Shown one piece after another: positions 1 through 64,000 of a DNA stretch of 64,000 nt. The notes under the pieces are model-generated. The model was not told where the DNA came from. It did no database searches and saw nothing but the letters and a program-made list of their open reading frames with translations. Position numbers and translations under genes: made by a program. The stretch is from Nitrosarchaeum sp. GTDB taxonomy: Archaea; Thermoproteota; Nitrososphaeria; Nitrososphaerales; Nitrosopumilaceae. Numbering within the stretch: the first letter of the stretch is position 1; each line of letters starts with the position of its first letter. The stretch spans positions 186,001 through 250,000 of the forward strand of contig NZ_JAILWF010000002.1 of the NCBI RefSeq assembly GCF_025699065.1, in the 5' to 3' direction.

Positions 1-1
1 A

Positions 2-175
2 ATTTTAATTCTACTATCTATTCATGGATTTAATGGATTAAGGGTAATACTACTCGAGTTGAAACAAGGAAGAAAATATGAAAAGGCAGTTTCATATGGA
101 TGTGTTGTTGCTATGATAGCATTAATTGCATATGGTTCACGAACAATAATAATGGTTAATACGGGGATGATGTAG
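2..175 (+). CDS. Succinate dehydrogenase membrane-anchor subunit, C-terminal part (partial)
   Basis: The first complete codon of an open frame that enters from the left edge is at position 2, and the frame stops with TAG directly before the sdhB start. The visible 57 residues contain HGFNGLRVILLE, a motif typical of SdhC/SdhD-type anchors, where the conserved histidine and arginine lie near heme and quinone. A hydrophobic helix follows (VVAMIALIAYG). The start lies outside the window. The stop codon abuts the next ATG, so it is translated from the same operon mRNA as the iron-sulfur subunit. Whether it is the C- or D-type anchor cannot be decided from this fragment. Confidence 0.75.
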   Translation: MLILLSIHGFNGLRVILLELKQGRKYEKAVSYGCVVAMIALIAYGSRTIIMVNTGMM

Positions 176-925
176 ATGGCACAGGAATCTAGTTTGGCAG
201 AAAAAAATACTATGAAAAAAATCACTTTACGTATTGCAAGATTTAATCCTGCAAATGACGATGCCAAAAAATTTATGGAATTTAATATTTCATACGAAAA
301 ATGGACAACTGTATTAGAAGCAATTCTTGATGTTAAGCAACATTTTGATCATTCTATTGCAGTTAGATATTCTTGCAGACAAGCTACTTGTGGTTCATGT
401 GGGATGATTATTAATGGCAAACCTAGACTGGCATGTTTTACAAAAATCAGCGAGCTGAATTCAAATATTGTAACCGTTGAACCAATGAATAACTTTCCAA
501 TCATTCGTGATCTTGCAGTAAAATTTGAACGACTATTTGATACTCATCATAAAGTAAAACCATATCTGATTCGTGATGACACTGAAATTTCAAGTAGCAC
601 AAAAGAATTCCTCCAAACTCCTGAAGAGCTAGAACAATACATCCAATTTTCAAATTGTATTAAATGTGGATTATGCAACTCGGCATGTCCCACAATGGCA
701 ACAGATTCTTCGTTTGTAGGTCCTCAGGCATTAGCCCAAGCATATCGATATGTTGCTGATAGTAGGGATAAAGGCAAAGATGAACGCCTAAAAATTATTG
801 ATGATTCTCACGGTATTTGGAGATGTCATTTTGCCGGCTCTTGTAGTCAAGTATGCCCAAAAGGCGTAGACCCAGCCATGGGCATTCAATTACTCCGTGG
901 TTATATGTTAGGATTTAGAAGCTAA
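176..925 (+). CDS. sdhB: Succinate dehydrogenase iron-sulfur subunit
   Basis: This 249-residue electron-transfer subunit of complex II links the flavoprotein to the membrane anchors. Cys67, Cys72, Cys75 and Cys87 form the plant-type [2Fe-2S] motif. CIKCGLCNSACP (161-172) together with Cys217, Cys223 and Cys227 forms the [4Fe-4S] and [3Fe-4S] sites, so all three clusters can form. The length is normal for the family. The ATG at 176 follows the stop of the anchor gene without a gap. Met13 (MKKITLRIARF) is a possible alternative start, closer to the usual N-terminus of the family. The stop overlaps the stop of the convergent DUF59 gene. Confidence 0.95.
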   Translation: MAQESSLAEKNTMKKITLRIARFNPANDDAKKFMEFNISYEKWTTVLEAILDVKQHFDHSIAVRYSCRQATCGSCGMIINGKPRLACFTKISELNSNIVTVEPMNNFPIIRDLAVKFERLFDTHHKVKPYLIRDDTEISSSTKEFLQTPEELEQYIQFSNCIKCGLCNSACPTMATDSSFVGPQALAQAYRYVADSRDKGKDERLKIIDDSHGIWRCHFAGSCSQVCPKGVDPAMGIQLLRGYMLGFRS

Positions 926-1245
926 ATCTTTTTTTTTGGATTAGGGCTATTATTTACCTGATTGTTAATCTGTTCTGCCATAAAGTGATTTGATACATTT
1001 ACTTTAACATCATCAATTCCATCTACCTTCAAAAGATTATCATGTATATCTTGACAGATTTTAAATCCAAAAACTGCAGGACAAAATGGACTAGTTAGAT
1101 GTAAATCTACTTTCACGTTATTACTGTTGATGTCAACTTCATCAATTAATTCTAAATCGGTAATTGATGTATTGATTTCAGGATCTACAATCTTTGATAG
1201 CTCATCAAAAATTTTCACTCTAAGTTGTTTGATATCTAGACTCAT
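922..1245 (-). CDS. DUF59 / MIP18-family iron-sulfur assembly protein
   Basis: This small soluble protein (107 residues from the ATG at 1245) has the DUF59 pattern: DPEINTSITDLELIDEVDI, then a beta-strand and SPFCPAVFGFKICQDI with the conserved cysteine. Relatives (SufT, PaaD, MIP18) help load or mature Fe-S proteins. The open frame continues to 1278, but MSLDIKQLR at 1245 is the better start because a TATA box lies about 25 bp upstream, as expected for a leaderless mRNA. The C-terminal tail NSPNPKKKI is basic and probably flexible. It is convergent with sdhB, whose three Fe-S clusters would be possible clients; that link is inference. Confidence 0.8.
   Translation of the reverse strand: MSLDIKQLRVKIFDELSKIVDPEINTSITDLELIDEVDINSNNVKVDLHLTSPFCPAVFGFKICQDIHDNLLKVDGIDDVKVNVSNHFMAEQINNQVNNSPNPKKKI
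929..937 (+). terminator. T-tract, possible terminator of the sdh operon
   Basis: A run of nine T on the plus strand starts three bases after the sdhB stop. Intrinsic termination in archaea is driven mainly by T-tracts on the non-template strand. The run lies inside the end of the convergent gene, where it encodes lysines. The call rests on sequence alone. Confidence 0.4.
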
Positions 1246-1265
1246 GGAGAAAAAAGCGTTGATGC

Positions 1266-1273
1266 TATATATA
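1266..1273. promoter_or_regulatory. Symmetric TATA box shared by DUF59 gene and argH
   Basis: TATATATA at the centre of a 49-bp divergent gap lies about 25 bp from the argH ATG (1295) on one side and about 25 bp from the DUF59 ATG (1245) on the other. Both distances match leaderless archaeal promoters. No other TATA-like element fits either gene, so one element probably serves both directions. Confidence 0.65.
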
Positions 1274-1294
1274 ACCATTCTAGAATATTAGATA

Positions 1295-2755
1295 ATGTAT
1301 CGTTCTCGTCTTAGTACAGATTTGAGTGATATTACTTTAGATTATGTTTCATCGATTAAAGACGATATTCAAATAGCGCTTTATGATATTCTAGGAAGCC
1401 AAGCTCATACTATAATGTTATTTGAAAACCAAATTATTACAAAAAATGATGTAAAAAAAATTCTTTCAGCTTTAGACTTTTTAAAAAATGAAAAATTTGA
1501 TGTTTTTAGTGGAGCTGAAGATATTCATGAATTAATTGAAACACTAGTTATCAAAAAAGCTGGTATTGCTAGCGGTGGAAAAATGCATACAGCACGTTCC
1601 CGTAATGATCAAGTTTCTTTAGATATTAGAATGAAAATTCGTGATGATATTAACATTATTTGTAATTGTTTACTTGATACAATTGAAGCACTTGTATCTT
1701 TAGCAAAAAACCATCAAAAAACAATAATGCCTCTTTATACGCATCTTCAACAAGCTCAAGCTGGTTTATTTTCACACTATCTAATAGCTCAGGCCGATGT
1801 GTTGTTTAGGGACTTTGATCGTCTTTATAGTACATTTAACCATGTTAATCAAAGTCCGTTAGGAGCAGGCCCTGTTGGAGGAACTAGTATTGCAATAGAT
1901 CGACATAGTACTGCCAAAATGTTAGGATTTGATAGTGTTTTAGAAAATTCTCTAGATGCAACTAGCACACGTGATTTTGTTGTTGAATACGTTTCAATGA
2001 TCGCAATACTGATGACTAATCTTAGTAGAATTTCTGAAGATTTTATTATTTGGTCAACGTCTGAATTTTCCTTTATAGAACTTGCAGATGAATTCACGTC
2101 TCCATCAAGTGTAATGCCTCAAAAGAAAAACCCCGATATATTAGAATTAACAAGAGGGAAAACTGCAGAGGTAATTGGAAATCTTACTGCAATCCTAACT
2201 ACCATCAAAGGACTGGCTTCTGGATATGGACGTGATCTGCAACAAATTAAATCATCCATTTGGTCAACATCTAAAATTTCTTTAAACGCATTATTGATTT
2301 TAAAATCTATTCTCCTTACATTACATGTTAATGAAAAAGAAATGAAAAAGTCAACCGAATCTAGTTATCTTATTGCCCTTGATATTGCAGAAAAATTAGT
2401 TCAAAATGGAATTCCATTTCGAACAACTCATAAAATTGCAGGAGGCTTAGTGCAATTGGCACATCAATCCAATAAATCTTTGAATAAACTCACTTCAAAA
2501 GAAATTTCAAAAATTGCACAAGATGCTAAAATCCCTCCTAATCTTATCATGAAAATTATTGAATCCACAACAATTACATCCTCTCTAAAAGAAAGAAAGT
2601 CCTTTGGCTCTTCAGGATATGATGAGCAAAAGAGAATGATTGAAGATCGTGTGAAAAAAATTAATGATTATAGAATCAATGCAACAAAACGATCTAATGC
2701 TATTACTAAGGCATTAGATGATCTCTCTAGCAAAGTTACTGAATTGATAAAATAG
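1295..2755 (+). CDS. argH: Argininosuccinate lyase
   Basis: The 486-residue enzyme splits argininosuccinate into arginine and fumarate, the last step of arginine synthesis. The fumarase/aspartase-family signature SSVMPQKKNPD lies near residue 270, with the flexible catalytic-serine loop. TARSRNDQV near residue 105 binds substrate, and HLQQAQ carries the catalytic histidine region. Length is normal for the family (about 460-490). The start is fixed by the TATA box 25 bp upstream. No other arginine gene is next to it in this window. Confidence 0.96.
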   Translation: MYRSRLSTDLSDITLDYVSSIKDDIQIALYDILGSQAHTIMLFENQIITKNDVKKILSALDFLKNEKFDVFSGAEDIHELIETLVIKKAGIASGGKMHTARSRNDQVSLDIRMKIRDDINIICNCLLDTIEALVSLAKNHQKTIMPLYTHLQQAQAGLFSHYLIAQADVLFRDFDRLYSTFNHVNQSPLGAGPVGGTSIAIDRHSTAKMLGFDSVLENSLDATSTRDFVVEYVSMIAILMTNLSRISEDFIIWSTSEFSFIELADEFTSPSSVMPQKKNPDILELTRGKTAEVIGNLTAILTTIKGLASGYGRDLQQIKSSIWSTSKISLNALLILKSILLTLHVNEKEMKKSTESSYLIALDIAEKLVQNGIPFRTTHKIAGGLVQLAHQSNKSLNKLTSKEISKIAQDAKIPPNLIMKIIESTTITSSLKERKSFGSSGYDEQKRMIEDRVKKINDYRINATKRSNAITKALDDLSSKVTELIK

Positions 2756-2758
2756 GAG

Positions 2759-2832
2759 CGGGTCTAGTGGGATTCGGACCCACGACAACCGGATTAAAAG
2801 TCCGGTGCGCTACCTGGCTGCGCCATAGACCC
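2759..2832 (-). tRNA. tRNA-Lys (UUU)
   Basis: The reverse strand folds into a complete cloverleaf. The acceptor GGGTCTA pairs with TAGACCC, the anticodon arm CCGGA-CTTTTAA-TCCGG gives UUU, and the T arm is GTGGG-TTCGAAT-CCCAC. Discriminator base is G and no CCA is encoded. A TATA-like element lies about 27 bp upstream, near 2860. It begins four bases from the end of argH, on the opposite strand. Confidence 0.95.
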
Positions 2833-2928
2833 CTCACAAAAAATGCTTGACGTGTATAATTTAGTCTTTTACAAAATTTTTTCTGTTACAGAAACTTTTA
2901 ATCTGGCAATTTGTTTGAAACAATTCGG

Positions 2929-3003
2929 GCCCTTGTAGTATAGTCCGGTCTAGAATTCGACCCTGTCACGGTTGAGACGCGTGTTCAAATCCCGCCGAGG
3001 GCG
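2929..3003 (+). tRNA. tRNA-Asp (GUC), with stem mismatches
   Basis: The acceptor GCCCTTG pairs with CGAGGGC, and the anticodon arm CGACC-CTGTCAC-GGTTG gives GUC. The T arm GCGTG-TTCAAAT-CCCGC carries a T-C mismatch at 52:62. The D stem has A where T would pair at 12:23 (TAGAAT instead of the usual TAGTAT). After discriminator G the bases CCA (3004-3006) are encoded. Identity is clear, but two mismatches are unusual for a functional gene. Confidence 0.85.
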
Positions 3004-3206
3004 CCATTTATCTTACAATGATTTTATTTTCAATTTTCTTGGATTATGATCGCTCTAAACATCGTATTTTTATATAAAATTAAGAATAATCAAGCATTAT
3101 TTTTCTACTTTTTCAATTCTTTTACAATCTAATTATTTCATTTGAGATTACCTCCCAAAATTTCACTACAAGAATATTAAAATTCAGGCAATTTTAGTAA
3201 AATTTG

Positions 3207-4034
3207 ATGTCAGAAAAGCATGATGAATCTAAGATAGAAACTACAACTGTCAATGATTTAACATCTGATAAGACATCTGCAGAACAAACCGCAGAATCTA
3301 AATCTGAAATTGCAAAAGAAGCTAAAGTAAAAGCTAATGATAAAGCAAATGTAGCCAAAGATGCAAAAAATGAAGTAGTAACTAAAGTAAAAGAAACAGT
3401 TCAAGCAGCAGAAGGAACTAAAGCAGCTAATGAAGCTAAAGCAGCTGCTCAAGCAGCCGCAAAGGCAGCAGCTGCAGCTAAAGCAGCTGAAGATGCAGAA
3501 AAAGCTGCAAAAGAAGCAATTGCAAAGGCTGAAGCAGCTAAAGCAGCAGCAGAAGCAGCTGCTGAAGAAGAATACAAAGCAATTGCAGCTGAAGTTAAAG
3601 CAACAAATGCAAAAGCTCCAACATTTACTAATCAACGTAAAGGGGAAGAAATTTTTCGAAGAGAAATGGGAGAGCCTGAATTTTTCTTAGCAAAAAAAGA
3701 TAGATTTCCAAGACCCATTCTTTCATCTGAAGAACAAGATGAACTCACAAGAAAAGTAGAGATTCCAACAGATAATACACCAAAATATATTCCACAACAT
3801 GTTCTAAGTCCTGAATTTGGTGGAATGTCTAATTATGAATCGGGAGTAGGAAATTTCTTGGAGGAGACTAAACAAAAACTTAAAAAATTAAAAAGCGATC
3901 CTAATTCATCTCAAAAAGATATCCTTGCAACACAACAAGAACTTGCATATTTGGAATCAATTTATGAGAATTATTATATCGGTATGAATGTTTTCCGTAC
4001 TGCAAAAGGTGGAAGGAACAAATTAAGAGAATAA
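3207..4034 (+). CDS. Ala/Lys/Glu-rich protein of unknown function upstream of the hemA-like gene
   Basis: I do not recognise this 275-residue protein. Residues 1-20 are polar. About 20-140 are very rich in Ala, Lys and Glu (runs such as AKAAAQAAAKAAAAAKAAE) and would form a long charged helix or disordered linker, much like TolA or histone-H1 tails. Residues about 140-275 are a normal-composition domain with GEEIFRREMGEPEFFLAK, a proline-rich stretch, and a C-terminal helical part (LEETKQKLKKLKSD; QQELAYLESIYENYY). ATG 3207 is preferred over the adjacent in-frame TTG; an AT-rich TATA-like element lies near 3172-3180. It ends 11 bp before the hemA-like gene, so they are probably co-transcribed. 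Confidence 0.7.
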   Translation: MSEKHDESKIETTTVNDLTSDKTSAEQTAESKSEIAKEAKVKANDKANVAKDAKNEVVTKVKETVQAAEGTKAANEAKAAAQAAAKAAAAAKAAEDAEKAAKEAIAKAEAAKAAAEAAAEEEYKAIAAEVKATNAKAPTFTNQRKGEEIFRREMGEPEFFLAKKDRFPRPILSSEEQDELTRKVEIPTDNTPKYIPQHVLSPEFGGMSNYESGVGNFLEETKQKLKKLKSDPNSSQKDILATQQELAYLESIYENYYIGMNVFRTAKGGRNKLRE

Positions 4035-4045
4035 ATGGTGATGAA

Positions 4046-5122
4046 TTGAGCGAAATTAATTTTGATATCATTAATGCAAGAGTAACTTTCAAAAATGTAC
4101 CACTTCACTCTTTGGCCAGATTTAGATTTAATGATCTTAAAGTTGCATGTGAAACTTTTAAAAAAATTCCTGGTGTCGCAGAATGTATAATAATTCAAAC
4201 TGCTAGTAGAGTTGAAATATTTACTGTTAGTAATTTGGAAACAGGAGATACTCCAGATGGAAGAAGGGTTGAGGGAAAGGCTCTAGTTTTAAATCAAATT
4301 AAAGAAACATGGGAATCTCTGTCTGAACTTGAACAAATTGATATTGATCACTTTGATCAAACACTTGAAGTTTACAAAGGTACTGATGTCTATCTTAATT
4401 TGTTAAGATTGGCTTGCGGTTTAGAATCCGTAGTAATTGGTAAAGAAGAAATATTGAATGAAATTAAATCGTCACTTTCACACGCAAAGGAAATTAATGT
4501 ATCTGGAGATATTTTGAATAAACTATTTGAAAATATTATTCGAATTGCTTCACGAATAAGAGAAACTACTGGCATTAGTAAAAATGTGATATCTCTCGGT
4601 GATGTATCTGTAAAAATTGTAGATGAAAAAGCTGGATTGGATGCTAAGAAACGTATTCTTTTAATTGGTACGGGAGAATCTGCTGCTAGAGTCGCTAAAA
4701 CTCTAAATAAAAAAGGATTTGCGTTTGATGTTACAAGCAAAACAATTGAGCGTGCAACTGGCTTTTCTAAAATATTGGGTGGTAAACCAATTGCATTTGA
4801 AGAAGTATTAGCAGGATTTGATAAATATGATATTGTTTTTGTTGCAACAACTGCTGATTATTTCTTAATTACATTTGATAGATTAAAATTAGTTATGGAA
4901 GAGAAAAAGAAAGGTACACTGATTTTAGATTTATCAGACCCACGAACAGTTGATGAAGGAATAACTGCATTACCTGGAATTAAATTATTGTTTAGAGATC
5001 AAATTGCTGAAATCTATGAAGAAAATGTTAAATCCAGAATTGGTATGATTCCTGCTGTGGAAAAAATTATTGAAAAAGAAGTACCAATTCTTGAAGCTAC
5101 AATGAAACACATTACTGCATAA
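4046..5122 (+). CDS. Glutamyl-tRNA reductase-like protein lacking catalytic residues
   Basis: The 358-residue protein has the GluTR layout: an N-terminal catalytic-like domain, a Rossmann NADPH domain (RILLIGTGESAARVAKTL, about 203-220) and a C-terminal helical segment. Two hallmark residues are missing. The catalytic Cys of the STCNRTE motif is Ala53 (IQTASRVEIF), and the conserved active-site His of the HLLRVASGL motif is Asn118 (NLLRLACGL). The GEPQIL motif reads GKEEIL. About 30 extra residues follow the first motif (62-95). The start is TTG 4046, preceded by GGTGAT (4037-4042); the ATGs nearby run into stops. No other heme gene is adjacent. It is either a diverged reductase with rearranged chemistry or a paralogue with another role. 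Confidence 0.8.
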   Translation: MSEINFDIINARVTFKNVPLHSLARFRFNDLKVACETFKKIPGVAECIIIQTASRVEIFTVSNLETGDTPDGRRVEGKALVLNQIKETWESLSELEQIDIDHFDQTLEVYKGTDVYLNLLRLACGLESVVIGKEEILNEIKSSLSHAKEINVSGDILNKLFENIIRIASRIRETTGISKNVISLGDVSVKIVDEKAGLDAKKRILLIGTGESAARVAKTLNKKGFAFDVTSKTIERATGFSKILGGKPIAFEEVLAGFDKYDIVFVATTADYFLITFDRLKLVMEEKKKGTLILDLSDPRTVDEGITALPGIKLLFRDQIAEIYEENVKSRIGMIPAVEKIIEKEVPILEATMKHITA

Positions 5123-5166
5123 TCTTATCGTAATTACTTGGCAGTAATAACTGCATATCTGAAATG

Positions 5167-5328
5167 TTATTTTTTTCTAAGGATAAATTGCATTAAGGCT
5201 TCTTTTGAGTAATCTATACCATGTATGTCTTCAGTATGTTTTCCAAATTCTTCTATTACTTGTTCTATTTCACCTTCTGACACAAATTCACACTCAAAAC
5301 CATAATCACTGCATTTTAGTTTAGCCAT
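5167..5328 (-). CDS. DUF1059 small protein
   Basis: A 53-residue frame on the minus strand (ATG 5328, TAA 5167-5169) begins MAKLKCSDYGFECEFV and contains GEIEQVIEEFGKHTEDIHGI. This matches the DUF1059 pattern (K-x-L-x-C-x-D-x-G-x-x-C, then a helix and a His before the end). The family is small, soluble and of unknown function. The gene occupies most of the otherwise empty 400 bp between the hemA-like gene and the reductase. A TATA box at 5349-5356 supports a leaderless start. Confidence 0.8.
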   Translation of the reverse strand: MAKLKCSDYGFECEFVSEGEIEQVIEEFGKHTEDIHGIDYSKEALMQFILRKK

Positions 5329-5348
5329 GTCCAGAGTCTATCAACTGG

Positions 5349-5356
5349 ATATAAAT
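5349..5356 (-). promoter_or_regulatory. TATA box of the DUF1059 gene
   Basis: Reverse-strand ATTTATAT lies about 24 bp before the ATG at 5328. The spacing fits leaderless transcription and helps confirm the small gene. Confidence 0.6.
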
Positions 5357-5522
5357 ATCAAAAGAAAATTTTTATTCATAAAATTTATGATCTACTCATT
5401 TTGCTATAATTGGCGCTATATTAGAAGATGTTATTTTTATATGGATTTGATCATATTGTATTTTTAGATAAACCCTAAGTTGGACAGAAATACATTTATC
5501 CAAAGTAACAAAAATTATTCTG

Positions 5523-6362
5523 ATGGTAGTAGAGCATAAAGCAAAGATTACTTACATGCAATTACTCAAAGAAGATCTTGTTGTAATTCGTTTGGTTCCA
5601 AATAACGGAATGCCAAAATACACTACAGGTCAATTTTTAACTATAGGATTACCAATACCATCTGAACAAAAAATTGTTAGAAGAGCCTACTCAATTGCTT
5701 CTCATCCTGAAAATCGAGATTACTTTGAATTTGTAATTAGATGGGTAAGAAAACCATTGCCAGGACGTGTTACTACGGAATTATTTTATGCAAATGTAGG
5801 TGATGAAGTATATTTAGGTGAACCCACGGGTAATGCTTTACTGATTGATGATAAATTACCAAATGGTCAGCCTGATACCAGAAGGATTGTTTGTGTGGGT
5901 GGTGGAACTGGACTTGCTCCTTTCATTGCTTTTGCTAAACATCTTCATGATACTGGCGATAAACGAGAGATAATTGTTTTGCATGGTGCAAGTTATGTTG
6001 ATGAGTTAAGCTACAAAGAATTGTTAACAAATTATGAAAACGAAAGTCTTGAAAGAGGAAAAGATCAATGGAATTTTAAATACAGAGCCGCTATTAGTAG
6101 ACCTAAAGAATTCTTTAATCGTTCTTGGGCAGGTCATGTTGGTAGAGTAGAATCATTTTTTAAACCAAATAAAAATGGAATTTCACCATTAGATGAATTA
6201 GTGGGAGAAGAGGTTACTCCTGCAAATACCAAAGTCTACATTTGTGGTTATCAAGGCACTATAGATGGTGTACTTGAATATTTGGGACCAAAAGGATTTG
6301 TAACAAAAGAAGAAAAACGTAAAGATGGAAGTTATGAAGTCAAGTATGAATCATACGGATAA
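5523..6362 (+). CDS. Ferredoxin/flavodoxin-NADP+ reductase family protein
   Basis: This 279-residue flavoprotein would move electrons between NADP(H) and ferredoxin or another small carrier. RAYSIAS (54-60) is the FAD-binding motif, and GGGTGLAPF (126-134) is the NADP pyrophosphate motif. The C-terminal part CGYQGTIDGVLEYL corresponds to the nicotinamide/cofactor end of bacterial Fpr-type enzymes. No Fe-S or ferredoxin domain is fused. An ATTTAT element about 26 bp upstream of the ATG supports the start. It is a single-gene unit between a minus-strand small gene and the minus-strand phosphatase. The physiological partner cannot be read from the sequence. Confidence 0.9.
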   Translation: MVVEHKAKITYMQLLKEDLVVIRLVPNNGMPKYTTGQFLTIGLPIPSEQKIVRRAYSIASHPENRDYFEFVIRWVRKPLPGRVTTELFYANVGDEVYLGEPTGNALLIDDKLPNGQPDTRRIVCVGGGTGLAPFIAFAKHLHDTGDKREIIVLHGASYVDELSYKELLTNYENESLERGKDQWNFKYRAAISRPKEFFNRSWAGHVGRVESFFKPNKNGISPLDELVGEEVTPANTKVYICGYQGTIDGVLEYLGPKGFVTKEEKRKDGSYEVKYESYG

Positions 6363-6446
6363 AAAATTATAATTTTTTAATATTAATTTATTTAATTTTC
6401 ATGATGCAGATTTTACATTTTTAATTTATTATGTATTTAGAAAATT

Positions 6447-7247
6447 TTATTTTTTAATTTGTAAAATAACATCATCGATAATTTTTTGATTTGCTGCTGC
6501 AATAAATGATATTCTTGTTTTATAACTAAGATCTGCATCAAGTGGATTCAAATTGGCATCCAAAAGTAAGCCTCCTGCTTCCTTTACTATTATGTATCCT
6601 GCTGCAATGTCTTGAATTCTTATTTTATTTCTTAAATCAATAAAAACATCCATTAACCCTCTTGCAAAAAAAGCCATTTCTAATGCATTTGCACCAAAAT
6701 GTCTTATGTGATTATGCTTCTCAAATATCGGTTGTAATTGTTCCATCAAATCAGATGATGCTCCAGAAGTGTTTACTCCAATAATTTTGTAAATTGGGTC
6801 TTTATCATAAACCTTGATTTTTAATTCATTCATAAATGCACCATTATCTTTAGATGCCCAATACATATCTCCATTTGATAGATTTGTTATTACTCCATCT
6901 GTAATGGAACTTAATCTATCTTCAGTTGCAAATGCTAACGAACTACAAAAAAATGGAACTCCTCTTACAGCATTAGCAGAACCATCAATTGCATCCATAA
7001 TAATAAACCCTTTAGGATTATCGGATAGTTCTACTCTACCACATTCTTCTCCTAATACAATACAGTCAAATTTAATTTCTTTAAGATAATCTAATACTGT
7101 TTTTTCAGCAATAATGTCAATATTACGTGAAATATCTCCTCCTGCACCAATTCCGAAATTTCCTGCAGCATTATCTGTACCTGCCAAATCTTTAACGTTT
7201 TCATAAATCATTTTTGAAACATTGCAAAGAATTTCAATTACTTCCAT
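6447..7247 (-). CDS. Inositol-monophosphatase / archaeal FBPase family phosphatase
   Basis: This 266-residue protein carries the metal-binding motifs of the IMPase superfamily. GEECG (67-70) supplies a glutamate, DAIDGSAN (85-92) matches the DPIDGT signature, and IQDIAAGYIIVKEAGG near residue 210 matches the C-terminal WDxAAG-type motif with its aspartate. Archaeal members often dephosphorylate both inositol-1-phosphate and fructose-1,6-bisphosphate, so it may serve inositol lipid synthesis or gluconeogenesis. The signature has Ala for Pro and Ser for Thr, mild changes. A TTAAATTA element lies about 26 bp before the ATG. Confidence 0.85.
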   Translation of the reverse strand: MEVIEILCNVSKMIYENVKDLAGTDNAAGNFGIGAGGDISRNIDIIAEKTVLDYLKEIKFDCIVLGEECGRVELSDNPKGFIIMDAIDGSANAVRGVPFFCSSLAFATEDRLSSITDGVITNLSNGDMYWASKDNGAFMNELKIKVYDKDPIYKIIGVNTSGASSDLMEQLQPIFEKHNHIRHFGANALEMAFFARGLMDVFIDLRNKIRIQDIAAGYIIVKEAGGLLLDANLNPLDADLSYKTRISFIAAANQKIIDDVILQIKK

Positions 7248-7302
7248 AATCTCTTTTTCTTTTCTCGTAATTTAAGTGAAAGAAATTTTTAGTTTTGAAA
7301 GC

Positions 7303-7309
7303 ATAAATA
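7303..7309 (+). promoter_or_regulatory. TATA box fixing a GTG start
   Basis: ATAAATA lies about 26 bp upstream of the GTG at 7332. No ATG fits, so this element supports a leaderless GTG start for the following gene. Confidence 0.55.
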
Positions 7310-7331
7310 ACAATAAAGTAGCTTAACGTGT

Positions 7332-8447
7332 GTGAGTGGAAAGGATCAATCTGTTGTAAGTAAAGAGTCTTTGATGAGTACAAAGCCTGGAAAACAAATT
7401 ATGAAACAAGGATTATTCAAATCAAAAGGTTACAAGCTATTTACTCAGTATAAAGAAGAAACAGAAAATGAATTTCCAAATTTTGCAGATAGATTTGCCA
7501 GAGATCTATTACATGAAATTAAATCAGATCTCTCTCCAAACACAACACAACAAGCATTTGGAAATGAAGTTGGTTCTACAGAAATCATTCTTCAATCATC
7601 AGAAATTGATGCTATAAAAACTAAATTAGAAAATCCTGATATAATTAAAGATAGAGTACTTCGTATCTTAAATTCTAATTTTGTAAAAATGACTTTTCCA
7701 GTATTTAATGCCTTATTTGATGGAGCTTCTAATTATACTGGAACAAATAATCCTCAACTTCGACAAGATATCGTGGAAGGTCATATCTTGGCCATTGATC
7801 TAAGTGAACCAATGGATAGAATTGTAGACAAAGATGAAGATTTAGAATATTTAGATGATTACAAACTGATGAATCCATATATTTTAAAATTAGCTCGAAA
7901 TAAAATTTCTAAAGGTGGTGATCAAGTTCTAAAAGAATTTGAGGAAGGTTTCAAAGATGCTAGGGTTGGCCAATATCTTGATGAGAAATTAAAATCAAAA
8001 TCCACCATGATTACAGAAGAGGAAATGACTTTATCATATAAAAAATATCGTGCTGTTATGGGTACGGCTGGAAGAAATATGGCACTAGCTGAAAGACCTC
8101 TTGGTGAAATTTTCTATCTTGGAATGGCAAGAGCTGCTGAAGGTGTTGGTTGTGGAAATGAAATTGAAGACTCGATCAAAAATGGATTTGTAAAAATTCC
8201 TTCTTGGCCATTATATTATACATTATTATCTAATGATGTTAAAACTGGATTCGAATTAACCTTGGAAAAAAGCAATTTGTATCTCCAAGATGCCCGATTA
8301 GCACTCAAATTACTACCTGAAGAATTTTCTCATACTGAATTTTTAGAATTTTTGTTTTTGACTGTTGAACATTATAATCAATACTGGTATAACCAATTAC
8401 AAAAAGCAAACAAATGGTCAGAATTTGAATCTAAACTCCCTAAGTGA
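7332..8447 (+). CDS. Conserved-looking protein of unknown function, coupled to rfcL
   Basis: I do not recognise this 371-residue soluble protein. It has no signal peptide or membrane segment and looks mostly alpha-helical, with charged regions (DEDLEYLDDY near 160) and a motif-like stretch GTAGRNMALAERPLGEIFYLGMARAAEGVGCGNE around 243-277. The C-terminus is rich in aromatic residues (FLFLTVEHYNQYWYNQL). Its stop codon lies 9 bp before the rfcL ATG, so it is translationally close to the clamp-loader large subunit and could act in replication or repair. That is inference from position only. Confidence 0.75.
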   Translation: MSGKDQSVVSKESLMSTKPGKQIMKQGLFKSKGYKLFTQYKEETENEFPNFADRFARDLLHEIKSDLSPNTTQQAFGNEVGSTEIILQSSEIDAIKTKLENPDIIKDRVLRILNSNFVKMTFPVFNALFDGASNYTGTNNPQLRQDIVEGHILAIDLSEPMDRIVDKDEDLEYLDDYKLMNPYILKLARNKISKGGDQVLKEFEEGFKDARVGQYLDEKLKSKSTMITEEEMTLSYKKYRAVMGTAGRNMALAERPLGEIFYLGMARAAEGVGCGNEIEDSIKNGFVKIPSWPLYYTLLSNDVKTGFELTLEKSNLYLQDARLALKLLPEEFSHTEFLEFLFLTVEHYNQYWYNQLQKANKWSEFESKLPK

Positions 8448-8455
8448 TTAAATTG

Positions 8456-9613
8456 ATGTGGTCTGAAAAATATAGACCTCAGAATATTTCTGATATGATT
8501 GGTAATGAAGAATCAAGATCTTCTATAATTGAGTGGTTCACTAAATGGAAAAAAGGCACAAAACCCCTTTTGCTAGTTGGTCCTCCCGGAATTGGCAAGA
8601 CAACTATTGCATATCTTACAGCAAAACAATTTCAATATGATATGGTTGGATTGAATGCAAGTGATGTAAGAAGTAAATCTAGGATTAACGAAATACTTTC
8701 ACCTATACTTGGCAATGTCAGCATATTGGGCTTACCTATGATCTTCATTGATGAAGTTGATGGTATTCATGGACGAGGTGATTATGGTGGAGCAGAAGCA
8801 TTAATTGATATTTTAAAGGAACCCACTGTACCTATAGTATTAGCTGCAAATTCTGATACCTCTGATAAAATGAAAAGTATCAAAAAAGTTGTTAAGACTA
8901 TATCTTTCAAACCCATTCCTCCACGTCTTTTGAAAATTTACCTTGAAAATATTTTAAAAAAAGAAAATGTAACTCTTAGTCCTGGTTCTATAATAAAAGT
9001 AATTGATAGATCCAGAGGTGATGTTCGTTCTATGATTAATTTAACACAGTCTCTAGTAACTGGGTTTAATCCTCAAACTGAAAAATCATTTGAAAGTATT
9101 AATGTCGAAGATGGAATTAATGCGTTTTTTAAAGCAAATTCATTTGATGAAGCTAGAGGCGTTTTGTATTCTATGCAAATTGATCCGAGATTAAAAATAG
9201 ATGCATTTTACTCAAGTATTGTTACAAGTAATTTAGATAATCAAACACTTGCAAAACTATTAGAAATTATTTCTGAAGCTGATATGCTTTATGGAAAAAT
9301 TATGAAAACTCAAAATTGGAGATTATTACGTTATTTAAATGAAATTTTGATTCGATTATATCTAAATGATGAACGAATTAGATATTCGCAATACAATCTT
9401 TCATGGCCCCTTCTAAATCGGATTAGATGGGATGGAAAAAAAATTAAGTCTTTATCTTCTGTCATGGCAAAAACATTACATCTTTCTTCTAGTGCTTTTG
9501 TTACAATGTGTTTACCATACGTATTATTTTGTATAAAAAATAAAAAACTAAGTTTAGACTTAGAAGAAACTTTTGGTGATGTAATAGAAAAGGAGATTGA
9601 ATTAATCAAATGA
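8456..9613 (+). CDS. rfcL: Replication factor C large subunit
   Basis: This AAA+ subunit of the clamp loader opens and loads PCNA. From ATG 8456 the protein has 385 residues, starting MWSEKYRPQ, the usual RfcL N-terminus. Walker A is VGPPGIGKTT (about 41-50), Walker B is FIDEVDG (about 100), and sensor 1 is AANSD. SRGDVRSMIN matches sensor 2. It is short at the C-terminus: many archaeal RfcL proteins extend further to a PIP box. A GTG four codons upstream overlaps the previous stop, but GTGAT at 8444-8448 can act as ribosome-binding site for ATG 8456. The stop overlaps the next ATG. Confidence 0.92.
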   Translation: MWSEKYRPQNISDMIGNEESRSSIIEWFTKWKKGTKPLLLVGPPGIGKTTIAYLTAKQFQYDMVGLNASDVRSKSRINEILSPILGNVSILGLPMIFIDEVDGIHGRGDYGGAEALIDILKEPTVPIVLAANSDTSDKMKSIKKVVKTISFKPIPPRLLKIYLENILKKENVTLSPGSIIKVIDRSRGDVRSMINLTQSLVTGFNPQTEKSFESINVEDGINAFFKANSFDEARGVLYSMQIDPRLKIDAFYSSIVTSNLDNQTLAKLLEIISEADMLYGKIMKTQNWRLLRYLNEILIRLYLNDERIRYSQYNLSWPLLNRIRWDGKKIKSLSSVMAKTLHLSSSAFVTMCLPYVLFCIKNKKLSLDLEETFGDVIEKEIELIK

Positions 9614-9927
9614 GTTGGAGAAAAATACCTATGAAATTTCCTGGTACATGTGTTGTCTGTAACGAAAAAATTGAAGTAAATGAAATTGGATTATGGGCAA
9701 AAGGACTAGGTGTAAAACATGAAAAGTGTGCTCAAATTAATGAACTAAAATGTATTGTTTGTAACGGTTCTGCTGGTTGTGCACAATGTGAATTCCAAGA
9801 TATTTGTGATATTCAAAAGGTATCACAGCTATGTATTTGCAAAAAATGTAGTGAAGAGAAAAATTCTTTCGATTCTTATCAAAAATCTGTAAAAAAGAAT
9901 TTTTTACTCTTAAATCTGAATTTATAA
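9610..9927 (+). CDS. Small cysteine-rich zinc-binding protein
   Basis: This 105-residue protein has a dense set of metal ligands: CVVC (14-17), His37, Cys40, CIVC (48-51), Cys57, Cys60, Cys66 and CICKKC (75-80). It should hold two or three zinc ions as ribbons. The N-terminal segment KFPGTCVVCNEKIEVNEIGLWAKGLGVKHEKC looks like a treble-clef domain of the kind found in nucleic-acid-binding proteins. The ATG overlaps the rfcL stop by four bases (ATGA), so translation is coupled. It may accompany the clamp loader; no function is known to me. Confidence 0.8.
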   Translation: MSWRKIPMKFPGTCVVCNEKIEVNEIGLWAKGLGVKHEKCAQINELKCIVCNGSAGCAQCEFQDICDIQKVSQLCICKKCSEEKNSFDSYQKSVKKNFLLLNLNL

Positions 9928-10045
9928 ATTGAATTTAGTTTAAAATCCACCGATCTGATATTCTCTTACAAATACTAGATGTCAGATATAAAACCAAAAA
10001 ATAAAACTAAATTAATATAGTAAGATTTCTTTTCATCTATATTAG

Positions 10046-11593
10046 ATGCACTTTGAAAAAATCGATGAATATTCTAAGATAAATAAAATATCGTTACAAG
10101 GTGGAGGACAGGATAAAATCAAAGATCAACATGATAAGGGAAAATTAACCGCCAGAGATAGAATTGATCTCTTATTAGACGTAGGTACTTTTACTGAGAT
10201 TGATCCTCTCGTAACTCATCATTATTATGAATATGACATGCAAAACAAAAAATTCTTCACCGATGGGGTTGTTGGCGGTTATGGAACAGTAAACGGTAGA
10301 CAGATCTTTGTCTTTGCTTATGATTTCACTGTACTTGGTGGCACATTAAGTCAAATGGGAGCTAAAAAAATTACCAAATTAATGGATCATGCAACCACCA
10401 CTGGTTGTCCAATAATTGGCATAATGGATTCAGGAGGAGCAAGAATTCAAGAAGGTATTATGAGTCTTGATGGATTTGCTGATATTTTTTATCATAATCA
10501 ATTAGCTTCTGGAGTTATTCCACAAATTACTGCAAGTATTGGTCCCTCTGCAGGTGGTTCTGTTTATTCTCCAGCAATGACTGATTTTGTTATTATGGTT
10601 GACAAAGTAGGAACAATGTTTGTTACTGGACCTGATGTGGTAAAGACTGTCCTTGGTGAAGAAATCTCATTTGATGATTTAGGTGGTGCAATGACACATG
10701 GAGTAAAAAGTGGGGTAGCTCATTTTGTTGCAAAGAATGAATATGAATGCATGGATTATATAAAAAAATTAATCTCATATCTGCCCCAAAATAATACTGA
10801 AGAACCACCAAAAATAAAAACTGATGATGATCCAAATAGACTTGATCATAATTTAATCAATATCATTCCTGATAATCCCTTACAACCCTACGATATGAAA
10901 GAAATCATTAACTCTGTTGTTGACAATCACGAATTTTTTGAAATTCATGAATTATTTGCACCAAATGTTGTTGTTGGTTATGGTAGACTAAACGGTAAAG
11001 TTGTTGGTATTGTTGCTAATCAACCAATGCATCTTGCAGGAGCACTTGATATTGATTCATCAAACAAAGCAGCTAGATTCATTCGATTTTGTGATGCGTT
11101 CAATATTCCAATAATCACATTTGTTGATACCCCCGGTTATATGCCAGGTTCTAATCAAGAGCATAATGGTATCATTAGACATGGTAGTAAACTTCTTTAT
11201 GCTTATTGTGAGGCCACAGTTCCGAGAATCACTCTTGTAATTGGAAAAGCATATGGCGGTGCCTACATAGCTATGGGAAGTAAAAATCTAAGAACTGATG
11301 TGAATTATGCATGGCCAACTGCACGATGCGCAGTCTTGGGAGGTGAAGCAGCTGTTAAAATTATGTATAGAAAAGAACTATCGAGTGCTAAAGATCCTGA
11401 ATCACTTAAAAAACAACTAATCAGCGAATTCTCAGAAAAATTTGAAAATCCATATGTTGCTGCATCACATGGTACAATTGATAATGTAATTGATCCAGCT
11501 GAAACTCGTCCAATGTTGATCAAAGCATTAGAAATGCTTGCAAATAAAAGAGCAAAACATCTTCCAAGAAAACATGGAAATATCAATTTGTGA
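10046..11593 (+). CDS. pccB: Acetyl/propionyl-CoA carboxylase, carboxyltransferase subunit
   Basis: This 515-residue subunit moves CO2 from carboxybiotin to acetyl-CoA or propionyl-CoA. It has both crotonase-fold halves in one chain: GGARIQEG and IGPSAGGSVYSPAMTDF in the N half, and DTPGYMPGSNQEHNGIIRHGSKLLYAY with GKAYGGAYIAMGSK in the C half. The length is normal for PccB. In ammonia-oxidising archaea this bifunctional carboxylase drives the 3-hydroxypropionate/4-hydroxybutyrate cycle. It is followed without a gap by the biotin carboxylase and the biotin carrier, forming a complete enzyme operon. A TTAATATA element lies about 28 bp upstream. Confidence 0.93.
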   Translation: MHFEKIDEYSKINKISLQGGGQDKIKDQHDKGKLTARDRIDLLLDVGTFTEIDPLVTHHYYEYDMQNKKFFTDGVVGGYGTVNGRQIFVFAYDFTVLGGTLSQMGAKKITKLMDHATTTGCPIIGIMDSGGARIQEGIMSLDGFADIFYHNQLASGVIPQITASIGPSAGGSVYSPAMTDFVIMVDKVGTMFVTGPDVVKTVLGEEISFDDLGGAMTHGVKSGVAHFVAKNEYECMDYIKKLISYLPQNNTEEPPKIKTDDDPNRLDHNLINIIPDNPLQPYDMKEIINSVVDNHEFFEIHELFAPNVVVGYGRLNGKVVGIVANQPMHLAGALDIDSSNKAARFIRFCDAFNIPIITFVDTPGYMPGSNQEHNGIIRHGSKLLYAYCEATVPRITLVIGKAYGGAYIAMGSKNLRTDVNYAWPTARCAVLGGEAAVKIMYRKELSSAKDPESLKKQLISEFSEKFENPYVAASHGTIDNVIDPAETRPMLIKALEMLANKRAKHLPRKHGNINL

Positions 11594-11598
11594 TTAAT

Positions 11599-13086
11599 AT
11601 GATTGAAAAAGTTCTGATCGCAAATAGAGGAGAAATCGCTTTACGTGTAATCAAGACATGTAAAGCACTTGGAATCAAAACTGTTGCGGTATATTCTGAT
11701 GAGGATTACAATTCTTTACATGTTAAGCAAGCTACAGAAGCATATCATATTGGTGAAGCTGCACCATCAAAATCTTATCTGAATCAGGAAAAAATTATTG
11801 AAACAATTTTATCTTCTGGAGCGGATGCAATACATCCTGGCTATGGTTTTCTTTCGGAAAATTCTGATTTTGCAAGTAAATGTGAAAAAAATAAAATTAA
11901 TTTTATTGGACCATCTGCTGTATCCATGGATCTCTGTGGTGATAAGATGCAATGTAAAGCAGCTATGCTAAAGGCAAAAGTTCCAACTGTTCCAGGAAGT
12001 CCTGGTCTTGTGAAAGATGTTGAAGAAGCATTAAAAATTGCAAATGATATTTCATATCCCGTATTACTAAAATCTGTTTTTGGAGGTGGCGGTCGTGGAA
12101 TTAGATTAGTAAATAATGATAAAGAATTACGTGAAGGTTTTGAAACAGTTACTAGTGAATCTATCTCTGCAGTAGGAAAATCTGCAATCATTGTTGAAAA
12201 ATTTCTGCAAAAAACCAGACATATTGAATATCAAATGGCAAGAGACAAACATGGTAATGCAGTTCATATATTTGAAAGAGAATGTTCAATTCAAAGACGT
12301 AATCAAAAACTTATTGAACAAACACCTTCTCCTGTCGTTGATCAAAAAACAAGAGATAGAATTGGTGAGTTAGTAGTTAAAGCATCTGAAGCAGTTGACT
12401 ACACTAACTTAGGTACAGCAGAATTTTTACGAGCTGATAATGGAGAGTTTTATTTTATAGAAATTAATGCTAGATTGCAAGTTGAGCATCCTATTTCTGA
12501 ATTAGTTTCTGGATTAGATTTTGTTAAGCTTCAAATAGATATTGCTAATGGTGAACCACTTCCATTCAAACAAAAAGATCTTAAAATGAATGGATATGCT
12601 ATTGAATGTAGAATAAATGCTGAAGATACATTTTTAGATTTTGCTCCTTCTACGGGACCAGTTCCAGACGTCATTATTCCATCTGGTCCAAGTGTTAGGT
12701 GTGATACTTATCTTTATCCTGGATGTACAGTTTCTCCATTTTATGATTCTTTGATGGCTAAACTTTGTACATGGGGTCAAACATTTGAAGAGTCACGCAC
12801 ACGTATGCTTAACGCATTAAATGACTTTTACATTCAAGGTGTTGAAACATCAATTCCACTTTACAAAACAATTCTCAATACTGATGAATATAAAAGTGGA
12901 AATCTCTCCACTGACTTTTTAAATCGTTATAAAATCATTGATAGATTAAAAGAAGATTTGAAAAATGAAAAAATTGAAAAAAGTGATGCTGCGTTGGCAG
13001 CTGCTATAGTTTATTCTGAATATTATAAAAGTAGAGTAGAGAGTTCTACTAACAATAATTCTAATTGGAAAAATAAATTGAGTTGA
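11599..13086 (+). CDS. accC: Acetyl/propionyl-CoA carboxylase, biotin carboxylase subunit
   Basis: This ATP-dependent subunit (495 residues from ATG 11599) carboxylates the biotin on the carrier protein. MIEKVLIANRGEIALRV is the family N-terminus. FGGGGRGIRLV is the ATP-grasp glycine loop, and EINARLQVEHPISELVSG carries the metal and bicarbonate residues. A GTG at 11590 overlaps the previous stop and would add three residues. The C-terminal 40 residues are a lysine-rich, helical extension. It is translationally coupled to the carboxyltransferase. Confidence 0.94.
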   Translation: MIEKVLIANRGEIALRVIKTCKALGIKTVAVYSDEDYNSLHVKQATEAYHIGEAAPSKSYLNQEKIIETILSSGADAIHPGYGFLSENSDFASKCEKNKINFIGPSAVSMDLCGDKMQCKAAMLKAKVPTVPGSPGLVKDVEEALKIANDISYPVLLKSVFGGGGRGIRLVNNDKELREGFETVTSESISAVGKSAIIVEKFLQKTRHIEYQMARDKHGNAVHIFERECSIQRRNQKLIEQTPSPVVDQKTRDRIGELVVKASEAVDYTNLGTAEFLRADNGEFYFIEINARLQVEHPISELVSGLDFVKLQIDIANGEPLPFKQKDLKMNGYAIECRINAEDTFLDFAPSTGPVPDVIIPSGPSVRCDTYLYPGCTVSPFYDSLMAKLCTWGQTFEESRTRMLNALNDFYIQGVETSIPLYKTILNTDEYKSGNLSTDFLNRYKIIDRLKEDLKNEKIEKSDAALAAAIVYSEYYKSRVESSTNNNSNWKNKLS

Positions 13087-13092
13087 CACTAA

Positions 13093-13605
13093 ATGGATTA
13101 TAAAATAAAAGATATCGAAAAAACATTTGACGGAGAAATTATTGAGAACCTAGGTAATAATGAATATGTGATCAAAATTAATGATAATAAACATCAAATA
13201 AAAATTCTAAAAATGGATTCCAAAGGAATTGAATTTGTATTAGATCAAAAATACCACAGAGCAAAATATCTTGAGAATTCAACAAATGAAATGAATCTCA
13301 TTATTGACAATGTACCACTTACGATTAACATGCACACTGATCTTGATAAAATTGTATACAAACATTCGGGAGGAAGCGGTGCTTCTGATTCTCAATTGAC
13401 ATTGAAGAGTCAAATTCCTGGAAAGGTTGTTTCTATTGCTGTTCAAGAAGGTGATTCAGTAAAGCAGGGAGATGTAATTTGTACATTAGAATCTATGAAA
13501 ATGCAAGTTGCTATAAAATCTCACAAAAACGGTTCAATCAAATCCATTAAAGTCAAAATTGGTGGAACTGTAGCTAAAAATGATATTGTCGCAGAAATAG
13601 AATAA
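13093..13605 (+). CDS. accB: Biotin carboxyl carrier protein of acyl-CoA carboxylase
   Basis: The 170-residue carrier shuttles carboxylated biotin between the two enzymes encoded just upstream. The biotinyl domain covers about residues 100-170, with ESMKM at 133-137 and the biotinylated lysine at 136. The first 90 residues form an all-beta domain that would dock with the carboxylase subunits, as in propionyl-CoA carboxylases. The Ser in ESMKM replaces the usual Ala, which many carriers tolerate. The gene starts 6 bp after the biotin carboxylase stop and completes the three-gene operon. Confidence 0.93.
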   Translation: MDYKIKDIEKTFDGEIIENLGNNEYVIKINDNKHQIKILKMDSKGIEFVLDQKYHRAKYLENSTNEMNLIIDNVPLTINMHTDLDKIVYKHSGGSGASDSQLTLKSQIPGKVVSIAVQEGDSVKQGDVICTLESMKMQVAIKSHKNGSIKSIKVKIGGTVAKNDIVAEIE

Positions 13606-13622
13606 AAAAGAAATTTTCTAAT

Positions 13623-14087
13623 TTAATTTAGGAATTTTTTTATTTCGTCGTAATTGGGTTCTTTTAACGGATCTTCTGATACCCATTTGTATCCAATTTT
13701 TCCATCTTCCATTATTATGAATACTGAACGCTTTGCCGCATTGTAGTCTTTGATGTGTAGCAGATGTGGCATTAAAACATCATAATCCCGAATTGTTTTA
13801 CTGTTATAGTCGGCCAATAATGGAAAATTAAAGTTATTTTTTTGGACAAATGCTTTATTTGCAAATGGGCCATCGTTACTTATTGCAACTATCTGAGCTC
13901 CTAGATTTGAAATTTCACTCCATGAATCTCTAAAGTTACACAATTCATTTTCACAAACAGGAGAACTCGCTGCAACAATAAATGTAAGAACGATCTTTTT
14001 CCCTTTAAATTCATCAAGAGTCCTCATTTTCAGATCTGTGTCTGGAAGTTCGAATTTAGGAGCAATATCTCCAACATTCAATGCCAT
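13623..14087 (-). CDS. Peroxiredoxin (AhpC/TSA, Bcp-like)
   Basis: This 154-residue thiol peroxidase removes hydrogen peroxide or organic peroxides. The peroxidatic Cys45 sits in SSPVCENELC, and Cys50 gives the C-x4-C pattern of Bcp/PrxQ enzymes, which form an intramolecular disulfide. The usual Phe-Thr before Pro-Val-Cys is replaced by Ser-Ser. LNVGDIAPKFELPD is the typical N-terminus. An ACTAAATA element about 26 bp before the ATG supports the start. It is divergent from the complex I operon. Confidence 0.9.
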   Translation of the reverse strand: MALNVGDIAPKFELPDTDLKMRTLDEFKGKKIVLTFIVAASSPVCENELCNFRDSWSEISNLGAQIVAISNDGPFANKAFVQKNNFNFPLLADYNSKTIRDYDVLMPHLLHIKDYNAAKRSVFIIMEDGKIGYKWVSEDPLKEPNYDEIKKFLN

Positions 14088-14167
14088 GATCGCATTAATT
14101 GGTTATCCTATTTAGTACTTTACTCAAAAATTCATTTCTAAAATTTAAATTAAAAAAGTGCATACCT

Positions 14168-14175
14168 TTTTATAC
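14168..14175 (+). promoter_or_regulatory. TATA box of the nuo operon
   Basis: TTTATAC lies about 27 bp upstream of the TTG at 14199. No in-frame ATG or ribosome-binding site is present, so nuoA is probably translated from a leaderless mRNA with a TTG start. Confidence 0.65.
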
Positions 14176-14198
14176 AAAAACTTGGGTTCAAAGCTAAA

Positions 14199-14573
14199 TT
14201 GGTCGGGGAATTAGCTGGCAATTATAGTACTATAGTATTGATGTTTGGATTTGCTGTAGTTGCTATGGCACCTGCGCTTGTAATTTCTAGAATGATTTCT
14301 CCAAGAAAAAGAAGTAACCCAGTTAAATTTTTGCCAATGGAATGTGGACAAGTTCCATCAGGTGAAGGAAGAACTCATTTTATGATGCAGTATTATGCTT
14401 ACATTTTGATGTTTGTTGTTTTTGATGTTATGGCGATTTTCTTATATGCATGGGGAAGTTCACTTTTAGACTTGCCAAAATCTGCTACTTTGCCAATCAT
14501 TGGTTTCTTAGGAATTATGTTTGCAGCAATGGCATTTGCATTACATCAGTCAGGGAGACGAGACATATGGTAG
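14199..14573 (+). CDS. nuoA: Complex I subunit A
   Basis: This 124-residue membrane protein is the small subunit at the junction of the quinone module and the membrane arm. It has three hydrophobic helices (about 10-30, 64-85, 95-115) and the conserved loop FLPMECGQVPSGEGR, in which the ECG cysteine is diagnostic. The start is TTG, fixed by the TATA box. It opens an 11-gene operon in the order A-B-C-D-H-I-J-K-M-L-N. Confidence 0.93.
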   Translation: MVGELAGNYSTIVLMFGFAVVAMAPALVISRMISPRKRSNPVKFLPMECGQVPSGEGRTHFMMQYYAYILMFVVFDVMAIFLYAWGSSLLDLPKSATLPIIGFLGIMFAAMAFALHQSGRRDIW

Positions 14574-14602
14574 TTTTTTATACAAATCAAAATTACGGTA
14601 AT

Positions 14603-14607
14603 GGAGG
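14603..14607 (+). promoter_or_regulatory. Ribosome-binding site that selects the nuoB TTG start
   Basis: GGAGG ends six bases before TTG 14614. The only nearby ATG (14601) runs into a stop after two codons, so the TTG is the start. Confidence 0.7.
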
Positions 14608-14613
14608 ATTAAA

Positions 14614-15138
14614 TTGATAAAAGATCTAATTACACCACAAAATGCAAATGTCTTTGTTGGTAAACTAGGAGATATTTTAGAAAAAGCAATTGATAAACCA
14701 TTAGGCTATGCAATCAATTGGGGACGAATTTGGTCACTTTGGCCTGTCCATATTGAAACAGCATGTTGTAGTGTAGAATTTGGAGCTGCGTCAAGTCCAA
14801 GATATGATGTTGAAAGATTTGGTATTATTGAAGCATTTGGTTCTCTTAGACAATGTGATCTAATTGTAGTTCAAGGAACTATAACAAGAAAAATGGCACC
14901 ACGATTAAGATTAGTTTATGATCAAATGCCAGAACCAAAATATGTTATTGCAATGGGTGCATGTGCAATTACTGGTGGTTTGTATTTTGATTCATACAAT
15001 GTGCTTCCAGGTATTGATGGTGTTTTACCAGTAGATGTTTATGTTCCAGGTTGTCCGCCTAGACCTGAAACTCTTATTCAAGGATGTATGCTGTTACAAG
15101 AAAAAATTAAGAGAATGAAGGCCAGGAAGTATGTATAA
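14614..15138 (+). CDS. nuoB: Complex I subunit B (N2 cluster)
   Basis: This 174-residue peripheral subunit holds the terminal [4Fe-4S] cluster N2, which reduces the quinone. The adjacent cysteines at 51-52 (ETACCSVEFGA) and the later cysteines in MGACAITGG and VYVPGCPPRPE supply the ligands. The start is a TTG behind a strong GGAGG site. The TAA shares a base with the nuoC ATG, so the two are coupled. Confidence 0.95.
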   Translation: MIKDLITPQNANVFVGKLGDILEKAIDKPLGYAINWGRIWSLWPVHIETACCSVEFGAASSPRYDVERFGIIEAFGSLRQCDLIVVQGTITRKMAPRLRLVYDQMPEPKYVIAMGACAITGGLYFDSYNVLPGIDGVLPVDVYVPGCPPRPETLIQGCMLLQEKIKRMKARKYV

Positions 15139-15719
15139 TGAGTTCTGATTCTGAAAATGAACAAATTGAAACTACATCTGATGTAGAACCTGCATCTAAA
15201 GCAACTCCGGCTAAAGAAATTGAACTACCAAAATTTGAAAAAGGTATTGCAGATAAAATTACTGAAAAATTTGGTTCTAAAACTAAAGTAGCCTTTGTAA
15301 AACCTGATAGAGTTAGAATTGATGTTGGTAGAGATGATATCAAAGAAGTGGCAGAATTTTTAAGAGATGTTCTTAACTTTGATCATGCTGAATCTGTTTC
15401 TGGTGTAGATTATCCTCAAGATAAAGAAATTGAGGTAGTATATCATTTAGGTTCCTATACTGATCCTTCTCTTTCAAGACAAATTCTTATATTGACAACT
15501 AGAGCACAAAGAGAAGAAAATCCAATTCCTGGAAATGATTCAACAAAACTTCCTAGTCTTAGAGAAATATTTTACAGTGTAGAATTTCATGAGCGAGAGA
15601 TTTTTGAAATGTTTGGAGTTTACTTTCAAGGTCATCCCGATAATAGACGATTACTCTTACCAGAAGATTGGGCAGATTTACCACCTCTAAGAAAGGACTT
15701 TGCAATTAAAGGAAGATAG
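15138..15719 (+). CDS. nuoC: Complex I subunit C
   Basis: This 193-residue peripheral subunit (30-kDa type) has the signature region EREIFEMFGVYFQGHPDNRRLLLPEDW near its C-terminus. The first 35 residues are an acidic, low-complexity extension (DSENEQIETTSDVEP) that is probably disordered. It helps assemble the quinone module. It overlaps nuoB by one base and stands two bases before nuoD. Confidence 0.94.
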   Translation: MSSDSENEQIETTSDVEPASKATPAKEIELPKFEKGIADKITEKFGSKTKVAFVKPDRVRIDVGRDDIKEVAEFLRDVLNFDHAESVSGVDYPQDKEIEVVYHLGSYTDPSLSRQILILTTRAQREENPIPGNDSTKLPSLREIFYSVEFHEREIFEMFGVYFQGHPDNRRLLLPEDWADLPPLRKDFAIKGR

Positions 15720-15721
15720 AC

Positions 15722-16858
15722 ATGAATCCAGAATTACCGCCAGGACTTGCACTCCAAAAAGTTGACGAGAGAATCATGACTCTAAATGTTGGACCACAAC
15801 ACCCAGGTTCTGGTCACATGAGAATTATTGTGCAAATAGATGGTGACTTTATTGTTGCATGTGATCCCGATCCAGGATATGTTCATCGCGGTGAAGAAAA
15901 GATGGCTGAATATAGAAATTATATCACAAATATTCCTCATTTAGAAAGACCCGTAATTCATGATTCGTGTAATGTATTATATCCATATGTTTTAGGAGTT
16001 GAAGAAATATTAGGTATTGAAGTACCAGAACGAGCTAAATATGTTCGAGTAATTGCATCCGAGCTTAATCGTTGTATCTATACAATGTACTGGCTTGCAA
16101 TCTATGGCATTTTCTTAGGACATTCTACAATGTTTATGTGGCCTGCTGGTGATCGTGAACTCTTAATTGATCTAATGGAAAAAATGACTGGTGCACGTGT
16201 TACACATGCACATTTTGTACCTGGAGGAGTTAGAAATGATTTACCACCAAACTTTGAAGATGTTTGTTTACGTCAGGTAAACTATTTTGAAAAACGTATC
16301 AAAGAGTATGCGGCAATATTTTATGACAATCCAATTTTAATTGCAAGAACAAAAGACACTGGTATTTTATCAAGGCAGGATGCAATTAGACTTGGAACAA
16401 CTGGTTCAGTACTTCGTGCAAGCGGTGTTGATTATGATCTTAGAAAGAAAGAACCATACGATGTCTATGAAGAATTGGATGTTCATACTAATGTTATGAA
16501 AGAAGGGGATTCTTATGCAAGATCTAGAGTCCCATGGCTTGATATGTTGGAAAGTTGTGCAATAATTCGGCAAGCATTACAAAAAATGCCAAAATCCGGT
16601 TCTGTTAGAGTTAAACTAAAACCAAATCCAAAAGGTAAGGGACTTGATTCCGTATACAAACGTGTAGAGTCTGGTAGAGGTTCTTTGGGATGCTATATTG
16701 TATCCGATGCAAAACCCGAACCTTATCGTGTAAAGATGAGTGTTGGTTCATTTAGAAATTTAATTGCATTACCATATCTTCTCAAAGGCGAAAAACTTGG
16801 CAACATGCCCTCTGTTTATTGGAGTCTTAATTATTGGCCTGTGGAGGCAGATCGATAA
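15722..16858 (+). CDS. nuoD: Complex I subunit D (49-kDa type)
   Basis: The 378-residue subunit forms the quinone pocket together with NuoB. LNVGPQHPGSGHMR contains the conserved histidines of the N-terminal loop, and GYVHRGEEKMAE and the C-terminal GSFRNLIALPYLLKG are typical. The [NiFe]-cluster cysteines of the hydrogenase ancestor are absent, so it is a respiratory subunit. It is not fused to NuoC, unlike in many enterobacteria. Confidence 0.95.
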   Translation: MNPELPPGLALQKVDERIMTLNVGPQHPGSGHMRIIVQIDGDFIVACDPDPGYVHRGEEKMAEYRNYITNIPHLERPVIHDSCNVLYPYVLGVEEILGIEVPERAKYVRVIASELNRCIYTMYWLAIYGIFLGHSTMFMWPAGDRELLIDLMEKMTGARVTHAHFVPGGVRNDLPPNFEDVCLRQVNYFEKRIKEYAAIFYDNPILIARTKDTGILSRQDAIRLGTTGSVLRASGVDYDLRKKEPYDVYEELDVHTNVMKEGDSYARSRVPWLDMLESCAIIRQALQKMPKSGSVRVKLKPNPKGKGLDSVYKRVESGRGSLGCYIVSDAKPEPYRVKMSVGSFRNLIALPYLLKGEKLGNMPSVYWSLNYWPVEADR

Positions 16859-18157
16859 ATGTCTGTTATTGCACCAAATTTCAAGTTTAGCGAATTTGTA
16901 AAATCTATTTTAGATAATCTATTTTGGATATTACTTATTTTTACATTAGTTGGAATTCCCGCAGTACAGATTGTCTTATTCTATATTGAAATGCCAGTTA
17001 TCGATGGTGAATTACTTACACCATTTCTTGCATTAACATGGTTGGCAGATCCGTCCAGAACACTTCCAATTCTAAAAGCATTTATGAATACTGATTTGTT
17101 TAGAATTGCAGCATTTCCAGGATTTGGTTTTGCAGCATTAATTGCAGCTGGGACTATCTTCATAGAAAGAAAAATGCTGGCAAAATTACAACTACGTGTT
17201 GGTCCATTTTATTGTGGTAAAGTTGAAGGAATTTTACAATTAATGGGAGATGGACTTAAACTAATATCAAAAGAAATTATTATTCCAGCAAAAGCAGATA
17301 AACCAATTTTCTGGGCTGCGCCTGTGATATTTGTTGCAACTGCAGCTGCGTTTGTTGCATTAATTCCAGTTGCACCAGGTTGGGTAGTTGCAGATGTTGA
17401 TGTTGGATTATTAGCTGTATTTGCAATCATTGGATTCTTTCCAATTATTACTATTCTATCTGCATGGTCTTCAAATAGTAAATTTCCATTCATTGGTGGA
17501 ATAAGAGCATTACATCAAATGGTGTCATTTGAAATTCCATTGATTCTCTCTTTATTGGGCGTAGTAATTCTTACTGGAACTCTAAATCTTTCTGAAATAG
17601 TTGAGAGTCAGACTAATTTCCCATGGATTATTTTCTTACCAATAGGAGCAATTATTTTCTTTATTACAATATTAGCTGAATTAGAAAGAATTCCTTTTGA
17701 TTTACCTGAAGCTGAAAGTGAAATTGTTGCTGGTTGGTTAACTGAATTTTCTGGAATGATCTATGGTCTTGTTCAATTAGGAACCTATCTGAAACTTTAT
17801 GCATTTGCAGCTTTGTTTGTTGTTTTGTTTCTTGGTGGATGGACTGGACCAATGATATGGCCTCCATTTCCTGAAGAAATTATTACTGATGGAATAGTGA
17901 TGGGTCCAATCACTGCTAAAATTCCTGGATTGCCAGTATTTTCTCAGGAGATGCTTAATGGTGTTGTATGGTTTGTAATTAAAACAGTAGGGGTGATATT
18001 TTTCATTCTATTGCCACGAGGAGTTTTCCCACGAATTAGAATTGATATGTTATTGAGTCTAGGTTGGTACAAACTAATTGGATTAGCATTCGTTAACATC
18101 TTTATAGCACTCGGATTGTTGTACGCTGGAGTCTTGGGACCTGGAGGAATATTGTAA
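16859..18157 (+). CDS. nuoH: Complex I subunit H
   Basis: This membrane subunit forms the entry of the quinone channel. It has 432 residues, longer than the bacterial average of about 330. The extra length lies in the N-terminal 100 residues and a loop near 330-350 (WPPFPEEIITDGIVMGPITAK). ERIPFDLPEAESEIVAGWLTEF is the diagnostic acidic loop facing the quinone. Several transmembrane helices are evident. The ATG follows the nuoD stop directly, and the stop overlaps the nuoI ATG by one base. Confidence 0.94.
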   Translation: MSVIAPNFKFSEFVKSILDNLFWILLIFTLVGIPAVQIVLFYIEMPVIDGELLTPFLALTWLADPSRTLPILKAFMNTDLFRIAAFPGFGFAALIAAGTIFIERKMLAKLQLRVGPFYCGKVEGILQLMGDGLKLISKEIIIPAKADKPIFWAAPVIFVATAAAFVALIPVAPGWVVADVDVGLLAVFAIIGFFPIITILSAWSSNSKFPFIGGIRALHQMVSFEIPLILSLLGVVILTGTLNLSEIVESQTNFPWIIFLPIGAIIFFITILAELERIPFDLPEAESEIVAGWLTEFSGMIYGLVQLGTYLKLYAFAALFVVLFLGGWTGPMIWPPFPEEIITDGIVMGPITAKIPGLPVFSQEMLNGVVWFVIKTVGVIFFILLPRGVFPRIRIDMLLSLGWYKLIGLAFVNIFIALGLLYAGVLGPGGIL

Positions 18158-18654
18158 TGAATACTGCAACTGGAATTATCAAGGCATTAAATTCAGGAAT
18201 TAAGCATTTAGCCATTAAACGATTTACATTACGATATCCTGAAGAGAAACTAAAATTTGTTGGAGATGGTTATCAATTTGATCCATCAACAGGTGTTGGA
18301 ATTGCTGGCTATAAAGGACGTCATATGTTATTTCATGATCATTGTACTGGTTGTCAATTATGTTCCATTGCATGTGAAGGTGTAGCCGAAGCAATCGCGA
18401 TGGTAAAAGTTCCAGAAGAACACAAACAAAATAAAAAAGCTATCATGCCACAAATTGATTATGGTAAATGTGTATTTTGTGGGTTATGTGTTGATGCATG
18501 TCCATTTTATGCATTGTATATGACAAATGATTATGAGCTTTCTTCGTTTAGTAAAGAAGGTTTGATTTACACACCTGCTCAACTTCAAGTAAAACCATAT
18601 GTTTCTCAAGATTCATCAATACAAATTACTGATAGAGGTGCAACTCATGGCTGA
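18157..18654 (+). CDS. nuoI: Complex I subunit I (two [4Fe-4S] clusters)
   Basis: The 165-residue ferredoxin-like subunit carries two cluster motifs: CTGCQLCSIACEG and CVFCGLCVDACPF. They match clusters N6a and N6b, which feed electrons to NuoB. The first motif lacks the usual proline after its fourth Cys. In this operon there is no NuoE, F or G, so NuoI is the likely entry point for electrons from a soluble donor. The TGA overlaps the nuoJ ATG. Confidence 0.95.
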   Translation: MNTATGIIKALNSGIKHLAIKRFTLRYPEEKLKFVGDGYQFDPSTGVGIAGYKGRHMLFHDHCTGCQLCSIACEGVAEAIAMVKVPEEHKQNKKAIMPQIDYGKCVFCGLCVDACPFYALYMTNDYELSSFSKEGLIYTPAQLQVKPYVSQDSSIQITDRGATHG

Positions 18655-19159
18655 TGCTGTATTTCTTGCATTATCTGTAATTACAATCGGTTCTGCAATT
18701 GCTGCATTAGAAATGAGATCTTTAATTTACGGGTCAATTGCATTAATGGGAACACTTGGTGGAATTGCTGGGTTCTTTTTACTTTTAGATTCGCCTTTTG
18801 TTGCAATGTTTCAATTAGCAGTTTATGTAGGTTCAATTGCTGTTCTAATTTTATTTACTGTGATGTTGGTAAAAAGAGAATTAATCTTTAAGAAAATAGA
18901 GGATAAAAGAAGAAAATTTGCTGGTATTGCATTGATGTTAATTTTCATGGTTGCACTAGGTTCTGTCATAATGGATTCAGGTATCAAATCAATAACTACT
19001 GATGAACCTGCAGTTGATTTTAGAAATATTGGTGCGGACTTTTTAACATATTATTGGCCAGCTTTAATTTTAATGGGATTAATATTAGCTGGTTCAGTTA
19101 CTGGTGCACTAGTTTTAGCAAGAAGAGAGGATATTCAAAATGAGCAACGAACTGATTGA
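18647..19159 (+). CDS. nuoJ: Complex I subunit J
   Basis: This 170-residue membrane subunit has about five hydrophobic helices. The true start is ATG 18647 (MADAVFLALSVITIGSAIAALEMRSLIYG), eight bases before the nuoI stop; an earlier in-frame ATG at 18599 would give an unlikely polar N-terminus inside nuoI. FQLAVYVGSIAVLILFTVML is the conserved helix with the pi-bulge. It overlaps nuoK by 20 bases. Confidence 0.93.
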   Translation: MADAVFLALSVITIGSAIAALEMRSLIYGSIALMGTLGGIAGFFLLLDSPFVAMFQLAVYVGSIAVLILFTVMLVKRELIFKKIEDKRRKFAGIALMLIFMVALGSVIMDSGIKSITTDEPAVDFRNIGADFLTYYWPALILMGLILAGSVTGALVLARREDIQNEQRTD

Positions 19160-19445
19160 TTTTGTTTTAGTATCTATTGCCTTATTGGGCATTGGAATTT
19201 ACGGATTATCTGTAAAGAGAAATGCAATCAGAATGTTATTTGCAGTTGAAATAATTATCAATGCTGCAAATCTTAACTTGGTAGCATTTGGACGATTCTT
19301 ACCTCATAGTGGCGGTCAAACATTAGCTTTATTTTCAATTGCAATTGCTGCTGCCGAAGTTGCTGTAGGACTTTCATTAATTATTGTTGCATATCGTATG
19401 TACCAGAATATTGACATTGCAGACTTTAGGAGTTTGAAAGGATAA
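19140..19445 (+). CDS. nuoK: Complex I subunit K
   Basis: The 101-residue subunit has three transmembrane helices. Helix 2 carries a membrane glutamate in LFAVEIIINAANLNLV and helix 3 another in AIAAAEVAVGLSLI, both conserved in the proton channel. The gene overlaps nuoJ by 20 bases and shares one base with nuoM. Confidence 0.94.
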   Translation: MSNELIDFVLVSIALLGIGIYGLSVKRNAIRMLFAVEIIINAANLNLVAFGRFLPHSGGQTLALFSIAIAAAEVAVGLSLIIVAYRMYQNIDIADFRSLKG

Positions 19446-21001
19446 TGGAATATGCACTTTTACAGGCAGTTTTCTTGCCATTATTATTATCTCCTGTAGC
19501 CTATATTATTGGAAGAAAACTTGGTCCTACTCCTGCAATGTGGTTTACATTTGGACTTCTGCTTTACACAACTGTATTAGTAATTTTAGCCGCACTAAGT
19601 GGTACTACGGAAGAACATTATCCATGGACAGAACAATTTGGTGAATTTGGTTTCTTGTTGGATGGTTTAGCATCCCCATTTGCTATTATAATTTATGTAC
19701 TTAGTACGATCTTGGCACTTTACTCAAAACCATACATGATTCATAGATTTCATGAACAGTATGAGGAAGAGCAACATGAAATCACATCAACAACTAGTGG
19801 ACATTCTGAAATAGTTGAATCCTCTTCTCTTTCAAACTATGTTAATGCAAAATCAGGACTTTACTTTGCACTTTATCTTGTTTTTGCAATGGGAATGCTT
19901 GGAACTGTTCTTGCTACAAATCTAATTGAATTTTATGTGTTCTTTGAGATTATGCTGATTCCTGGTTTCTTTTTGGTTGCTCTTTGGGGTGCAGGTCCTA
20001 GAAGAAAAATCGGGTTAATGTTCTTATTTTGGACACATGCCGGTGCTGTTGTTCTATTATTGGGATTTTTAATGATTGGTCTCACTATCGGAAGTTTTGA
20101 TTTTGCAGATATTGATGAATCAAAAATTCCACATGATATTTTGATGCTTTCAGCTATTGCTATTTCAATTGGTCTTGGAGTCAAATTAGCAGTATTCATG
20201 TTCCATATTTGGCTCCCTTGGGTCCACGGTTCTGCACCAACTCCAATTAGTGCATTATTGTCACCTGCTATGATTGGTATTGGTGCTTATGGTATATTCA
20301 GATTGATTGTAGAATTTTTACCAAATACATTTGCTGAACTTTCGATTTGGTTTCACATATGGGGACTTGTTACAATGATTTACGGTGGTGCAATGGCTTT
20401 AATGCAAGACGATATCAAACGACTACTTGCATATTCTAGTATAAGTCAAATGGGTTACATTCTATTTGGAATAGGTTCAATGTCAGTACTTGGATTATCT
20501 GGTGCTGAAATGATGTATGTTACACATGCACTTGGTAAAGGAATTCTCTTCATGATGGCTGGAATAATAATTGTTAAAGTTGGCACAAGAAATATTTCTC
20601 AACTAGGTGGTCTAGCTGGAAAGATGCCAATTACTGCTGTATGTGCAATGATTGGTGCATTGACTATCATGGGGGTTCCTCCAACTAGCGGCTTTATGGG
20701 TGAATGGACCTTATTTTTTGGAGCATTAGAAACTGCGATTGAAGAAGGATCAACTGTCCGAGCAGTTACATTTGGTTTGGGTTTAGTTGCAACTGCTTTA
20801 ACAATGTCATACATGCTTTGGATGCTTAAACGTGTATTCTTTGGAAAACTTCCAGAACATCTTGAGAAAGTAAAAGAAGGAAGTTGGTATATGACTGCAC
20901 CAATGATGGTACTTGCAGGTTTTACTATTGTTCTAGGAATTTATCCGGACATATTCTTTAATCAAATAATTCCGTACATGAATGGAGTATTGGGGGTTTA
21001 G
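19445..21001 (+). CDS. nuoM: Complex I antiporter-like subunit M
   Basis: This 518-residue proton-pumping subunit of the Mrp antiporter family has about 14 helices. FFEIMLIPGFFLVALWG carries the helix-5 glutamate, HIWLPWVHGSAPTPISALLS the conserved histidine/proline motif, and DDIKRLLAYSSISQMGY the helix-8 lysine region. A hydrophilic loop of about 35 residues (101-135, rich in Glu, Ser and Thr) is inserted after the third helix. M precedes L in this operon, the reverse of E. coli. Confidence 0.95.
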   Translation: MEYALLQAVFLPLLLSPVAYIIGRKLGPTPAMWFTFGLLLYTTVLVILAALSGTTEEHYPWTEQFGEFGFLLDGLASPFAIIIYVLSTILALYSKPYMIHRFHEQYEEEQHEITSTTSGHSEIVESSSLSNYVNAKSGLYFALYLVFAMGMLGTVLATNLIEFYVFFEIMLIPGFFLVALWGAGPRRKIGLMFLFWTHAGAVVLLLGFLMIGLTIGSFDFADIDESKIPHDILMLSAIAISIGLGVKLAVFMFHIWLPWVHGSAPTPISALLSPAMIGIGAYGIFRLIVEFLPNTFAELSIWFHIWGLVTMIYGGAMALMQDDIKRLLAYSSISQMGYILFGIGSMSVLGLSGAEMMYVTHALGKGILFMMAGIIIVKVGTRNISQLGGLAGKMPITAVCAMIGALTIMGVPPTSGFMGEWTLFFGALETAIEEGSTVRAVTFGLGLVATALTMSYMLWMLKRVFFGKLPEHLEKVKEGSWYMTAPMMVLAGFTIVLGIYPDIFFNQIIPYMNGVLGV

Positions 21002-21004
21002 TAT

Positions 21005-23083
21005 ATGGCTACTGAAGCATTAGGTTTACCATTTGAAGTAGGTGCATCAAGTGCATGGTTGATTTGGATTCTGCCTTTCATTGCAGCTCTAATCATGCCG
21101 GGAGTTGGAAAAATATCCAAACGTTCAACTGGTTATGTTGCAGTAGGTTTTGCTTTGATGAGTGCTCTTTCAGCCGCATCCCTATTGCCAATGGCATTAG
21201 AAGCACATGAAGTTCATGATCAAATTTCTTGGATTAGTTCAATTGGTTTGAAAGCTGGCGTATTAGCTGATCCTCTTTCAGTAATTATGGCAAATGTAGT
21301 TGCATGGATTTCATTCCTCATTATGATTTACAGTACAGGATACATGAAAGGTGATAAATCGATTACAAGATTTTGGTTCTGGATGATGTTCTTTATTGGT
21401 TCAATGCAATTAATTGTATTATCTGATAATTTACTACAAGTCTTCTTTGGTTGGGAAGGTGTAGGACTTGCATCATATGCGTTGATCAGCTTTTGGTATC
21501 GTGATAAGAAGAAAGATCATGTAGGAACTGAAGGACGAACTGTTCTTGGACTCTTAGATTATTATTCTCCAACTCATGCTGGAATGAAAGCTTTCATCAT
21601 GACCAAAGTTGGTGACGTGATGATGATTGCTGGTATGCTTTTGATATTCTTGTTTGCTGGAACATTTGGATTTAGAGAATTAATGCATGATACAGCTTGG
21701 GCAACATCAATGTCTGCACAAGGTCTCTTAATTCCTGCGTTTGTATTGTTATTTGGTGGTGCAATTGGTAAATCTGCACAGTTCCCACTTAACGAATGGT
21801 TGTTAGAAGCAATGACTGGTCCAACCGCAGTTTCAGCTTTGATTCATGCTGCAACTATGGTAAAAGCAGGTGTTTTCTTAGTGATGAGATTGGCACCACT
21901 AGTTTTCGCTTTAAGTGCTGCAGGAATTTTGGCAGATCAATTCTTTGAAATAATTCTCTTAGTTGGTGCAACAACTGCACTTCTCTTAGGACTTCAGGGA
22001 ATGGTTAATTCTGAAATTAAAAAAGTACTTGCATATTCTACCGGTTCTCAAATTGGTTACATGATGATGGTGCTGGGAATCGCTGGATTATCAGAACAAT
22101 TTGTTAATGGATTTACTGCAGGTTTCTTCCATCTAATTTCTCATGCAATGTTTAAGGCATCATTATTCATGGCTGCAGGATCATTGTTACATGTCGTAGG
22201 TTCAAGATTCATGACAGATATGGGCGGATTACGAAAACACATGAAAAAGACTTATGCGTTTATGTGGGCTGCTGGTCTTGGATTAATGGGTGCACCATTT
22301 ATCACAACTGGTTTCTGGAGTAAAGATTCTATTTTTGGTGCTGTTTATACATCAGGACATGAATGGGCAATGCCGATATTTACAATTGCCGTACTTACAG
22401 CAATAATCACTGCATTTTACACAACTAGAATGTTGGGATTAGTATTCTATGGTTCAAAGAGTAAACATATTCAAAAAATGGAAGAAGAAGGACATCACAT
22501 TCATGAAGCTTCATTATCTATGTGGATGCCATATGGAATTCTAGCTGTACTTACAATTGCTATAGGCATAATCGGTTTGTCATTTGAAGTAGGATTACAT
22601 GAATTATTTACTGAATATCTTGAAGAATCATTTGGAATTCATTCTATACATCATGAAATTGAAAACTCTATACTACCCGGATTCCTAGACGGAATTAATC
22701 CTGTTGCATTAGCAGCATCACTAGCTGCATTTGGAATCGGAACTGGATTAGGATATGTGTTTTATATTGGTAGGTGGGTTGATCCAGTTAAATTTGTAAA
22801 TTCAAATATTTTCTTTTATGCTATTCATAAAGTTATTTTGAATCGATTTTACCTTAATGCAATTATTTACTGGTGCTTTGTAGTGGCTCCACTATGGCTT
22901 TCAAGAGGAGTATTCAGATATTTTGAAAAGACTGCTATCGATTATGGAATGAATAGTGGATTCCAAAAAGCAGTTGGTTGGAGTGCTAAAGTAGTTCAAG
23001 GAACTCAAACCGGAGTAGCGCAATCATATCTATTTGTATTTGGAGCTGGATTACTATTTGTAGTCTTGATATTGTTGATATAG
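21005..23083 (+). CDS. nuoL: Complex I antiporter-like subunit L
   Basis: The 692-residue protein is the distal antiporter-like subunit with the long lateral helix at its C-terminus. FFGWEGVGLASYALISFWY carries the helix-5 glutamate, PLNEWLLEAMTGPTAVSALIHAATMVKAG the broken-helix region, and SEIKKVLAYSTGSQIGYM the conserved lysines. A histidine-rich loop near residue 490-500 (EEEGHHIHEA) is noteworthy. The length is about 80 residues above E. coli NuoL. Confidence 0.95.
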   Translation: MATEALGLPFEVGASSAWLIWILPFIAALIMPGVGKISKRSTGYVAVGFALMSALSAASLLPMALEAHEVHDQISWISSIGLKAGVLADPLSVIMANVVAWISFLIMIYSTGYMKGDKSITRFWFWMMFFIGSMQLIVLSDNLLQVFFGWEGVGLASYALISFWYRDKKKDHVGTEGRTVLGLLDYYSPTHAGMKAFIMTKVGDVMMIAGMLLIFLFAGTFGFRELMHDTAWATSMSAQGLLIPAFVLLFGGAIGKSAQFPLNEWLLEAMTGPTAVSALIHAATMVKAGVFLVMRLAPLVFALSAAGILADQFFEIILLVGATTALLLGLQGMVNSEIKKVLAYSTGSQIGYMMMVLGIAGLSEQFVNGFTAGFFHLISHAMFKASLFMAAGSLLHVVGSRFMTDMGGLRKHMKKTYAFMWAAGLGLMGAPFITTGFWSKDSIFGAVYTSGHEWAMPIFTIAVLTAIITAFYTTRMLGLVFYGSKSKHIQKMEEEGHHIHEASLSMWMPYGILAVLTIAIGIIGLSFEVGLHELFTEYLEESFGIHSIHHEIENSILPGFLDGINPVALAASLAAFGIGTGLGYVFYIGRWVDPVKFVNSNIFFYAIHKVILNRFYLNAIIYWCFVVAPLWLSRGVFRYFEKTAIDYGMNSGFQKAVGWSAKVVQGTQTGVAQSYLFVFGAGLLFVVLILLI

Positions 23084-23095
23084 AGGTATGATGAG

Positions 23096-24580
23096 ATGTT
23101 AGAAATTAGTTCAACTCCATTGGTAATAATTGCAATACTTGGTACCGTGGGAATTTTGTTACCTATCATCAGCATCGCAAGAAAAGAAAAAGGCTCAAAC
23201 TCATTTTATGCCGTTATTGCATTTGCTGCATTAATAATATCGATAGGATACGTTGCATATCAATTTGTTAATGAAAACATTCTTCCATCTGCACTGTTTT
23301 CTGAAGATGTTCTTGTAGATGATGCATTTGGTGGATTCTTTGCCATTGCAATGTTAATTGTTGCAATCTTCACTACAGTTGGCTCTTTTAATTATATGCG
23401 TAAGAAGAACTATCCTGCTGTATATTATTCGCTAATACTACTTTCTACAATCGGTATGGTGTTAGTAGCATACTCTACTGACCTAGTAATGTTATTTGTT
23501 GCTTGGGAACTTATGAGTATTCCAACATATGTTTTGGCTGGATTTATGAAAAAGAATCCAAGCTCAAACGAAGCTGCACTGAAATATTTCTTGTTTGGTG
23601 CATTATCGTCTGCAATTATTGTTTATGGAATTTCATTATCTTATGGTTTAACCGGTTCTACAAATATTGGTGAAGTTATTCAAGGTTATGCAACTCTTGA
23701 ACCTTCTTTGTTACCTTTAGCATTATTGTCTGTTGGAATGTTTATTGCAGGATTTGGATTTAAGATGGGACTAGTTCCATTCCATCAATGGTTACCTGAT
23801 ACTTATGAGGGTGCACCACCAACCATTACAACTTTACTTGCAGCTGGAACAAAGAAAGCAGGATTTGCAGCAACTATTAGAATAGTAGTTCTTGGAATGG
23901 TAGTACTAAATCTAGATTGGACTTTAGCTCTTGGGATTATTGCAGTAATGACAATGACTATTGGTAACATTGCAGCAATAATGCAAAAGAACCTTGCAAG
24001 AATGCTAGCATATTCTAGTATTGCTCATGCTGGCTATATCCTAATAGGACTTGCAGTATCTCCTTACAGCTCACTTGGTTTACAAGGTTCCCTCTATCAC
24101 ATCTTGAATCATGCAGTAATGAAAGGAATGGCTTTCATCGCAGTTACTGGCATAATCACTACACTTGCTGTAACTCATATCGATAAACTCAAAGGACTTG
24201 GTAGAAGAATGCCTATTACCGCACTTGGGTTGATAATTTCCTTATTTGCTTTAGCAGGTGTTCCTCCACTTGCTGGATTTTGGAGTAAACTAGTATTATT
24301 TGGTGGTGCATTAGATGCAGGAACTTCAATATGGTGGGCACCTTGGCTTGCAATAGCTGGAGTTCTAAACAGTGCTTTATCACTTGCTTACTATGGTTGG
24401 ATCACAAGAAAAATGTACTTTGAAGGAGAAAATGAAAAACGTGTATCAGAACCAAAATCAATAATTGCAATTATGATATTCTCTATTATCTTCTTGGTAG
24501 GTTTTGGTGTTTATCCAGATCCAATAATTAAATTTGTTGAATTTGCAGCTCCTACATTTAGCTTAGGCGTTATGCCTTAA
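23096..24580 (+). CDS. nuoN: Complex I antiporter-like subunit N
   Basis: This 494-residue antiporter-like subunit closes the operon. LMSIPTYVLAGF follows the helix-5 glutamate (VAWELMS), and VPFHQWLPDTYEGAPPTITTLLAAGTKKAG and QKNLARMLAYSSIAHAGY are family hallmarks. A GAGGT site lies eight bases before ATG 23096. The last 11 bases overlap the end of the convergent prenyl synthase gene. Confidence 0.95.
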   Translation: MLEISSTPLVIIAILGTVGILLPIISIARKEKGSNSFYAVIAFAALIISIGYVAYQFVNENILPSALFSEDVLVDDAFGGFFAIAMLIVAIFTTVGSFNYMRKKNYPAVYYSLILLSTIGMVLVAYSTDLVMLFVAWELMSIPTYVLAGFMKKNPSSNEAALKYFLFGALSSAIIVYGISLSYGLTGSTNIGEVIQGYATLEPSLLPLALLSVGMFIAGFGFKMGLVPFHQWLPDTYEGAPPTITTLLAAGTKKAGFAATIRIVVLGMVVLNLDWTLALGIIAVMTMTIGNIAAIMQKNLARMLAYSSIAHAGYILIGLAVSPYSSLGLQGSLYHILNHAVMKGMAFIAVTGIITTLAVTHIDKLKGLGRRMPITALGLIISLFALAGVPPLAGFWSKLVLFGGALDAGTSIWWAPWLAIAGVLNSALSLAYYGWITRKMYFEGENEKRVSEPKSIIAIMIFSIIFLVGFGVYPDPIIKFVEFAAPTFSLGVMP

Positions 24581-25421
24581 ATGTTGTAAATTTTATAAGA
24601 TTATCTAAATTTATTTTTGCATTATTGTCTGCAATTTTCCTTAAACTAGTTCTAGCCTTGTCTGAAAATTCTTTTAAAAGATCTTCCATTTTGTTGAATA
24701 CGTCTCTAGGATCAGAACTTTTCTTGATCAATAAATTAAATAATTTATCTTCGTTCTTCCAGTCTAGCAAATCATCTCTTATTTGATATGCAATTCCTAT
24801 GTTTTTACCGTATTCTGTAAGTGCTTCTATCTCTTCTTCACTACCGTTTGCAATTATTGCACCTATTCTTGCAGCAACTTCAAATGCAGTAGCAGTTTTG
24901 TATTCAATCACTTTAAGGTAATCGTCAAAAGTAACGTCTTCACTAGTTTCTAACCTGCTTTCTATCATTTCACCTTCACTCATCAACATAGCTGTTGTCG
25001 CTAAATCCTTTGTAATTCTTGCATTGTTTAATCGTGAAGAAATGGCGAGGATTAATCCTAAAACAAAATCTCCCGTCAATACACTTGTGTTATATCCATA
25101 TTTGATATGGAATGGCTCTTTGAGTCTTCTCATAGTTTCATTATCTATGATATCGTCATGGATGATTGACTCCATATGCAAAAATTCTACTGCACATGCT
25201 GCTGCCAAAGTATTATCGTCAATTTTTCCTACACTCTCAGCAGCTAATGATAAGATAATTGGTCTAATTCGTTTTCCACCCTCTAAAGAATATTTTAACG
25301 GTTCGATAAATTCAGATTCAGAATACAGTGATAGTTCTCTATCTAATGCGTGGTTAATTTTGTCTATATACTTGCCATATGTTTCAAGTAATGGATTTAT
25401 CTCAATATTTTTTCTGTCCAA
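24570..25421 (-). CDS. Polyprenyl (geranylgeranyl-type) diphosphate synthase, first copy
   Basis: This 283-residue trans-prenyltransferase condenses isopentenyl diphosphate with allylic diphosphates. The first aspartate-rich motif is HDDIIDNETMRR (D89, D90, D93), and the second is QIRDDLLDW (about 210-218). GGKRIRPI is the substrate-binding Lys-Arg region. The protein is shorter than the second copy at 47.7 kb, and the two are clearly diverged. Product chain length cannot be read with confidence; the likely role is ether-lipid or quinone side-chain synthesis. It is convergent with nuoN by an 11-base overlap. Confidence 0.88.
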   Translation of the reverse strand: MDRKNIEINPLLETYGKYIDKINHALDRELSLYSESEFIEPLKYSLEGGKRIRPIILSLAAESVGKIDDNTLAAACAVEFLHMESIIHDDIIDNETMRRLKEPFHIKYGYNTSVLTGDFVLGLILAISSRLNNARITKDLATTAMLMSEGEMIESRLETSEDVTFDDYLKVIEYKTATAFEVAARIGAIIANGSEEEIEALTEYGKNIGIAYQIRDDLLDWKNEDKLFNLLIKKSSDPRDVFNKMEDLLKEFSDKARTSLRKIADNNAKINLDNLIKFTTFKA

Positions 25422-25468
25422 GATATTGATCTATTCAAAAAACTTTCTCATTAGTAATTAAATCTTGG

Positions 25469-25559
25469 TGCTCCAGCCGGGATTTTCATCGTTAGATTTT
25501 GAACCCGGGATCACTGCCTTGAAAGGGCAGTATGCTTGACCGGTCTACACCACTGGAAC
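25469..25559 (-). tRNA. tRNA-Glu (UUC) with a short intron in the T-loop
   Basis: On the reverse strand GTTCCAG pairs with CTGGAGC, and the anticodon arm CTGCC-CTTTCAA-GGCAG gives UUC. The T stem CCGGG/CCCGG is intact, but the loop has 22 bases instead of 7. Removing AATCTAACGATGAAA (25484-25498) restores the standard loop TTCAAAT. TTC/GAA and ATC/GAT pairs with three-base bulges on opposite strands can form a relaxed bulge-helix-bulge for the splicing endonuclease; a symmetric cut would give 16 bases, so the exact borders are open. CCA is encoded (25466-25468). A TTTTATGG promoter element lies about 27 bp upstream. Confidence 0.85.
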
Positions 25560-25639
25560 CCACAAAAATTGGGTAATTTGTCCATAAAATCTTTTGTAAA
25601 CCACAAAGATTTTTTTATTGGCACAATACGAGATGTGAT

Positions 25640-26281
25640 ATGAATCTAATAAAACGAATTGATGAAATGATTGAAGAAAGAAGTTTGTTAAAACACCCAT
25701 TCTATCAAATGTGGTCTGATGGAAAATTATCTCTAGACTCTTTAGCTGGATACTCTAAGGAATATTTTCAACTTGTAAAGGCAGTTCCATCATTTATGAC
25801 TCCAATAATAGAAAAAGCTCCAAATTATGTAATCAAGGAACTAGTTGAAAATCAATTTGAAGAGTCTTCACATATTAAATCATGGATTAAGTTTGCAGGT
25901 GAATTGGGAATTTCTGAATCTGAGTTAACTCATTACAATGGATTAGAAAAGACCAGAAAAGCTGTTTCAGAATTATCTGAATTAATGACTACTTTTGATG
26001 GCGGTGCATGTGCAATGTATGCTTTTGAAAAAGAAATTCCAAAAATAAGCCAAACAAAACTTGATGGTTTGATAGAATTTTATGGAATATCAAACGATGA
26101 GGCTACCGAATACTTTAAACTTCACACCGAAGCTGATATTCGTCATACTGCTTCTTGGAGAAATATTCTTGAAAAAACATCAGCTGATTCAGACAACTTG
26201 ATCCAAATTGCAGATAAATCTATTTCTGCACAAAATTTGATGCTTGATAGTTGTTATGAATCTTATTGTTTAAGCTCATAA
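25640..26281 (+). CDS. CADD-like heme-oxygenase-fold diiron protein (candidate p-aminobenzoate synthase)
   Basis: This 213-residue all-helical protein belongs to the TenA/PqqC/CADD fold. It lacks the thiaminase cysteine pattern but has the metal set of the diiron group: Glu74 and His78 (QFEESSH), Glu130 (YAFEKEIP), His162, Asp166 and His169 (LHTEADIRH). The spacing E130-H162-D166-H169 (32, 4, 3) is the same as I recall for Chlamydia CADD (E142, H174, D178, H181). Tyr22, Tyr158 and Lys140 fall near the residues proposed there for self-sacrificing p-aminobenzoate synthesis. A T-rich TATA element about 26 bp upstream supports the ATG. The function is inferred from these residues, not shown. Confidence 0.75.
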   Translation: MNLIKRIDEMIEERSLLKHPFYQMWSDGKLSLDSLAGYSKEYFQLVKAVPSFMTPIIEKAPNYVIKELVENQFEESSHIKSWIKFAGELGISESELTHYNGLEKTRKAVSELSELMTTFDGGACAMYAFEKEIPKISQTKLDGLIEFYGISNDEATEYFKLHTEADIRHTASWRNILEKTSADSDNLIQIADKSISAQNLMLDSCYESYCLSS

Positions 26282-26314
26282 CATTTTATACTGAAGATAA
26301 AATTCATCTGCTTA

Positions 26315-26388
26315 GGGCCCATAACTCAGCTTGGTAGAGTACCCGGCTCATAACCGGGGAGTCAAGGGATCGAAGCCCTTTGGGCCCA
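26315..26388 (+). tRNA. tRNA with CAU anticodon (Ile2 more likely than Met)
   Basis: The acceptor GGGCCCA pairs with TGGGCCC and the discriminator is A. The anticodon arm CCCGG-CTCATAA-CCGGG gives CAU. The GGGCC acceptor with A73 resembles archaeal tRNA-Ile rather than elongator Met (usually GCCGGG) or initiator (AGC...), which suggests a tRNA-Ile2 whose C34 is changed to agmatidine. The T loop reads ATCGAAG, so position 54 is A instead of T. A TTTTATAC box lies about 27 bp upstream. Confidence 0.85.
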
Positions 26389-26500
26389 TATTATTTCCGT
26401 TAGTTTTAAAATGACCACAGACAAAATTTACTGGCTGCAATGAAGAATCAGAGTTATATCTGAAAGATGATTGAAAGGCATTTGTCTGAGCCGCCAAAAA

Positions 26501-27106
26501 TTATCTCTCGATTTGTTTTCTAACTTTTTCTAAAATATCATCTTCTATGAATTTTTGTTCGTGTAATGCCTGTGTAATTTGCATTATATTGGTAAGAGAA
26601 TGCAATTTAACTCCTAATTCTTTGAGTGCTTCATCTGCACCTTCCATTCTATTTACAATTACATATACATCTTCAATAGTTATGCTGGCATCCTTCAATG
26701 ACTTTATAGCATTCACAACAGAACCTCCTGTAGTAGCAACGTCATCTATCATTACAACCCTCATTCCCTTGTGAATTTGTCCTTCGACTGATTTTGTAGT
26801 GCCATAATCTTTTGGTTTGCTTCTTACATAGATTAACGGTTTGACTGTTTCAATCGCTAATGCTGATGCAATAATTAACCCTCCTGTAGGAACTGATACC
26901 AGAGAATCAAAACTATCCAGTCCTATGTCTTCTGCGATGTTATTTTGTAGCTTTTTTACCATAGTTCTAAATTGATGAGGATAGCTGGAAACCAGCCTCA
27001 AATCTACATAGTATGAACTTTTTTTACCACTTGCAAGTGTAAAATCTCCAAATTTTATAATTTCTTTTTGCATCAAAAAGGTTGCAAATTCTTTTATGAA
27101 TTCCAT
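26501..27106 (-). CDS. pyrE: Orotate phosphoribosyltransferase
   Basis: The 201-residue enzyme makes orotidine monophosphate from orotate and PRPP in pyrimidine synthesis. VVMIDDVATTGGS (about 117-129) is the PRPP-binding signature, and the N-terminal FTLASGKKSSYYVDLR is the orotate-binding region. No OMP decarboxylase is fused or adjacent. The last coding region extends normally and the length is typical. The promoter is shared with the divergent LarA-like gene. Confidence 0.95.
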   Translation of the reverse strand: MEFIKEFATFLMQKEIIKFGDFTLASGKKSSYYVDLRLVSSYPHQFRTMVKKLQNNIAEDIGLDSFDSLVSVPTGGLIIASALAIETVKPLIYVRSKPKDYGTTKSVEGQIHKGMRVVMIDDVATTGGSVVNAIKSLKDASITIEDVYVIVNRMEGADEALKELGVKLHSLTNIMQITQALHEQKFIEDDILEKVRKQIER

Positions 27107-27126
27107 GTCTAAATTAATTACAATGG

Positions 27127-27135
27127 ATTTATTTT
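27127..27135. promoter_or_regulatory. TATA box shared by pyrE and the LarA-like gene
   Basis: ATTTATTTT in the 50-bp divergent gap is about 26 bp from ATG 27157 on the plus strand and 25 bp from the pyrE ATG (27106) on the minus strand. It reads as a TATA element in either direction, and no better candidate exists for either gene. Confidence 0.55.
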
Positions 27136-27156
27136 GGTTTGTATTGTGTAATAATC

Positions 27157-28239
27157 ATGCCTGAAATTTGGTTAAATTATGGTATTACTGATGTTGTTCT
27201 TGATATTAGGGCAGAGAATTTAGAGCAAAAAATTGACTCTGATGGTAAAGTCTTAGATGATGCAGCGATCAATGAAAAGCTCACCACAATTGATTTAACA
27301 AAACCTATGGAACTTGTGATATTACATAATTCTAAATCCATTCAAAAAATTATTTCATCATTATTTACAATCTGTGAACAAAAATCATTACCTTTTCCTA
27401 AAATTTTAGCTGAGAAAAAAATAATGAATCTAGTAAAATCTGGCTTACCTGAAGGAAGTTCAATTAATGAATTTGATAACACAAACCTTTCTAATTCTAA
27501 TCTTGTTTTCATTGGTGAAGTAGAGTTTGATGGATTATTTGGATATGAAACAATCTGTTCCCGATTAATCAAAAAATTTGGTCAAGAATCAATGCTTTCT
27601 GCATATGCAAAAAGAAAAAATAATGTTCCATCTCCTGGGCAAATAACCGAAAGTTTTGATGAAGCAAAAAAATTTGCCGATAATTTTGAAATCAAAGCAA
27701 TTGAAATTGTAGCAAATTCTCAAGGTATTGTTGATTTTTCAATAGGACATCCCTCTGAAACTGTTTCATCTACAAAAATCCTTGAATCATTTGCAATCAA
27801 AGATGTCGGTCATCACAAATCAATGATAATTAGCACTGGTAAAGATTCTAGTAATGACAATCTTGGAAAATCTCTTTCATCTCTTTGGAATTGTGCTAGT
27901 GCTATACAAAATGGAGGTTTGGCAATCTTAGTGGCAGAATGTAAATCTGGTTTAGGCTCTGATGCGCTACAACAATACATTGAGGGAAGATTAACTATTG
28001 ACCAACTTAGAAATCCAACCAAGTATATTTCTGGAATGGAAGATTTATTGTTTTTATCTGAAATTCAAAAAAACTTTCAGATTGGTTTGGTTTCAATTCT
28101 TCCTGATTATTACGTTAAAAAATTAAATATGATTTCATTATCTGGAATTAAACCTTCATTAGATTATATTCTAAAAACACAAGGTAATAGACAAAAAATT
28201 GCAGTTGTAATAGATGGAGCTAGAGTTTTACTAAGATAA
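27157..28239 (+). CDS. LarA-like (DUF2088/nickel racemase fold) protein with a degenerate active site
   Basis: The 360-residue protein starts MPEIWLNYGITDVVLDIRAENLEQ, like the N-terminus of lactate racemase LarA. The C-terminal part NGGLAILVAECKSGLGSDALQQYIEG...FQIGLVSILPDYYVKKLNM matches the LarA C-terminal domain. The middle region is short, and the PH-x-FAGYSGG motif whose histidines and lysine hold the pincer nickel cofactor is not visible; the corresponding stretch reads GEVEFDGLFGYET. It is therefore unlikely to be a normal racemase. The start is ATG 27157, 26 bp after the TATA box, although an in-frame TTG lies 18 bp upstream. Confidence 0.65.
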   Translation: MPEIWLNYGITDVVLDIRAENLEQKIDSDGKVLDDAAINEKLTTIDLTKPMELVILHNSKSIQKIISSLFTICEQKSLPFPKILAEKKIMNLVKSGLPEGSSINEFDNTNLSNSNLVFIGEVEFDGLFGYETICSRLIKKFGQESMLSAYAKRKNNVPSPGQITESFDEAKKFADNFEIKAIEIVANSQGIVDFSIGHPSETVSSTKILESFAIKDVGHHKSMIISTGKDSSNDNLGKSLSSLWNCASAIQNGGLAILVAECKSGLGSDALQQYIEGRLTIDQLRNPTKYISGMEDLLFLSEIQKNFQIGLVSILPDYYVKKLNMISLSGIKPSLDYILKTQGNRQKIAVVIDGARVLLR

Positions 28240-29337
28240 AAAATTAAACAAAAAATTTGATGGTATGGGAGCACACAAAATAGCTAATCCTATGATTCCT
28301 ATATATGCTAGTTTTCTGTTTTTTGATAATGGCGAGATATCATCAAGTGGTGTTGCACTAGGGTTTCTTGAACTTAAAACAAGAATTAGCATCGCCATTA
28401 GCCAATAATTTAATAAAACAAGAATTGCCATACTTCCAAATGTTGCATATCTGTGAAGTTTAGATCCAAGCAATGTTCTTGCCATATGTCCTCCGTCTAA
28501 CTGCCATGCTGGTAATAAATTCAAAAATGTAATTAGAAATCCAATCCAAGCTGCAAACAACACTGGTGTCATTATTACTTCATGACCTGGTCCACCTTTT
28601 CCAAATAATGCTAAACTTGCAGTCATCAATAATGGTTCACCTTGATTCCATTCAATTAATCTAGATTCTGCAAAAAGTCCTTGAGCAATATCTTCTTGTA
28701 ATATGGGGGCAGTATATGCTCCATACATTGAAACTACTATTGCAATTATTAGTCCTGCAATTGGTCCTGCAATAGCTACATCAAATAAAATTTCACGATT
28801 AATTGTTAATCCACGTGATTGAATAAATGCACCAAAAGTAGGAATGCCCATAATTGGAATTCCTGGTATGAAAAATGGCCATGTTGTTTTTAATCTATGA
28901 ATTTTAGCTGCAACTATGTGTCCTAACTCATGAACTCCTAAAATCCCTAAAAGTGACAGTGTATAGATTCCTGCCATTTCTAATGGTTCTCCTATATTGA
29001 TAATGGAATTAGTTCCTACAGTACGATAAAATCCATCAATCATTACAAAAGTTATGACAATTGCAAACAAAATTCGTGGAGTCCAAGAGGCGCTTAACCA
29101 CTTTCTTTGTTTTTTTGGAGTAAATTTTTGAATTATTAGATATTTACCATCATCCATTTGTTCCAGTTTACACACATAACTCATATTTTCTAATTTTCTT
29201 GCTAAATCCTCAAATTTTGATTTAAAATTATTGTCACTAATCCTAAATTCCAACGCATACATTCCTTTGTTGAACTGTTCCACTTCAAATAATGAATTAA
29301 CTAATGAAATTATGTCATCTTGAGAAGGTTCACTCAT
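28231..29337 (-). CDS. Site-2-type membrane metalloprotease (peptidase M50)
   Basis: The 368-residue protein starts with a soluble domain of about 80 residues, followed by at least six hydrophobic helices. HELGHIVAAK (His136, Glu137, His140) is the zinc-binding catalytic motif inside the membrane, and LLPAWQLDGGHMARTLLG carries the third ligand, an aspartate. Such proteases cut membrane-bound substrates, often in signalling. Its soluble N-domain may be a sensor. The end overlaps the convergent LarA-like gene by nine bases. Confidence 0.9.
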   Translation of the reverse strand: MSEPSQDDIISLVNSLFEVEQFNKGMYALEFRISDNNFKSKFEDLARKLENMSYVCKLEQMDDGKYLIIQKFTPKKQRKWLSASWTPRILFAIVITFVMIDGFYRTVGTNSIINIGEPLEMAGIYTLSLLGILGVHELGHIVAAKIHRLKTTWPFFIPGIPIMGIPTFGAFIQSRGLTINREILFDVAIAGPIAGLIIAIVVSMYGAYTAPILQEDIAQGLFAESRLIEWNQGEPLLMTASLALFGKGGPGHEVIMTPVLFAAWIGFLITFLNLLPAWQLDGGHMARTLLGSKLHRYATFGSMAILVLLNYWLMAMLILVLSSRNPSATPLDDISPLSKNRKLAYIGIIGLAILCAPIPSNFLFNFLS

Positions 29338-29412
29338 TCTCTTTACGGCTCTTTCTTTCCATTAAATGGTTTTGTGGTTTAAAATTAAATATTGATAATA
29401 AATTATACTAGT

Positions 29413-29910
29413 ATGCAAGTAATTCTTAGGCAATTGGGTGATTGTAACATCCGTAGAGCAGATCCAAGCGATCTTATTCCTGTCATGGAAATAAATCTGA
29501 AGACCCTTCCTGAACACTATTCTGATTATTTCTATGAAAGCTTGTTAGCTGAAATACCGGAGGCATTTATTGTTGCAGAAATTGGAGGAAAACATGTTGG
29601 ATACATCATGTGTAAAACTGAATATGGATTTTCAAATTTCAAAAAATTAGGATTTGTAAAAAAAGGACATATGGTATCAGTTGCAGTTCTTGATGAATAT
29701 AGAAAAAAAGGAATAGGAAAAGCATTAGTTGAAGAATCTGTAAATGGTGTTAAACTCAAAAAATGTGATGAGTTCTATCTTGAAGTAAGATGCAGTAATA
29801 ATGACGCTGTTAGACTATATGAAAAATTAGGATTTATTATTAGACAAAAACTTAATGCATATTATCGCGATGGTGAAGATGCTTATCTAATGGCAATAGA
29901 ATTAGATTAG
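29413..29910 (+). CDS. N-terminal protein acetyltransferase (Ard1/RimI family)
   Basis: This GNAT enzyme of 165 residues acetylates protein N-termini using acetyl-CoA. IRRADPSDLIPVMEINLKTLPEHYSDYFYESLL matches the substrate-side helices of archaeal Ard1 proteins. VSVAVLDEYRKKGIGKALVEE is the acetyl-CoA loop (R-x-x-G-I-G), and LEVRCSNNDAVRLYEKLGF completes the fold. ATG 29413 is chosen because AATTAAATATT lies about 25 bp upstream; the open frame begins with a non-canonical codon at 29392. It is divergent from the M50 protease. Confidence 0.9.
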   Translation: MQVILRQLGDCNIRRADPSDLIPVMEINLKTLPEHYSDYFYESLLAEIPEAFIVAEIGGKHVGYIMCKTEYGFSNFKKLGFVKKGHMVSVAVLDEYRKKGIGKALVEESVNGVKLKKCDEFYLEVRCSNNDAVRLYEKLGFIIRQKLNAYYRDGEDAYLMAIELD

Positions 29911-29948
29911 CTCAAACCAATAAATAACTCACAACAAACTTCAATTTA

Positions 29949-30167
29949 ATGGATAAGCGTAAAGGCATGGGTGTCACAATTTTTGTATTGTGTATTACAG
30001 CATTTTTTCTTTATGCATATTTACTGATGCTATCTGAATGGAGTCCAATTGTTTTACAACTATCAATCTTGATGATTGCAGGCGGAATTCTTGGTGTTGT
30101 GGCGTGGATTGGTTATGTTATGGCAACAACCAAGCCATCATCTGCATCAATCTCATCTGATGATTAA
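29949..30167 (+). CDS. Small two-helix membrane protein
   Basis: I do not recognise this 72-residue protein. Two hydrophobic segments (about 9-28 and 36-58) are joined by LSEWSPIV, and the tail is polar and serine-rich (TKPSSASISSDD). The basic start MDKRKGMG suggests the N-terminus stays in the cytoplasm. It lies 38 bp after the acetyltransferase and is convergent with trm5, ending at adjacent bases. Confidence 0.65.
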   Translation: MDKRKGMGVTIFVLCITAFFLYAYLLMLSEWSPIVLQLSILMIAGGILGVVAWIGYVMATTKPSSASISSDD

Positions 30168-31004
30168 TTATTTTGAAATTTTTACATCCACAACAGTTTG
30201 ATAATATCTTGGACCTACAGCTCTTACAATTTTTGATCCTAAAATTTCTGATTTAACAGGTGAGATCTTCAAATAATGTTCTTCAGAAAGTTTCCCTGCA
30301 TCTGATTTTTTATCTGCATGGATATGTGAATAATAATGAATAATGCCTCCATTTTTAGTTGCATTGATGGCAGATTCTAAAAATTCATCTGATCTTTCTG
30401 GTAGCAGCATTAAAGTTCTATCTGATTTATTTTGTAGTTGTTCTTGAATTATCTGTAATGCATCTCCATTAATTGAAACTATATTCCCTACAAGTTTATT
30501 TGATTTGATATTTTTTTCACAAAGTTTTGTTGCAATTGGATTAATGTCTATGCTATATACCGTACATTTCTTTTTTTTTGCAATCATGACTGAGAACATG
30601 CCTACTCCCGCAAACATATTGACTATAGTTTCTCCATTCTGAACTAAATTTGATATTCTCTCTCGTTCTGTAGATAATCTAGGAGAAAAGAATGCATTTT
30701 CAACATCTACTATAAATTTACAGCCAAATTCTTTGTATTCTGTTTCTGTTTTGTTATCTCCTGCTAAAATTTCTAAATTTCTTGTGCGAAAATCTCCTTC
30801 TACAGCAGATGCTTGATAAAAAACACTTTTTGCAATTTTTACTTGTTTTAACAGCGTTTCGCCAATAATTTTTTTCTTTGAAAGTAATGAATCTGGAATC
30901 CTTACTATAATTATATCACCAATCTGATCAAAAGATGAAATAAGTTCTTGACTTTCTTGTTCGCTGAGTATGCTTTCCAATGCCTTCTTTAGCATTCGAG
31001 TCAT
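30168..31004 (-). CDS. tRNA (guanine-37 N1)-methyltransferase, Trm5 family
   Basis: The 278-residue protein has the Trm5-type order of domains: an N-terminal RNA-binding part, the motif FSPRLSTERERI (about 105-116), and a class I methyltransferase fold with MFAGVGMFSVMIAKK as SAM motif I. LLPERSDEFLESAI matches the catalytic-region sequence of the family. It methylates G37 next to the anticodon to keep the reading frame, or acts in the wyosine pathway if it is the Taw2 branch. ATG 31004 overlaps the RLI stop by four bases, so two translation-related genes are coupled. Confidence 0.85.
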   Translation of the reverse strand: MTRMLKKALESILSEQESQELISSFDQIGDIIIVRIPDSLLSKKKIIGETLLKQVKIAKSVFYQASAVEGDFRTRNLEILAGDNKTETEYKEFGCKFIVDVENAFFSPRLSTERERISNLVQNGETIVNMFAGVGMFSVMIAKKKKCTVYSIDINPIATKLCEKNIKSNKLVGNIVSINGDALQIIQEQLQNKSDRTLMLLPERSDEFLESAINATKNGGIIHYYSHIHADKKSDAGKLSEEHYLKISPVKSEILGSKIVRAVGPRYYQTVVDVKISK

Positions 31005-32788
31005 CCTTTGTAATAATAATTTCCTGAATCTTTTTGGTTTTTGTCTAGCCTACTTTCTAATTTGTTAACTCGTGGTCTCAAACTTTTCTCATCTCTTCGG
31101 AATGACATGTCCAATGATTTTAGAAATCTATTCATTGCATCTGCTTTTGGCATTGGAGGTGTCGCATGTCCAGTTACACCTGACACGCCTTCAAAAATTA
31201 TCATAGAGTCAGAAATTAAATCCATTAATTGTATGTCGTGATCTATTACGATTGCTGTTTTGCCAAATGATCTAACAAATTTTTGTAAAAACTTTGCGAT
31301 AGTTATTCTATCTTCTACATCTAAAAATGCAGATGGTTCATCCAATGCATAAAGATCTACTTTTTGTAAAAGACATGCTGCAACTGAAATTTTTTGTAAT
31401 TCTCCTCCTGATAGATTCTTTACAGATTTATTGTAAAGTTTTTTAATTTTTAATGGTTCAAGTATTTGTTCTTCTTCTTGACTGCCTTCAATTTGACTTC
31501 CATTGGCTTTGTCTAATAATGCTATGACTTCTACATCAATATCGTTTTGAAGATATTGTGGTTTGTACGCAATTTTTATTTTTTTATCTATTTCACCAGA
31601 ATCTGGTTTTTCTACTCCTGCAATCATCTTCATCAATGTTGTTTTTCCAAGCGCATTTGCCCCCATTATCCCCAATACTTCACCTTTTCTTACTTTTCCA
31701 GGCTCAATTGTTACAGAGAAACTCGGATATTTTTTTTCAAGTTTTGGATATGCCATAATTTCACTTCCTTCTTGAAACTCATCTGTTGACGTTGAAGATA
31801 CATCAAAAGAAAATTTTTTGTCTCTAAATCTGACATTTTCAGTTGGCAGATATCCGTCAAGAAATACATTGATTCCAATTTTAGTTGATAATACATTCGA
31901 AACAATACCATATGCTGCAGGTTCTCCATAAAGCAATTCAATATAATCACTGAGATAATCAAGTAATGTTAAATCATGTTCTACAACCATTACGCTTTTT
32001 CCAATTTTAGCTAGATTGTGGATTACTCTTGCTACACTTTTTCTTTGAAATACATCATTATATGATGAAGGCTCATCAAAAAAATAAAACTCAGTATCTT
32101 TTGATGCAACTGCAGCTATGGATAATCTTTGAAGTTCTCCTCCACTAAGTTCTTTCAAATTCTGTTCCATAGAATTCTCTAATCCTAATTCTTTGATTAA
32201 TTCTCTAGATATTCCACGTTCATCATATTTTTCTATTAGATCCTTTCCAGTTCCATCAAATGCTTGTGCAACATGATGTACTTGTTGTGGTTTAATTGAT
32301 GCACGTATTTGTTTATTTTTGATTTTCTCAAAATGAGATTTCAATTCGGTTCCACTATAATACTTTAAAATCTCATCCCACTCTGGAGGATTTTCATATC
32401 GTCCTAAATTTGGCTTTAAGTTCCCAGATAGAATATTTACTACAGTGCTTTTTCCCATTCCATTTCTGCCAAGTAATCCTACAACTTCACCTTTTCTTGG
32501 AGTAGGTAATTTGTATAATCTAAATGAATTTGGACCGTATTGATGAATTTTATCTGACGCTAATTCTGATGCTAAATTGACAATTGTAATTGCATCAAAT
32601 GGGCAAACTTTTACGCAAATGCCACATCCATTACAAACCTCTTCATCTATCTGGGCTTTTTTTACCTCTTCGTTTAGAATGATGCAGTCCGCACCTGACT
32701 TGTTAACAGGACAGTATTTTATGCATTCTAAACCACATTTTTTTGGCTGACACAGATCTCTGTCAAGTACTGCAACTCTATGGGTCAT
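31001..32788 (-). CDS. Ribosome recycling ATPase RLI/ABCE1
   Basis: The 595-residue protein splits ribosomes after termination. The N-terminal domain has two [4Fe-4S] motifs (CQPKKCGLECIKYCP and CNGCGICVKVCPF). Two ABC ATPase domains follow: GRNGMGKST with LSGGELQRLSIA, and GANALGKTT with LSGGELQKISVA, joined by the hinge typical of ABCE1. The length is normal. TATAAAT about 27 bp upstream supports the start. The gene leads a two-gene operon with trm5. Confidence 0.97.
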   Translation of the reverse strand: MTHRVAVLDRDLCQPKKCGLECIKYCPVNKSGADCIILNEEVKKAQIDEEVCNGCGICVKVCPFDAITIVNLASELASDKIHQYGPNSFRLYKLPTPRKGEVVGLLGRNGMGKSTVVNILSGNLKPNLGRYENPPEWDEILKYYSGTELKSHFEKIKNKQIRASIKPQQVHHVAQAFDGTGKDLIEKYDERGISRELIKELGLENSMEQNLKELSGGELQRLSIAAVASKDTEFYFFDEPSSYNDVFQRKSVARVIHNLAKIGKSVMVVEHDLTLLDYLSDYIELLYGEPAAYGIVSNVLSTKIGINVFLDGYLPTENVRFRDKKFSFDVSSTSTDEFQEGSEIMAYPKLEKKYPSFSVTIEPGKVRKGEVLGIMGANALGKTTLMKMIAGVEKPDSGEIDKKIKIAYKPQYLQNDIDVEVIALLDKANGSQIEGSQEEEQILEPLKIKKLYNKSVKNLSGGELQKISVAACLLQKVDLYALDEPSAFLDVEDRITIAKFLQKFVRSFGKTAIVIDHDIQLMDLISDSMIIFEGVSGVTGHATPPMPKADAMNRFLKSLDMSFRRDEKSLRPRVNKLESRLDKNQKDSGNYYYKG

Positions 32789-32811
32789 GTCGTAATTCTA
32801 TTTTGCCTTGA

Positions 32812-32818
32812 TTTATAC
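32812..32818 (-). promoter_or_regulatory. TATA box of the RLI-trm5 operon
   Basis: Reverse-strand GTATAAATC lies about 27 bp upstream of ATG 32788 and indicates a leaderless transcript. It is divergent from the 5S rRNA promoter. Confidence 0.6.
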
Positions 32819-32880
32819 CTCTTTTGAACTGTCCACTGAGAGGCGTTACCTTAATAGATGAGATTCCGTGAAGATTTTTC

Positions 32881-32997
32881 AAGCCGGCCATAGCGTTAGG
32901 GTGCGACCCAATCCCATTCCGAACTTGGAAGTCAAACCTAACGTCGCTGTTGTGCTACTAAGATGCGAGAGCTCTTGGGAAGCAACAGTGCTGGCAT
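32881..32997 (+). rRNA. 5S ribosomal RNA
   Basis: Helix I is formed by GCCGGC (32883-32888) and GCTGGC (32990-32995). The interior has the conserved CCCAATCCCATTCCGAACTTGGAAGTCAAA loop B/C region in the middle and the loop E/helix IV-V pattern at the 3' side. The exact ends are uncertain by a few bases. A CCTTAATA element lies about 28 bp upstream. The gene stands alone, unlinked to 16S/23S rRNA in this window. Confidence 0.93.
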
Positions 32998-33038
32998 CTT
33001 TCAATCAATCTTTTAATATGGAATTTACAGTTTGCATT

Positions 33039-33176
33039 ATGATTTCAATGCCTAACTGTGTTGTTTGTGGACAATCATTTTTAGACGATATACGTTTTCT
33101 AAATCATATGATGGATAAACATGGTTTTCGAAATCCTAACACCGATAAACCCGATAGAAACAGTCGTGGATACTAG
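33039..33176 (+). CDS. C2H2 zinc-finger microprotein
   Basis: The 45-residue protein has the classical finger spacing Cys7-x2-Cys10-x12-His23-x4-His28 (NCVVCGQSF ... HMMDKH), followed by a polar basic tail. A longer frame starting inside 5S rRNA is an artefact. TTTAATA at 33012-33018 lies about 24 bp before ATG 33039, which is preferred over ATG 33048. Single-finger proteins of this size are known in archaea and may bind DNA or RNA. It begins about 40 bp after the 5S gene. Confidence 0.75.
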   Translation: MISMPNCVVCGQSFLDDIRFLNHMMDKHGFRNPNTDKPDRNSRGY

Positions 33177-33273
33177 TTTTACATTTTTCTAAAATCTTAT
33201 AGTTATGTTTGATCATTTAGAAAATCTCCAACACTTGTTTGATTTGTAATTAAACCGCTAAATTATTTTTAAA

Positions 33274-34746
33274 TTAATTCTGTAAATAATCTAAAATTAA
33301 TCTTACTCCAAAACCTGTCGCTCCTTTTGGATTGTATGGTTTTTCTTTTGTTGCTATTTGTGTCCAGGCAACTCCTGCAATATCAATATGAACCCAAGGG
33401 GTTTTTTCAATAGCATTTCTTAAAAACGCTGCAGCGGTAATCGTGCCAGCAGCTCTTCCAATTCCAACATTTTTCATATCAGCAACTTCAGATTTTATCA
33501 TGTCCATATAGTCATCATTTAATGGAAGATTCCAAATCTCTTCAGTTGTTCTTTTTGAAGACTCCATAATCATATCTGCCAATTTTTTATTATTTGAAAC
33601 CATACCTGCAATGTTTGTTCCTAAAGCAATAATACAGGCTCCAGTTAATGTTGCAAAATCAATAATTGCCTTTGGGGAATATTGTTTTTCACCATATGAT
33701 AACGCATCAGCTAAAATAATCCTACCTTCCGCATCTGTATTCAAAATCTCTGCTGTTTTTCCGTTGTATAATTTTATGATGTCTCCCGGTCTATATGCTT
33801 CTCCACCTGGCATATTTTCAACAGATGGAATAATCCCTACTAAGTTAATTGGTAATTTTAATTCTGAAACCACTTTCATGATTCCAATAACTGTGCATCC
33901 TCCACATTTATCGAATTTCATTTCATCCATTTTTTCACCTGGTTTTAATGAAATTCCACCCGTGTCAAATGTTACAGCTTTTCCAACTAGCACAATTGGT
34001 TTTTCGTTTTTAGGGCCACGAAAATGTTCTAAAATAATTAATTTTGGTTCGTTTTTACTGCCTTGTCCTACGGCAAAAATTCCTCCAAATCCTCTTTTTT
34101 TGAGTTCTACTTTGGATATTATGTTGCATTTCATATTATTCTTTTTTGCTATAATTCTTGAAAAATCTGCTAATGTTGTTGGTGTACATTCATTGGGTGG
34201 TAAATTTGCAATACTTTTTGTGTAAATAACACCATCTGAAATAATTTCTGCAGTTTTTATTGAATTTGAGATCTTCTCTGATTTAGAAATTAATATTGTG
34301 AGATTAGGATCGGAATTTTCTTTTTTTGATTTATATTTTTCAAACTTATAAAGAGACATTTTGCATCCCTCTACTATTTGAGATACTGATGAAAGAGGTT
34401 CAATAAGAGAACTTGGTGGTGCTATTATGGTAAATTCTTTCAGTTTCAATTCTTTAGCTTTTTGAGCAATTTTGCCTGAAACAAACCTAATTGTATCGTT
34501 TGTAAAGTCTTCTTTTTTACCTAATCCGGCTAACAGAATTCTCTGAGTTGATTTTTCGGTAGTTGGAATTACTGCTATTTTACCAAATATCCCACCCATG
34601 TCATTTATTGATTGCTTTACTGATAAGGCAATTTTTGAATTCATATTTTGTAATCCTAATATTTTATCGGAATTTTCTAATACGTATCCACAAAGCATAG
34701 CAGTTTTCTTTTTAGAATTGCTTGAGTTTTCTAATCGAATCTTCAT
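33274..34746 (-). CDS. pepA: Leucyl aminopeptidase (M17 family)
   Basis: The 490-residue enzyme removes N-terminal residues from peptides and usually forms hexamers with two metal ions per subunit. The signature NTDAEGRIILAD lies near residue 339, and KAVTFDTGGISLKP carries the first metal-binding lysine and aspartate. DFATLTGACIIALG follows. The N-terminal domain (1-160) is the variable M17 domain. Length and motifs are complete, so it should be active. A single-gene unit. Confidence 0.95.
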   Translation of the reverse strand: MKIRLENSSNSKKKTAMLCGYVLENSDKILGLQNMNSKIALSVKQSINDMGGIFGKIAVIPTTEKSTQRILLAGLGKKEDFTNDTIRFVSGKIAQKAKELKLKEFTIIAPPSSLIEPLSSVSQIVEGCKMSLYKFEKYKSKKENSDPNLTILISKSEKISNSIKTAEIISDGVIYTKSIANLPPNECTPTTLADFSRIIAKKNNMKCNIISKVELKKRGFGGIFAVGQGSKNEPKLIILEHFRGPKNEKPIVLVGKAVTFDTGGISLKPGEKMDEMKFDKCGGCTVIGIMKVVSELKLPINLVGIIPSVENMPGGEAYRPGDIIKLYNGKTAEILNTDAEGRIILADALSYGEKQYSPKAIIDFATLTGACIIALGTNIAGMVSNNKKLADMIMESSKRTTEEIWNLPLNDDYMDMIKSEVADMKNVGIGRAAGTITAAAFLRNAIEKTPWVHIDIAGVAWTQIATKEKPYNPKGATGFGVRLILDYLQN

Positions 34747-34781
34747 TATGCTGATTGGTTTTGATGTATTATTTAGATTTA

Positions 34782-35165
34782 CTAGAGATCTATTTTTTTG
34801 CTATTTGAAAATAAACTTGCCGATCTTATGAAGACTGCTTTTACAGTTTTACAGGCTTGTTCACACTGTACATCTACTTTTGTATTATTTGATTTAACAT
34901 GTTTTGTTGTAATGATTGCTTTTAACAGTGGTAATAGTGCTGCTCTTCCACCATATGCTGTTTTTTTATCTATTAGCCAAAACATCTCTGTTGCTGATTC
35001 TCCCAACGTCTTTCTTAATTTTATACCAAAATCTGAATAATGTCCGATCATTGTGAAACTACTCCTTGAAAGAAATTCAATCATTTTTGCAAATTTTACA
35101 CACAAATAACACTGATTATCATAAACAATTATTGGTAATTCTTCATTAATATCCACATTCATCAT
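34782..35165 (-). CDS. DCC-family (DUF393) thiol-disulfide oxidoreductase-like protein
   Basis: The 127-residue protein has PIIVYDNQCYLCVKFAKM near its N-terminus, matching the YDGxCxLC motif of the DCC family, with a C-x2-C redox pair. FWLIDKKTAYGGRAALLPLL fits the following conserved region. Two further cysteines (CEQACKTV) lie toward the C-terminus. The start is either of two adjacent ATGs (35165 or 35162); the second is better placed for the TATA-like TTTTAATC element. Its substrates are unknown. Confidence 0.8.
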   Translation of the reverse strand: MMNVDINEELPIIVYDNQCYLCVKFAKMIEFLSRSSFTMIGHYSDFGIKLRKTLGESATEMFWLIDKKTAYGGRAALLPLLKAIITTKHVKSNNTKVDVQCEQACKTVKAVFIRSASLFSNSKKIDL

Positions 35166-35234
35166 TGGTAATCATCAGATTAAAATTTTGCAGAAGTAGA
35201 TTTTTATTAAATTTGTAGTTATCGCAATCGAGAA

Positions 35235-36902
35235 ATGAGACTAAATTATTATCTAATCAAAAAAAATGTTCTTCGTGCTCGTAAATTAGTAATTAAAGCA
35301 TTAAACAATGCAGGTTCTGGTCATCCAGGAGGATCTTTCTCTATGGCTGAAATTTTAGGGTGTTTATTTTACAAACATTTGCAGTATGATCCAAATAATC
35401 CTCAATGGGAAGATCGAGATCGCCTGATCTTATCTAAAGGGCATGCGGGACCTGGCTTGTTTTCAAATATGGCTGTTGCAGGTTATTTTCCAGAATCCCA
35501 ACTTGAAACTTTAAGACAATTTGGAAGTAAATTACAGGGTCATCCTGATCTAAAATGTCCTGGAGTTGAATTCTGCGGTGGTTCTTTAGGAACTGGTTTA
35601 TCTTATTCTATTGGTGTTGCACTTGCTGGTAAAATTGATGGTAAAAAGCATCATGTCTATACTATAATAGGTGACGGTGAGTCAGATGAAGGTCAAATAT
35701 GGGAAGCAGCAATGACAGCTGCAAAATACAAGGTAGATAATCTTACAGCATTTTTGGATAGAAATTTTATACAACAGGATTCATACACAGAAAAAATTAT
35801 GCCATTAGATGAAAAACTAGAAGGAGATGACATCTCTGAAATGTGGAAAGATGCTTCACGATGGAAGACAGGTGATAAATGGAGATCATTTGGATGGAAT
35901 GTAATTGAAATTGATGGACATAGAATTGAACAAATAGATGCAGCTATTACCAAAGCAAATTCTACAAAAGGAATTCCCTCAATAATTATTGCTAGAACAA
36001 TTAAAGGAAAAGGAGTTGAACATATGGAAGATAATCCGCAATGGCATGGAAAAGCACCTGATTCAGATGTTACACCAATAATTGATTTAGAACTTGATTC
36101 TCAGTTTATGATTGCCCCATCAATCATTGCTGGTGATATGAATAATCTTGAAAATGAGATTAAGCGATGTATATCTGGCAGAGCCGACTTTATTCATCTT
36201 GATGTTATGGATGGCCAATTTGTTCCAACCAAAACTTTCGATCATACAAAAATCAAAGAATTACGCTCATTAACAGTACTCCCATTTGATACTCATTTGA
36301 TGATCAATGAACCTGTAAAACATGTCAAAGATTATGTTGAATCTGGAAGTGATATAATTACTGTACATGCTGAAGTTTGCGATGAAACAAGCTTTGGTGA
36401 AATACATGATTATCTAAAACAAAATAAAGTTGGTGTGGGTCTTGCAATTAATCCAAATACTGAACTTCCTGAATGGTCTTACAAATTCATTCCATCTCTT
36501 GATCAACTAATTGTAATGTCTGTTGTACCTGGAAAATCTGGTCAAAAATACATTGAAGAAACTCATGAAAAAATGACTAGATTGAAAGCTATTCTAAATG
36601 AGCACAAGTTTTCTGGTTATATTGAGGCTGATGGCGGTGTAACTTTTGATAATATTGGTTCTTGTTTTGCAGATGGCGCTAGAGTTTTTGTGGGTGGTAG
36701 TGCAATTATTGGAAAACAAGATGTACGTGGTGCTATTAGAGATTTTAGAAATCAAGTTCTTAAAACTAGACGAAAATTATTACTTGATAAAGCAAATGAA
36801 TTAGGAGGTTCTGAACTCGTTAAAAAATGGATTGGATTACATGTTGTTGGAGAAAAACAAGAACAGATTAAACAAATAGCAAAAGAGGCAAGTTATCTTT
36901 GA
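35235..36902 (+). CDS. Transketolase N-terminal subunit fused to ribulose-phosphate 3-epimerase
   Basis: The 555-residue protein has two enzyme domains. Residues 1-290 are the thiamine-diphosphate half of transketolase: GSGHPGGSFSMAE (27-39), SKGHAGPGL (67-75) and GDGESDEGQIWEA (147-159). Residues about 292-510 are a complete epimerase barrel: IAPSIIAGDM, IHLDVMDGQFVPT (Asp323), DTHLMI (His354) and EADGGV (the second catalytic Asp). About 45 helical residues follow. The pyrimidine half of transketolase is the next gene. The fusion couples two consecutive steps of the non-oxidative pentose-phosphate pathway. No frameshift or internal start is needed to explain it. Confidence 0.93.
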   Translation: MRLNYYLIKKNVLRARKLVIKALNNAGSGHPGGSFSMAEILGCLFYKHLQYDPNNPQWEDRDRLILSKGHAGPGLFSNMAVAGYFPESQLETLRQFGSKLQGHPDLKCPGVEFCGGSLGTGLSYSIGVALAGKIDGKKHHVYTIIGDGESDEGQIWEAAMTAAKYKVDNLTAFLDRNFIQQDSYTEKIMPLDEKLEGDDISEMWKDASRWKTGDKWRSFGWNVIEIDGHRIEQIDAAITKANSTKGIPSIIIARTIKGKGVEHMEDNPQWHGKAPDSDVTPIIDLELDSQFMIAPSIIAGDMNNLENEIKRCISGRADFIHLDVMDGQFVPTKTFDHTKIKELRSLTVLPFDTHLMINEPVKHVKDYVESGSDIITVHAEVCDETSFGEIHDYLKQNKVGVGLAINPNTELPEWSYKFIPSLDQLIVMSVVPGKSGQKYIEETHEKMTRLKAILNEHKFSGYIEADGGVTFDNIGSCFADGARVFVGGSAIIGKQDVRGAIRDFRNQVLKTRRKLLLDKANELGGSELVKKWIGLHVVGEKQEQIKQIAKEASYL

Positions 36903-37873
36903 ATCCACCTATTATGACTGACATGCGTTCAGAGTATTCAAAAATACTAATTGAACTAGGAAAAGAAAATTCAAACATAGTAGTTTTGGGTGCAGACACA
37001 ACTGATTCACTCAAAACTTCTGGTTTTGGAAAAGCATTTCCAAATAGATTCTTTAATGTAGGTATTGCCGAAGCTAATCTAGTTTCCATGTCTGCAGGTC
37101 TTGCAGCTTCTGGAAAAATATCCTTTGCTAGCACTTATGCTATATTTTTGCCTGGTCGTGCAGTTGATCAAATAAGAAACGGAATAGCTTATCCTTCTCC
37201 TGGAAATAAAAAAGGTCTTAATGTAAAATTAGTAGTTTCTCATGGTGGTCTATCAGTTGGACCCGATGGCGGTTCACATCAACAAATTGAAGATATTGCA
37301 ATAATGCGAGTGATTCCAAATTTCCGAGTTTTTATCCCTGCCGATACAATTGCAGTTTCAAAATTAACTAGATTAATGGCAAACGAATACGGTCCATTTT
37401 ACATGAGAATGGCAAGATCAAACACACCAGTAGTTCATTCTGAATCCCAAGATTTCCAAATTGGTAAAGGAATTACAATTCGCGATGGTTCTGATTGTAC
37501 TATTGCTGCATGCGGAATTACTGTAAGAATGGCACTTGAAGCAGCTGAATCTTTACAGCATGAGGGAATATCTTGTAGAGTGTTGGACATGTTTTCTATA
37601 AAGCCAATTGATGGTGATATATTAGAAAAAGCAGCCAGAGAAACCGGATGCATAGTTACATGTGAAGAACACAATATTTTGGGAGGTATGGGCTCTGCAG
37701 TTACAGAATCTGTTTCTGAAAGACATCCTGTCCCAATTAAAAGAATTGGCGCTCAAGATATGTTTGGCGAATCTGCACGAGATAATGAAATTCCACTACT
37801 TTTGGAAAAACACGGAATAACATCTTTTAATATGGTCAAACAAGTAAAAGAAATAAGGAGTAGAAAATTATGA
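36899..37873 (+). CDS. Transketolase C-terminal subunit
   Basis: This 324-residue subunit carries the pyrimidine-binding and C-terminal domains and completes transketolase with the upstream protein. NVGIAEANLVSMSAGLAASGK holds the catalytic glutamate that activates thiamine, and SHGGLSVGPDGGSHQQIEDIAIMR the substrate histidines. TTG 36899 overlaps the previous stop, with GAGG about 10 bases upstream; ATG 36914 is an alternative. The end overlaps the transaldolase ATG by four bases. Confidence 0.93.
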   Translation: MNPPIMTDMRSEYSKILIELGKENSNIVVLGADTTDSLKTSGFGKAFPNRFFNVGIAEANLVSMSAGLAASGKISFASTYAIFLPGRAVDQIRNGIAYPSPGNKKGLNVKLVVSHGGLSVGPDGGSHQQIEDIAIMRVIPNFRVFIPADTIAVSKLTRLMANEYGPFYMRMARSNTPVVHSESQDFQIGKGITIRDGSDCTIAACGITVRMALEAAESLQHEGISCRVLDMFSIKPIDGDILEKAARETGCIVTCEEHNILGGMGSAVTESVSERHPVPIKRIGAQDMFGESARDNEIPLLLEKHGITSFNMVKQVKEIRSRKL

Positions 37874-38541
37874 AAATTTTTCTTGATAGTGCAAATTTAG
37901 AATCCATCAGAAAATTCAATGATATGGGTTTGTTGGATGGAATTACCACAAATCCCTCTCTCATGTCAAAAGAAGGCGGTAATCCAAAAGACGTTATGCA
38001 AGAAATCACCAAAATTATCAAAGGCGACGTTAGCCTAGAAGTTGTAAGTACTGAATATTCTGCAATGATTGAAGAAGGAAAACGTTTACGTCAATATGGT
38101 AAAAATGTTGTTGTTAAAGTCCCAATGACTTCTGATGGTTTGAAAGCCTGCAAATCTCTTTCATCTGAAGGAATTCCTGTAAATGTTACCCTGGTTTTTT
38201 CACCAAACCAAGCATTACTGGCTGCAAAATCAGGGGCAAAATATGTTAGCCCATTTATTGGCCGATTGGATGATGTTGGTCAAGACGGAATGAAATTGAT
38301 TAAAGACATTAAAGTAATATTTGATAATTATAAGGATGATTTTAAAACACAGATTCTTGTTGCAAGTATTCGTCATCCACTACATGTTATTGATGCGGCA
38401 AAGATTGGAGCACACGTTGTAACTTTACCTCCAAATGTTCTAGACAAAATGCTCCAACACCCATTAACAACTATCGGACTGGAAAATTTTCTATCTGATT
38501 GGAAAAAACTAAAAGATGGAAATTCTGACATTAAAATTTAA
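37870..38541 (+). CDS. tal: Transaldolase (TalC / fructose-6-phosphate aldolase type)
   Basis: The 223-residue small transaldolase transfers a three-carbon unit between sugar phosphates. MKIFLDSANLESIRK and GITTNPSLMSKEG are the N-terminal motifs. VVVKVPMTSDGLKA holds the Schiff-base lysine, and NVTLVFSPNQALLAAKSGAKYVSPFIGRLDDVG matches the active-site region. An AAGGAG site precedes ATG 37870 by about ten bases. It completes a pentose-phosphate operon with the fused transketolase-epimerase. Confidence 0.93.
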   Translation: MKIFLDSANLESIRKFNDMGLLDGITTNPSLMSKEGGNPKDVMQEITKIIKGDVSLEVVSTEYSAMIEEGKRLRQYGKNVVVKVPMTSDGLKACKSLSSEGIPVNVTLVFSPNQALLAAKSGAKYVSPFIGRLDDVGQDGMKLIKDIKVIFDNYKDDFKTQILVASIRHPLHVIDAAKIGAHVVTLPPNVLDKMLQHPLTTIGLENFLSDWKKLKDGNSDIKI

Positions 38542-38620
38542 AATTTACATATCCAAAATTATATGTACAATTACCTGATATGATGAGCTTAAATAAATAT
38601 AAGATAACTTACCTAACCTT

Positions 38621-38893
38621 ATGGGAAAAATCAAGATTAGAACCGGTAGGGGAACTGGAACCAGAGAAATTGATGACGATAAAAAAGGCTGGGCAGGCGA
38701 CGAATACAAAAAAATTCAAGACGAAAAGAAAAAACAAGCCGCAAATAGAATGATTCATACCGGTAGAGGAACTGGCTCAAAAAGACTAGGAGATTTACCA
38801 GATTCAAAACCAAGACCTTCAACCGAAGGTATGACTCGAATCACTGGTAGAGGAACAGGTTCAAGAAAGAGTACTAACAAAGGTTCATCGTAG
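38621..38893 (+). CDS. Small basic protein with three TGRGTG repeats
   Basis: I do not recognise this 90-residue protein. It contains three near-identical motifs, RTGRGTGTR (7-15), HTGRGTGSK (46-54) and ITGRGTGSR (74-82), separated by polar lysine-rich stretches. No hydrophobic core is obvious, so it is probably extended and may bind nucleic acid or ribosomes through the Arg/Gly motifs. The repeats are also conserved at DNA level (GGTAGAGGAAC). An AAATAAATATA element about 26 bp upstream of ATG 38621 shows its own promoter. Confidence 0.75.
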   Translation: MGKIKIRTGRGTGTREIDDDKKGWAGDEYKKIQDEKKKQAANRMIHTGRGTGSKRLGDLPDSKPRPSTEGMTRITGRGTGSRKSTNKGSS

Positions 38894-39130
38894 AACCTCA
38901 ATTTTCCTTTTTAATTTCGTATATGTTATTCAAATGTTATTTATTCACTAAAAATCATCTTTAGTGATATTCTGTAAAATTATTCAACCTATAACTACTC
39001 TCATTTTATTATAATATGTATTATTCATAAAATTTAGTATTAATTGATATGATACAATTATCTTATCTGGTACATTTTTTAAAATTAAAAACTATTTTTT
39101 ATAATATTTTGCAGTGAATATTATATTGTT

Positions 39131-40147
39131 TTATCTACCAATCCAACCTAGTTTTTTGAAATAAATAAACATCAATGCGACAGGTATTGTTGATGCCAAA
39201 ATAATTAATATCAATACTGTATATGGTCCTAAAAATAATACTTGATCATTTAACCCCCCTGGCAAATTTATGTTCATCCCATAAAATGTTCCAATTACTG
39301 TTCCAGGAATTGCAAATGTAAAAATTATTGTTAATGCAGCAAGTACTTTATTTGTTTTTTCAGTACTTAACATGAAGTCAGTATCTTTGTAAATTTCCAT
39401 TGTTTCTCTAGATTCTTCCAGAGTTTCAATTACTTTATCAATGTGATCTATTACATCATCAAAATATAGCGATAGATCATCTTCCTCAGAAAATTTTTTA
39501 ATATTTTTTGTAATTTCTAATACAAATTTCTTTAATGGATTTGCTATTCGTCTCATTACGTTAATTTCTCTTCTAAGTAAGGCTATACTTCTTGCAACAG
39601 ATATTTTTTCATCAAAAACTTCATCTTCAAGATCATCTAAATTTGCAATTACTTTTCTTGATATATGTAAGAGTTCATCCACTAGAATGTCTATTATTTC
39701 ATGGAGGAGATATTCCACAGATTTTCCTAATATTCTTTCTTTTCTATGTGCATCTAAATCATTTTTACAAATATTTACTAAATCTACTAATGGCTTTAAA
39801 TCTCCTTGATGAACTGTTATTAGAAAATCTTTTCCGATGAATATTGATAACTGACTATTTCTTGAAATTCCCGGCTGTCTTAATATAGATGGAAAATGTA
39901 ATATCACAAAAAAATGATCTTGATAACTATCTAGTTTTGGAAGTTCTGATTTAGTCATACAATCTTCAATGTTTAATGTATTCAAACGATATGTTTCAGC
40001 TAATTTTTCAATATCGCTTCTATCTGGATTTTGTAGATCAATCCACAAAAATCTCTTACCCTCAACGGTTTCAATTTTTCTCTCTACCTGTACCGCTTGT
40101 GGTTTTTTCCCAACATGTAGTCTATTAGTAATGAATCCTTTTTTCAA
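39131..40147 (-). CDS. corA: CorA-family magnesium/cobalt transporter
   Basis: The 338-residue channel has a large cytoplasmic domain (1-270) and two C-terminal membrane helices. The signature YGMNINLPGG follows the first helix and forms the pore mouth. The protein forms pentamers. The start is TTG 40147, with TTAAATTT about 26 bp upstream and no in-frame ATG nearby. A GCGATCGC palindrome lies just upstream of this TATA element and could be an operator. The 237 bp between this gene and the TGRGTG gene are AT-rich and hold only a 7-bp inverted repeat (38946-38966). Confidence 0.92.
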   Translation of the reverse strand: MKKGFITNRLHVGKKPQAVQVERKIETVEGKRFLWIDLQNPDRSDIEKLAETYRLNTLNIEDCMTKSELPKLDSYQDHFFVILHFPSILRQPGISRNSQLSIFIGKDFLITVHQGDLKPLVDLVNICKNDLDAHRKERILGKSVEYLLHEIIDILVDELLHISRKVIANLDDLEDEVFDEKISVARSIALLRREINVMRRIANPLKKFVLEITKNIKKFSEEDDLSLYFDDVIDHIDKVIETLEESRETMEIYKDTDFMLSTEKTNKVLAALTIIFTFAIPGTVIGTFYGMNINLPGGLNDQVLFLGPYTVLILIILASTIPVALMFIYFKKLGWIGR

Positions 40148-40176
40148 GTTGAATGGTAACTCGATTTAACAAATTT

Positions 40177-40190
40177 AAAGCGATCGCTTT
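40177..40190. promoter_or_regulatory. Palindrome upstream of corA
   Basis: AAAGCGATCGCTTT is a perfect 14-bp palindrome touching the BRE side of the corA TATA element. In AT-rich DNA a GC-rich perfect dyad at this place suggests a repressor or activator site. No binding protein is known. Confidence 0.4.
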
Positions 40191-40243
40191 TTTATCTATT
40201 TTTTATAATTTTCATGAATTTGATTCTTTTCTAGAATTTTATG

Positions 40244-40324
40244 CTATTTCCATGGAAGAAAGAAATTGACGCCAATCCATGTAAGCCCAATTGTTATTCC
40301 CATAGCTATCCACCAAAATCTCAT
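40244..40324 (-). CDS. Putative 26-residue membrane microprotein
   Basis: A short frame starts at ATG 40324 and ends with TAG 40244-40246. The peptide begins MRFWWIAMGITIGLTWIG and ends FFLPWK: one hydrophobic helix with an Arg at the front and a Lys at the end, rich in Trp. GATTTATTATC about 27 bp upstream is a well-placed TATA element. It lies between corA and tRNA-His in an otherwise empty stretch. Tiny one-helix proteins often associate with larger membrane complexes. No family is recognised. Confidence 0.5.
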   Translation of the reverse strand: MRFWWIAMGITIGLTWIGVNFFLPWK

Positions 40325-40420
40325 GACTATAAATTCTGTTAGTTGATAATAAATCTACAGGCTAATTTTCAATGAGATAAATCAAAGATTATTACGGGAT
40401 AAGCAATTTTTTATTCTTGT

Positions 40421-40493
40421 GGCCCTCGTAGTACAGTGGCTAGTATAGGGGACTGTGGATCCCCGGACAGGGGTTCGATTCCCCTCGAGGGCC
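40421..40493 (+). tRNA. tRNA-His (GUG)
   Basis: The acceptor GCCCTCG pairs with CGAGGGC. An extra G at -1 (40421) faces discriminator C73, the histidine identity pair. The anticodon arm GGGGA-CTGTGGA-TCCCC gives GUG, and the T arm is AGGGG-TTCGATT-CCCCT. CCA is not encoded. Confidence 0.95.
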
Positions 40494-40512
40494 TACAAAT
40501 TTTTTTATGATT

Positions 40513-40623
40513 TTAACCTACAATTCCTCGTGCAATTCTGTCATGACATGAGCATTTACAAAATCTGTAAAAATTTCCATCATGTTCTGAATTGCAAGTA
40601 TTGCAACCTTTACCTTCTGCCAT
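40513..40623 (-). CDS. Putative 36-residue cysteine-rich protein
   Basis: The frame from ATG 40623 to TAA 40513-40515 encodes MAEGKGCNTCNSEHDGNFYR followed by FCKCSCHDRIARGIVG. Cys7, Cys10, Cys22, Cys24, Cys26 and two histidines could bind zinc or an Fe-S cluster. The density of potential ligands in so short a peptide is unlikely by chance. It lies between tRNA-His and the next minus-strand gene. No family is recognised. Confidence 0.5.
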   Translation of the reverse strand: MAEGKGCNTCNSEHDGNFYRFCKCSCHDRIARGIVG

Positions 40624-40673
40624 TTTTGCAGTTTTTATAATTGTGATATTTTTATTTTTTGGTAAATTACTTT

Positions 40674-41021
40674 TTAAAAAATGCCATATTTACTTGATTC
40701 CATTTCTTCTTTTATTGCCAGCTTAAATCTGGGTATTTTACCTTCTAAATTACTTGTAAGCCAAGATAGAAATTTTTTTTCTAAACCCTTTCCTTTGAAT
40801 TTATCAAAATCAACTCCCATCTGATCAGCTAATTTTTCTACTAATGTTTTATTTACACTAACAACAAAAAAGTGCCATCCAAAAGCAAATTCAGAATCTG
40901 TCATAACAAAATCATCTTGACTGTGAACCATTTCTTCCAAAAGTGAAAGCTGGTTTGTTATTGCCTTACTTGTTTTATCATAATCTATTGCAGATACATT
41001 AATGTTAATTCTATCTATCAT
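40674..41021 (-). CDS. Protein of unknown function
   Basis: This 115-residue soluble protein has no family I can name. It starts MIDRININVSAIDYDKTSKA at ATG 41021; the open frame reaches 41060, but a TTTTATG element near 41040-41046 fits 41021 better. Mixed alpha/beta character is visible: a helical stretch (KAITNQLSLLEEMVHSQ), a strand (WHFFVVSVNK) and a basic C-terminal helix (PRFKLAIKEEMESS). It stands 41 bp after the methyltransferase-like gene on the same strand. Confidence 0.65.
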   Translation of the reverse strand: MIDRININVSAIDYDKTSKAITNQLSLLEEMVHSQDDFVMTDSEFAFGWHFFVVSVNKTLVEKLADQMGVDFDKFKGKGLEKKFLSWLTSNLEGKIPRFKLAIKEEMESSKYGIF

Positions 41022-41061
41022 GATTCTATATGATTTACATAAAATAAAAGGATTACACAAA

Positions 41062-41820
41062 TTATTTTAAAAGATGTTCAAAATCAATATTGAAATGAGT
41101 TTTCATTATGTCTATGTACGTTTTAATGGATTCCGGGATTTTCTCTCCACACGATACTCCTAAATTCTTTGCATTAATCCAAATTACTAGAGTTTGAATA
41201 ATTGTCAAAAATCTATCATTTTCAATTTCTGGGATACTGATAGCCTTTGTATATCTCTCAGCAAATTCCCATGCTGTTACAAAATCTATACATTTTACTC
41301 CAAAAACTGCTAGTACTTGTTCTTGTAGGCTATTTGCTTTTTTAAAAGGAACTAAATTAATTATGTATGGAAATTTTACTTTTTCAGGAAGGCAATCTGG
41401 CAATGGCCCCCAAATTGTAATTATTCTTGTCCCTTCTTTTAGATCTTTAAATTTATTCATCATATTATTGATGATATCTTCATTTGTAAACCAAAACAAA
41501 ATTGCGGTAGCATCAGAAATGTTTACATTTTGTATGTCGTCACAAATTAATTTACCTTGCATCTTATTTTTATCTAGAATATTTTTTGCTAGTTTAATTT
41601 TGTCTGGATTGTTATCAATACCTACAGCTTTTCTCACTTGATATTCTTTCAATGCTATGGCGATTCCAGTTCCATCTCCACATCCAAGATGATAAAAAAT
41701 ATCATTTTTTTCTAATTTTAAAAAATTAAAAATATCTCTAAACGATTTCTCTGGTAATTGAACTTCTTCTCCACTAACTATGCTTTCTGGTAATGATTTT
41801 AGATATTCTTCTATTTTCAA
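41062..41820 (-). CDS. SAM-dependent methyltransferase
   Basis: The 252-residue protein has the class I methyltransferase core. FYHLGCGDGTGIAIALKEY (about 40-58) is motif I, VGIDNNPDKIKLAKNIL is motif II, and ATAILFWFTNEDI is near motif IV. The arrangement of a short N-terminal helix before motif I resembles archaeal lysine methyltransferases of the aKMT type, but the C-terminal 100 residues are different and unrecognised. The substrate is not predictable. Confidence 0.75.
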   Translation of the reverse strand: MKIEEYLKSLPESIVSGEEVQLPEKSFRDIFNFLKLEKNDIFYHLGCGDGTGIAIALKEYQVRKAVGIDNNPDKIKLAKNILDKNKMQGKLICDDIQNVNISDATAILFWFTNEDIINNMMNKFKDLKEGTRIITIWGPLPDCLPEKVKFPYIINLVPFKKANSLQEQVLAVFGVKCIDFVTAWEFAERYTKAISIPEIENDRFLTIIQTLVIWINAKNLGVSCGEKIPESIKTYIDIMKTHFNIDFEHLLK

Positions 41821-41845
41821 TATTATGATTAAAACTATACTTGAA

Positions 41846-42115
41846 TTATTCTCTTATGCTTTCAAGTTTTGAAACTGCTTGCCATAACTGTGTTCTTACA
41901 TATGAGGGCATGTTTGGATCTTGTGTAACATCATCAAGTAAACTTATTGTATTGTTTGCTCTTACTGACAATGAATATTCTTCGTTATTTAACTCCGCTA
42001 TCAAATCTGTAATTGATTTTTTAATTGTCTTTGGTGTTGAATGACTTGTAGCAATTTGATTTAATGTTTCAATTGCTTCTTTCATTGATTCTTTGTTTTG
42101 TTTTTCATCTGCCAT
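41846..42115 (-). CDS. UPF0147 family protein
   Basis: This 89-residue, all-helical protein matches the archaeal UPF0147 family: IATSHSTPKTIKKSITDLIAELNNEEYSLSVRANNTISLLDDVTQDPNMPSYVRTQLW covers the conserved core. The family is widespread in archaea, and its function is unknown. It lies 25 bp upstream of the methyltransferase gene on the same strand, so the two may be one operon. Confidence 0.85.
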   Translation of the reverse strand: MADEKQNKESMKEAIETLNQIATSHSTPKTIKKSITDLIAELNNEEYSLSVRANNTISLLDDVTQDPNMPSYVRTQLWQAVSKLESIRE

Positions 42116-42151
42116 TTTTTACACCATTTATTGTTAATTTGAGGTATATAG

Positions 42152-42460
42152 TCACATCTCTAGAAATATGTTATCTGACTCTATTGATACGTTATATGAT
42201 GCTACATCTCTAATTTTAGCTGGGAATTTAACTAATTTGCCAGTTTTACAATCAAATTGGGCTCCATGCCATCCACAAATTACATTACAGCCATCTAATT
42301 TTCCCTCTGAGAGACTTGAACCAGAATGAGTACATGAATCATCCATAGCACAATATGTACCGTCAATATTTGCAACCATTATTTCTTTACCGTCAATTGA
42401 CACTTTGATCATTTTTCCAGGAGGAACATCTGCTGTTTTTCCGGCTATAATTTTACCCAT
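42152..42460 (-). CDS. Rieske-type [2Fe-2S] ferredoxin
   Basis: This 102-residue soluble protein has the Rieske ligands Cys43-x-His45 (CTHSGSSL) and Cys62-x2-His65 (CGWHGAQFD). There is no membrane anchor, so it is a free electron carrier such as those serving oxygenases. AATATTAAGA about 26 bp upstream acts as TATA box. Its promoter overlaps that of the divergent acetyltransferase gene in a 39-bp gap. Confidence 0.92.
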   Translation of the reverse strand: MGKIIAGKTADVPPGKMIKVSIDGKEIMVANIDGTYCAMDDSCTHSGSSLSEGKLDGCNVICGWHGAQFDCKTGKLVKFPAKIRDVASYNVSIESDNIFLEM

Positions 42461-42499
42461 TACCGTTTTTAATCAATCATTCTTAATATTTTTTCGTAT

Positions 42500-43288
42500 A
42501 TGTGTACAATTGTGATAAGAAATGCAGTTGATTCCGATAAATCTGTAATACTGAACTTTTGTCATAATACTTTTTCATGGGGTGATTATATTCAAGATGT
42601 CTGGAATTCTTGGTTGTCTGAAGATAATTTATTCATTGTAGAGAAAGAACATCCAATTGGTATAACTCATGCATTTTTCTCTAAAAATCAAGTATGGGTT
42701 GAAGGAATCAGAATCAATCCAGATTTTCGTAGACAAGGTTTCGCTAAAAAATTAGTTCAACATGTAGAATTAATTGCTAAAGAAAAACAAATTCCATTTT
42801 CTTTTATGTTAATAGATGTTAAAAATCACAAATCTCTTTCAATGGCAAAAAATCTCGGTTATGATATATTTCAAACCTGGAATTTTTATTCACTTATTCC
42901 TCAGATTAATAATAGTCATGAAATTCAATTTGGCAATATTTTTGATCAATCAAAAATTCCTCATTATGTAAAATCTTGGAGATGGTTGCCTTTAGATAAA
43001 AAAACTATATTGTATTTTTACAAACAAAATAAAATAATTTTTTCAGATAAATCCGGTCCAATTTCTATTGCAGTTCTAACTGATTCTGAGCATTTTGATA
43101 AAATTTTGATTGTAACTTTAATTTCCGGTTCACTATCAAATACATTAGATCTAATTTTATACATACAAAACTATGGAGCGGAAAACAAATATCAAAAAAT
43201 ACAAATTTTAACTAGAACCAAATTATCTACAATAAACACATTAGAACACAAAATTACATTTAATCTAATGAAAAAATCTTTGGTCTAA
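42500..43288 (+). CDS. GNAT-family acetyltransferase with C-terminal domain
   Basis: Residues 1-140 of this 262-residue protein form a GNAT domain: IRNAVDSDKSVILNFC at the start, WVEGIRINPDFRRQGFAKKLVQHVE with the acetyl-CoA loop R-x-x-G-x-A, and HKSLSMAKNLGY at the end. The C-terminal 120 residues are a second domain with strands and lysine-rich segments that I do not recognise. The acceptor could be a small molecule or a protein. It is convergent with the FAH-family gene, overlapping by four bases. Confidence 0.8.
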   Translation: MCTIVIRNAVDSDKSVILNFCHNTFSWGDYIQDVWNSWLSEDNLFIVEKEHPIGITHAFFSKNQVWVEGIRINPDFRRQGFAKKLVQHVELIAKEKQIPFSFMLIDVKNHKSLSMAKNLGYDIFQTWNFYSLIPQINNSHEIQFGNIFDQSKIPHYVKSWRWLPLDKKTILYFYKQNKIIFSDKSGPISIAVLTDSEHFDKILIVTLISGSLSNTLDLILYIQNYGAENKYQKIQILTRTKLSTINTLEHKITFNLMKKSLV

Positions 43289-44154
43289 TTCTCATTTACA
43301 AATCTGATCGTATTTTTTAAAATACCTAAATTCTCAATTTCCATCTCTACTTTATCCCCATTTTTAAGAAATTCTGCATTAGGTTTGTTTAGCATTACTC
43401 CTGCTGGAGTTCCAGTTGAAATGATGTCCCCTTTTTCTAGAGTCATAACCTTACTTAGTCCGGAAACTATCTCTGGTATTTTTATGAACATGTTACTTGT
43501 AGATGAATTCTGTCGTATCTCCCCATTAATTTTGGTTGTTAATTTTAAGTTCTGTGGATCTTTGATTTCATCTGCTGTTGTTATCCATGGTCCAGATGGT
43601 GCAAATGTATCAAAACTTTTCCCTCTAGTGAATTGCTTGTCTTTAAACTGAATATCGCGTGCAGATACATCGTTTAGTATCATATATCCAAATATTGCAT
43701 CTACAGCTTGCTTTTCATTGATGTTTTTACAATTTTTGCCTATAATCAAAGCTAATTCAACTTCGTAATCTAACTGCGTAACAAAGTCTGGGCAAACTAT
43801 GTCAGAACCTGTACCGTTTAAAGCAGTTCTAGGTTTTAGGACTATGGCAGGTTCATCAGGTGGCGATAAATTCTGTTCTTTTGCATGATCTATATAATTA
43901 AAAGCCAAACATATTATTTTATTTGGATTTGGAATTGGACTTAATAATTTAAATTTTGAAATGTTTTCTTCGTATGGTAAAGTATCAATTTTATCTTTGA
44001 TTTCATCAAACCATCCATCAAAAAGAAAATCCTTGATATTTTGTGGAATTGGAACCCCTGTTTGATAAGTTATTTCATCCTTTGTTGCAACTCTGTCTCC
44101 TTTTACAAAACCATATGTTTCATTATTTTCATGAACTAATCTTGCTATCTTCAT
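43285..44154 (-). CDS. Fumarylacetoacetate hydrolase family protein
   Basis: The 289-residue protein has an N-terminal capping region and the FAH catalytic fold. VTQLDYEVELALIIGKN holds two of the metal-binding carboxylates, ILNDVSARDIQFKDKQFTRGKSFDTFAPSGPWI the substrate loop, and GDIISTGTPAGVMLN the C-terminal signature. Family members hydrolyse or decarboxylate beta-keto acids such as acylpyruvates and oxaloacetate. It lies 11 bp after gltX on the same strand. Confidence 0.9.
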   Translation of the reverse strand: MKIARLVHENNETYGFVKGDRVATKDEITYQTGVPIPQNIKDFLFDGWFDEIKDKIDTLPYEENISKFKLLSPIPNPNKIICLAFNYIDHAKEQNLSPPDEPAIVLKPRTALNGTGSDIVCPDFVTQLDYEVELALIIGKNCKNINEKQAVDAIFGYMILNDVSARDIQFKDKQFTRGKSFDTFAPSGPWITTADEIKDPQNLKLTTKINGEIRQNSSTSNMFIKIPEIVSGLSKVMTLEKGDIISTGTPAGVMLNKPNAEFLKNGDKVEMEIENLGILKNTIRFVNEN

Positions 44155-44165
44155 AATTTTTTCAC

Positions 44166-45872
44166 TTATTTGTGTGTAAAAATTGCCTGATTTTGTGAAT
44201 CTTTTCTACAATATCCAAATCTAACAAATTGTATTTCTTCACCATCTTTTAATTCTAAATAATGGGGTTCTGTATAAACCTCTAATTCTTCTAAACTATC
44301 TTCATTAAATTTTTCATCAATAAACAATTGTTTTGGAATGAGAATTTTGATCATGTGGGCATCTTTCTGTGGAATCCATTGTATTTTTTGTATGTCTGAA
44401 TTAGATTCACCTTCCGTAAATTCTCCTAATAACTCTCCATTATTTTTTGATATTTTGATGTTGCCTAATCCTAACAATCTGATTTGAGTACCTTTCATAT
44501 TTTCAACATCTTCTCCTGAAATGTAGAAATTCTCATCAATGTTGATTTTTCTTTTACCCATATTCTTTATTGGATGATTGGCAATTTCTACAAATGAAAA
44601 TGGTAATTTTTTAATTGTAAGTTTTTTTGGTTTGCTTACCATAAATAATCTAATACTATCCGCATCAACAAATTTTCTATTAAATGACTCAAGAGCATCA
44701 AATGGTGCTAATGTATTTGCTTTAGTTAATCCTAATGATAAGATGAATTTTTTTATTGCTTCTGGTTTAATCCCTCTTCTTCTAAGTGACTCTAAAGTAG
44801 GTAATCTTGGATCATCATACCATGATACTTTACCTTCTTCAATCAATGGTTTAAGAATTCTTTTTGATATTGGCATTCCTTTGAATTCAAGTCTAGAAAA
44901 GAAATCCTGATATGGTTTTCGCATATTTAGTGCATCTAAAATAGCATCTATCAACTCTTTTCTTAATTCAAATTCCTTTGAACGAAATGCATGGGTTACA
45001 CCATCAATACTATCCTCTATTGCAACAGCAAAATCATAACTTGGCCAAACTCGATATTTGTTTCCAAGTGTGTAATGTTTTTCTTCTATTATTCTAAACA
45101 ATACAGGATCTCTCATTACTGCATTATCTGCTTTCATATCTCCTCGAAATCTTACAATTGCATCTCCAGGCTTAAATTTGCCAAACATTTTCTCCCAGCC
45201 TTTATTACTTTGTTTAATGTCTTCTCTACTACATTTACAAGCTATACGCTCCCGTCTATTTTCACTAATATCCTCTCTTTTACAAGTACAAACGTAAGCC
45301 TTTCCAGAATTAATTAGTTCTATACCTTTTTCATAAAATATTTCCATATCGTCTGAAGTATTTTTTATCACATCAAATTTTATTCCTAACCAGTCTAACC
45401 CAACTTTAATTGCAGCATGATATTCCATTCTTTCAGCTTCTGGATTAGTATCATCCATTCTTAAAATGAATTTTCCACCATACATTTTTGCATATTCTGC
45501 ATTAATGATAGCTGCTTTAGCATGTCCTATGTGTGGATATCCGTTAGGTTCTGGTGGAAATCGAGTAATTACTTTTCCATTCTCTGCATTTTTTAGTGGA
45601 GGAAGCCCTTCTCTTTCTTCAGTTTTTTCCTTTGGGATTAAAATATCTGGAAAATTTTCTTCAATTATTTTTTTTTGCTCTTCAAATGATAATTGATTAA
45701 TTTCAGAAACAATTGTCTTAATCTCTTCAGATATTTCTTTTACTCTTGTTCTAAACTCTGGTTTTGTTCCTAGGATCTTTGCTAATACAATTTTATCCTG
45801 AGTTTTTCCTTCATGTTCAAATGCATTTTGTAAAGCTATTTTTCGAATTTCTTTTTTTGCCTCTTCGTCCAA
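44166..45872 (-). CDS. gltX: Glutamyl-tRNA synthetase, archaeal type
   Basis: The 568-residue class I synthetase charges tRNA-Glu and, in archaea, probably also tRNA-Gln. The HIGH motif is PEPNGYPHIGHAKAA (about 112-126) and the KMSKS motif is the divergent GMPISKRIL. The C-terminal beta-barrel anticodon domain is the GlnRS-like type of archaea and eukaryotes. Cys-rich CTCKREDISENRRERIACKCSRED is a zinc-like insert after the Rossmann fold. The start is TTG 45872, preceded by AGGT. It follows a small 35-codon frame by five bases. Confidence 0.95.
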   Translation of the reverse strand: MDEEAKKEIRKIALQNAFEHEGKTQDKIVLAKILGTKPEFRTRVKEISEEIKTIVSEINQLSFEEQKKIIEENFPDILIPKEKTEEREGLPPLKNAENGKVITRFPPEPNGYPHIGHAKAAIINAEYAKMYGGKFILRMDDTNPEAERMEYHAAIKVGLDWLGIKFDVIKNTSDDMEIFYEKGIELINSGKAYVCTCKREDISENRRERIACKCSREDIKQSNKGWEKMFGKFKPGDAIVRFRGDMKADNAVMRDPVLFRIIEEKHYTLGNKYRVWPSYDFAVAIEDSIDGVTHAFRSKEFELRKELIDAILDALNMRKPYQDFFSRLEFKGMPISKRILKPLIEEGKVSWYDDPRLPTLESLRRRGIKPEAIKKFILSLGLTKANTLAPFDALESFNRKFVDADSIRLFMVSKPKKLTIKKLPFSFVEIANHPIKNMGKRKINIDENFYISGEDVENMKGTQIRLLGLGNIKISKNNGELLGEFTEGESNSDIQKIQWIPQKDAHMIKILIPKQLFIDEKFNEDSLEELEVYTEPHYLELKDGEEIQFVRFGYCRKDSQNQAIFTHK

Positions 45873-45877
45873 AGTGT

Positions 45878-45985
45878 CTACCTATGTCTTGCTGTTTGTA
45901 TTGCCTTTTTTATACTCTGTCTGATTTTAGGTAGATTCTCAATATTTTCACGTACAAAAAAATCTTGGTTTATTCTAAAATTCAA
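45878..45985 (-). CDS. Putative 35-residue protein between a zinc-ribbon gene and gltX
   Basis: A frame from TTG 45985 to TAG 45878-45880 encodes MNFRINQDFFVRENIENLPK and a basic helical tail. The composition looks like a real protein, and the frame stays open about 12 codons further upstream, overlapping the end of the zinc-ribbon gene without a normal start codon. It fills the gap between that gene and gltX almost exactly (two and five bases). The true start, or a -1 frameshift from the upstream gene, is open. Confidence 0.4.
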   Translation of the reverse strand: MNFRINQDFFVRENIENLPKIRQSIKKAIQTARHR

Positions 45986-45987
45986 TG

Positions 45988-46179
45988 TTATTTCATTTTT
46001 TGTATTGGAATTTCTAATAATTTACACCTGGAATCAATTAACATACATTGTAAATGAATTTGCTCAACGGTGATAAATCCACATTTATGACAAAAAAATT
46101 CATTTTCCTTCTTACAAACACTACATTTTTTATTCACTTCTAGTGTTTCACCACATTTTCTACACGATTCTATTCTCAT
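45988..46179 (-). CDS. Small zinc-ribbon protein
   Basis: The 63-residue protein has three C-x2-C knuckles, CRKC (6-9), CSVC (19-22) and CHKC (30-33), plus Cys45 and Cys52. One zinc ribbon from the first two pairs, and a second one from the rest, are plausible. The C-terminal end is less conserved in character and may be replaced by the overlapping frame downstream. It heads the gltX gene group on the minus strand. No function is known. Confidence 0.65.
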   Translation of the reverse strand: MRIESCRKCGETLEVNKKCSVCKKENEFFCHKCGFITVEQIHLQCMLIDSRCKLLEIPIQKMK

Positions 46180-46286
46180 TAATTTTTCAACCTCTTTAAA
46201 CTACATTATACTTAGTCAGCTAGCAAGCTTACTAGTATGATCTATGATTTACTCTACTCTATAATCTGCTAAGGTATACTATGATC

Positions 46287-46436
46287 ATGACAACAAAACT
46301 TATTCAGGAAAATAATACCTGGAATAAAATGGTACATGCCCCATTCAAAAAAGTCGTAAAATTCGATCTTATTTGCATGGGTCTTGGAATCATGATGGGT
46401 ATTGGAATAGGCGCTTACTTGGTTGCAGGAGCATAA
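46287..46436 (+). CDS. Small single-helix membrane protein
   Basis: The 49-residue frame starts MTTKLIQENNTWNKMVHAPF and has one glycine-rich hydrophobic helix at the C-terminus (LICMGLGIMMGIGIGAYLV). The first 28 residues are polar and basic, so the N-terminus should be cytoplasmic and the protein C-tail anchored. CTATAATC about 28 bp upstream supports ATG 46287; ATG 46281 is also in frame. It is the only gene in about 430 bp between the zinc-ribbon gene and the HTH gene. The reverse-strand frame here is rejected. Confidence 0.6.
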   Translation: MTTKLIQENNTWNKMVHAPFKKVVKFDLICMGLGIMMGIGIGAYLVAGA

Positions 46437-46609
46437 CCTCCTCACCAAATTTTTTATGTAATGCAACATATGATGATTATTCAATTTTAATTAAAAATTT
46501 GATATCTAAATAAAAATGATCTTTTTAAAATAGAAAAACCTCCAAAATTATTAAAATAACCACAAGATATCTGCAATTATTTTTAACCAGCGATAAAGAT
46601 GGTTAATTG

Positions 46610-47410
46610 ATGGCTGATCTAATTGATAAAACTGCAAACTATGTTTTAGATCTTGCTAGTCCTCAAAGGCTTAATATTTTATTTAAATTATTAAGTAAAG
46701 ATTCCACTCCTACGGAAATTGCAAAGGAATTAGAATCAACCAAACAAGAAGTTCATAGAAATTTTATTAGATTAGAGGAAAGTGGTCTTATTGAGAAAAA
46801 AAATAATGGAAAATACAGCACTACTACATTTGGAGAAACAGTTTGCACACAAGTTCCAACAATAGTATTCTTTTCTCAAAATAGAAAATATTTTGAAGAA
46901 CATACATTTATTGACATTCCTTATAAATTTAAAATTCGATGTGGGCAGCTTGCAGTAAGTCAACATGTTAAAGGTATATCAAAAGTTTTGGAACAGTGGA
47001 AGACAATTTATAAAAATTCTAGGGAGTATATTTATGAAATTTTATCTGAAGCTCCTCTGGATCTTATCGAGCCTCTAGTTAAACAAATTAAAAAAGGAAT
47101 TAAATTTCAGTATATATTCTCTGAATCCACAGTAGTTCCTAAAGGAAGAAAGGATTTATTGAAAAAATTAGGATTCAACAATCTTATTGAAAAAGGATTG
47201 ATAGAACGAAAAATGGCAAAAAATGTTCAGACTGTAATAGTTCTAAATGAAAAAGAGGCATGTGTTTTATTTCCTAAAAATGATGGTGAATCAGATCTTA
47301 CTGAGATGTTTTATAGTGATGATCCTATGTTTCATGAATGGTGTCTTGATTATTTCCGATTTTGTTGGTATGGTTCAGATGAATTCATTGAGAGTAAGTT
47401 AAAAGAATAA
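46610..47410 (+). CDS. Winged-helix regulator with DUF1724-type C-terminal domain
   Basis: The 266-residue protein starts with a winged helix-turn-helix of the ArsR/MarR type (SPQRLNILFKLLSKDSTPTEIAKELESTKQEVHRNFIRLEESGLIEKK, about 17-64). The C-terminal half (SEAPLDLIEPLVKQIKKGIKFQYIFSESTVVPKGR) resembles the methanogen output domain (DUF1724) found in many archaeal regulators. There are no transmembrane segments. ATG 46610 is chosen; a TTG stands just before it. Targets are unknown. Confidence 0.85.
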   Translation: MADLIDKTANYVLDLASPQRLNILFKLLSKDSTPTEIAKELESTKQEVHRNFIRLEESGLIEKKNNGKYSTTTFGETVCTQVPTIVFFSQNRKYFEEHTFIDIPYKFKIRCGQLAVSQHVKGISKVLEQWKTIYKNSREYIYEILSEAPLDLIEPLVKQIKKGIKFQYIFSESTVVPKGRKDLLKKLGFNNLIEKGLIERKMAKNVQTVIVLNEKEACVLFPKNDGESDLTEMFYSDDPMFHEWCLDYFRFCWYGSDEFIESKLKE

Positions 47411-47476
47411 TTTTGTATTCATTTTTACATAATTTACATCATATCATTTTTTTGTAGGAATGAATTATATCACATA

Positions 47477-47650
47477 ATGTCTAATGATGTTATGAAATCA
47501 TTAATTATAATGATTCAAAATCACTATGGCGATACTGACATTTTATTAAGAATTTTAAATAATCTTAAAAATGAGAAGCCATTATTTCCACCAGACAAGG
47601 AATATTTGAATATTATTTTACAAAAATATTTTCCAAATGAAAAATTTTGA
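47477..47650 (+). CDS. Putative 57-residue protein
   Basis: The frame from ATG 47477 to TGA 47648-47650 encodes MSNDVMKSLIIMIQNHYGDT and continues with a leucine/lysine-rich helix and a C-terminal KEYLNIILQKYF. It looks like a compact helical protein and lies in an otherwise empty 280-bp gap between the regulator and the convergent prenyl synthase. A weak TATA-like CATATCA lies near 47440. Nothing is known about its role. Confidence 0.5.
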   Translation: MSNDVMKSLIIMIQNHYGDTDILLRILNNLKNEKPLFPPDKEYLNIILQKYFPNEKF

Positions 47651-47690
47651 GTTTTCAATGAGTAAATAATCTTGCTAAAATAGATTAAAT

Positions 47691-48671
47691 CTACACGCTT
47701 CTTTTTACTACAAAATCCAAAAGATCTATTAATTCTGTTTTAGCGGTACCTGAATAATTTGAAAGCGATTTTTTTGCCATTTCTGCATAATGTAAAGCCT
47801 GCTTTCTTACCTCCTCCTCTATTCCAAGTGATCGAATAACATCTACAGCTTTTTCAAGCTCATTTTTACTTGCTTTTGTATTTCCGAATGCTTTTAGAAT
47901 CACTTTTCTATCTTCACCTTTTGCTAATTTTATTGCCATTAGAATTGGAAGAGATTTTTTACCTTCTCTAAGATCATTGCCAACAGGTTTTTTTGTAATC
48001 TTTGAATCTCCCATTACACCAATAAGATCATCTGTAATTTGAAAAGCAATTCCTAAATTCTTACCAAAATTTGATAAATTTGAAATATCTTTTTGATTAC
48101 CTGTTGCGCAAATTGCACCCATCGAACAAGATACATCAAATAATGCAGCGGTTTTTTTACCAATCATTGTGATATACTCATTTTGTGTAGGGATCCTTTT
48201 TTCTTCAGCCATTTTTACATCTAATAATTGACCTTCACATACATCTACACATGCCTTTGCCAATCTGGAAACTAATTGAACTATTGCATCATTGGATAAT
48301 TTTGCATTTGAAATAATTTGATATGCCTTAGAAAATAACACATCTCCAGCTAGTATTGCAATTGGCATTCCAAATTTTTTATGCACTGTAGGTACTCCAT
48401 GACGCATTTCATCATTATCCATAATGTCATCATGAACTAAAGTAAAGTTATGTATCATTTCTACTGCACTAGCAGCAGGCATGGCAATTACTGTACTACC
48501 TCCTAATATTTGACAGCTCTTCATTACCATATGAGGTCTGAGTCTTTTTCCTCCATGGATGATAAGATGTGATGCTGCATCATATAGCATTTTAGGATCT
48601 CCTTTTATCTTGGAATTTAGATATCTATTGACAATTTTTGCATTTTTTTCAATCGTGCTTGTTTTTTTCAT
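47691..48671 (-). CDS. idsA: Geranylgeranyl/polyprenyl diphosphate synthase, second copy
   Basis: The 326-residue synthase (from ATG 48671) makes the C20 or longer prenyl diphosphate for archaeal lipids. GGKRLRPH, LVHDDIMDNDEMRRG and FQITDDLIGVMGD are the three substrate-binding motifs. The ATG overlaps the idi stop by four bases and has GGAG about nine bases upstream; a further ATG at 48686 lies inside idi. It ends an operon of mevalonate-pathway genes, so its substrate supply is encoded next to it. Confidence 0.92.
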   Translation of the reverse strand: MKKTSTIEKNAKIVNRYLNSKIKGDPKMLYDAASHLIIHGGKRLRPHMVMKSCQILGGSTVIAMPAASAVEMIHNFTLVHDDIMDNDEMRHGVPTVHKKFGMPIAILAGDVLFSKAYQIISNAKLSNDAIVQLVSRLAKACVDVCEGQLLDVKMAEEKRIPTQNEYITMIGKKTAALFDVSCSMGAICATGNQKDISNLSNFGKNLGIAFQITDDLIGVMGDSKITKKPVGNDLREGKKSLPILMAIKLAKGEDRKVILKAFGNTKASKNELEKAVDVIRSLGIEEEVRKQALHYAEMAKKSLSNYSGTAKTELIDLLDFVVKRSV

Positions 48672-49309
48672 CTTATTAATCTCCATTTATCATCTGGAAG
48701 ATGATTTTGTATTGCTTTTTTCAATTCTGTTTGCAAATCTGAATTAATCCAAGATGATAAAACATCTTTATATTTTTCTAACATTTTATTTTCAGATCTG
48801 TCTAGAAATATCAATGCAATTAACATCCATGGACAATAAATTTTTGGATTGTTTTTAATTTCAGAAAGAAATTCAGATGCTGAAATCCATCTTATCTCAT
48901 CTATTTCTCCTTCTATCATTTTAAATTTAGTTGATTCATCAACAATCCCAATTAGAGTACCACAAATTTCGTTTTCAGAACCTATATTTTTGTAAGGTAC
49001 ATGATATTCAAACTTCATTAAATAGTCCATCTTACAAGAAATGCCAACTTCTTCAGGCATTCTTCGCTCAGCTGATGATGTGTATGTCTCACCTTCTCTT
49101 GGATGACTAGCTACTGTTCCATCCCAATCTTCTGGCCATAGCATTTTTTCTTTTGCTCTTCTTGTTAGAACCAATCTTCCATTTTTATCAAATAACAAAG
49201 CTGTAAATGCTCTGTGAAGTTTTCCATTTGGTAAATGACATCTTACCTTTTCTTCTGAACCTATAGGATTATCGTTTTCATCAACCAAAATTACATATTC
49301 ATCAGACAT
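48668..49309 (-). CDS. idi: Isopentenyl-diphosphate isomerase, type 1 (Nudix)
   Basis: The 213-residue enzyme converts isopentenyl diphosphate into dimethylallyl diphosphate. LHRAFTALLFDKNGRLVLTRRAKEKMLWPEDWDGTVASHPREGE contains the conserved residues of the type 1 family, including a start of the Nudix box at RRMPEEVGISC. The catalytic cysteine position of the SHP motif (S-H-P) is Ser here, as in TVASHPREGE. ATG 49309 is fixed by AGAGGT seven bases upstream; the frame extends to 49339. It overlaps ipk. Confidence 0.9.
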   Translation of the reverse strand: MSDEYVILVDENDNPIGSEEKVRCHLPNGKLHRAFTALLFDKNGRLVLTRRAKEKMLWPEDWDGTVASHPREGETYTSSAERRMPEEVGISCKMDYLMKFEYHVPYKNIGSENEICGTLIGIVDESTKFKMIEGEIDEIRWISASEFLSEIKNNPKIYCPWMLIALIFLDRSENKMLEKYKDVLSSWINSDLQTELKKAIQNHLPDDKWRLIR

Positions 49310-50054
49310 TTTTTTTACCTCTGAACAATGTTCCTTCATACTTGTTGTTTTTAACCGCTTTCACTATTCTCTCTGGTTTGTTACCATTTACAAAAAAAAC
49401 ATTCATTCCACTTTTTGCAATGTTAGATGCTTCATCTACTTTTCTAGTCATTCCTCCTGTTACATCCATTTTGTTTTCAGAAATTTTAGGATTTTCTCCT
49501 TTTAACTCATAAATTAATTTTTTAGTTTTTAGATCCGAGTATAATCCGTCTTCGTTTAAAGCAAAAATTACTAATCTTGGTTTCAAAATTTTTGCTAAAT
49601 GAGTCATTATTTTATCTCCTGATAAAATGTATGTTTTCTTATTTCCATACCAAAGTACATCTCCATACGTGATCGGTATTAATCCTGATATTGCAATTTC
49701 TGTTATTTCTTTTACTTTTTTTATCATCGGGATATTTCCTGACATAAAATCCGTTGGAGGAAGGGAATATGGATTTAGCTTATTTTTTACAAATGCATTT
49801 AATATTATTTTGTTAAGATCAATCATTGAATTTTTAACTACAGATACTCCATGCATGTCATACCTATTTGGTTTAGTATGCATATCATATTTTACAGACC
49901 AATAATGCCCAAATGATCCTCCCCCATGAACAATAATGATTGGCTCATCAATTTTCTTCAAATTTTTAGCAATGTTTTCTACAACTTTTTTTCTAGGACT
50001 GAGTGGTTTTTCTTTATTTGTGATAATCGAACCTCCTAGTTTTATGAGAATCAT
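49302..50054 (-). CDS. ipk: Isopentenyl phosphate kinase
   Basis: The 250-residue kinase phosphorylates isopentenyl phosphate to the diphosphate, the last step of the archaeal mevalonate variant. MILIKLGGSIITNKEK is the amino-acid-kinase N-terminus, IIIVHGGGSFGHYW carries the catalytic histidine (HGGGSFGH), and KMDVTGGMTRKV the C-terminal nucleotide loop. It overlaps idi and lies 23 bp after mvk. Confidence 0.93.
   Translation of the reverse strand: MILIKLGGSIITNKEKPLSPRKKVVENIAKNLKKIDEPIIIVHGGGSFGHYWSVKYDMHTKPNRYDMHGVSVVKNSMIDLNKIILNAFVKNKLNPYSLPPTDFMSGNIPMIKKVKEITEIAISGLIPITYGDVLWYGNKKTYILSGDKIMTHLAKILKPRLVIFALNEDGLYSDLKTKKLIYELKGENPKISENKMDVTGGMTRKVDEASNIAKSGMNVFFVNGNKPERIVKAVKNNKYEGTLFRGKKNV
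49317..49322 (-). promoter_or_regulatory. Ribosome-binding site of idi
   Basis: Reverse-strand AGAGGT stands seven bases before ATG 49309, inside the end of ipk. It selects this ATG over the upstream ATG at 49339. Confidence 0.65.
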
Positions 50055-50077
50055 GCAGTCATCAAATACCTAGTCCA

Positions 50078-51025
50078 TTAAAAAGTATCCAATCCTTTAA
50101 AATCAATTTTTACAGAAAAACATTCATAGTCATTCATCTTTAATTCTGAAATAATTTTTTCTAAGTTTGACACATCGGATAAAGCAATAATACATCCACC
50201 TCCTCCTGCACCTGTAATTTTTGCCCCAAACGACGAATTCTCTGCTATTTTTATCATTTTTCGTAATTTTTCATTAGATATGCCTATTGTTTCTAAAAAT
50301 TCTTGATTATCTTTCATACATCTACCCAGTCCTTGTAAATCATTATTTTTTAACATGATTCTAACCCGATTTACTAATTCTAATTCTTTTTGACACATGA
50401 TGGAAAATTTTTCTTCATTTTTTTCTTTGAATTGCTTAACATTTGATACAACTATTTCTGTTGAATGCTCAATGTTAGAATTTGCAATAACGAGATGAAA
50501 GTTTGATTCAGATTTAATTTGAGAGAATCCTTTCTCTTTATCGTATTCCATCAGTCCACCAAACGTACAAACTGTACAATCTGCTCCAGATGTATTTTGA
50601 AAAATTGTTCTTTCTGCCTCTATAGCTAACTCTAAAATTTTTTCTTTACTAGTTTTTTCAAATAATTTAGATATTGCAGCTGCACCTGCTACACAACATG
50701 CAGATGAGGATCCTAATCCTACTCCTGATGGAATTTCTGATTTTACATAAATTTTAATTCCCTCTGATTGATTATATTTTTTAATCATTTTATTTGCTAA
50801 ATATACAAATGGTTTTAATGGTGAACTTATCTCATTCATTGATTTATTGAGTGAAACTTCTAGTTCTCCGATGTTTGATTTAATTATGATTTTGTTTTCA
50901 GGAATTCTTTCAGCTGTGACTGTAACTCTTTTATCAATAGCACAAAGAATTGCTTTTATTCCATATACAACAAAATGTTCTCCAAAAAGAATGACCTTTC
51001 CAGGTGCAGAAGCTTTAGAAATCAA
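50078..51025 (-). CDS. mvk: Mevalonate kinase
   Basis: This 315-residue GHMP kinase phosphorylates mevalonate. ASAPGKVILFGEHFVVYG is motif 1, IPSGVGLGSSSACCVAGAAA motif 2 (phosphate loop), and ITGAGGGGCIIAL motif 3. The start is TTG 51025, which overlaps the stop of the MEMO gene, so translation is coupled. In archaea the later steps go through phosphomevalonate and isopentenyl phosphate, whose kinase is the next gene. No decarboxylase is in this window. Confidence 0.93.
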   Translation of the reverse strand: MISKASAPGKVILFGEHFVVYGIKAILCAIDKRVTVTAERIPENKIIIKSNIGELEVSLNKSMNEISSPLKPFVYLANKMIKKYNQSEGIKIYVKSEIPSGVGLGSSSACCVAGAAAISKLFEKTSKEKILELAIEAERTIFQNTSGADCTVCTFGGLMEYDKEKGFSQIKSESNFHLVIANSNIEHSTEIVVSNVKQFKEKNEEKFSIMCQKELELVNRVRIMLKNNDLQGLGRCMKDNQEFLETIGISNEKLRKMIKIAENSSFGAKITGAGGGGCIIALSDVSNLEKIISELKMNDYECFSVKIDFKGLDTF

Positions 51026-51855
51026 GTGAAAATGATCGACCCATATCCAACAACAGAACTCTTATCTCCTGAAATATCTCCACTTGTGGCATATTTTAAT
51101 AACTCTCCTTTTGTTGCACCGATTTCTTTACATGCAATCATTGTTGATGCGATGGCACCATATCCACACGCACTAATGTCTTTTTTATGTAAAATATCAT
51201 AAAATCTGTCTACATCTAACTCTAAAATAGGCTCAATTAATGCTGAATCTTGTTCATGTGCAAACTCGTTAGACTCGTAATGTGTAAAATCTGAAGAACC
51301 TATGATCATGACTTTGTTTTTCTGAGCTATTTTTGCCATGGCAATACCCACTTTAATTGCAATTTCTTTACTCTGATTTATTAAAGCAATGGGAACTATT
51401 TTGAAATTTGTTGCAATCTCTTGTAACATTGGAATTTGTACTTCAAGACTGTGTTCTCTTGAATGAGAAAAATTATCTATTTCAATTATATCTGTTAATT
51501 TTGAAATCTCTTCTGCAATTTCAGAATCAACTTCGACTTCTCCTAGAGGCGTTTCCCATTTGGTATCTATCATTGTTGCTACACTACTTCCTATTCCCCA
51601 ATGATTTGGTCCTATGATGATGAATAGATCCGGTATGTCTGAAGATATTTCATAAAATGAGTTACATGCTATTGGACCAGAATATACATATCCTGCATGT
51701 GGGCAAATCGCTCCAAAAATTTTTTTTTTGATATTTGATGGTGGGATTTTACCTGGACCAAAATTATGTAAAAAGCATTCTTTGATTACTTTTTTTAATT
51801 CCTTTTTTTCATTTGGATAGAACATTCCGGCTACTGCCGGCGTTCTAATTTGCAT
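51022..51855 (-). CDS. MEMO1 family protein
   Basis: The 277-residue protein matches the MEMO/AmmeMemoRadiSam-B family. IRTPAVAGMFYPNEKKELKKVI is the N-terminus, GAICPHAGYVYSGPIACNSFYEI has the first conserved histidine, GPNHWGIGSSVA the second, and GSSDFTHYESNEFAHEQD the third, which together form an iron- or copper-binding dioxygenase-like site. Archaeal genomes often place this gene between rpsB and mvk, as here. Its function is not settled. Confidence 0.92.
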   Translation of the reverse strand: MQIRTPAVAGMFYPNEKKELKKVIKECFLHNFGPGKIPPSNIKKKIFGAICPHAGYVYSGPIACNSFYEISSDIPDLFIIIGPNHWGIGSSVATMIDTKWETPLGEVEVDSEIAEEISKLTDIIEIDNFSHSREHSLEVQIPMLQEIATNFKIVPIALINQSKEIAIKVGIAMAKIAQKNKVMIIGSSDFTHYESNEFAHEQDSALIEPILELDVDRFYDILHKKDISACGYGAIASTMIACKEIGATKGELLKYATSGDISGDKSSVVGYGSIIFT

Positions 51856-52478
51856 TACTCTATTTCCTCTTCCGTTATCTTTGTCTCAAAATCATCGATT
51901 TCGTATTTCATTGGTTCATCTTCTTTTAATTCTCCTCTTTCGATGAGAATTTGACGAACCAATAACCAATATACTGTGGCAAGAGCTTTTCTTCCTCTGT
52001 TGTTTGCAGGAATAATCACATCAAGTTTTGATGTAATGTTATCTGTATTCGAAATTCCAATTACTGGAATACCAGCATTTGTAGCTTCTGTAATTGCTTG
52101 TACATCCACTTGAGGATCAGAAATTAAAACTAATTTTGGTTCAATATAATATGGTAAAGATGGGTTTGTAAGAGTTCCAGGCATAAATCTCCCTAGTAAT
52201 TTTTTAGAACCTAGCATTTCACAAAATTTCTCAATTGGAGTATTGGCATACTGTCTAGCTGAGCATACAATTAGCTTATCTGTTCCTAAACGATTGATAA
52301 ATTTAGCTGCTGTTTTGATTTTTTCTAATGTTATATCAATATCTAACATGTAAAGTCCTTCAGGACTGGCTTTTGTGATAAACGGAGTCATGAACTTCGT
52401 CTTTACTGGAGTTCCTACTCTGATTCCAGTAGATAAGATCTTCTTTTTGATATCTGTGGATTCTGCTTGTTCACTCAT
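51855..52478 (-). CDS. rpsB: 30S ribosomal protein S2
   Basis: The 207-residue protein is the archaeal/eukaryotic-type S2 (uS2) of the small subunit. TPFITKASPEGLYMLDIDITLEKIKTAAKFI and PGTLTNPSLPYYIEPKLVLISDPQVDVQAITEATNAGIPVIGISNTD are strongly conserved. The C-terminal tail is acidic. It is in the usual archaeal order after eno, and the stop shares bases with the MEMO start. Confidence 0.96.
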   Translation of the reverse strand: MSEQAESTDIKKKILSTGIRVGTPVKTKFMTPFITKASPEGLYMLDIDITLEKIKTAAKFINRLGTDKLIVCSARQYANTPIEKFCEMLGSKKLLGRFMPGTLTNPSLPYYIEPKLVLISDPQVDVQAITEATNAGIPVIGISNTDNITSKLDVIIPANNRGRKALATVYWLLVRQILIERGELKEDEPMKYEIDDFETKITEEEIE

Positions 52479-52485
52479 AGCGATT

Positions 52486-53724
52486 TTAAATCTCTGCCAT
52501 ACCGCGTATTAAATCATGCTCTGATAGGCGTATGAGCTCATTTAGCTTTGCGACCCTTTCTCCACCTACTATGCCAACTTTGAGCATTTTTGACTTTGTT
52601 GCTAATCCTATATGAGCAATATGTGAATCTGTAGATTCTCCAGATCTATGTGATGTGATTAATTTTATGTTATTTTGATTAGCTACTTTGGCAAATTCAA
52701 ATGCATCATAAAGACTACCTGCCTGATTGACTTTTAGGATTGCAGCATTACATGATTTCATGTTGATTGCCTTTGTTAGGACGTCTTTATTTGTAACCGT
52801 TAGATCATCTCCTGTTACTAATGTTTTTGGAAATTTAGTAGTTAATTCTGCCATATCTTCAAAAGCTTCTTCATGAACTGCATCTTCTGCATAAATTAAT
52901 TTGTATTTTTTAATAATATTTGCTGCAAATTCAATTTGTTCTTCTGAAGAATTTACAAATCCTGCTCTTTCGTAAACATATTTCTCTTTTTCTTCACTCC
53001 ATTGGGTAGATGACGCAAAATCTACTCCTAATGCCACTTCTTTACCTAATGTAAATCCCAAATTCTCACAAGCTTTTGCTGAAAGTTCTAATGCTTTTTC
53101 ATTTTTTAGTTTTGGAGCCCATCCTCCTTCGTCCCCTCGTCCATTAGTAAAACTTGGATCTTCTTTTTCTAAAATACGACGTAATTCCTTATGAACTGCC
53201 AAATTAGTTTCAATTGCATCTCTAATTGTTTTTGTTCCTATGGCACAAATCAAAATTTCTTGTATGTCTGGAGTTCCTGGTCCTGCATGTGCCCCTCCTC
53301 CTAAAATATTTCCTAAAGGAAACGGAAATTTGAAAGATGACTCTGAAGATAATGTTTGAAACAAAGAAGTGTCATTTGCTTTTGACGCTGATTCCATTGA
53401 AGCAATACTTACTGCAAATGCAAGGGCACCTCCAATTTTTGCATAATTTGAAGATTGATCTATACTTCTTAGTGTATCATGTACGGTCTTCAAATCTGAC
53501 GATTCTAAACCAATAAATTTTTGAGCATTCTTATTTAACATTCTAAGGCTTTCTTCAGGTTTTTCATTTGGGAAACTTACTGCTTCATACTTTCCAACAC
53601 TTGCTCCTGAAGGTGCACAAACTCTGCCTAGAAATTTATTTTCTGATATGATGTCAACTTCGATAGTTTTACTTCCACGACTATTGTAAATAATACGTCC
53701 GTTAATGGATGTTATTTTTGACAA
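52486..53724 (-). CDS. eno: Enolase
   Basis: The 412-residue enzyme interconverts 2-phosphoglycerate and phosphoenolpyruvate. RGSKTIEVDI and APSGASVGKYEAV form the N-domain and loop 1. GRGDEGGWAPKL holds the loop-2 glutamate. YAEDAVHEEAFEDM and LVTGDDLTVTN carry metal ligands, and SHRSGESTDSHIAHI the catalytic-side motif. The start is TTG 53724, immediately after the rpoN stop. The normal motif set indicates an active enzyme for gluconeogenesis. Confidence 0.96.
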   Translation of the reverse strand: MSKITSINGRIIYNSRGSKTIEVDIISENKFLGRVCAPSGASVGKYEAVSFPNEKPEESLRMLNKNAQKFIGLESSDLKTVHDTLRSIDQSSNYAKIGGALAFAVSIASMESASKANDTSLFQTLSSESSFKFPFPLGNILGGGAHAGPGTPDIQEILICAIGTKTIRDAIETNLAVHKELRRILEKEDPSFTNGRGDEGGWAPKLKNEKALELSAKACENLGFTLGKEVALGVDFASSTQWSEEKEKYVYERAGFVNSSEEQIEFAANIIKKYKLIYAEDAVHEEAFEDMAELTTKFPKTLVTGDDLTVTNKDVLTKAINMKSCNAAILKVNQAGSLYDAFEFAKVANQNNIKLITSHRSGESTDSHIAHIGLATKSKMLKVGIVGGERVAKLNELIRLSEHDLIRGMAEI

Positions 53725-53725
53725 A

Positions 53726-53962
53726 CTATTCTAATTCTGATTGGACTTCTTGGTGTCTTCTTTGGATTGCTTCATAAAATGGAATAACCTGTTGAATAGT
53801 TTCCACTGTAGTCAAAAGCATTCTTCTACAACAATATCTGTTAATTCCCAAAGAATCTAGTCCTTTAGCTGGATCTTCTCCAGATCTTACTTTATTTTGA
53901 TAATCTTCATACTTATCAGCAATTAAATTTCCACAGGTAAAACATCTAACAGGAATTAACAT
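53726..53962 (-). CDS. rpoN: DNA-directed RNA polymerase subunit N
   Basis: The 78-residue zinc subunit begins MLIPVRCFTCGNLIADKY and contains INRYCCRRMLL, the paired cysteine motif that binds zinc. Archaeal RpoN and eukaryotic RPB10 share this pattern. ATG 53962 is chosen because the TATA box lies about 27 bp upstream; the open frame starts earlier at 53998. The C-terminal tail is slightly longer than usual. It heads the operon with enolase and S2. Confidence 0.95.
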   Translation of the reverse strand: MLIPVRCFTCGNLIADKYEDYQNKVRSGEDPAKGLDSLGINRYCCRRMLLTTVETIQQVIPFYEAIQRRHQEVQSELE

Positions 53963-53985
53963 ACGTACAAAAAAGTAATCAAGGA

Positions 53986-53994
53986 TTATAAAAA
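53986..53994. promoter_or_regulatory. TATA box shared by tRNA-Leu and rpoN
   Basis: TTATAAAAA lies about 26 bp upstream of the tRNA-Leu gene (54015) on the plus strand and, read in reverse as TTTTTATAA, about 27 bp upstream of rpoN ATG 53962. The 52-bp gap has no second TATA-like element. Confidence 0.65.
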
Positions 53995-54014
53995 CCATAC
54001 AAGGATTTTTTGTT

Positions 54015-54099
54015 GCGGGTGTCGCCCAGCCTGGCCAAAGGCGCTAGCTTGAGGGGTTAGTCTCTTAGGAGTTCGTGGGTTCAAATCCCATCACCCGCA
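54015..54099 (+). tRNA. tRNA-Leu (GAG)
   Basis: The acceptor GCGGGTG pairs with CACCCGC with discriminator A. The anticodon arm CTAGC-TTGAGGG-GTTAG gives GAG, and the long variable arm TCTCTTAGGAGTTC fits the class II leucine tRNA. The T arm is GTGGG-TTCAAAT-CCCAT. CCA is not encoded. Confidence 0.95.
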
Positions 54100-54122
54100 T
54101 ATTATTTAATTTAATGTAGATT

Positions 54123-54737
54123 CTATTTTTGAAGTTTGTTTAACGTTGCAATTAGATCTGAACGCCTTTTCTCTTCAGTAATTGCACCTCTTACATCATC
54201 AATTAAAATACGATCTACGTCTATTTTTCTTCTAGCTTCTTTTACCACTTTATCATACATTGAAAATGGATACAAATTCAAATACAAATTTTCCATCACT
54301 TCAAAAATTCTTGTTGCCTCCTCAATATCTCCAATTCTAATTTTATCGAAAATCATTCTTTTTAATTCTCCTATGCAATCCATTAATCCTAAAACATATG
54401 ATTCTGGCATTACTCCTAATTCTTTTTCTGAAGGAATTTCCTTTTTTTCAATTATGGCTATTAATGATGCAGCCTCGACAAATTCTTGTTCAGGTGTAAT
54501 CATATATTTTCGAAGATCTGGTGTAGTTTTTTTCTTATATTTTTTTAACAAAACATCCGCTTGTTTAAGATAGTTTTTTGCTGTTTTAACATCTCCCTTA
54601 TGAGACGATATGATTGATTTACTAGAAATAATTATTATTTCTCTTGTATTTTTTAATAAAAATTCTCTGGCATCCTGACTTTCTGTTAAAGATTTTGCAA
54701 TTTTATTTAAAGATGGCTTTACTTTCTTTAATGTCAT
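54123..54737 (-). CDS. Translin family protein
   Basis: The 204-residue, all-helical protein belongs to the translin/TRAX family of RNA- and DNA-binding octamers. EQEFVEAASLIAII and LGVMPESYVLGLMDCIGELKRMIFDKIRIGDIEEATRIFEVMENLY match the family core. Archaeal translins have nuclease-related relatives. ATG 54737 is preferred because GATTTATTC lies about 28 bp upstream. It is divergent from the nnrE operon. Confidence 0.88.
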   Translation of the reverse strand: MTLKKVKPSLNKIAKSLTESQDAREFLLKNTREIIIISSKSIISSHKGDVKTAKNYLKQADVLLKKYKKKTTPDLRKYMITPEQEFVEAASLIAIIEKKEIPSEKELGVMPESYVLGLMDCIGELKRMIFDKIRIGDIEEATRIFEVMENLYLNLYPFSMYDKVVKEARRKIDVDRILIDDVRGAITEEKRRSDLIATLNKLQK

Positions 54738-54810
54738 GTTGATGTATGGCAAAAGTCTAGAATAAATCATTTGCCAAAGCTCTTATTTTGGAATAATTCT
54801 TTTCTATATT

Positions 54811-55458
54811 ATGGAGATAACTGTAGATCAAATGTATCAAATAGAAAATAATGGCCACGCTATGGGTTTTTTAAAAAAATTTATGATGGAAAATGCAGGA
54901 GCTGCAGCTGTACGACGATTGATTGAAAAATTTGGAGATGTCACTTCAAAAAATATTTTGATTTTTGTGGGTATGGGCAATAATGGTGGTGATGGTCTAG
55001 TTATGGCAAGACATCTATCTGGATATGGAGCTATGGTGACAGTACAACTTTTAGGATCTCCTGATAAAATAAAAACTGAAGAAAGTTCTTGGAATTGGTC
55101 TATTTTAAAGAAAATGCCTTCTGTAAAATTATTTAGCGGTGATAATTTACATTTTGATTTTATTCCAGATATGATTATTGATGCAATTCTAGGTACTGGA
55201 ATATCTGGTGAAATTCGAGAACCATATGTGTCTGCAATTAATTACATTAACAATTCTAATTGCTTCAAGTTTGCAGTAGATGTCCCATCTGGATTAGATC
55301 CACAAACCGGAGAAACTGCAAATATCTTTGTAAAATCTGACATGACCGTAACATTTCATAAAATGAAACAGGGTATACCAAAAAGAAAAGATTTGACTGG
55401 TGAATTATATGCAGAGAAGATAGGAATTCCTCCAGAAGCTGAAGAGGGAGTATTATGA
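54811..55458 (+). CDS. nnrE: NAD(P)H-hydrate epimerase (YjeF N-terminal domain)
   Basis: The 215-residue enzyme repairs hydrated NAD(P)H by epimerisation. MENAGAAAVRRLIEKFG and VGMGNNGGDGLVMARHLSGYG are the conserved YjeF-N motifs, and DAILGTGISGEIREPY follows. The dehydratase domain is not fused, unlike in most bacteria. It is the first gene of a three-gene operon with ATGA overlaps to the MBL-fold gene and cobT. Confidence 0.93.
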   Translation: MEITVDQMYQIENNGHAMGFLKKFMMENAGAAAVRRLIEKFGDVTSKNILIFVGMGNNGGDGLVMARHLSGYGAMVTVQLLGSPDKIKTEESSWNWSILKKMPSVKLFSGDNLHFDFIPDMIIDAILGTGISGEIREPYVSAINYINNSNCFKFAVDVPSGLDPQTGETANIFVKSDMTVTFHKMKQGIPKRKDLTGELYAEKIGIPPEAEEGVL

Positions 55459-56066
55459 AAGTACATCAGATTCAAGTTGGAAACATGCAAAATTTTACTT
55501 ATGTTGTAGAGGATGAAGAGACTGATGAGGCTATAGTAATTGATCCATCTTGGGATCTTGACCAAATCGAACAAATCATCCAACGAAATAATTTAAAAAT
55601 AAAATATATCGTAAACACCCATCATCATTTTGATCATACTCTCGGAAATGAGGGTATGGTGAAATTAACCAATGCACAAATAATTCAGCATGAAAAATCA
55701 GAATTAAAACATGATATTACTGTAAAAGATGGTGATATAATTGAATTTGGGAATTCAAAGTTGACTGTTTTACACACTCCCGGTCATTCACAGGATAGCA
55801 TGTGTTTAATTGGAGATGGAAAAATTTTTTCTGGTGACACTCTTTTTGTAGGAAATTGTGGACGAATAGATCTACCTGGAGGAAGTGCCAAAGAATTGTA
55901 TCACAGCCTTTTTGATACTCTTTATTCGTTAAATGATGATCTAATTCTTTACTGTGGGCATAATTATGGAGGTTCTTTAACATCTACTATTGGAAAAGAA
56001 AAGTTGACTAATTTTGTCATGCAAAAACGAACTGAACAAGAATTTCTTGACATGATGGGACAATGA
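55455..56066 (+). CDS. Metallo-beta-lactamase fold hydrolase (glyoxalase II-like)
   Basis: The 203-residue enzyme has the binuclear metal motif THHHFDHTLGN (about 54-64), the HTPGHSQDSMC histidine, GDTLFVGNCGRIDL with the bridging aspartate, and YCGHNYGG with the last histidine. The full set suggests an active thioesterase or related hydrolase of the GloB group. The start overlaps nnrE by four bases, and the stop overlaps cobT by four bases. The physiological substrate is not known. Confidence 0.9.
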   Translation: MKVHQIQVGNMQNFTYVVEDEETDEAIVIDPSWDLDQIEQIIQRNNLKIKYIVNTHHHFDHTLGNEGMVKLTNAQIIQHEKSELKHDITVKDGDIIEFGNSKLTVLHTPGHSQDSMCLIGDGKIFSGDTLFVGNCGRIDLPGGSAKELYHSLFDTLYSLNDDLILYCGHNYGGSLTSTIGKEKLTNFVMQKRTEQEFLDMMGQ

Positions 56067-57136
56067 GCTATTTAGATGATTTTGAATTTTTTGGTAATGT
56101 AACCAAAGCCCAAAATTTTATTGATGATGTTAAATCTGGAAATTTTTTGTTCTCACTTGCAATATCTTATACTGAGACTTGTGAAATCCCCGGCATAACA
56201 TTTGCTGGTGCTGATAAAGATTCAATAAAATTTACTCCACCAGCAGACGCAGAATATCTTTACTATGGTTATTGTAAAACTATAGATAAAATTCCAATGA
56301 CACCTGACGGTAAACCTACTCCGGGTTTACTTACAAAGACAGCATTGGAATCATGTAGCATTCCACATATAGTAATTAATGCTGGAAGTAAGATTTCTCC
56401 ACAACTACCTTTCATCCAAACCGGTTTGTTACATGGACAAAATATTTCAGTTGAATCTGCGATGAACAATTCTCAAGTATCTCAGGCAGTAGATTATGGC
56501 AGAATGGTGGGACGAATACTTGCTTCAATGACTGATTGTTTGATTATAGGCGAAAGTATTCCGGGTGGTACAACCACTGCACTTGCTGTATTGCGTGGAT
56601 TGGGATTCAAAGCTAATGTAAGTTCTAGTATTCCAAATAATCCTGTAGACCTAAAAAATCAAATTGTAAATACTGCATTAGAAAGAATAACTTCGAAAAA
56701 TCCATACCATGTAATATCTGAAGTTGGTGATCCAATGATTGCTTTTGTAACTGGTATGTTAAGCTCAGCATCTGAAGTTACTAAGGTGATGTTGGCGGGT
56801 GGTACACAAATGACTGCTGTATTGGCATTTGCCTCAAAAATTGGTTTTAATGAACAAAACACTGCTATTGGAACTACTTCCTATATCACTGATGATGAGA
56901 GTGCAAATTTCAAATCACTTGTTTCAGAAATTGCTGATATTCCAGCAATAGCTGTAAAACCCGGACTTGTAAATTCCCAGTTTTCTGGACTAAAAGCATT
57001 CTCACAAGGATTTGCAAAGGAAGGAGTTGGTGCAGGTGGTAGTATGATTGCATCAATGATTAAAACTGGAAACAATGCAGCTAATTTTTTACCATTAGCC
57101 GAAAAAGAATACCATCGACTTTTTACTTCACTGTAA
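56063..57136 (+). CDS. cobT: CobT-like nicotinate-nucleotide phosphoribosyltransferase
   Basis: The 357-residue protein belongs to the archaeal branch of nicotinate-nucleotide-dimethylbenzimidazole phosphoribosyltransferases, which activates the lower ligand of cobalamin. ESIPGGTTTALAVLRGLGFKANVSSS and MLAGGTQMTAVLAFASKIGF are conserved, and KEGVGAGGSMIASM carries the C-terminal catalytic region. Ammonia-oxidising archaea make cobalamin, which supports this role. The gene is the third of the nnrE operon and ends within the convergent glmS. Confidence 0.85.
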   Translation: MSYLDDFEFFGNVTKAQNFIDDVKSGNFLFSLAISYTETCEIPGITFAGADKDSIKFTPPADAEYLYYGYCKTIDKIPMTPDGKPTPGLLTKTALESCSIPHIVINAGSKISPQLPFIQTGLLHGQNISVESAMNNSQVSQAVDYGRMVGRILASMTDCLIIGESIPGGTTTALAVLRGLGFKANVSSSIPNNPVDLKNQIVNTALERITSKNPYHVISEVGDPMIAFVTGMLSSASEVTKVMLAGGTQMTAVLAFASKIGFNEQNTAIGTTSYITDDESANFKSLVSEIADIPAIAVKPGLVNSQFSGLKAFSQGFAKEGVGAGGSMIASMIKTGNNAANFLPLAEKEYHRLFTSL

Positions 57137-58883
57137 CTGATTTAGCCAAATTCCTTGGATAATCTGGATCCGTATCTTTTTCAATTGCAGCATAATATGA
57201 TAATAACTGTATTGGAATTGTTTCTGAAATTGGATATGCCAATTCACTAGTTTTTGGAATTTCTATCCAATAATCATAAACATCACTTTTTTCATCTGAT
57301 ATGCCGATTATTTTTGCACCACGTGCCTTAATTTCTCTAGCACTCGTTAATGTGTCAGAATATGTGGAATCATTTGGATTAATTATTATCACAAAAACAT
57401 TGGAATCCATAAGTGCCAGAGGCCCATGTTTTAATTCTCCTCCAGCAATTCCTTCAGCATGAATGTATGTGAGTTCTTTTAACTTCAAAGCTGATTCTAT
57501 GGCTATTGGATAATGAACTCCTCTACCTAGAACGTAAATATCTGAGATCTCTTTAATTTCCTTAGCAATGTTTCTTACTTGAACGTGATTTTCAAGAATC
57601 CTTGAAATTGCATTTGAAATTTCTTTATAATCAATAACAAAACTTCCATTACAAATCACTTCTACTAATTTGTATATTACAATAATTTGTGATGTGAAAC
57701 TTTTTGTTGCAGCAACTCCTATTTCTGGACCACAATTCATACCAATAATGAAGTCTGATTCTCTTGCCAAAGATGATGTAAGCGAATTTACTATGGATAT
57801 GATCTTGCATTTCTCTTTTTTAGCAATGTTCACAGCTTCTAACACATCTGCACTTTCACCACTTTGAGAAATTGCAATTAATGTTGATTCTGGTTCAATT
57901 ATTTGAGATGAAAATTGTAATTCACTTGAAATTATGGTGTCTGTCTTAATTTTTGCATATTTTGCTAAGATTTGTTTTGCTATTAGCGCTGCATTATAGC
58001 TAGTTCCGCTTCCTGTTATGTAGATATTATTTGAATTTTTAATTTGATTTCCTGCATTTTTTATGGCATTTTTAGTATTCTCTCCTGATTTGAATATAAT
58101 GTCAGGTTGTTCTGAAATTTCTTTTAATGTAAAATGTGCATAAGCCCCTTTGTATGCATCTGCAAATTCTTTTGATACTTTAGTAATTTGCTGTTTTACG
58201 ACATTTCCATTAAAATCAAAAATTTCTAATTTATTTTTATCAATTAAAACAAAATTTCCATTTTCAATGTATATTGCATTATCTGTTTGTTCAATGAATC
58301 CTAAAACATCACTTGATAGAAAATAACTATTTTTTCCAATTCCCACAATTAACGGCTCATGAAACCTTGCTGCAGCCATTTGACCATTCTCAAACATTGC
58401 AACAAATGCATAATTTCCTTTCAACTCTGATACTGTTTTGATTATTGAATCTTTGACATTTTTTACACTCTCATAATTTTTTTGAAGAAGATTCGCTATT
58501 ACTTCGCTATCTGTTTCACTTTTGAAAATATATCCATCTTTTTCTAGCTGTTTTTTTAATTCTTCAAAATTCTCTATAATTCCATTGTGTACAATTGCTA
58601 ATTTTCCAGAATTACTGGGATGTGGGTGTGCATTAACATCTGTAACCTTTCCATGAGTTGCCCATCTAGTATGGCCTATGCCAATTTTTCCGGGTAATGT
58701 GTCAAGTTGAACCTTGGAATTTACCTCTTCTACTTTCCCAATTCCTTTTTTTAATTCAATTTGACTATTTGATTCAGTTGCAACTCCTACACTGTCATAT
58801 CCACGATATTCCATTCTCCTTAATCCTTTGACTATTATGGGTGCAGCTACTTCATTTCCATAATACCCTATAATTGAACACAT
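57123..58883 (-). CDS. glmS: Glutamine-fructose-6-phosphate aminotransferase (isomerizing)
   Basis: The 586-residue enzyme makes glucosamine-6-phosphate. The N-terminal domain starts MCSIIGYYGNE, and Cys2 is the glutaminase nucleophile after removal of Met1. HTRWATHGKVTDVNAHPH is the glutamine-binding motif. The two SIS sugar-isomerase domains follow (ITGSGTSYNAALIAK and VLGRGVHYPIAIESALKLKELTYIHAEG). The C-terminus DPDYPRNLAKSVTVK is the conserved tail. Its last 14 bases overlap the convergent cobT. Confidence 0.96.
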   Translation of the reverse strand: MCSIIGYYGNEVAAPIIVKGLRRMEYRGYDSVGVATESNSQIELKKGIGKVEEVNSKVQLDTLPGKIGIGHTRWATHGKVTDVNAHPHPSNSGKLAIVHNGIIENFEELKKQLEKDGYIFKSETDSEVIANLLQKNYESVKNVKDSIIKTVSELKGNYAFVAMFENGQMAAARFHEPLIVGIGKNSYFLSSDVLGFIEQTDNAIYIENGNFVLIDKNKLEIFDFNGNVVKQQITKVSKEFADAYKGAYAHFTLKEISEQPDIIFKSGENTKNAIKNAGNQIKNSNNIYITGSGTSYNAALIAKQILAKYAKIKTDTIISSELQFSSQIIEPESTLIAISQSGESADVLEAVNIAKKEKCKIISIVNSLTSSLARESDFIIGMNCGPEIGVAATKSFTSQIIVIYKLVEVICNGSFVIDYKEISNAISRILENHVQVRNIAKEIKEISDIYVLGRGVHYPIAIESALKLKELTYIHAEGIAGGELKHGPLALMDSNVFVIIINPNDSTYSDTLTSAREIKARGAKIIGISDEKSDVYDYWIEIPKTSELAYPISETIPIQLLSYYAAIEKDTDPDYPRNLAKSVTVK

Positions 58884-58939
58884 GGTTAATCTATTTTATA
58901 ATATGAGGGGTTATTTACTGTTAGACTTGTTTTTTATTA

Positions 58940-59530
58940 TTATTTGGTTGAAGAACTTTCTACAACGTCTTCAGATTCTTCTTTGACTGCATCTATGTCT
59001 GAATTAACTTGGGTTGTTTCTGGTTTTTTAGTACTTTCTAACATACTTGGAATGTTAGATTCAGGTGAAAAGTGAATATTCTTTTCCTCTTCAAGTGTTA
59101 CAATATATGATGGGATGTCTACCTTTCTATCTCCAATCATTATGTGTCCGTGAATTACCGCTTGTCTTGCTTGATAAGGTGTTTTAAATCCAAATTTTCT
59201 TGTTACAATTGTTTGTAGTCTACGCGAAAGTAAATCGTTAACTTGGAGATTCAACACATCATCTAATGTTGATTCATTACTGACCAGTCCGATTCTTGAT
59301 AATGATTTCATCAAAATTGGTTCTTTTTCTAATCTAATTTCTTGTCTTAATGCAAGTAATGATCTTGCTTGATGTCTAACTCGAGATAACTCTGTATGCG
59401 CTTTCCATAATTCTCTTTTTGATCTTAAACCAAAAGTTCCAAGAGTTTTTAATTCATCCATTTTTAATTCATAATTTAGTGGTCTTTTTGGTTTTCGCCA
59501 CATACGTCTTGGATATTTAGGATCTCCCAT
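58940..59530 (-). CDS. rps4: 30S ribosomal protein S4
   Basis: The 196-residue protein (uS4) has the archaeal N-terminus MGDPKYPRRMWRKPKRPLNYEL and the S4 RNA-binding domain RRLQTIVTRKFGFKTPYQARQAVIHGHIMIGDRKVDIPSYIV. The C-terminal 45 residues are acidic, rich in Ser, Thr and Glu. A GGTGA site stands six bases before the ATG. It follows rps13 by nine bases, the usual archaeal order. Confidence 0.96.
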   Translation of the reverse strand: MGDPKYPRRMWRKPKRPLNYELKMDELKTLGTFGLRSKRELWKAHTELSRVRHQARSLLALRQEIRLEKEPILMKSLSRIGLVSNESTLDDVLNLQVNDLLSRRLQTIVTRKFGFKTPYQARQAVIHGHIMIGDRKVDIPSYIVTLEEEKNIHFSPESNIPSMLESTKKPETTQVNSDIDAVKEESEDVVESSSTK

Positions 59531-59539
59531 TCAATTCAC

Positions 59540-60127
59540 CTATTTCTTTTTCTCCGCAGGTGCTGCCTTCTTTTCTTCAGCTGGTTTAGCTGCTGCCGGT
59601 TTTGCTGCGGCTGCTGCTGCAGGTGCTGCTGCGGCTGCTGCTGCAGGTGCTGCTGCGGCTGCTGCTGCAGGTGCTGCTTTACCAGCTTTTGCAACTCCAA
59701 CAGCTCCTCCTTTTCTGCCTGTAGTTCTAGTACATTGTCCTCTAACTTTTAATCCATACATGTGACGATAACCTCTCCAACTGTTTGTGATCCTTTCTCT
59801 TTCGATATCATTTCTTAATGTAAAAGGAATATCTGAGGTTAACAGATGCATATTTGCTCCAGTTTCAATATCTTTTCTTCTATTAAGAAACCATGCTGGA
59901 AAATTCCCTGCTATGGGATTGGTAATTAATTTTTCAATTGATTCCACATTGGCTTCAGATAGAAAACCGATGTTTGTATTAGTGTTGATTTTTAAAGTAT
60001 CTAAAATTGCAGTAGCAAAATTATATCCAATTCCTTTAATCTGGGTTAATCCGACAATGGCTTTTTTAGCTCCTGGAATGTCGTTCCCTACAATCCTAAC
60101 AATGTGTCTATATTCTTGGGTACTCAA
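59540..60127 (-). CDS. rps13: 30S ribosomal protein S13 with Ala-rich tail
   Basis: The 195-residue protein (uS13) has the family core [30 protein letters not shown] and the C-terminal helix-loop [27 protein letters not shown]. About 45 extra residues at the C-terminus are almost only Ala, Pro and Lys and contain an 8-residue repeat APAAAAAA (about 153-177). Archaeal S13 usually ends near residue 150. The start is TTG 60127. The tail is encoded by three perfect 24-bp repeats. Confidence 0.94.
59604..59675 (+). repeat. Three perfect 24-bp tandem repeats in rps13
   Basis: The unit begins GCTGCGGCTGCTGCTGCAGG and is repeated three times without a mismatch. On the coding strand it gives eight residues of Ala and Pro. 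Perfect identity at synonymous positions suggests recent expansion by slippage or unequal crossing over. Confidence 0.9.
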
Positions 60128-60189
60128 GTATTCAAAAATTCTTAGTTACCCCGATAAAAACCATGCTAGGCGTTGATTCAAAGCATTTC

Positions 60190-60220
60190 AATTAGGAACT
60201 GATAATGACTATTCCTAATT
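60190..60220. repeat. Inverted repeat between rps13 and a small gene
   Basis: AATTAGGAA and TTCCTAATT form a 9-bp perfect inverted repeat with a 13-base loop. It lies about 60 bp upstream of the rps13 start and 56 bp after the stop of the 50-codon gene. It may be a terminator hairpin or a regulator site; the sequence alone does not decide. Confidence 0.5.
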
Positions 60221-60275
60221 TGTATCTCTTAAGGTCTATTTCAGCCATGATCTAATATGCACAGAATACTCAAAT

Positions 60276-60428
60276 TTATCTAAAGTCTGAATCTTCTGTC
60301 CAGTCTTTACCGTGTACATTCCATTGACTGCATTTACAGCATTTTTTCACTCCTCTTTGGGCATCAATTTCAATGCAGAAACAATGTTTTCCTTTTCCAG
60401 AAGGGTCTTTGAGACATAACTTTTGCAT
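60276..60428 (-). CDS. Putative 50-residue cysteine-rich protein
   Basis: The frame from ATG 60428 to TAA 60276-60278 encodes MQKLCLKDPSGKGKHCFCIE, then KKCCKCSQWNVHGKDW. Cys5, Cys16, Cys18, Cys30, Cys31, Cys33 and His41 may bind zinc. TTAATAAAA about 24 bp upstream is a good TATA element. It fills the otherwise empty space between rps13 and the divergent HTH gene. The GKG-C pattern is similar in style to the 36-residue protein near 40.5 kb. Confidence 0.6.
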   Translation of the reverse strand: MQKLCLKDPSGKGKHCFCIEIDAQRGVKKCCKCSQWNVHGKDWTEDSDFR

Positions 60429-60529
60429 TATTTGCAATTATTTTTTTTATTAATTATCTTATTGGTATTCTAATGGCTATGATTTTGAATTAGATAAGTT
60501 ATAAATTCACATAAACATTTAGGAATAAA

Positions 60530-60841
60530 ATGGATGATGCATTTGATCGGGAAAAAGTAGTTGACTGCATGTTTGATCCTGTGACCTCATCTATTTTAGC
60601 TGATTTAGAAGATGGTGAAAAAGAATGTTCTTTCTTAGCGGAAAAATCATCTATTTCTGAAAGTGAGGTTTTGGAAAGACTTTCTTACTTAATTGAAAAA
60701 GGGTTTATTTTTAAAAATTCAATTAATGGAAAATCTGTCTTTTCTGCAAATACTGAAAAATTAACTCAAATCGTAGAAAATAGTGATACCTTTAATGCAA
60801 CAATTGAAGGCTTAGAAAAAATGGATAGTTATCTTAACTAA
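60530..60841 (+). CDS. Small winged-helix-like transcriptional regulator
   Basis: The 103-residue protein has a winged-helix pattern: PVTSSILADLEDGEKECSFLAEKSSISESEVLERLSYLIEKGFI is a helix-turn-helix with the wing GKSVFSANTEKL following. The C-terminal helix may mediate dimerisation. TTATAAATT about 27 bp upstream marks the promoter. It is convergent with the 166-residue membrane protein, overlapping by eight bases, and near the metal locus, whose regulator it could be; this is speculation. Confidence 0.75.
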   Translation: MDDAFDREKVVDCMFDPVTSSILADLEDGEKECSFLAEKSSISESEVLERLSYLIEKGFIFKNSINGKSVFSANTEKLTQIVENSDTFNATIEGLEKMDSYLN

Positions 60842-61334
60842 AAGATCTCTTACGATTTTTTATTGCATAAATTGGAACAATAATCATTCCAATTAATCCA
60901 ATTATGAGAACATATAGAGAAATAAATCCTAATGATTTCTTACCTGCGTCAGGTTCTGGTCCTATAACTCCAAAGATCTTAATTTCTTTATCATTTGTAT
61001 TTTCAATAACTAATTTGTATATGCCAGGAGTAGTAATTTTGAACTGTCCTTCATAGTCTTCATCATCGATTAATTGCGATTCTATTTCAACATCAAATGG
61101 ATCTAATATTTTCGCTTTAATTCCTTTAGAATCAAGTATTTGAATCGCATAAATTCCATTTTGTGTCTCCTTATTATCTAATTCAGCTGGAATTATCAAA
61201 CTTTCTCCGACCTTAAATTGTCCTTCTCCCTTGATCAAATCCTCAAAAATTACTTGATTTCCATAAAATGACAAAATTATTCCTGTACATACTATGCCTC
61301 CTACAATCACAAAAAGAATGCCAATTCTTTGCAT
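60834..61334 (-). CDS. Membrane-anchored beta-domain protein of unknown function
   Basis: The 166-residue protein has an N-terminal helix (IGILFVIVGGIVCTGIILSFYG), an extracellular beta-rich domain of about 95 residues (KVGESLIIPAEL ... TTPGIYKLVIENTNDKEIKIFGVIGPEP) and a C-terminal helix (LYVLIIGLIGMIIVPIYAI) with a basic end. Both termini should be cytoplasmic. The fold looks Ig-like. It is divergent from the multicopper oxidase gene. I do not know its function. Confidence 0.7.
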   Translation of the reverse strand: MQRIGILFVIVGGIVCTGIILSFYGNQVIFEDLIKGEGQFKVGESLIIPAELDNKETQNGIYAIQILDSKGIKAKILDPFDVEIESQLIDDEDYEGQFKITTPGIYKLVIENTNDKEIKIFGVIGPEPDAGKKSLGFISLYVLIIGLIGMIIVPIYAIKNRKRSFS

Positions 61335-61407
61335 GTCATGCTTGTGGTATTCTTTAGTTTAAACCTAATTTTTTAATATTTAATTTATTCTATAACCAAA
61401 AATTAGA

Positions 61408-61440
61408 TTAGGCTAAAAAAGTTAGCCTAGGCTAACTTTT
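61408..61440. promoter_or_regulatory. Compound operator in front of the multicopper oxidase
   Basis: Positions 61417-61440 are a perfect 24-bp palindrome with the core GTTAGCCTAGGCTAAC. A third copy of the half-site, TTAGGCTAA, begins at 61408. The direct copies TAGGCTAA start at 61409 and 61428, 19 bp apart, close to two helical turns. The half-site TTAG(G/C)CTA resembles DtxR/IdeR/MntR-type metal-regulator boxes. It adjoins the TATA element of the oxidase gene. Confidence 0.7.
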
Positions 61441-61445
61441 AAATA
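61438..61445 (+). promoter_or_regulatory. TATA box of the multicopper oxidase-ZIP operon
   Basis: TTTAAATA lies about 24 bp before TTG 61465. Its first bases overlap the palindromic operator, so a bound protein would compete with TBP. Confidence 0.55.
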
Positions 61446-61450
61446 AACAA

Positions 61451-61462
61451 ATCATGCATGAT
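61451..61462. promoter_or_regulatory. Second palindrome at the multicopper oxidase start
   Basis: ATCATGCATGAT is a perfect 12-bp palindrome between the TATA box and the TTG start. It may be a second regulator site at the transcription start, or chance. Confidence 0.35.
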
Positions 61463-61464
61463 AA

Positions 61465-62526
61465 TTGAATTTGAAATTTAATAGATCAAACGTAATGTTA
61501 CTGGTGATTTTTGTAATATTTGGAATTTCAATAATTATGATTTTTCCTGCAATATCTGAGGCTCAATCTGAGCAGAAAACATTTGTTACTCATTCTGGAG
61601 CAGTTGTAAGGACATCTGGCGAAGTACTTGATCCACTCTACACTGTATCATCTGTGGAGTTTGATCCAGATCAATATTTAAGAAATTTTGAGTTTGGAAG
61701 GTTATCGATATCTGAAACTGGACAAACAATCCGTGATTATACAATAATTGCAGAGGATGATAAGATTCAAGAAATTTCTCCTGGAATATTTTACAATGTT
61801 TGGACTTTTAATGGAACTGTTCCAGGTCCTACAATTAGAGCTACTGAAGGTGACATTGTTAGGGTTCATTTCATAAATAATGGTTCAAAAGAACACACTA
61901 TACATTTTCATGGAATTCATCCAGCTGGAATGGATGGTGTTTTCGAACCTGTAGGTGGTAATGGCGGTCAATTTATTTATGAATTTGAAGCTGGCCCTGT
62001 TGGTGTTCATCCTTATCATTGTCACGTAATGCCACTTGAAGAACACATAGTTCATGGTCTTTATGGTGTCTTCATTGTTGATCCTAAGGAAAAACGTCCA
62101 CCTGCTGATGAAATGGTGATGGTCTTAAATGGATTGGATACTGATTTTGACACTGAAAATAATTTTTATGCCGTAAACACTATCCCATTTTATTATCAAC
62201 ATCATCCAATCCAGATTAACACAAACGAATTGATTCGAGTTTATGTTGTTAATATGGTGGAATTTGATCCGATAAACAATTTACATCTTCATGGTAATTT
62301 GTATAGGTATTATCCAACAGGAACTGATCTTGTTCCATCATTTTATACTGACATGATAACATTATCACAAACTGAACGTGGCATTATGGAATTTGAATAC
62401 GAGTATCCTGGAAAATATCTGTTTCATGCCCATAAGGTAGAGTTCTCCGAAAAAGGTTGGGTTGGAATATTTCTTGTAAAGGATGATCCTGACAAGAATT
62501 CTCAGAAGGTAGAATATGGAACTTAG
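61465..62526 (+). CDS. Two-domain multicopper oxidase, exported
   Basis: The 353-residue protein has an N-terminal membrane segment (VMLLVIFVIFGISIIMIFPA) that is a signal peptide or anchor. Cupredoxin domain 1 holds HFHG (His147, His149) and HPYHCH (His185, Cys186, His187) with His194, so the T1 copper is in domain 1. Domain 2 has LHLHG (His274, His276) and FHAHK (His321, His323), where the T1 cysteine is Ala322. This fits a two-domain oxidase of the type with T1 only in domain 1, assembling as a trimer. TTG 61465 fits the TATA box; TTG 61471 and ATG 61495 are alternatives. It overlaps the ZIP gene. Confidence 0.9.
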   Translation: MNLKFNRSNVMLLVIFVIFGISIIMIFPAISEAQSEQKTFVTHSGAVVRTSGEVLDPLYTVSSVEFDPDQYLRNFEFGRLSISETGQTIRDYTIIAEDDKIQEISPGIFYNVWTFNGTVPGPTIRATEGDIVRVHFINNGSKEHTIHFHGIHPAGMDGVFEPVGGNGGQFIYEFEAGPVGVHPYHCHVMPLEEHIVHGLYGVFIVDPKEKRPPADEMVMVLNGLDTDFDTENNFYAVNTIPFYYQHHPIQINTNELIRVYVVNMVEFDPINNLHLHGNLYRYYPTGTDLVPSFYTDMITLSQTERGIMEFEYEYPGKYLFHAHKVEFSEKGWVGIFLVKDDPDKNSQKVEYGT

Positions 62527-63694
62527 TGATAATTCCTCTAAAGTCAAGATTGTTGCTAGTGGCTTAATTCCATTTGCATTTGTAATCATTATGATGGCCT
62601 ATATTTTCGGACCAGGTGCTGATCTGTTAGATTTAGGAGTACCATTACCTGAAATAACTATTGAAAAAGTAGATTTTCATGACTCTGAAATTCAAGCAAC
62701 TGTAAGAAACACTGGACCAATTCCAGTTGAGATTGCAATGGCAGATGTAAATGATAGAATTCAACCTGCTGCCGTAGAACCAGATAGGTCTCTTGAACGA
62801 TTCGAATCAGCTTTGGTCAGAATTCCTTTTGAATGGAATGAGGCTGAACCATACATAGTTGGAATTACTATAGGTGATGGAACAAGATTTGAAAAAGAAA
62901 TAGAAGCAGCAGCTCCTGCACTAGAACCTACTCTGGATCTTGCAATATTTTTTGCAATAATTGGAACTTATGTTGGAATAATCCCTGTTATGATAGGATT
63001 ACTCTGGCTTCCTTTTATTAAGAAAATTAGCAAACAAAAATTTCATTTCTTTTTAGCATTAACTGCAGGATTGTTATTTTTCTTAGCAATTGATTCAATT
63101 GAAGAGGCAGTAGAAGTATCAAATGAAAGTCTTGCAGGAAGCTTCAATGGAATTTTGCTCATTGCAACTGTAATTGTATTATCTTTTCTGGGATTATTTT
63201 ATTCAGGAAATAAACTTGTTTCAAGAGCTAACTCTTCCAAGATTGCAAAACCTGTTGCAATCGCATTAATGATATCAATTGGAATTGGACTACACAATTT
63301 TGGAGAAGGATTAGCAATCGGTGCAGCAGTCGGTTTAGGCTCTGTTGCATTTAGTACATTTTTGATTGTAGGCTTTGCTTTGCACAATACTACTGAAGGC
63401 ATTGCAATTGCAGCGCCAATGTCTAGAGGAAAATTAATGATTGGAAAACTAGCTGCCATGGGAATGATTGCAGGCTCTCCAGCTATTTTTGGTGCATGGC
63501 TTGGTGGTTTTGTATATTCTCCATTCACATCAATAATCTTTCTTTCAATAGGTGCAGGTGCAATATTTCAAGTAATTATTGTGATATTAAAATGGATTAG
63601 AGATGAGGGAGACATTACTCTTTCTAGTGCTTCTGTAGCCTCTGGATTTGCTATTGGTATGCTAGTTATGTACTTAACAAGCATCTTAGTCTAA
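62516..63694 (+). CDS. ZIP-family metal transporter with extracellular N-terminal domain
   Basis: The 392-residue permease has a first helix (about 13-33), an outside beta-rich domain of roughly 95 residues (ITIEKVDFHDSEIQATVRNTGPIPVEIAM ...), and a ZIP core with about eight helices. SIGIGLHNFGEGLAIGAAVG and ALHNTTEGIAIAAPM hold the metal ligands (His, Asn, Glu). The added N-terminal domain is uncommon in ZIP proteins. It overlaps the multicopper oxidase by 11 bases, so the two are one operon and may work together, for example an oxidase conditioning the metal before uptake. Confidence 0.9.
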   Translation: MELSDNSSKVKIVASGLIPFAFVIIMMAYIFGPGADLLDLGVPLPEITIEKVDFHDSEIQATVRNTGPIPVEIAMADVNDRIQPAAVEPDRSLERFESALVRIPFEWNEAEPYIVGITIGDGTRFEKEIEAAAPALEPTLDLAIFFAIIGTYVGIIPVMIGLLWLPFIKKISKQKFHFFLALTAGLLFFLAIDSIEEAVEVSNESLAGSFNGILLIATVIVLSFLGLFYSGNKLVSRANSSKIAKPVAIALMISIGIGLHNFGEGLAIGAAVGLGSVAFSTFLIVGFALHNTTEGIAIAAPMSRGKLMIGKLAAMGMIAGSPAIFGAWLGGFVYSPFTSIIFLSIGAGAIFQVIIVILKWIRDEGDITLSSASVASGFAIGMLVMYLTSILV

Positions 63695-64000
63695 ACTGGT
63701 TCTGGGTGTATTGTAATTACAGCATTTTTAATCTGAGTTCTTATCGCATGTTCTATTTCAGAAGTCATGTCATGAACTTTTTCGATCGATAATTCTTTGT
63801 CAAATGAACAATCAATATCGATTTTAAGAATATTTTCAAAATTTAAAGAAACTATTCGACCTATTTTTTTAATTACAGTGTATTGCTCTAAAATTTCTCT
63901 TATCTTCTCTTCTGTAATCTTATCTTCCACATTCAAATTTTTTGGAACTGTGAGAAATGGCTCAAGATGAATAGTCACATGTTCAATTTCAGGAATATTT
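63691..64000 (-). CDS. Cation diffusion facilitator, C-terminal domain (partial)
   Basis: The frame is open to the right edge, so only the last 102 residues are visible. The end RIVSLNFENILKIDIDCSFDKELSIEKVHDMTSEIEHAIRTQIKNAVITIHPEPV matches the cytoplasmic dimerisation domain of CDF metal exporters. The upstream visible part NIPEIEHVTIHLEPFL ends in the same way, so there are probably two such domains in a row. It is convergent with the ZIP gene by a four-base overlap and adds an exporter to the metal locus. Confidence 0.8.
   Translation of the reverse strand, partial: NIPEIEHVTIHLEPFLTVPKNLNVEDKITEEKIREILEQYTVIKKIGRIVSLNFENILKIDIDCSFDKELSIEKVHDMTSEIEHAIRTQIKNAVITIHPEPV

Follow-up and report, generated by a model that had tools for sequence, protein, structure and literature searches.

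Two bacterial enzymes are known to make p-aminobenzoate (pABA) at the expense of their own side chains, CADD of Chlamydia trachomatis and NePabS of Nitrosomonas europaea. CADD Tyr27 and NePabS Tyr25 are cut off the enzymes' own backbones, while CADD Lys152 and NePabS Lys159 are the amine donors (PMC11965152). In NePabS, Tyr41 is essential, loss of Tyr45 or Trp99 lowers the activity and the exchange F177Y shifts the preference from Fe/Fe to Mn/Fe (PMC11965152). Both enzymes were described in bacteria only, and a literature search, with subscription papers mostly outside its reach, yielded no archaeal enzyme of the CADD/NePabS type.

Ammonia-oxidising archaea rank among the most numerous cells of sea and soil. 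Their source of pABA constitutes a gap, because no second chorismate-binding enzyme, and hence no PabB candidate, was found in 200 genomes of the class: none is present in the 187 genomes listed, and the remaining 13 have no such enzyme at all. Here, we describe a gene of a Nitrosarchaeum strain, located within an analysed stretch of 64,000 nucleotides (the window), as a candidate to fill this gap.

Gene and family placement

The gene is located at positions 25640..26281 on the forward strand of the window, starts with ATG and codes for a protein of 213 aa. Based on sequence and structural model, the protein is a candidate self-sacrificing pABA synthase, a relative of CADD and NePabS with the fold of the heme-oxygenase-like dimetal oxidases (HDOs). 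It matches the Pfam families Haem_oxygenas_2 and TENA_THI-4 and scores 165.9 bits (E 9e-49) against TIGR04305, the CADD family of NCBIfam. This value falls short of the curated cut-off of 200 bits, which is reached in 0 of the 200 genomes of the class. The top sequence matches among solved structures are 9pj4 (4-aminobenzoate synthase), 1rcw (CT610/CADD) and 8va9 (CADD), with E-values of 1e-30 to 2e-32, followed by BesC with 4e-5. A profile built from 13 relatives yielded 3e-76 for 9pj4, 2e-63 for CADD and 1e-15 for BesC. Judged from these sequence scores, the kinship with CADD and NePabS is far beyond chance. Since the protein falls below the cut-off and lacks the E-x6-H spacing described below, it is not placed in TIGR04305. 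The archaeal proteins instead very probably represent a sister clade to CADD/NePabS that works in the same way.

The gene is surrounded by genes for a prenyl synthase, tRNAs and pyrE. In nine loci that were read, no folate gene adjoins the CADD-like gene, and the only neighbours kept in some of them are the prenyl synthase and complex I. Gene neighbourhood was thus dropped as functional evidence. Two other features of the window were recorded. A tRNA-Glu(UUC)-like gene at 25474-25563 on the reverse strand is missed by ARAGORN due to an insert of ~15 bases in the T-loop. More than 15 relatives share the insert and one locus (L150) lacks it precisely, the pattern that a non-canonical tRNA intron would produce. 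The protein encoded at 27160-28239 on the forward strand shows a partial match to nickel-pincer LarA-type racemases, far below their cut-offs.

Fold and predicted active site

The AlphaFold2 model of the protein has a pLDDT of 95.7 and a pTM of 0.91. A Foldseek search placed four CADD chains on top (TM 0.92, 30% identity), followed by UndA, PqqC and TenA. Alignment of the model with CADD by VIA-align 2 gave a Z-score of 29.5 and an rmsd of 1.4 Å over 206 residues. The runner-up was PqqC (Z 25.6, 2.0 Å), and PqqC, UndA, BesC and TenA all obtained 25.6 or less.

In the alignment, Tyr22 (codon 25703..25705; this and all following codons on the forward strand) corresponds to the sacrificed CADD Tyr27/NePabS Tyr25 and is the predicted source of the aromatic ring. 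Lys140 (26057..26059) corresponds to the sacrificed CADD Lys152/NePabS Lys159 and is the predicted source of the amino group. The initial annotation had placed a tyrosine and a lysine at the self-sacrificed positions, which this alignment bears out. Tyr38 (25751..25753) is the counterpart of NePabS Tyr41, which is essential there, while Tyr42 (25763..25765) and Trp82 (25883..25885) match Tyr45 and Trp99, both possible members of a radical relay in NePabS (PMC11965152).

Six residues are predicted to bind the metals. Glu130 (26027..26029) is equivalent to CADD Glu142, and the second ligand set H162-x3-D166-x2-H169 (26123..26146) to CADD H174, D178 and H181. The intervals of 32 (E130-H162), 4 (H162-D166) and 3 (D166-H169) residues are exactly those of CADD, as the initial annotation had stated. 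It did not contain the first ligand pair, E75-x2-H78 (25862..25873), which departs from the spacing of CADD (E81-x6-H88). The longer E-x6-H is present in CADD and in 13 of 13 bacterial rows, whereas every archaeal row has E-x2-H, with four residues missing. In the model, residues 62-88 form one unbroken helix that bears both E75 and H78, so that this pair, unlike that of CADD, falls within a single helical turn. The predicted ligands thus comprise the HDO-type set of three histidines and three carboxylates on a seven-helix fold. According to a survey of HDOs, the distance between ligands one and two varies across the superfamily (PMC11363339), so that the short E-x2-H is still compatible with a dimetal site. 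An ungapped MAFFT placement would make E70 the first ligand. This alternative was rejected, as E70 is variable and E75 is invariant in the archaea. It is also disfavoured by modelling: placing the gap behind the glutamate yields the better model (pLDDT of the block 95 vs 71-74), and the model from the mis-gapped alignment loses confidence right at the first ligand pair.

Tyr22, Lys140, Tyr38, Tyr42, Trp82 and the six predicted ligands show no variation among the 71 archaeal and 13 bacterial sequences, and Lys140 is the sole invariant lysine among the 17 of the protein. The 71 distinct archaeal homologues share 31 invariant columns, which include 11 of the 11 mapped site residues (Y22, Y38, Y42, E75, H78, W82, E130, K140, H162, D166 and H169; hypergeometric p 1e-10). 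With the 13 bacterial rows added, 21 invariant columns are left and still include all 11 (p 4e-13); the 71 + 13 sequences share descent, and both p-values are to be taken as a guide only.

Residue 158, missed by the initial annotation, separates the two groups. It is Tyr in 71 of 71 archaeal and Phe in 13 of 13 bacterial rows. Tyr158 (26111..26113) occupies the position of CADD Tyr170 and NePabS Phe177, which sets Mn/Fe versus Fe/Fe in NePabS. With this tyrosine fixed, and given the effect of F177Y in NePabS, the archaeal protein is predicted to prefer Mn/Fe.

The fold is common to many enzymes that act on external substrates. The protein could thus be an HDO that oxidises an external small molecule, in the manner of UndA, BesC and the N-oxygenases, with Tyr22 and Lys140 kept for substrate binding or structure. 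The variable E-H spacing among HDOs in general (PMC11363339) and the lack of folate neighbours would fit such an enzyme. We regard it as unlikely, since the two pABA synthases are by far the closest relatives in both sequence and fold, the only invariant lysine is the one at the position of the sacrificed residue, and the pABA gap of the genome would stay unfilled.

Folate genes of the host genome

The host genome (1.6 Mb, 99.7% complete) contains an archaeal amoA, which identifies the host as an ammonia-oxidising archaeon. The initial annotation had named pabA, pabB and pabC as genes to look for; judged by profile scores, neither pabB nor pabC was found in this genome, which favours its proposal. 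The only chorismate-binding enzyme (PF00425) is TrpE, encoded in the gene order trpE-trpG-trpD. It scores 489.8 bits with the model TrpE-arch, somewhat below that model's own cut-off and 170 bits above the best PabB model. The two class-IV aminotransferases (PF01063) are both IlvE, with scores that exceed the IlvE cut-offs and stay far below those of PabC.

TrpG-type subunits can be common to the tryptophan and pABA pathways. A chorismate route might operate after all if TrpE/TrpG formed aminodeoxychorismate and an IlvE-type aminotransferase acted as the lyase, in which case the CADD-like protein would do something else. TrpE does score on PabB models (318 bits with PabB-clade2) and the IlvE proteins do so on PabC models, in all cases below the cut-off. 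The lead of TrpE-arch over the best PabB model, the location of the gene within the trp operon and the scores of both aminotransferases far above the IlvE cut-offs speak against this route, which would also leave the invariant Tyr and Lys unexplained. We consider it very improbable.

A user of pABA is present. The dihydropteroate synthase (DHPS) scores 203 bits, above its cut-off of 163, and its gene adjoins one for an MptE-like pterin kinase; FolD and SHMT are also encoded. The genome lacks beta-RFAP synthase, an enzyme of the methanopterin route; the search gave 23 bits to a GHMP kinase. A methanopterin-type cofactor was therefore rejected as the use of pABA, so that of the folate or pterin cofactors suggested by the initial annotation only folate is retained. 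Trimethoprim inhibited Nitrososphaera viennensis, another ammonia-oxidising archaeon, when the medium contained no vitamins, whereas vitamins including folic acid and 4-aminobenzoate abolished the effect (PMC11897584), which indicates that such archaea make their own folate and hence need pABA.

Distribution and phylogeny

TIGR04305 matches were obtained in 146 of the 200 genomes of the class, 139 of them strong. All 139 genomes with a strong match also have a PF00809 match (138 strong), compared to 37 of the 61 others (Fisher p 9e-15, with genomes treated as independent of descent). When 300 genomes of the phylum were searched, no strong match was obtained outside this order. The relatives from other Thermoproteota are weak, with at most 73 bits, and those that were read lack the Tyr/Lys pair; a wider archaeal distribution was rejected on these grounds.

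In 28 chosen genomes, the amoA-bearing families f1, f2, f3 and f5 carry the CADD-like gene save for G118, G123 and G146, which had been picked for lacking it. No strong match was obtained in the amoA-less families f4, f6, f7, f9, f10 and f13. The archaeal clade is thus found almost only in ammonia oxidisers. G188 (family f8) is an exception: it has no amoA and matches Pterin_bind only weakly, but possesses a CADD-like gene (L046) with the archaeal E-x2-H. A tree of 94 proteins unites the archaeal rows with a support of 98/100, apart from the bacterial rows of Nitrosomonadaceae, Cyanobacteria, Ignavibacteria, Marinimicrobia and Chloroflexi.

Two loci of family f7, L039 (~9659-10267) and L040 (~9103-9711), code for heme-oxygenase-fold proteins that keep most of the ligands. 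They lack the Tyr/Lys pair, their genomes have no DHPS, and they probably serve another HDO function.

Genomes of family f4 (e.g. G145, G162 and G168) possess DHPS and have no CADD-like gene, PabB or amoA. The reduced genomes G123 and G146 (g15, about 0.8 Mb) contain amoA and DHPS and no CADD-like gene; these ammonia oxidisers possibly depend on outside pABA. DHPS without a CADD-like gene or pabB in both groups implies another pABA source in the class.

A chorismate-independent route to pABA has been proposed in methanogens. That the host itself relies on uptake or on an unknown route of that kind is hardly plausible, even though class members without the CADD-like gene still have DHPS, since a related ammonia-oxidising archaeon grows without vitamins and relies on its own folate synthesis (PMC11897584).

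Proposed function

Taken together, the 213-aa protein probably represents an archaeal version of the self-sacrificing pABA synthases. We assign a probability of about 0.83 to the prediction that it serves this ammonia-oxidising archaeon as pABA synthase and works like CADD and NePabS. The TIGR04305 score below the cut-off, the different spacing of the first ligand pair, the lack of folate neighbours and the DHPS-bearing relatives with neither the gene nor pabB count against this assignment. In its favour, the distant f7 proteins, which come from sister lineages without DHPS, are also without the Tyr and Lys.

In the proposed mechanism, E75, H78, E130, H162, D166 and H169 would hold a pair of metal ions, either Fe/Mn or Fe/Fe, and O2 would oxidise this dimetal site. 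A radical might then be relayed via Y158, W82, Y42 and Y38 to Tyr22. The side chain of Tyr22 would be cut off, turning the residue from Tyr into Gly, and oxidised to the carboxylate, while Lys140 would supply the amine. With Tyr and Lys consumed, each protein would presumably be limited to a single turnover. The released pABA would pass to dihydropteroate synthase and on to folate.

It also seems likely that this is the first archaeal self-sacrificing pABA synthase, from a clade that feeds folate synthesis in most ammonia-oxidising archaea. With E-x2-H on a continuous helix and a fixed Tyr158, its remodelled dimetal site would entail its own metal choice or radical path, probably with Mn/Fe. 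If this is true, a major group of archaea obtains its folate through a chemistry known from two bacteria, and the trick is common to ammonia-oxidising bacteria and archaea. Each pABA would cost one protein molecule, and the organisms concerned live on very little. The natural change in ligand spacing, combined with the fixed Tyr158, provides a direct handle on the choice between Mn/Fe and Fe/Fe.

Comparison with described systems

UndA, BesC and other HDOs resemble the archaeal protein in the fold and the E-H-E-H-D-H type of ligand set. They differ in acting on external substrates, and UndA and BesC reach Z-scores of 22.5 and 21.3, compared to 29.5 for CADD.

CADD (CT610; 1rcw and 8va9) shares 31% identity over 206 residues at 1.4 Å, the Tyr27/Lys152 pair, the 32/4/3 spacing and a Tyr at the position of CADD Tyr170. 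The archaeal protein is distinguishable from it by E75-x2-H78 in place of E81-x6-H88, by Phe129 in place of Tyr141 and by the lack of folate gene neighbours.

NePabS (NE1434; PMC11965152), with the solved relative 9pj4, shows about 34% identity and also originates from an ammonia oxidiser. Its residues Tyr25, Tyr41, Tyr45, Trp99 and Lys159 are matched by Y22, Y38, Y42, W82 and K140, and the HDO ligand residues are the same. In contrast to NePabS, the archaeal protein is devoid of the bacterial loop that would follow residue 61, has E-x2-H instead of E-x6-H and carries Tyr158 where NePabS has Phe177.
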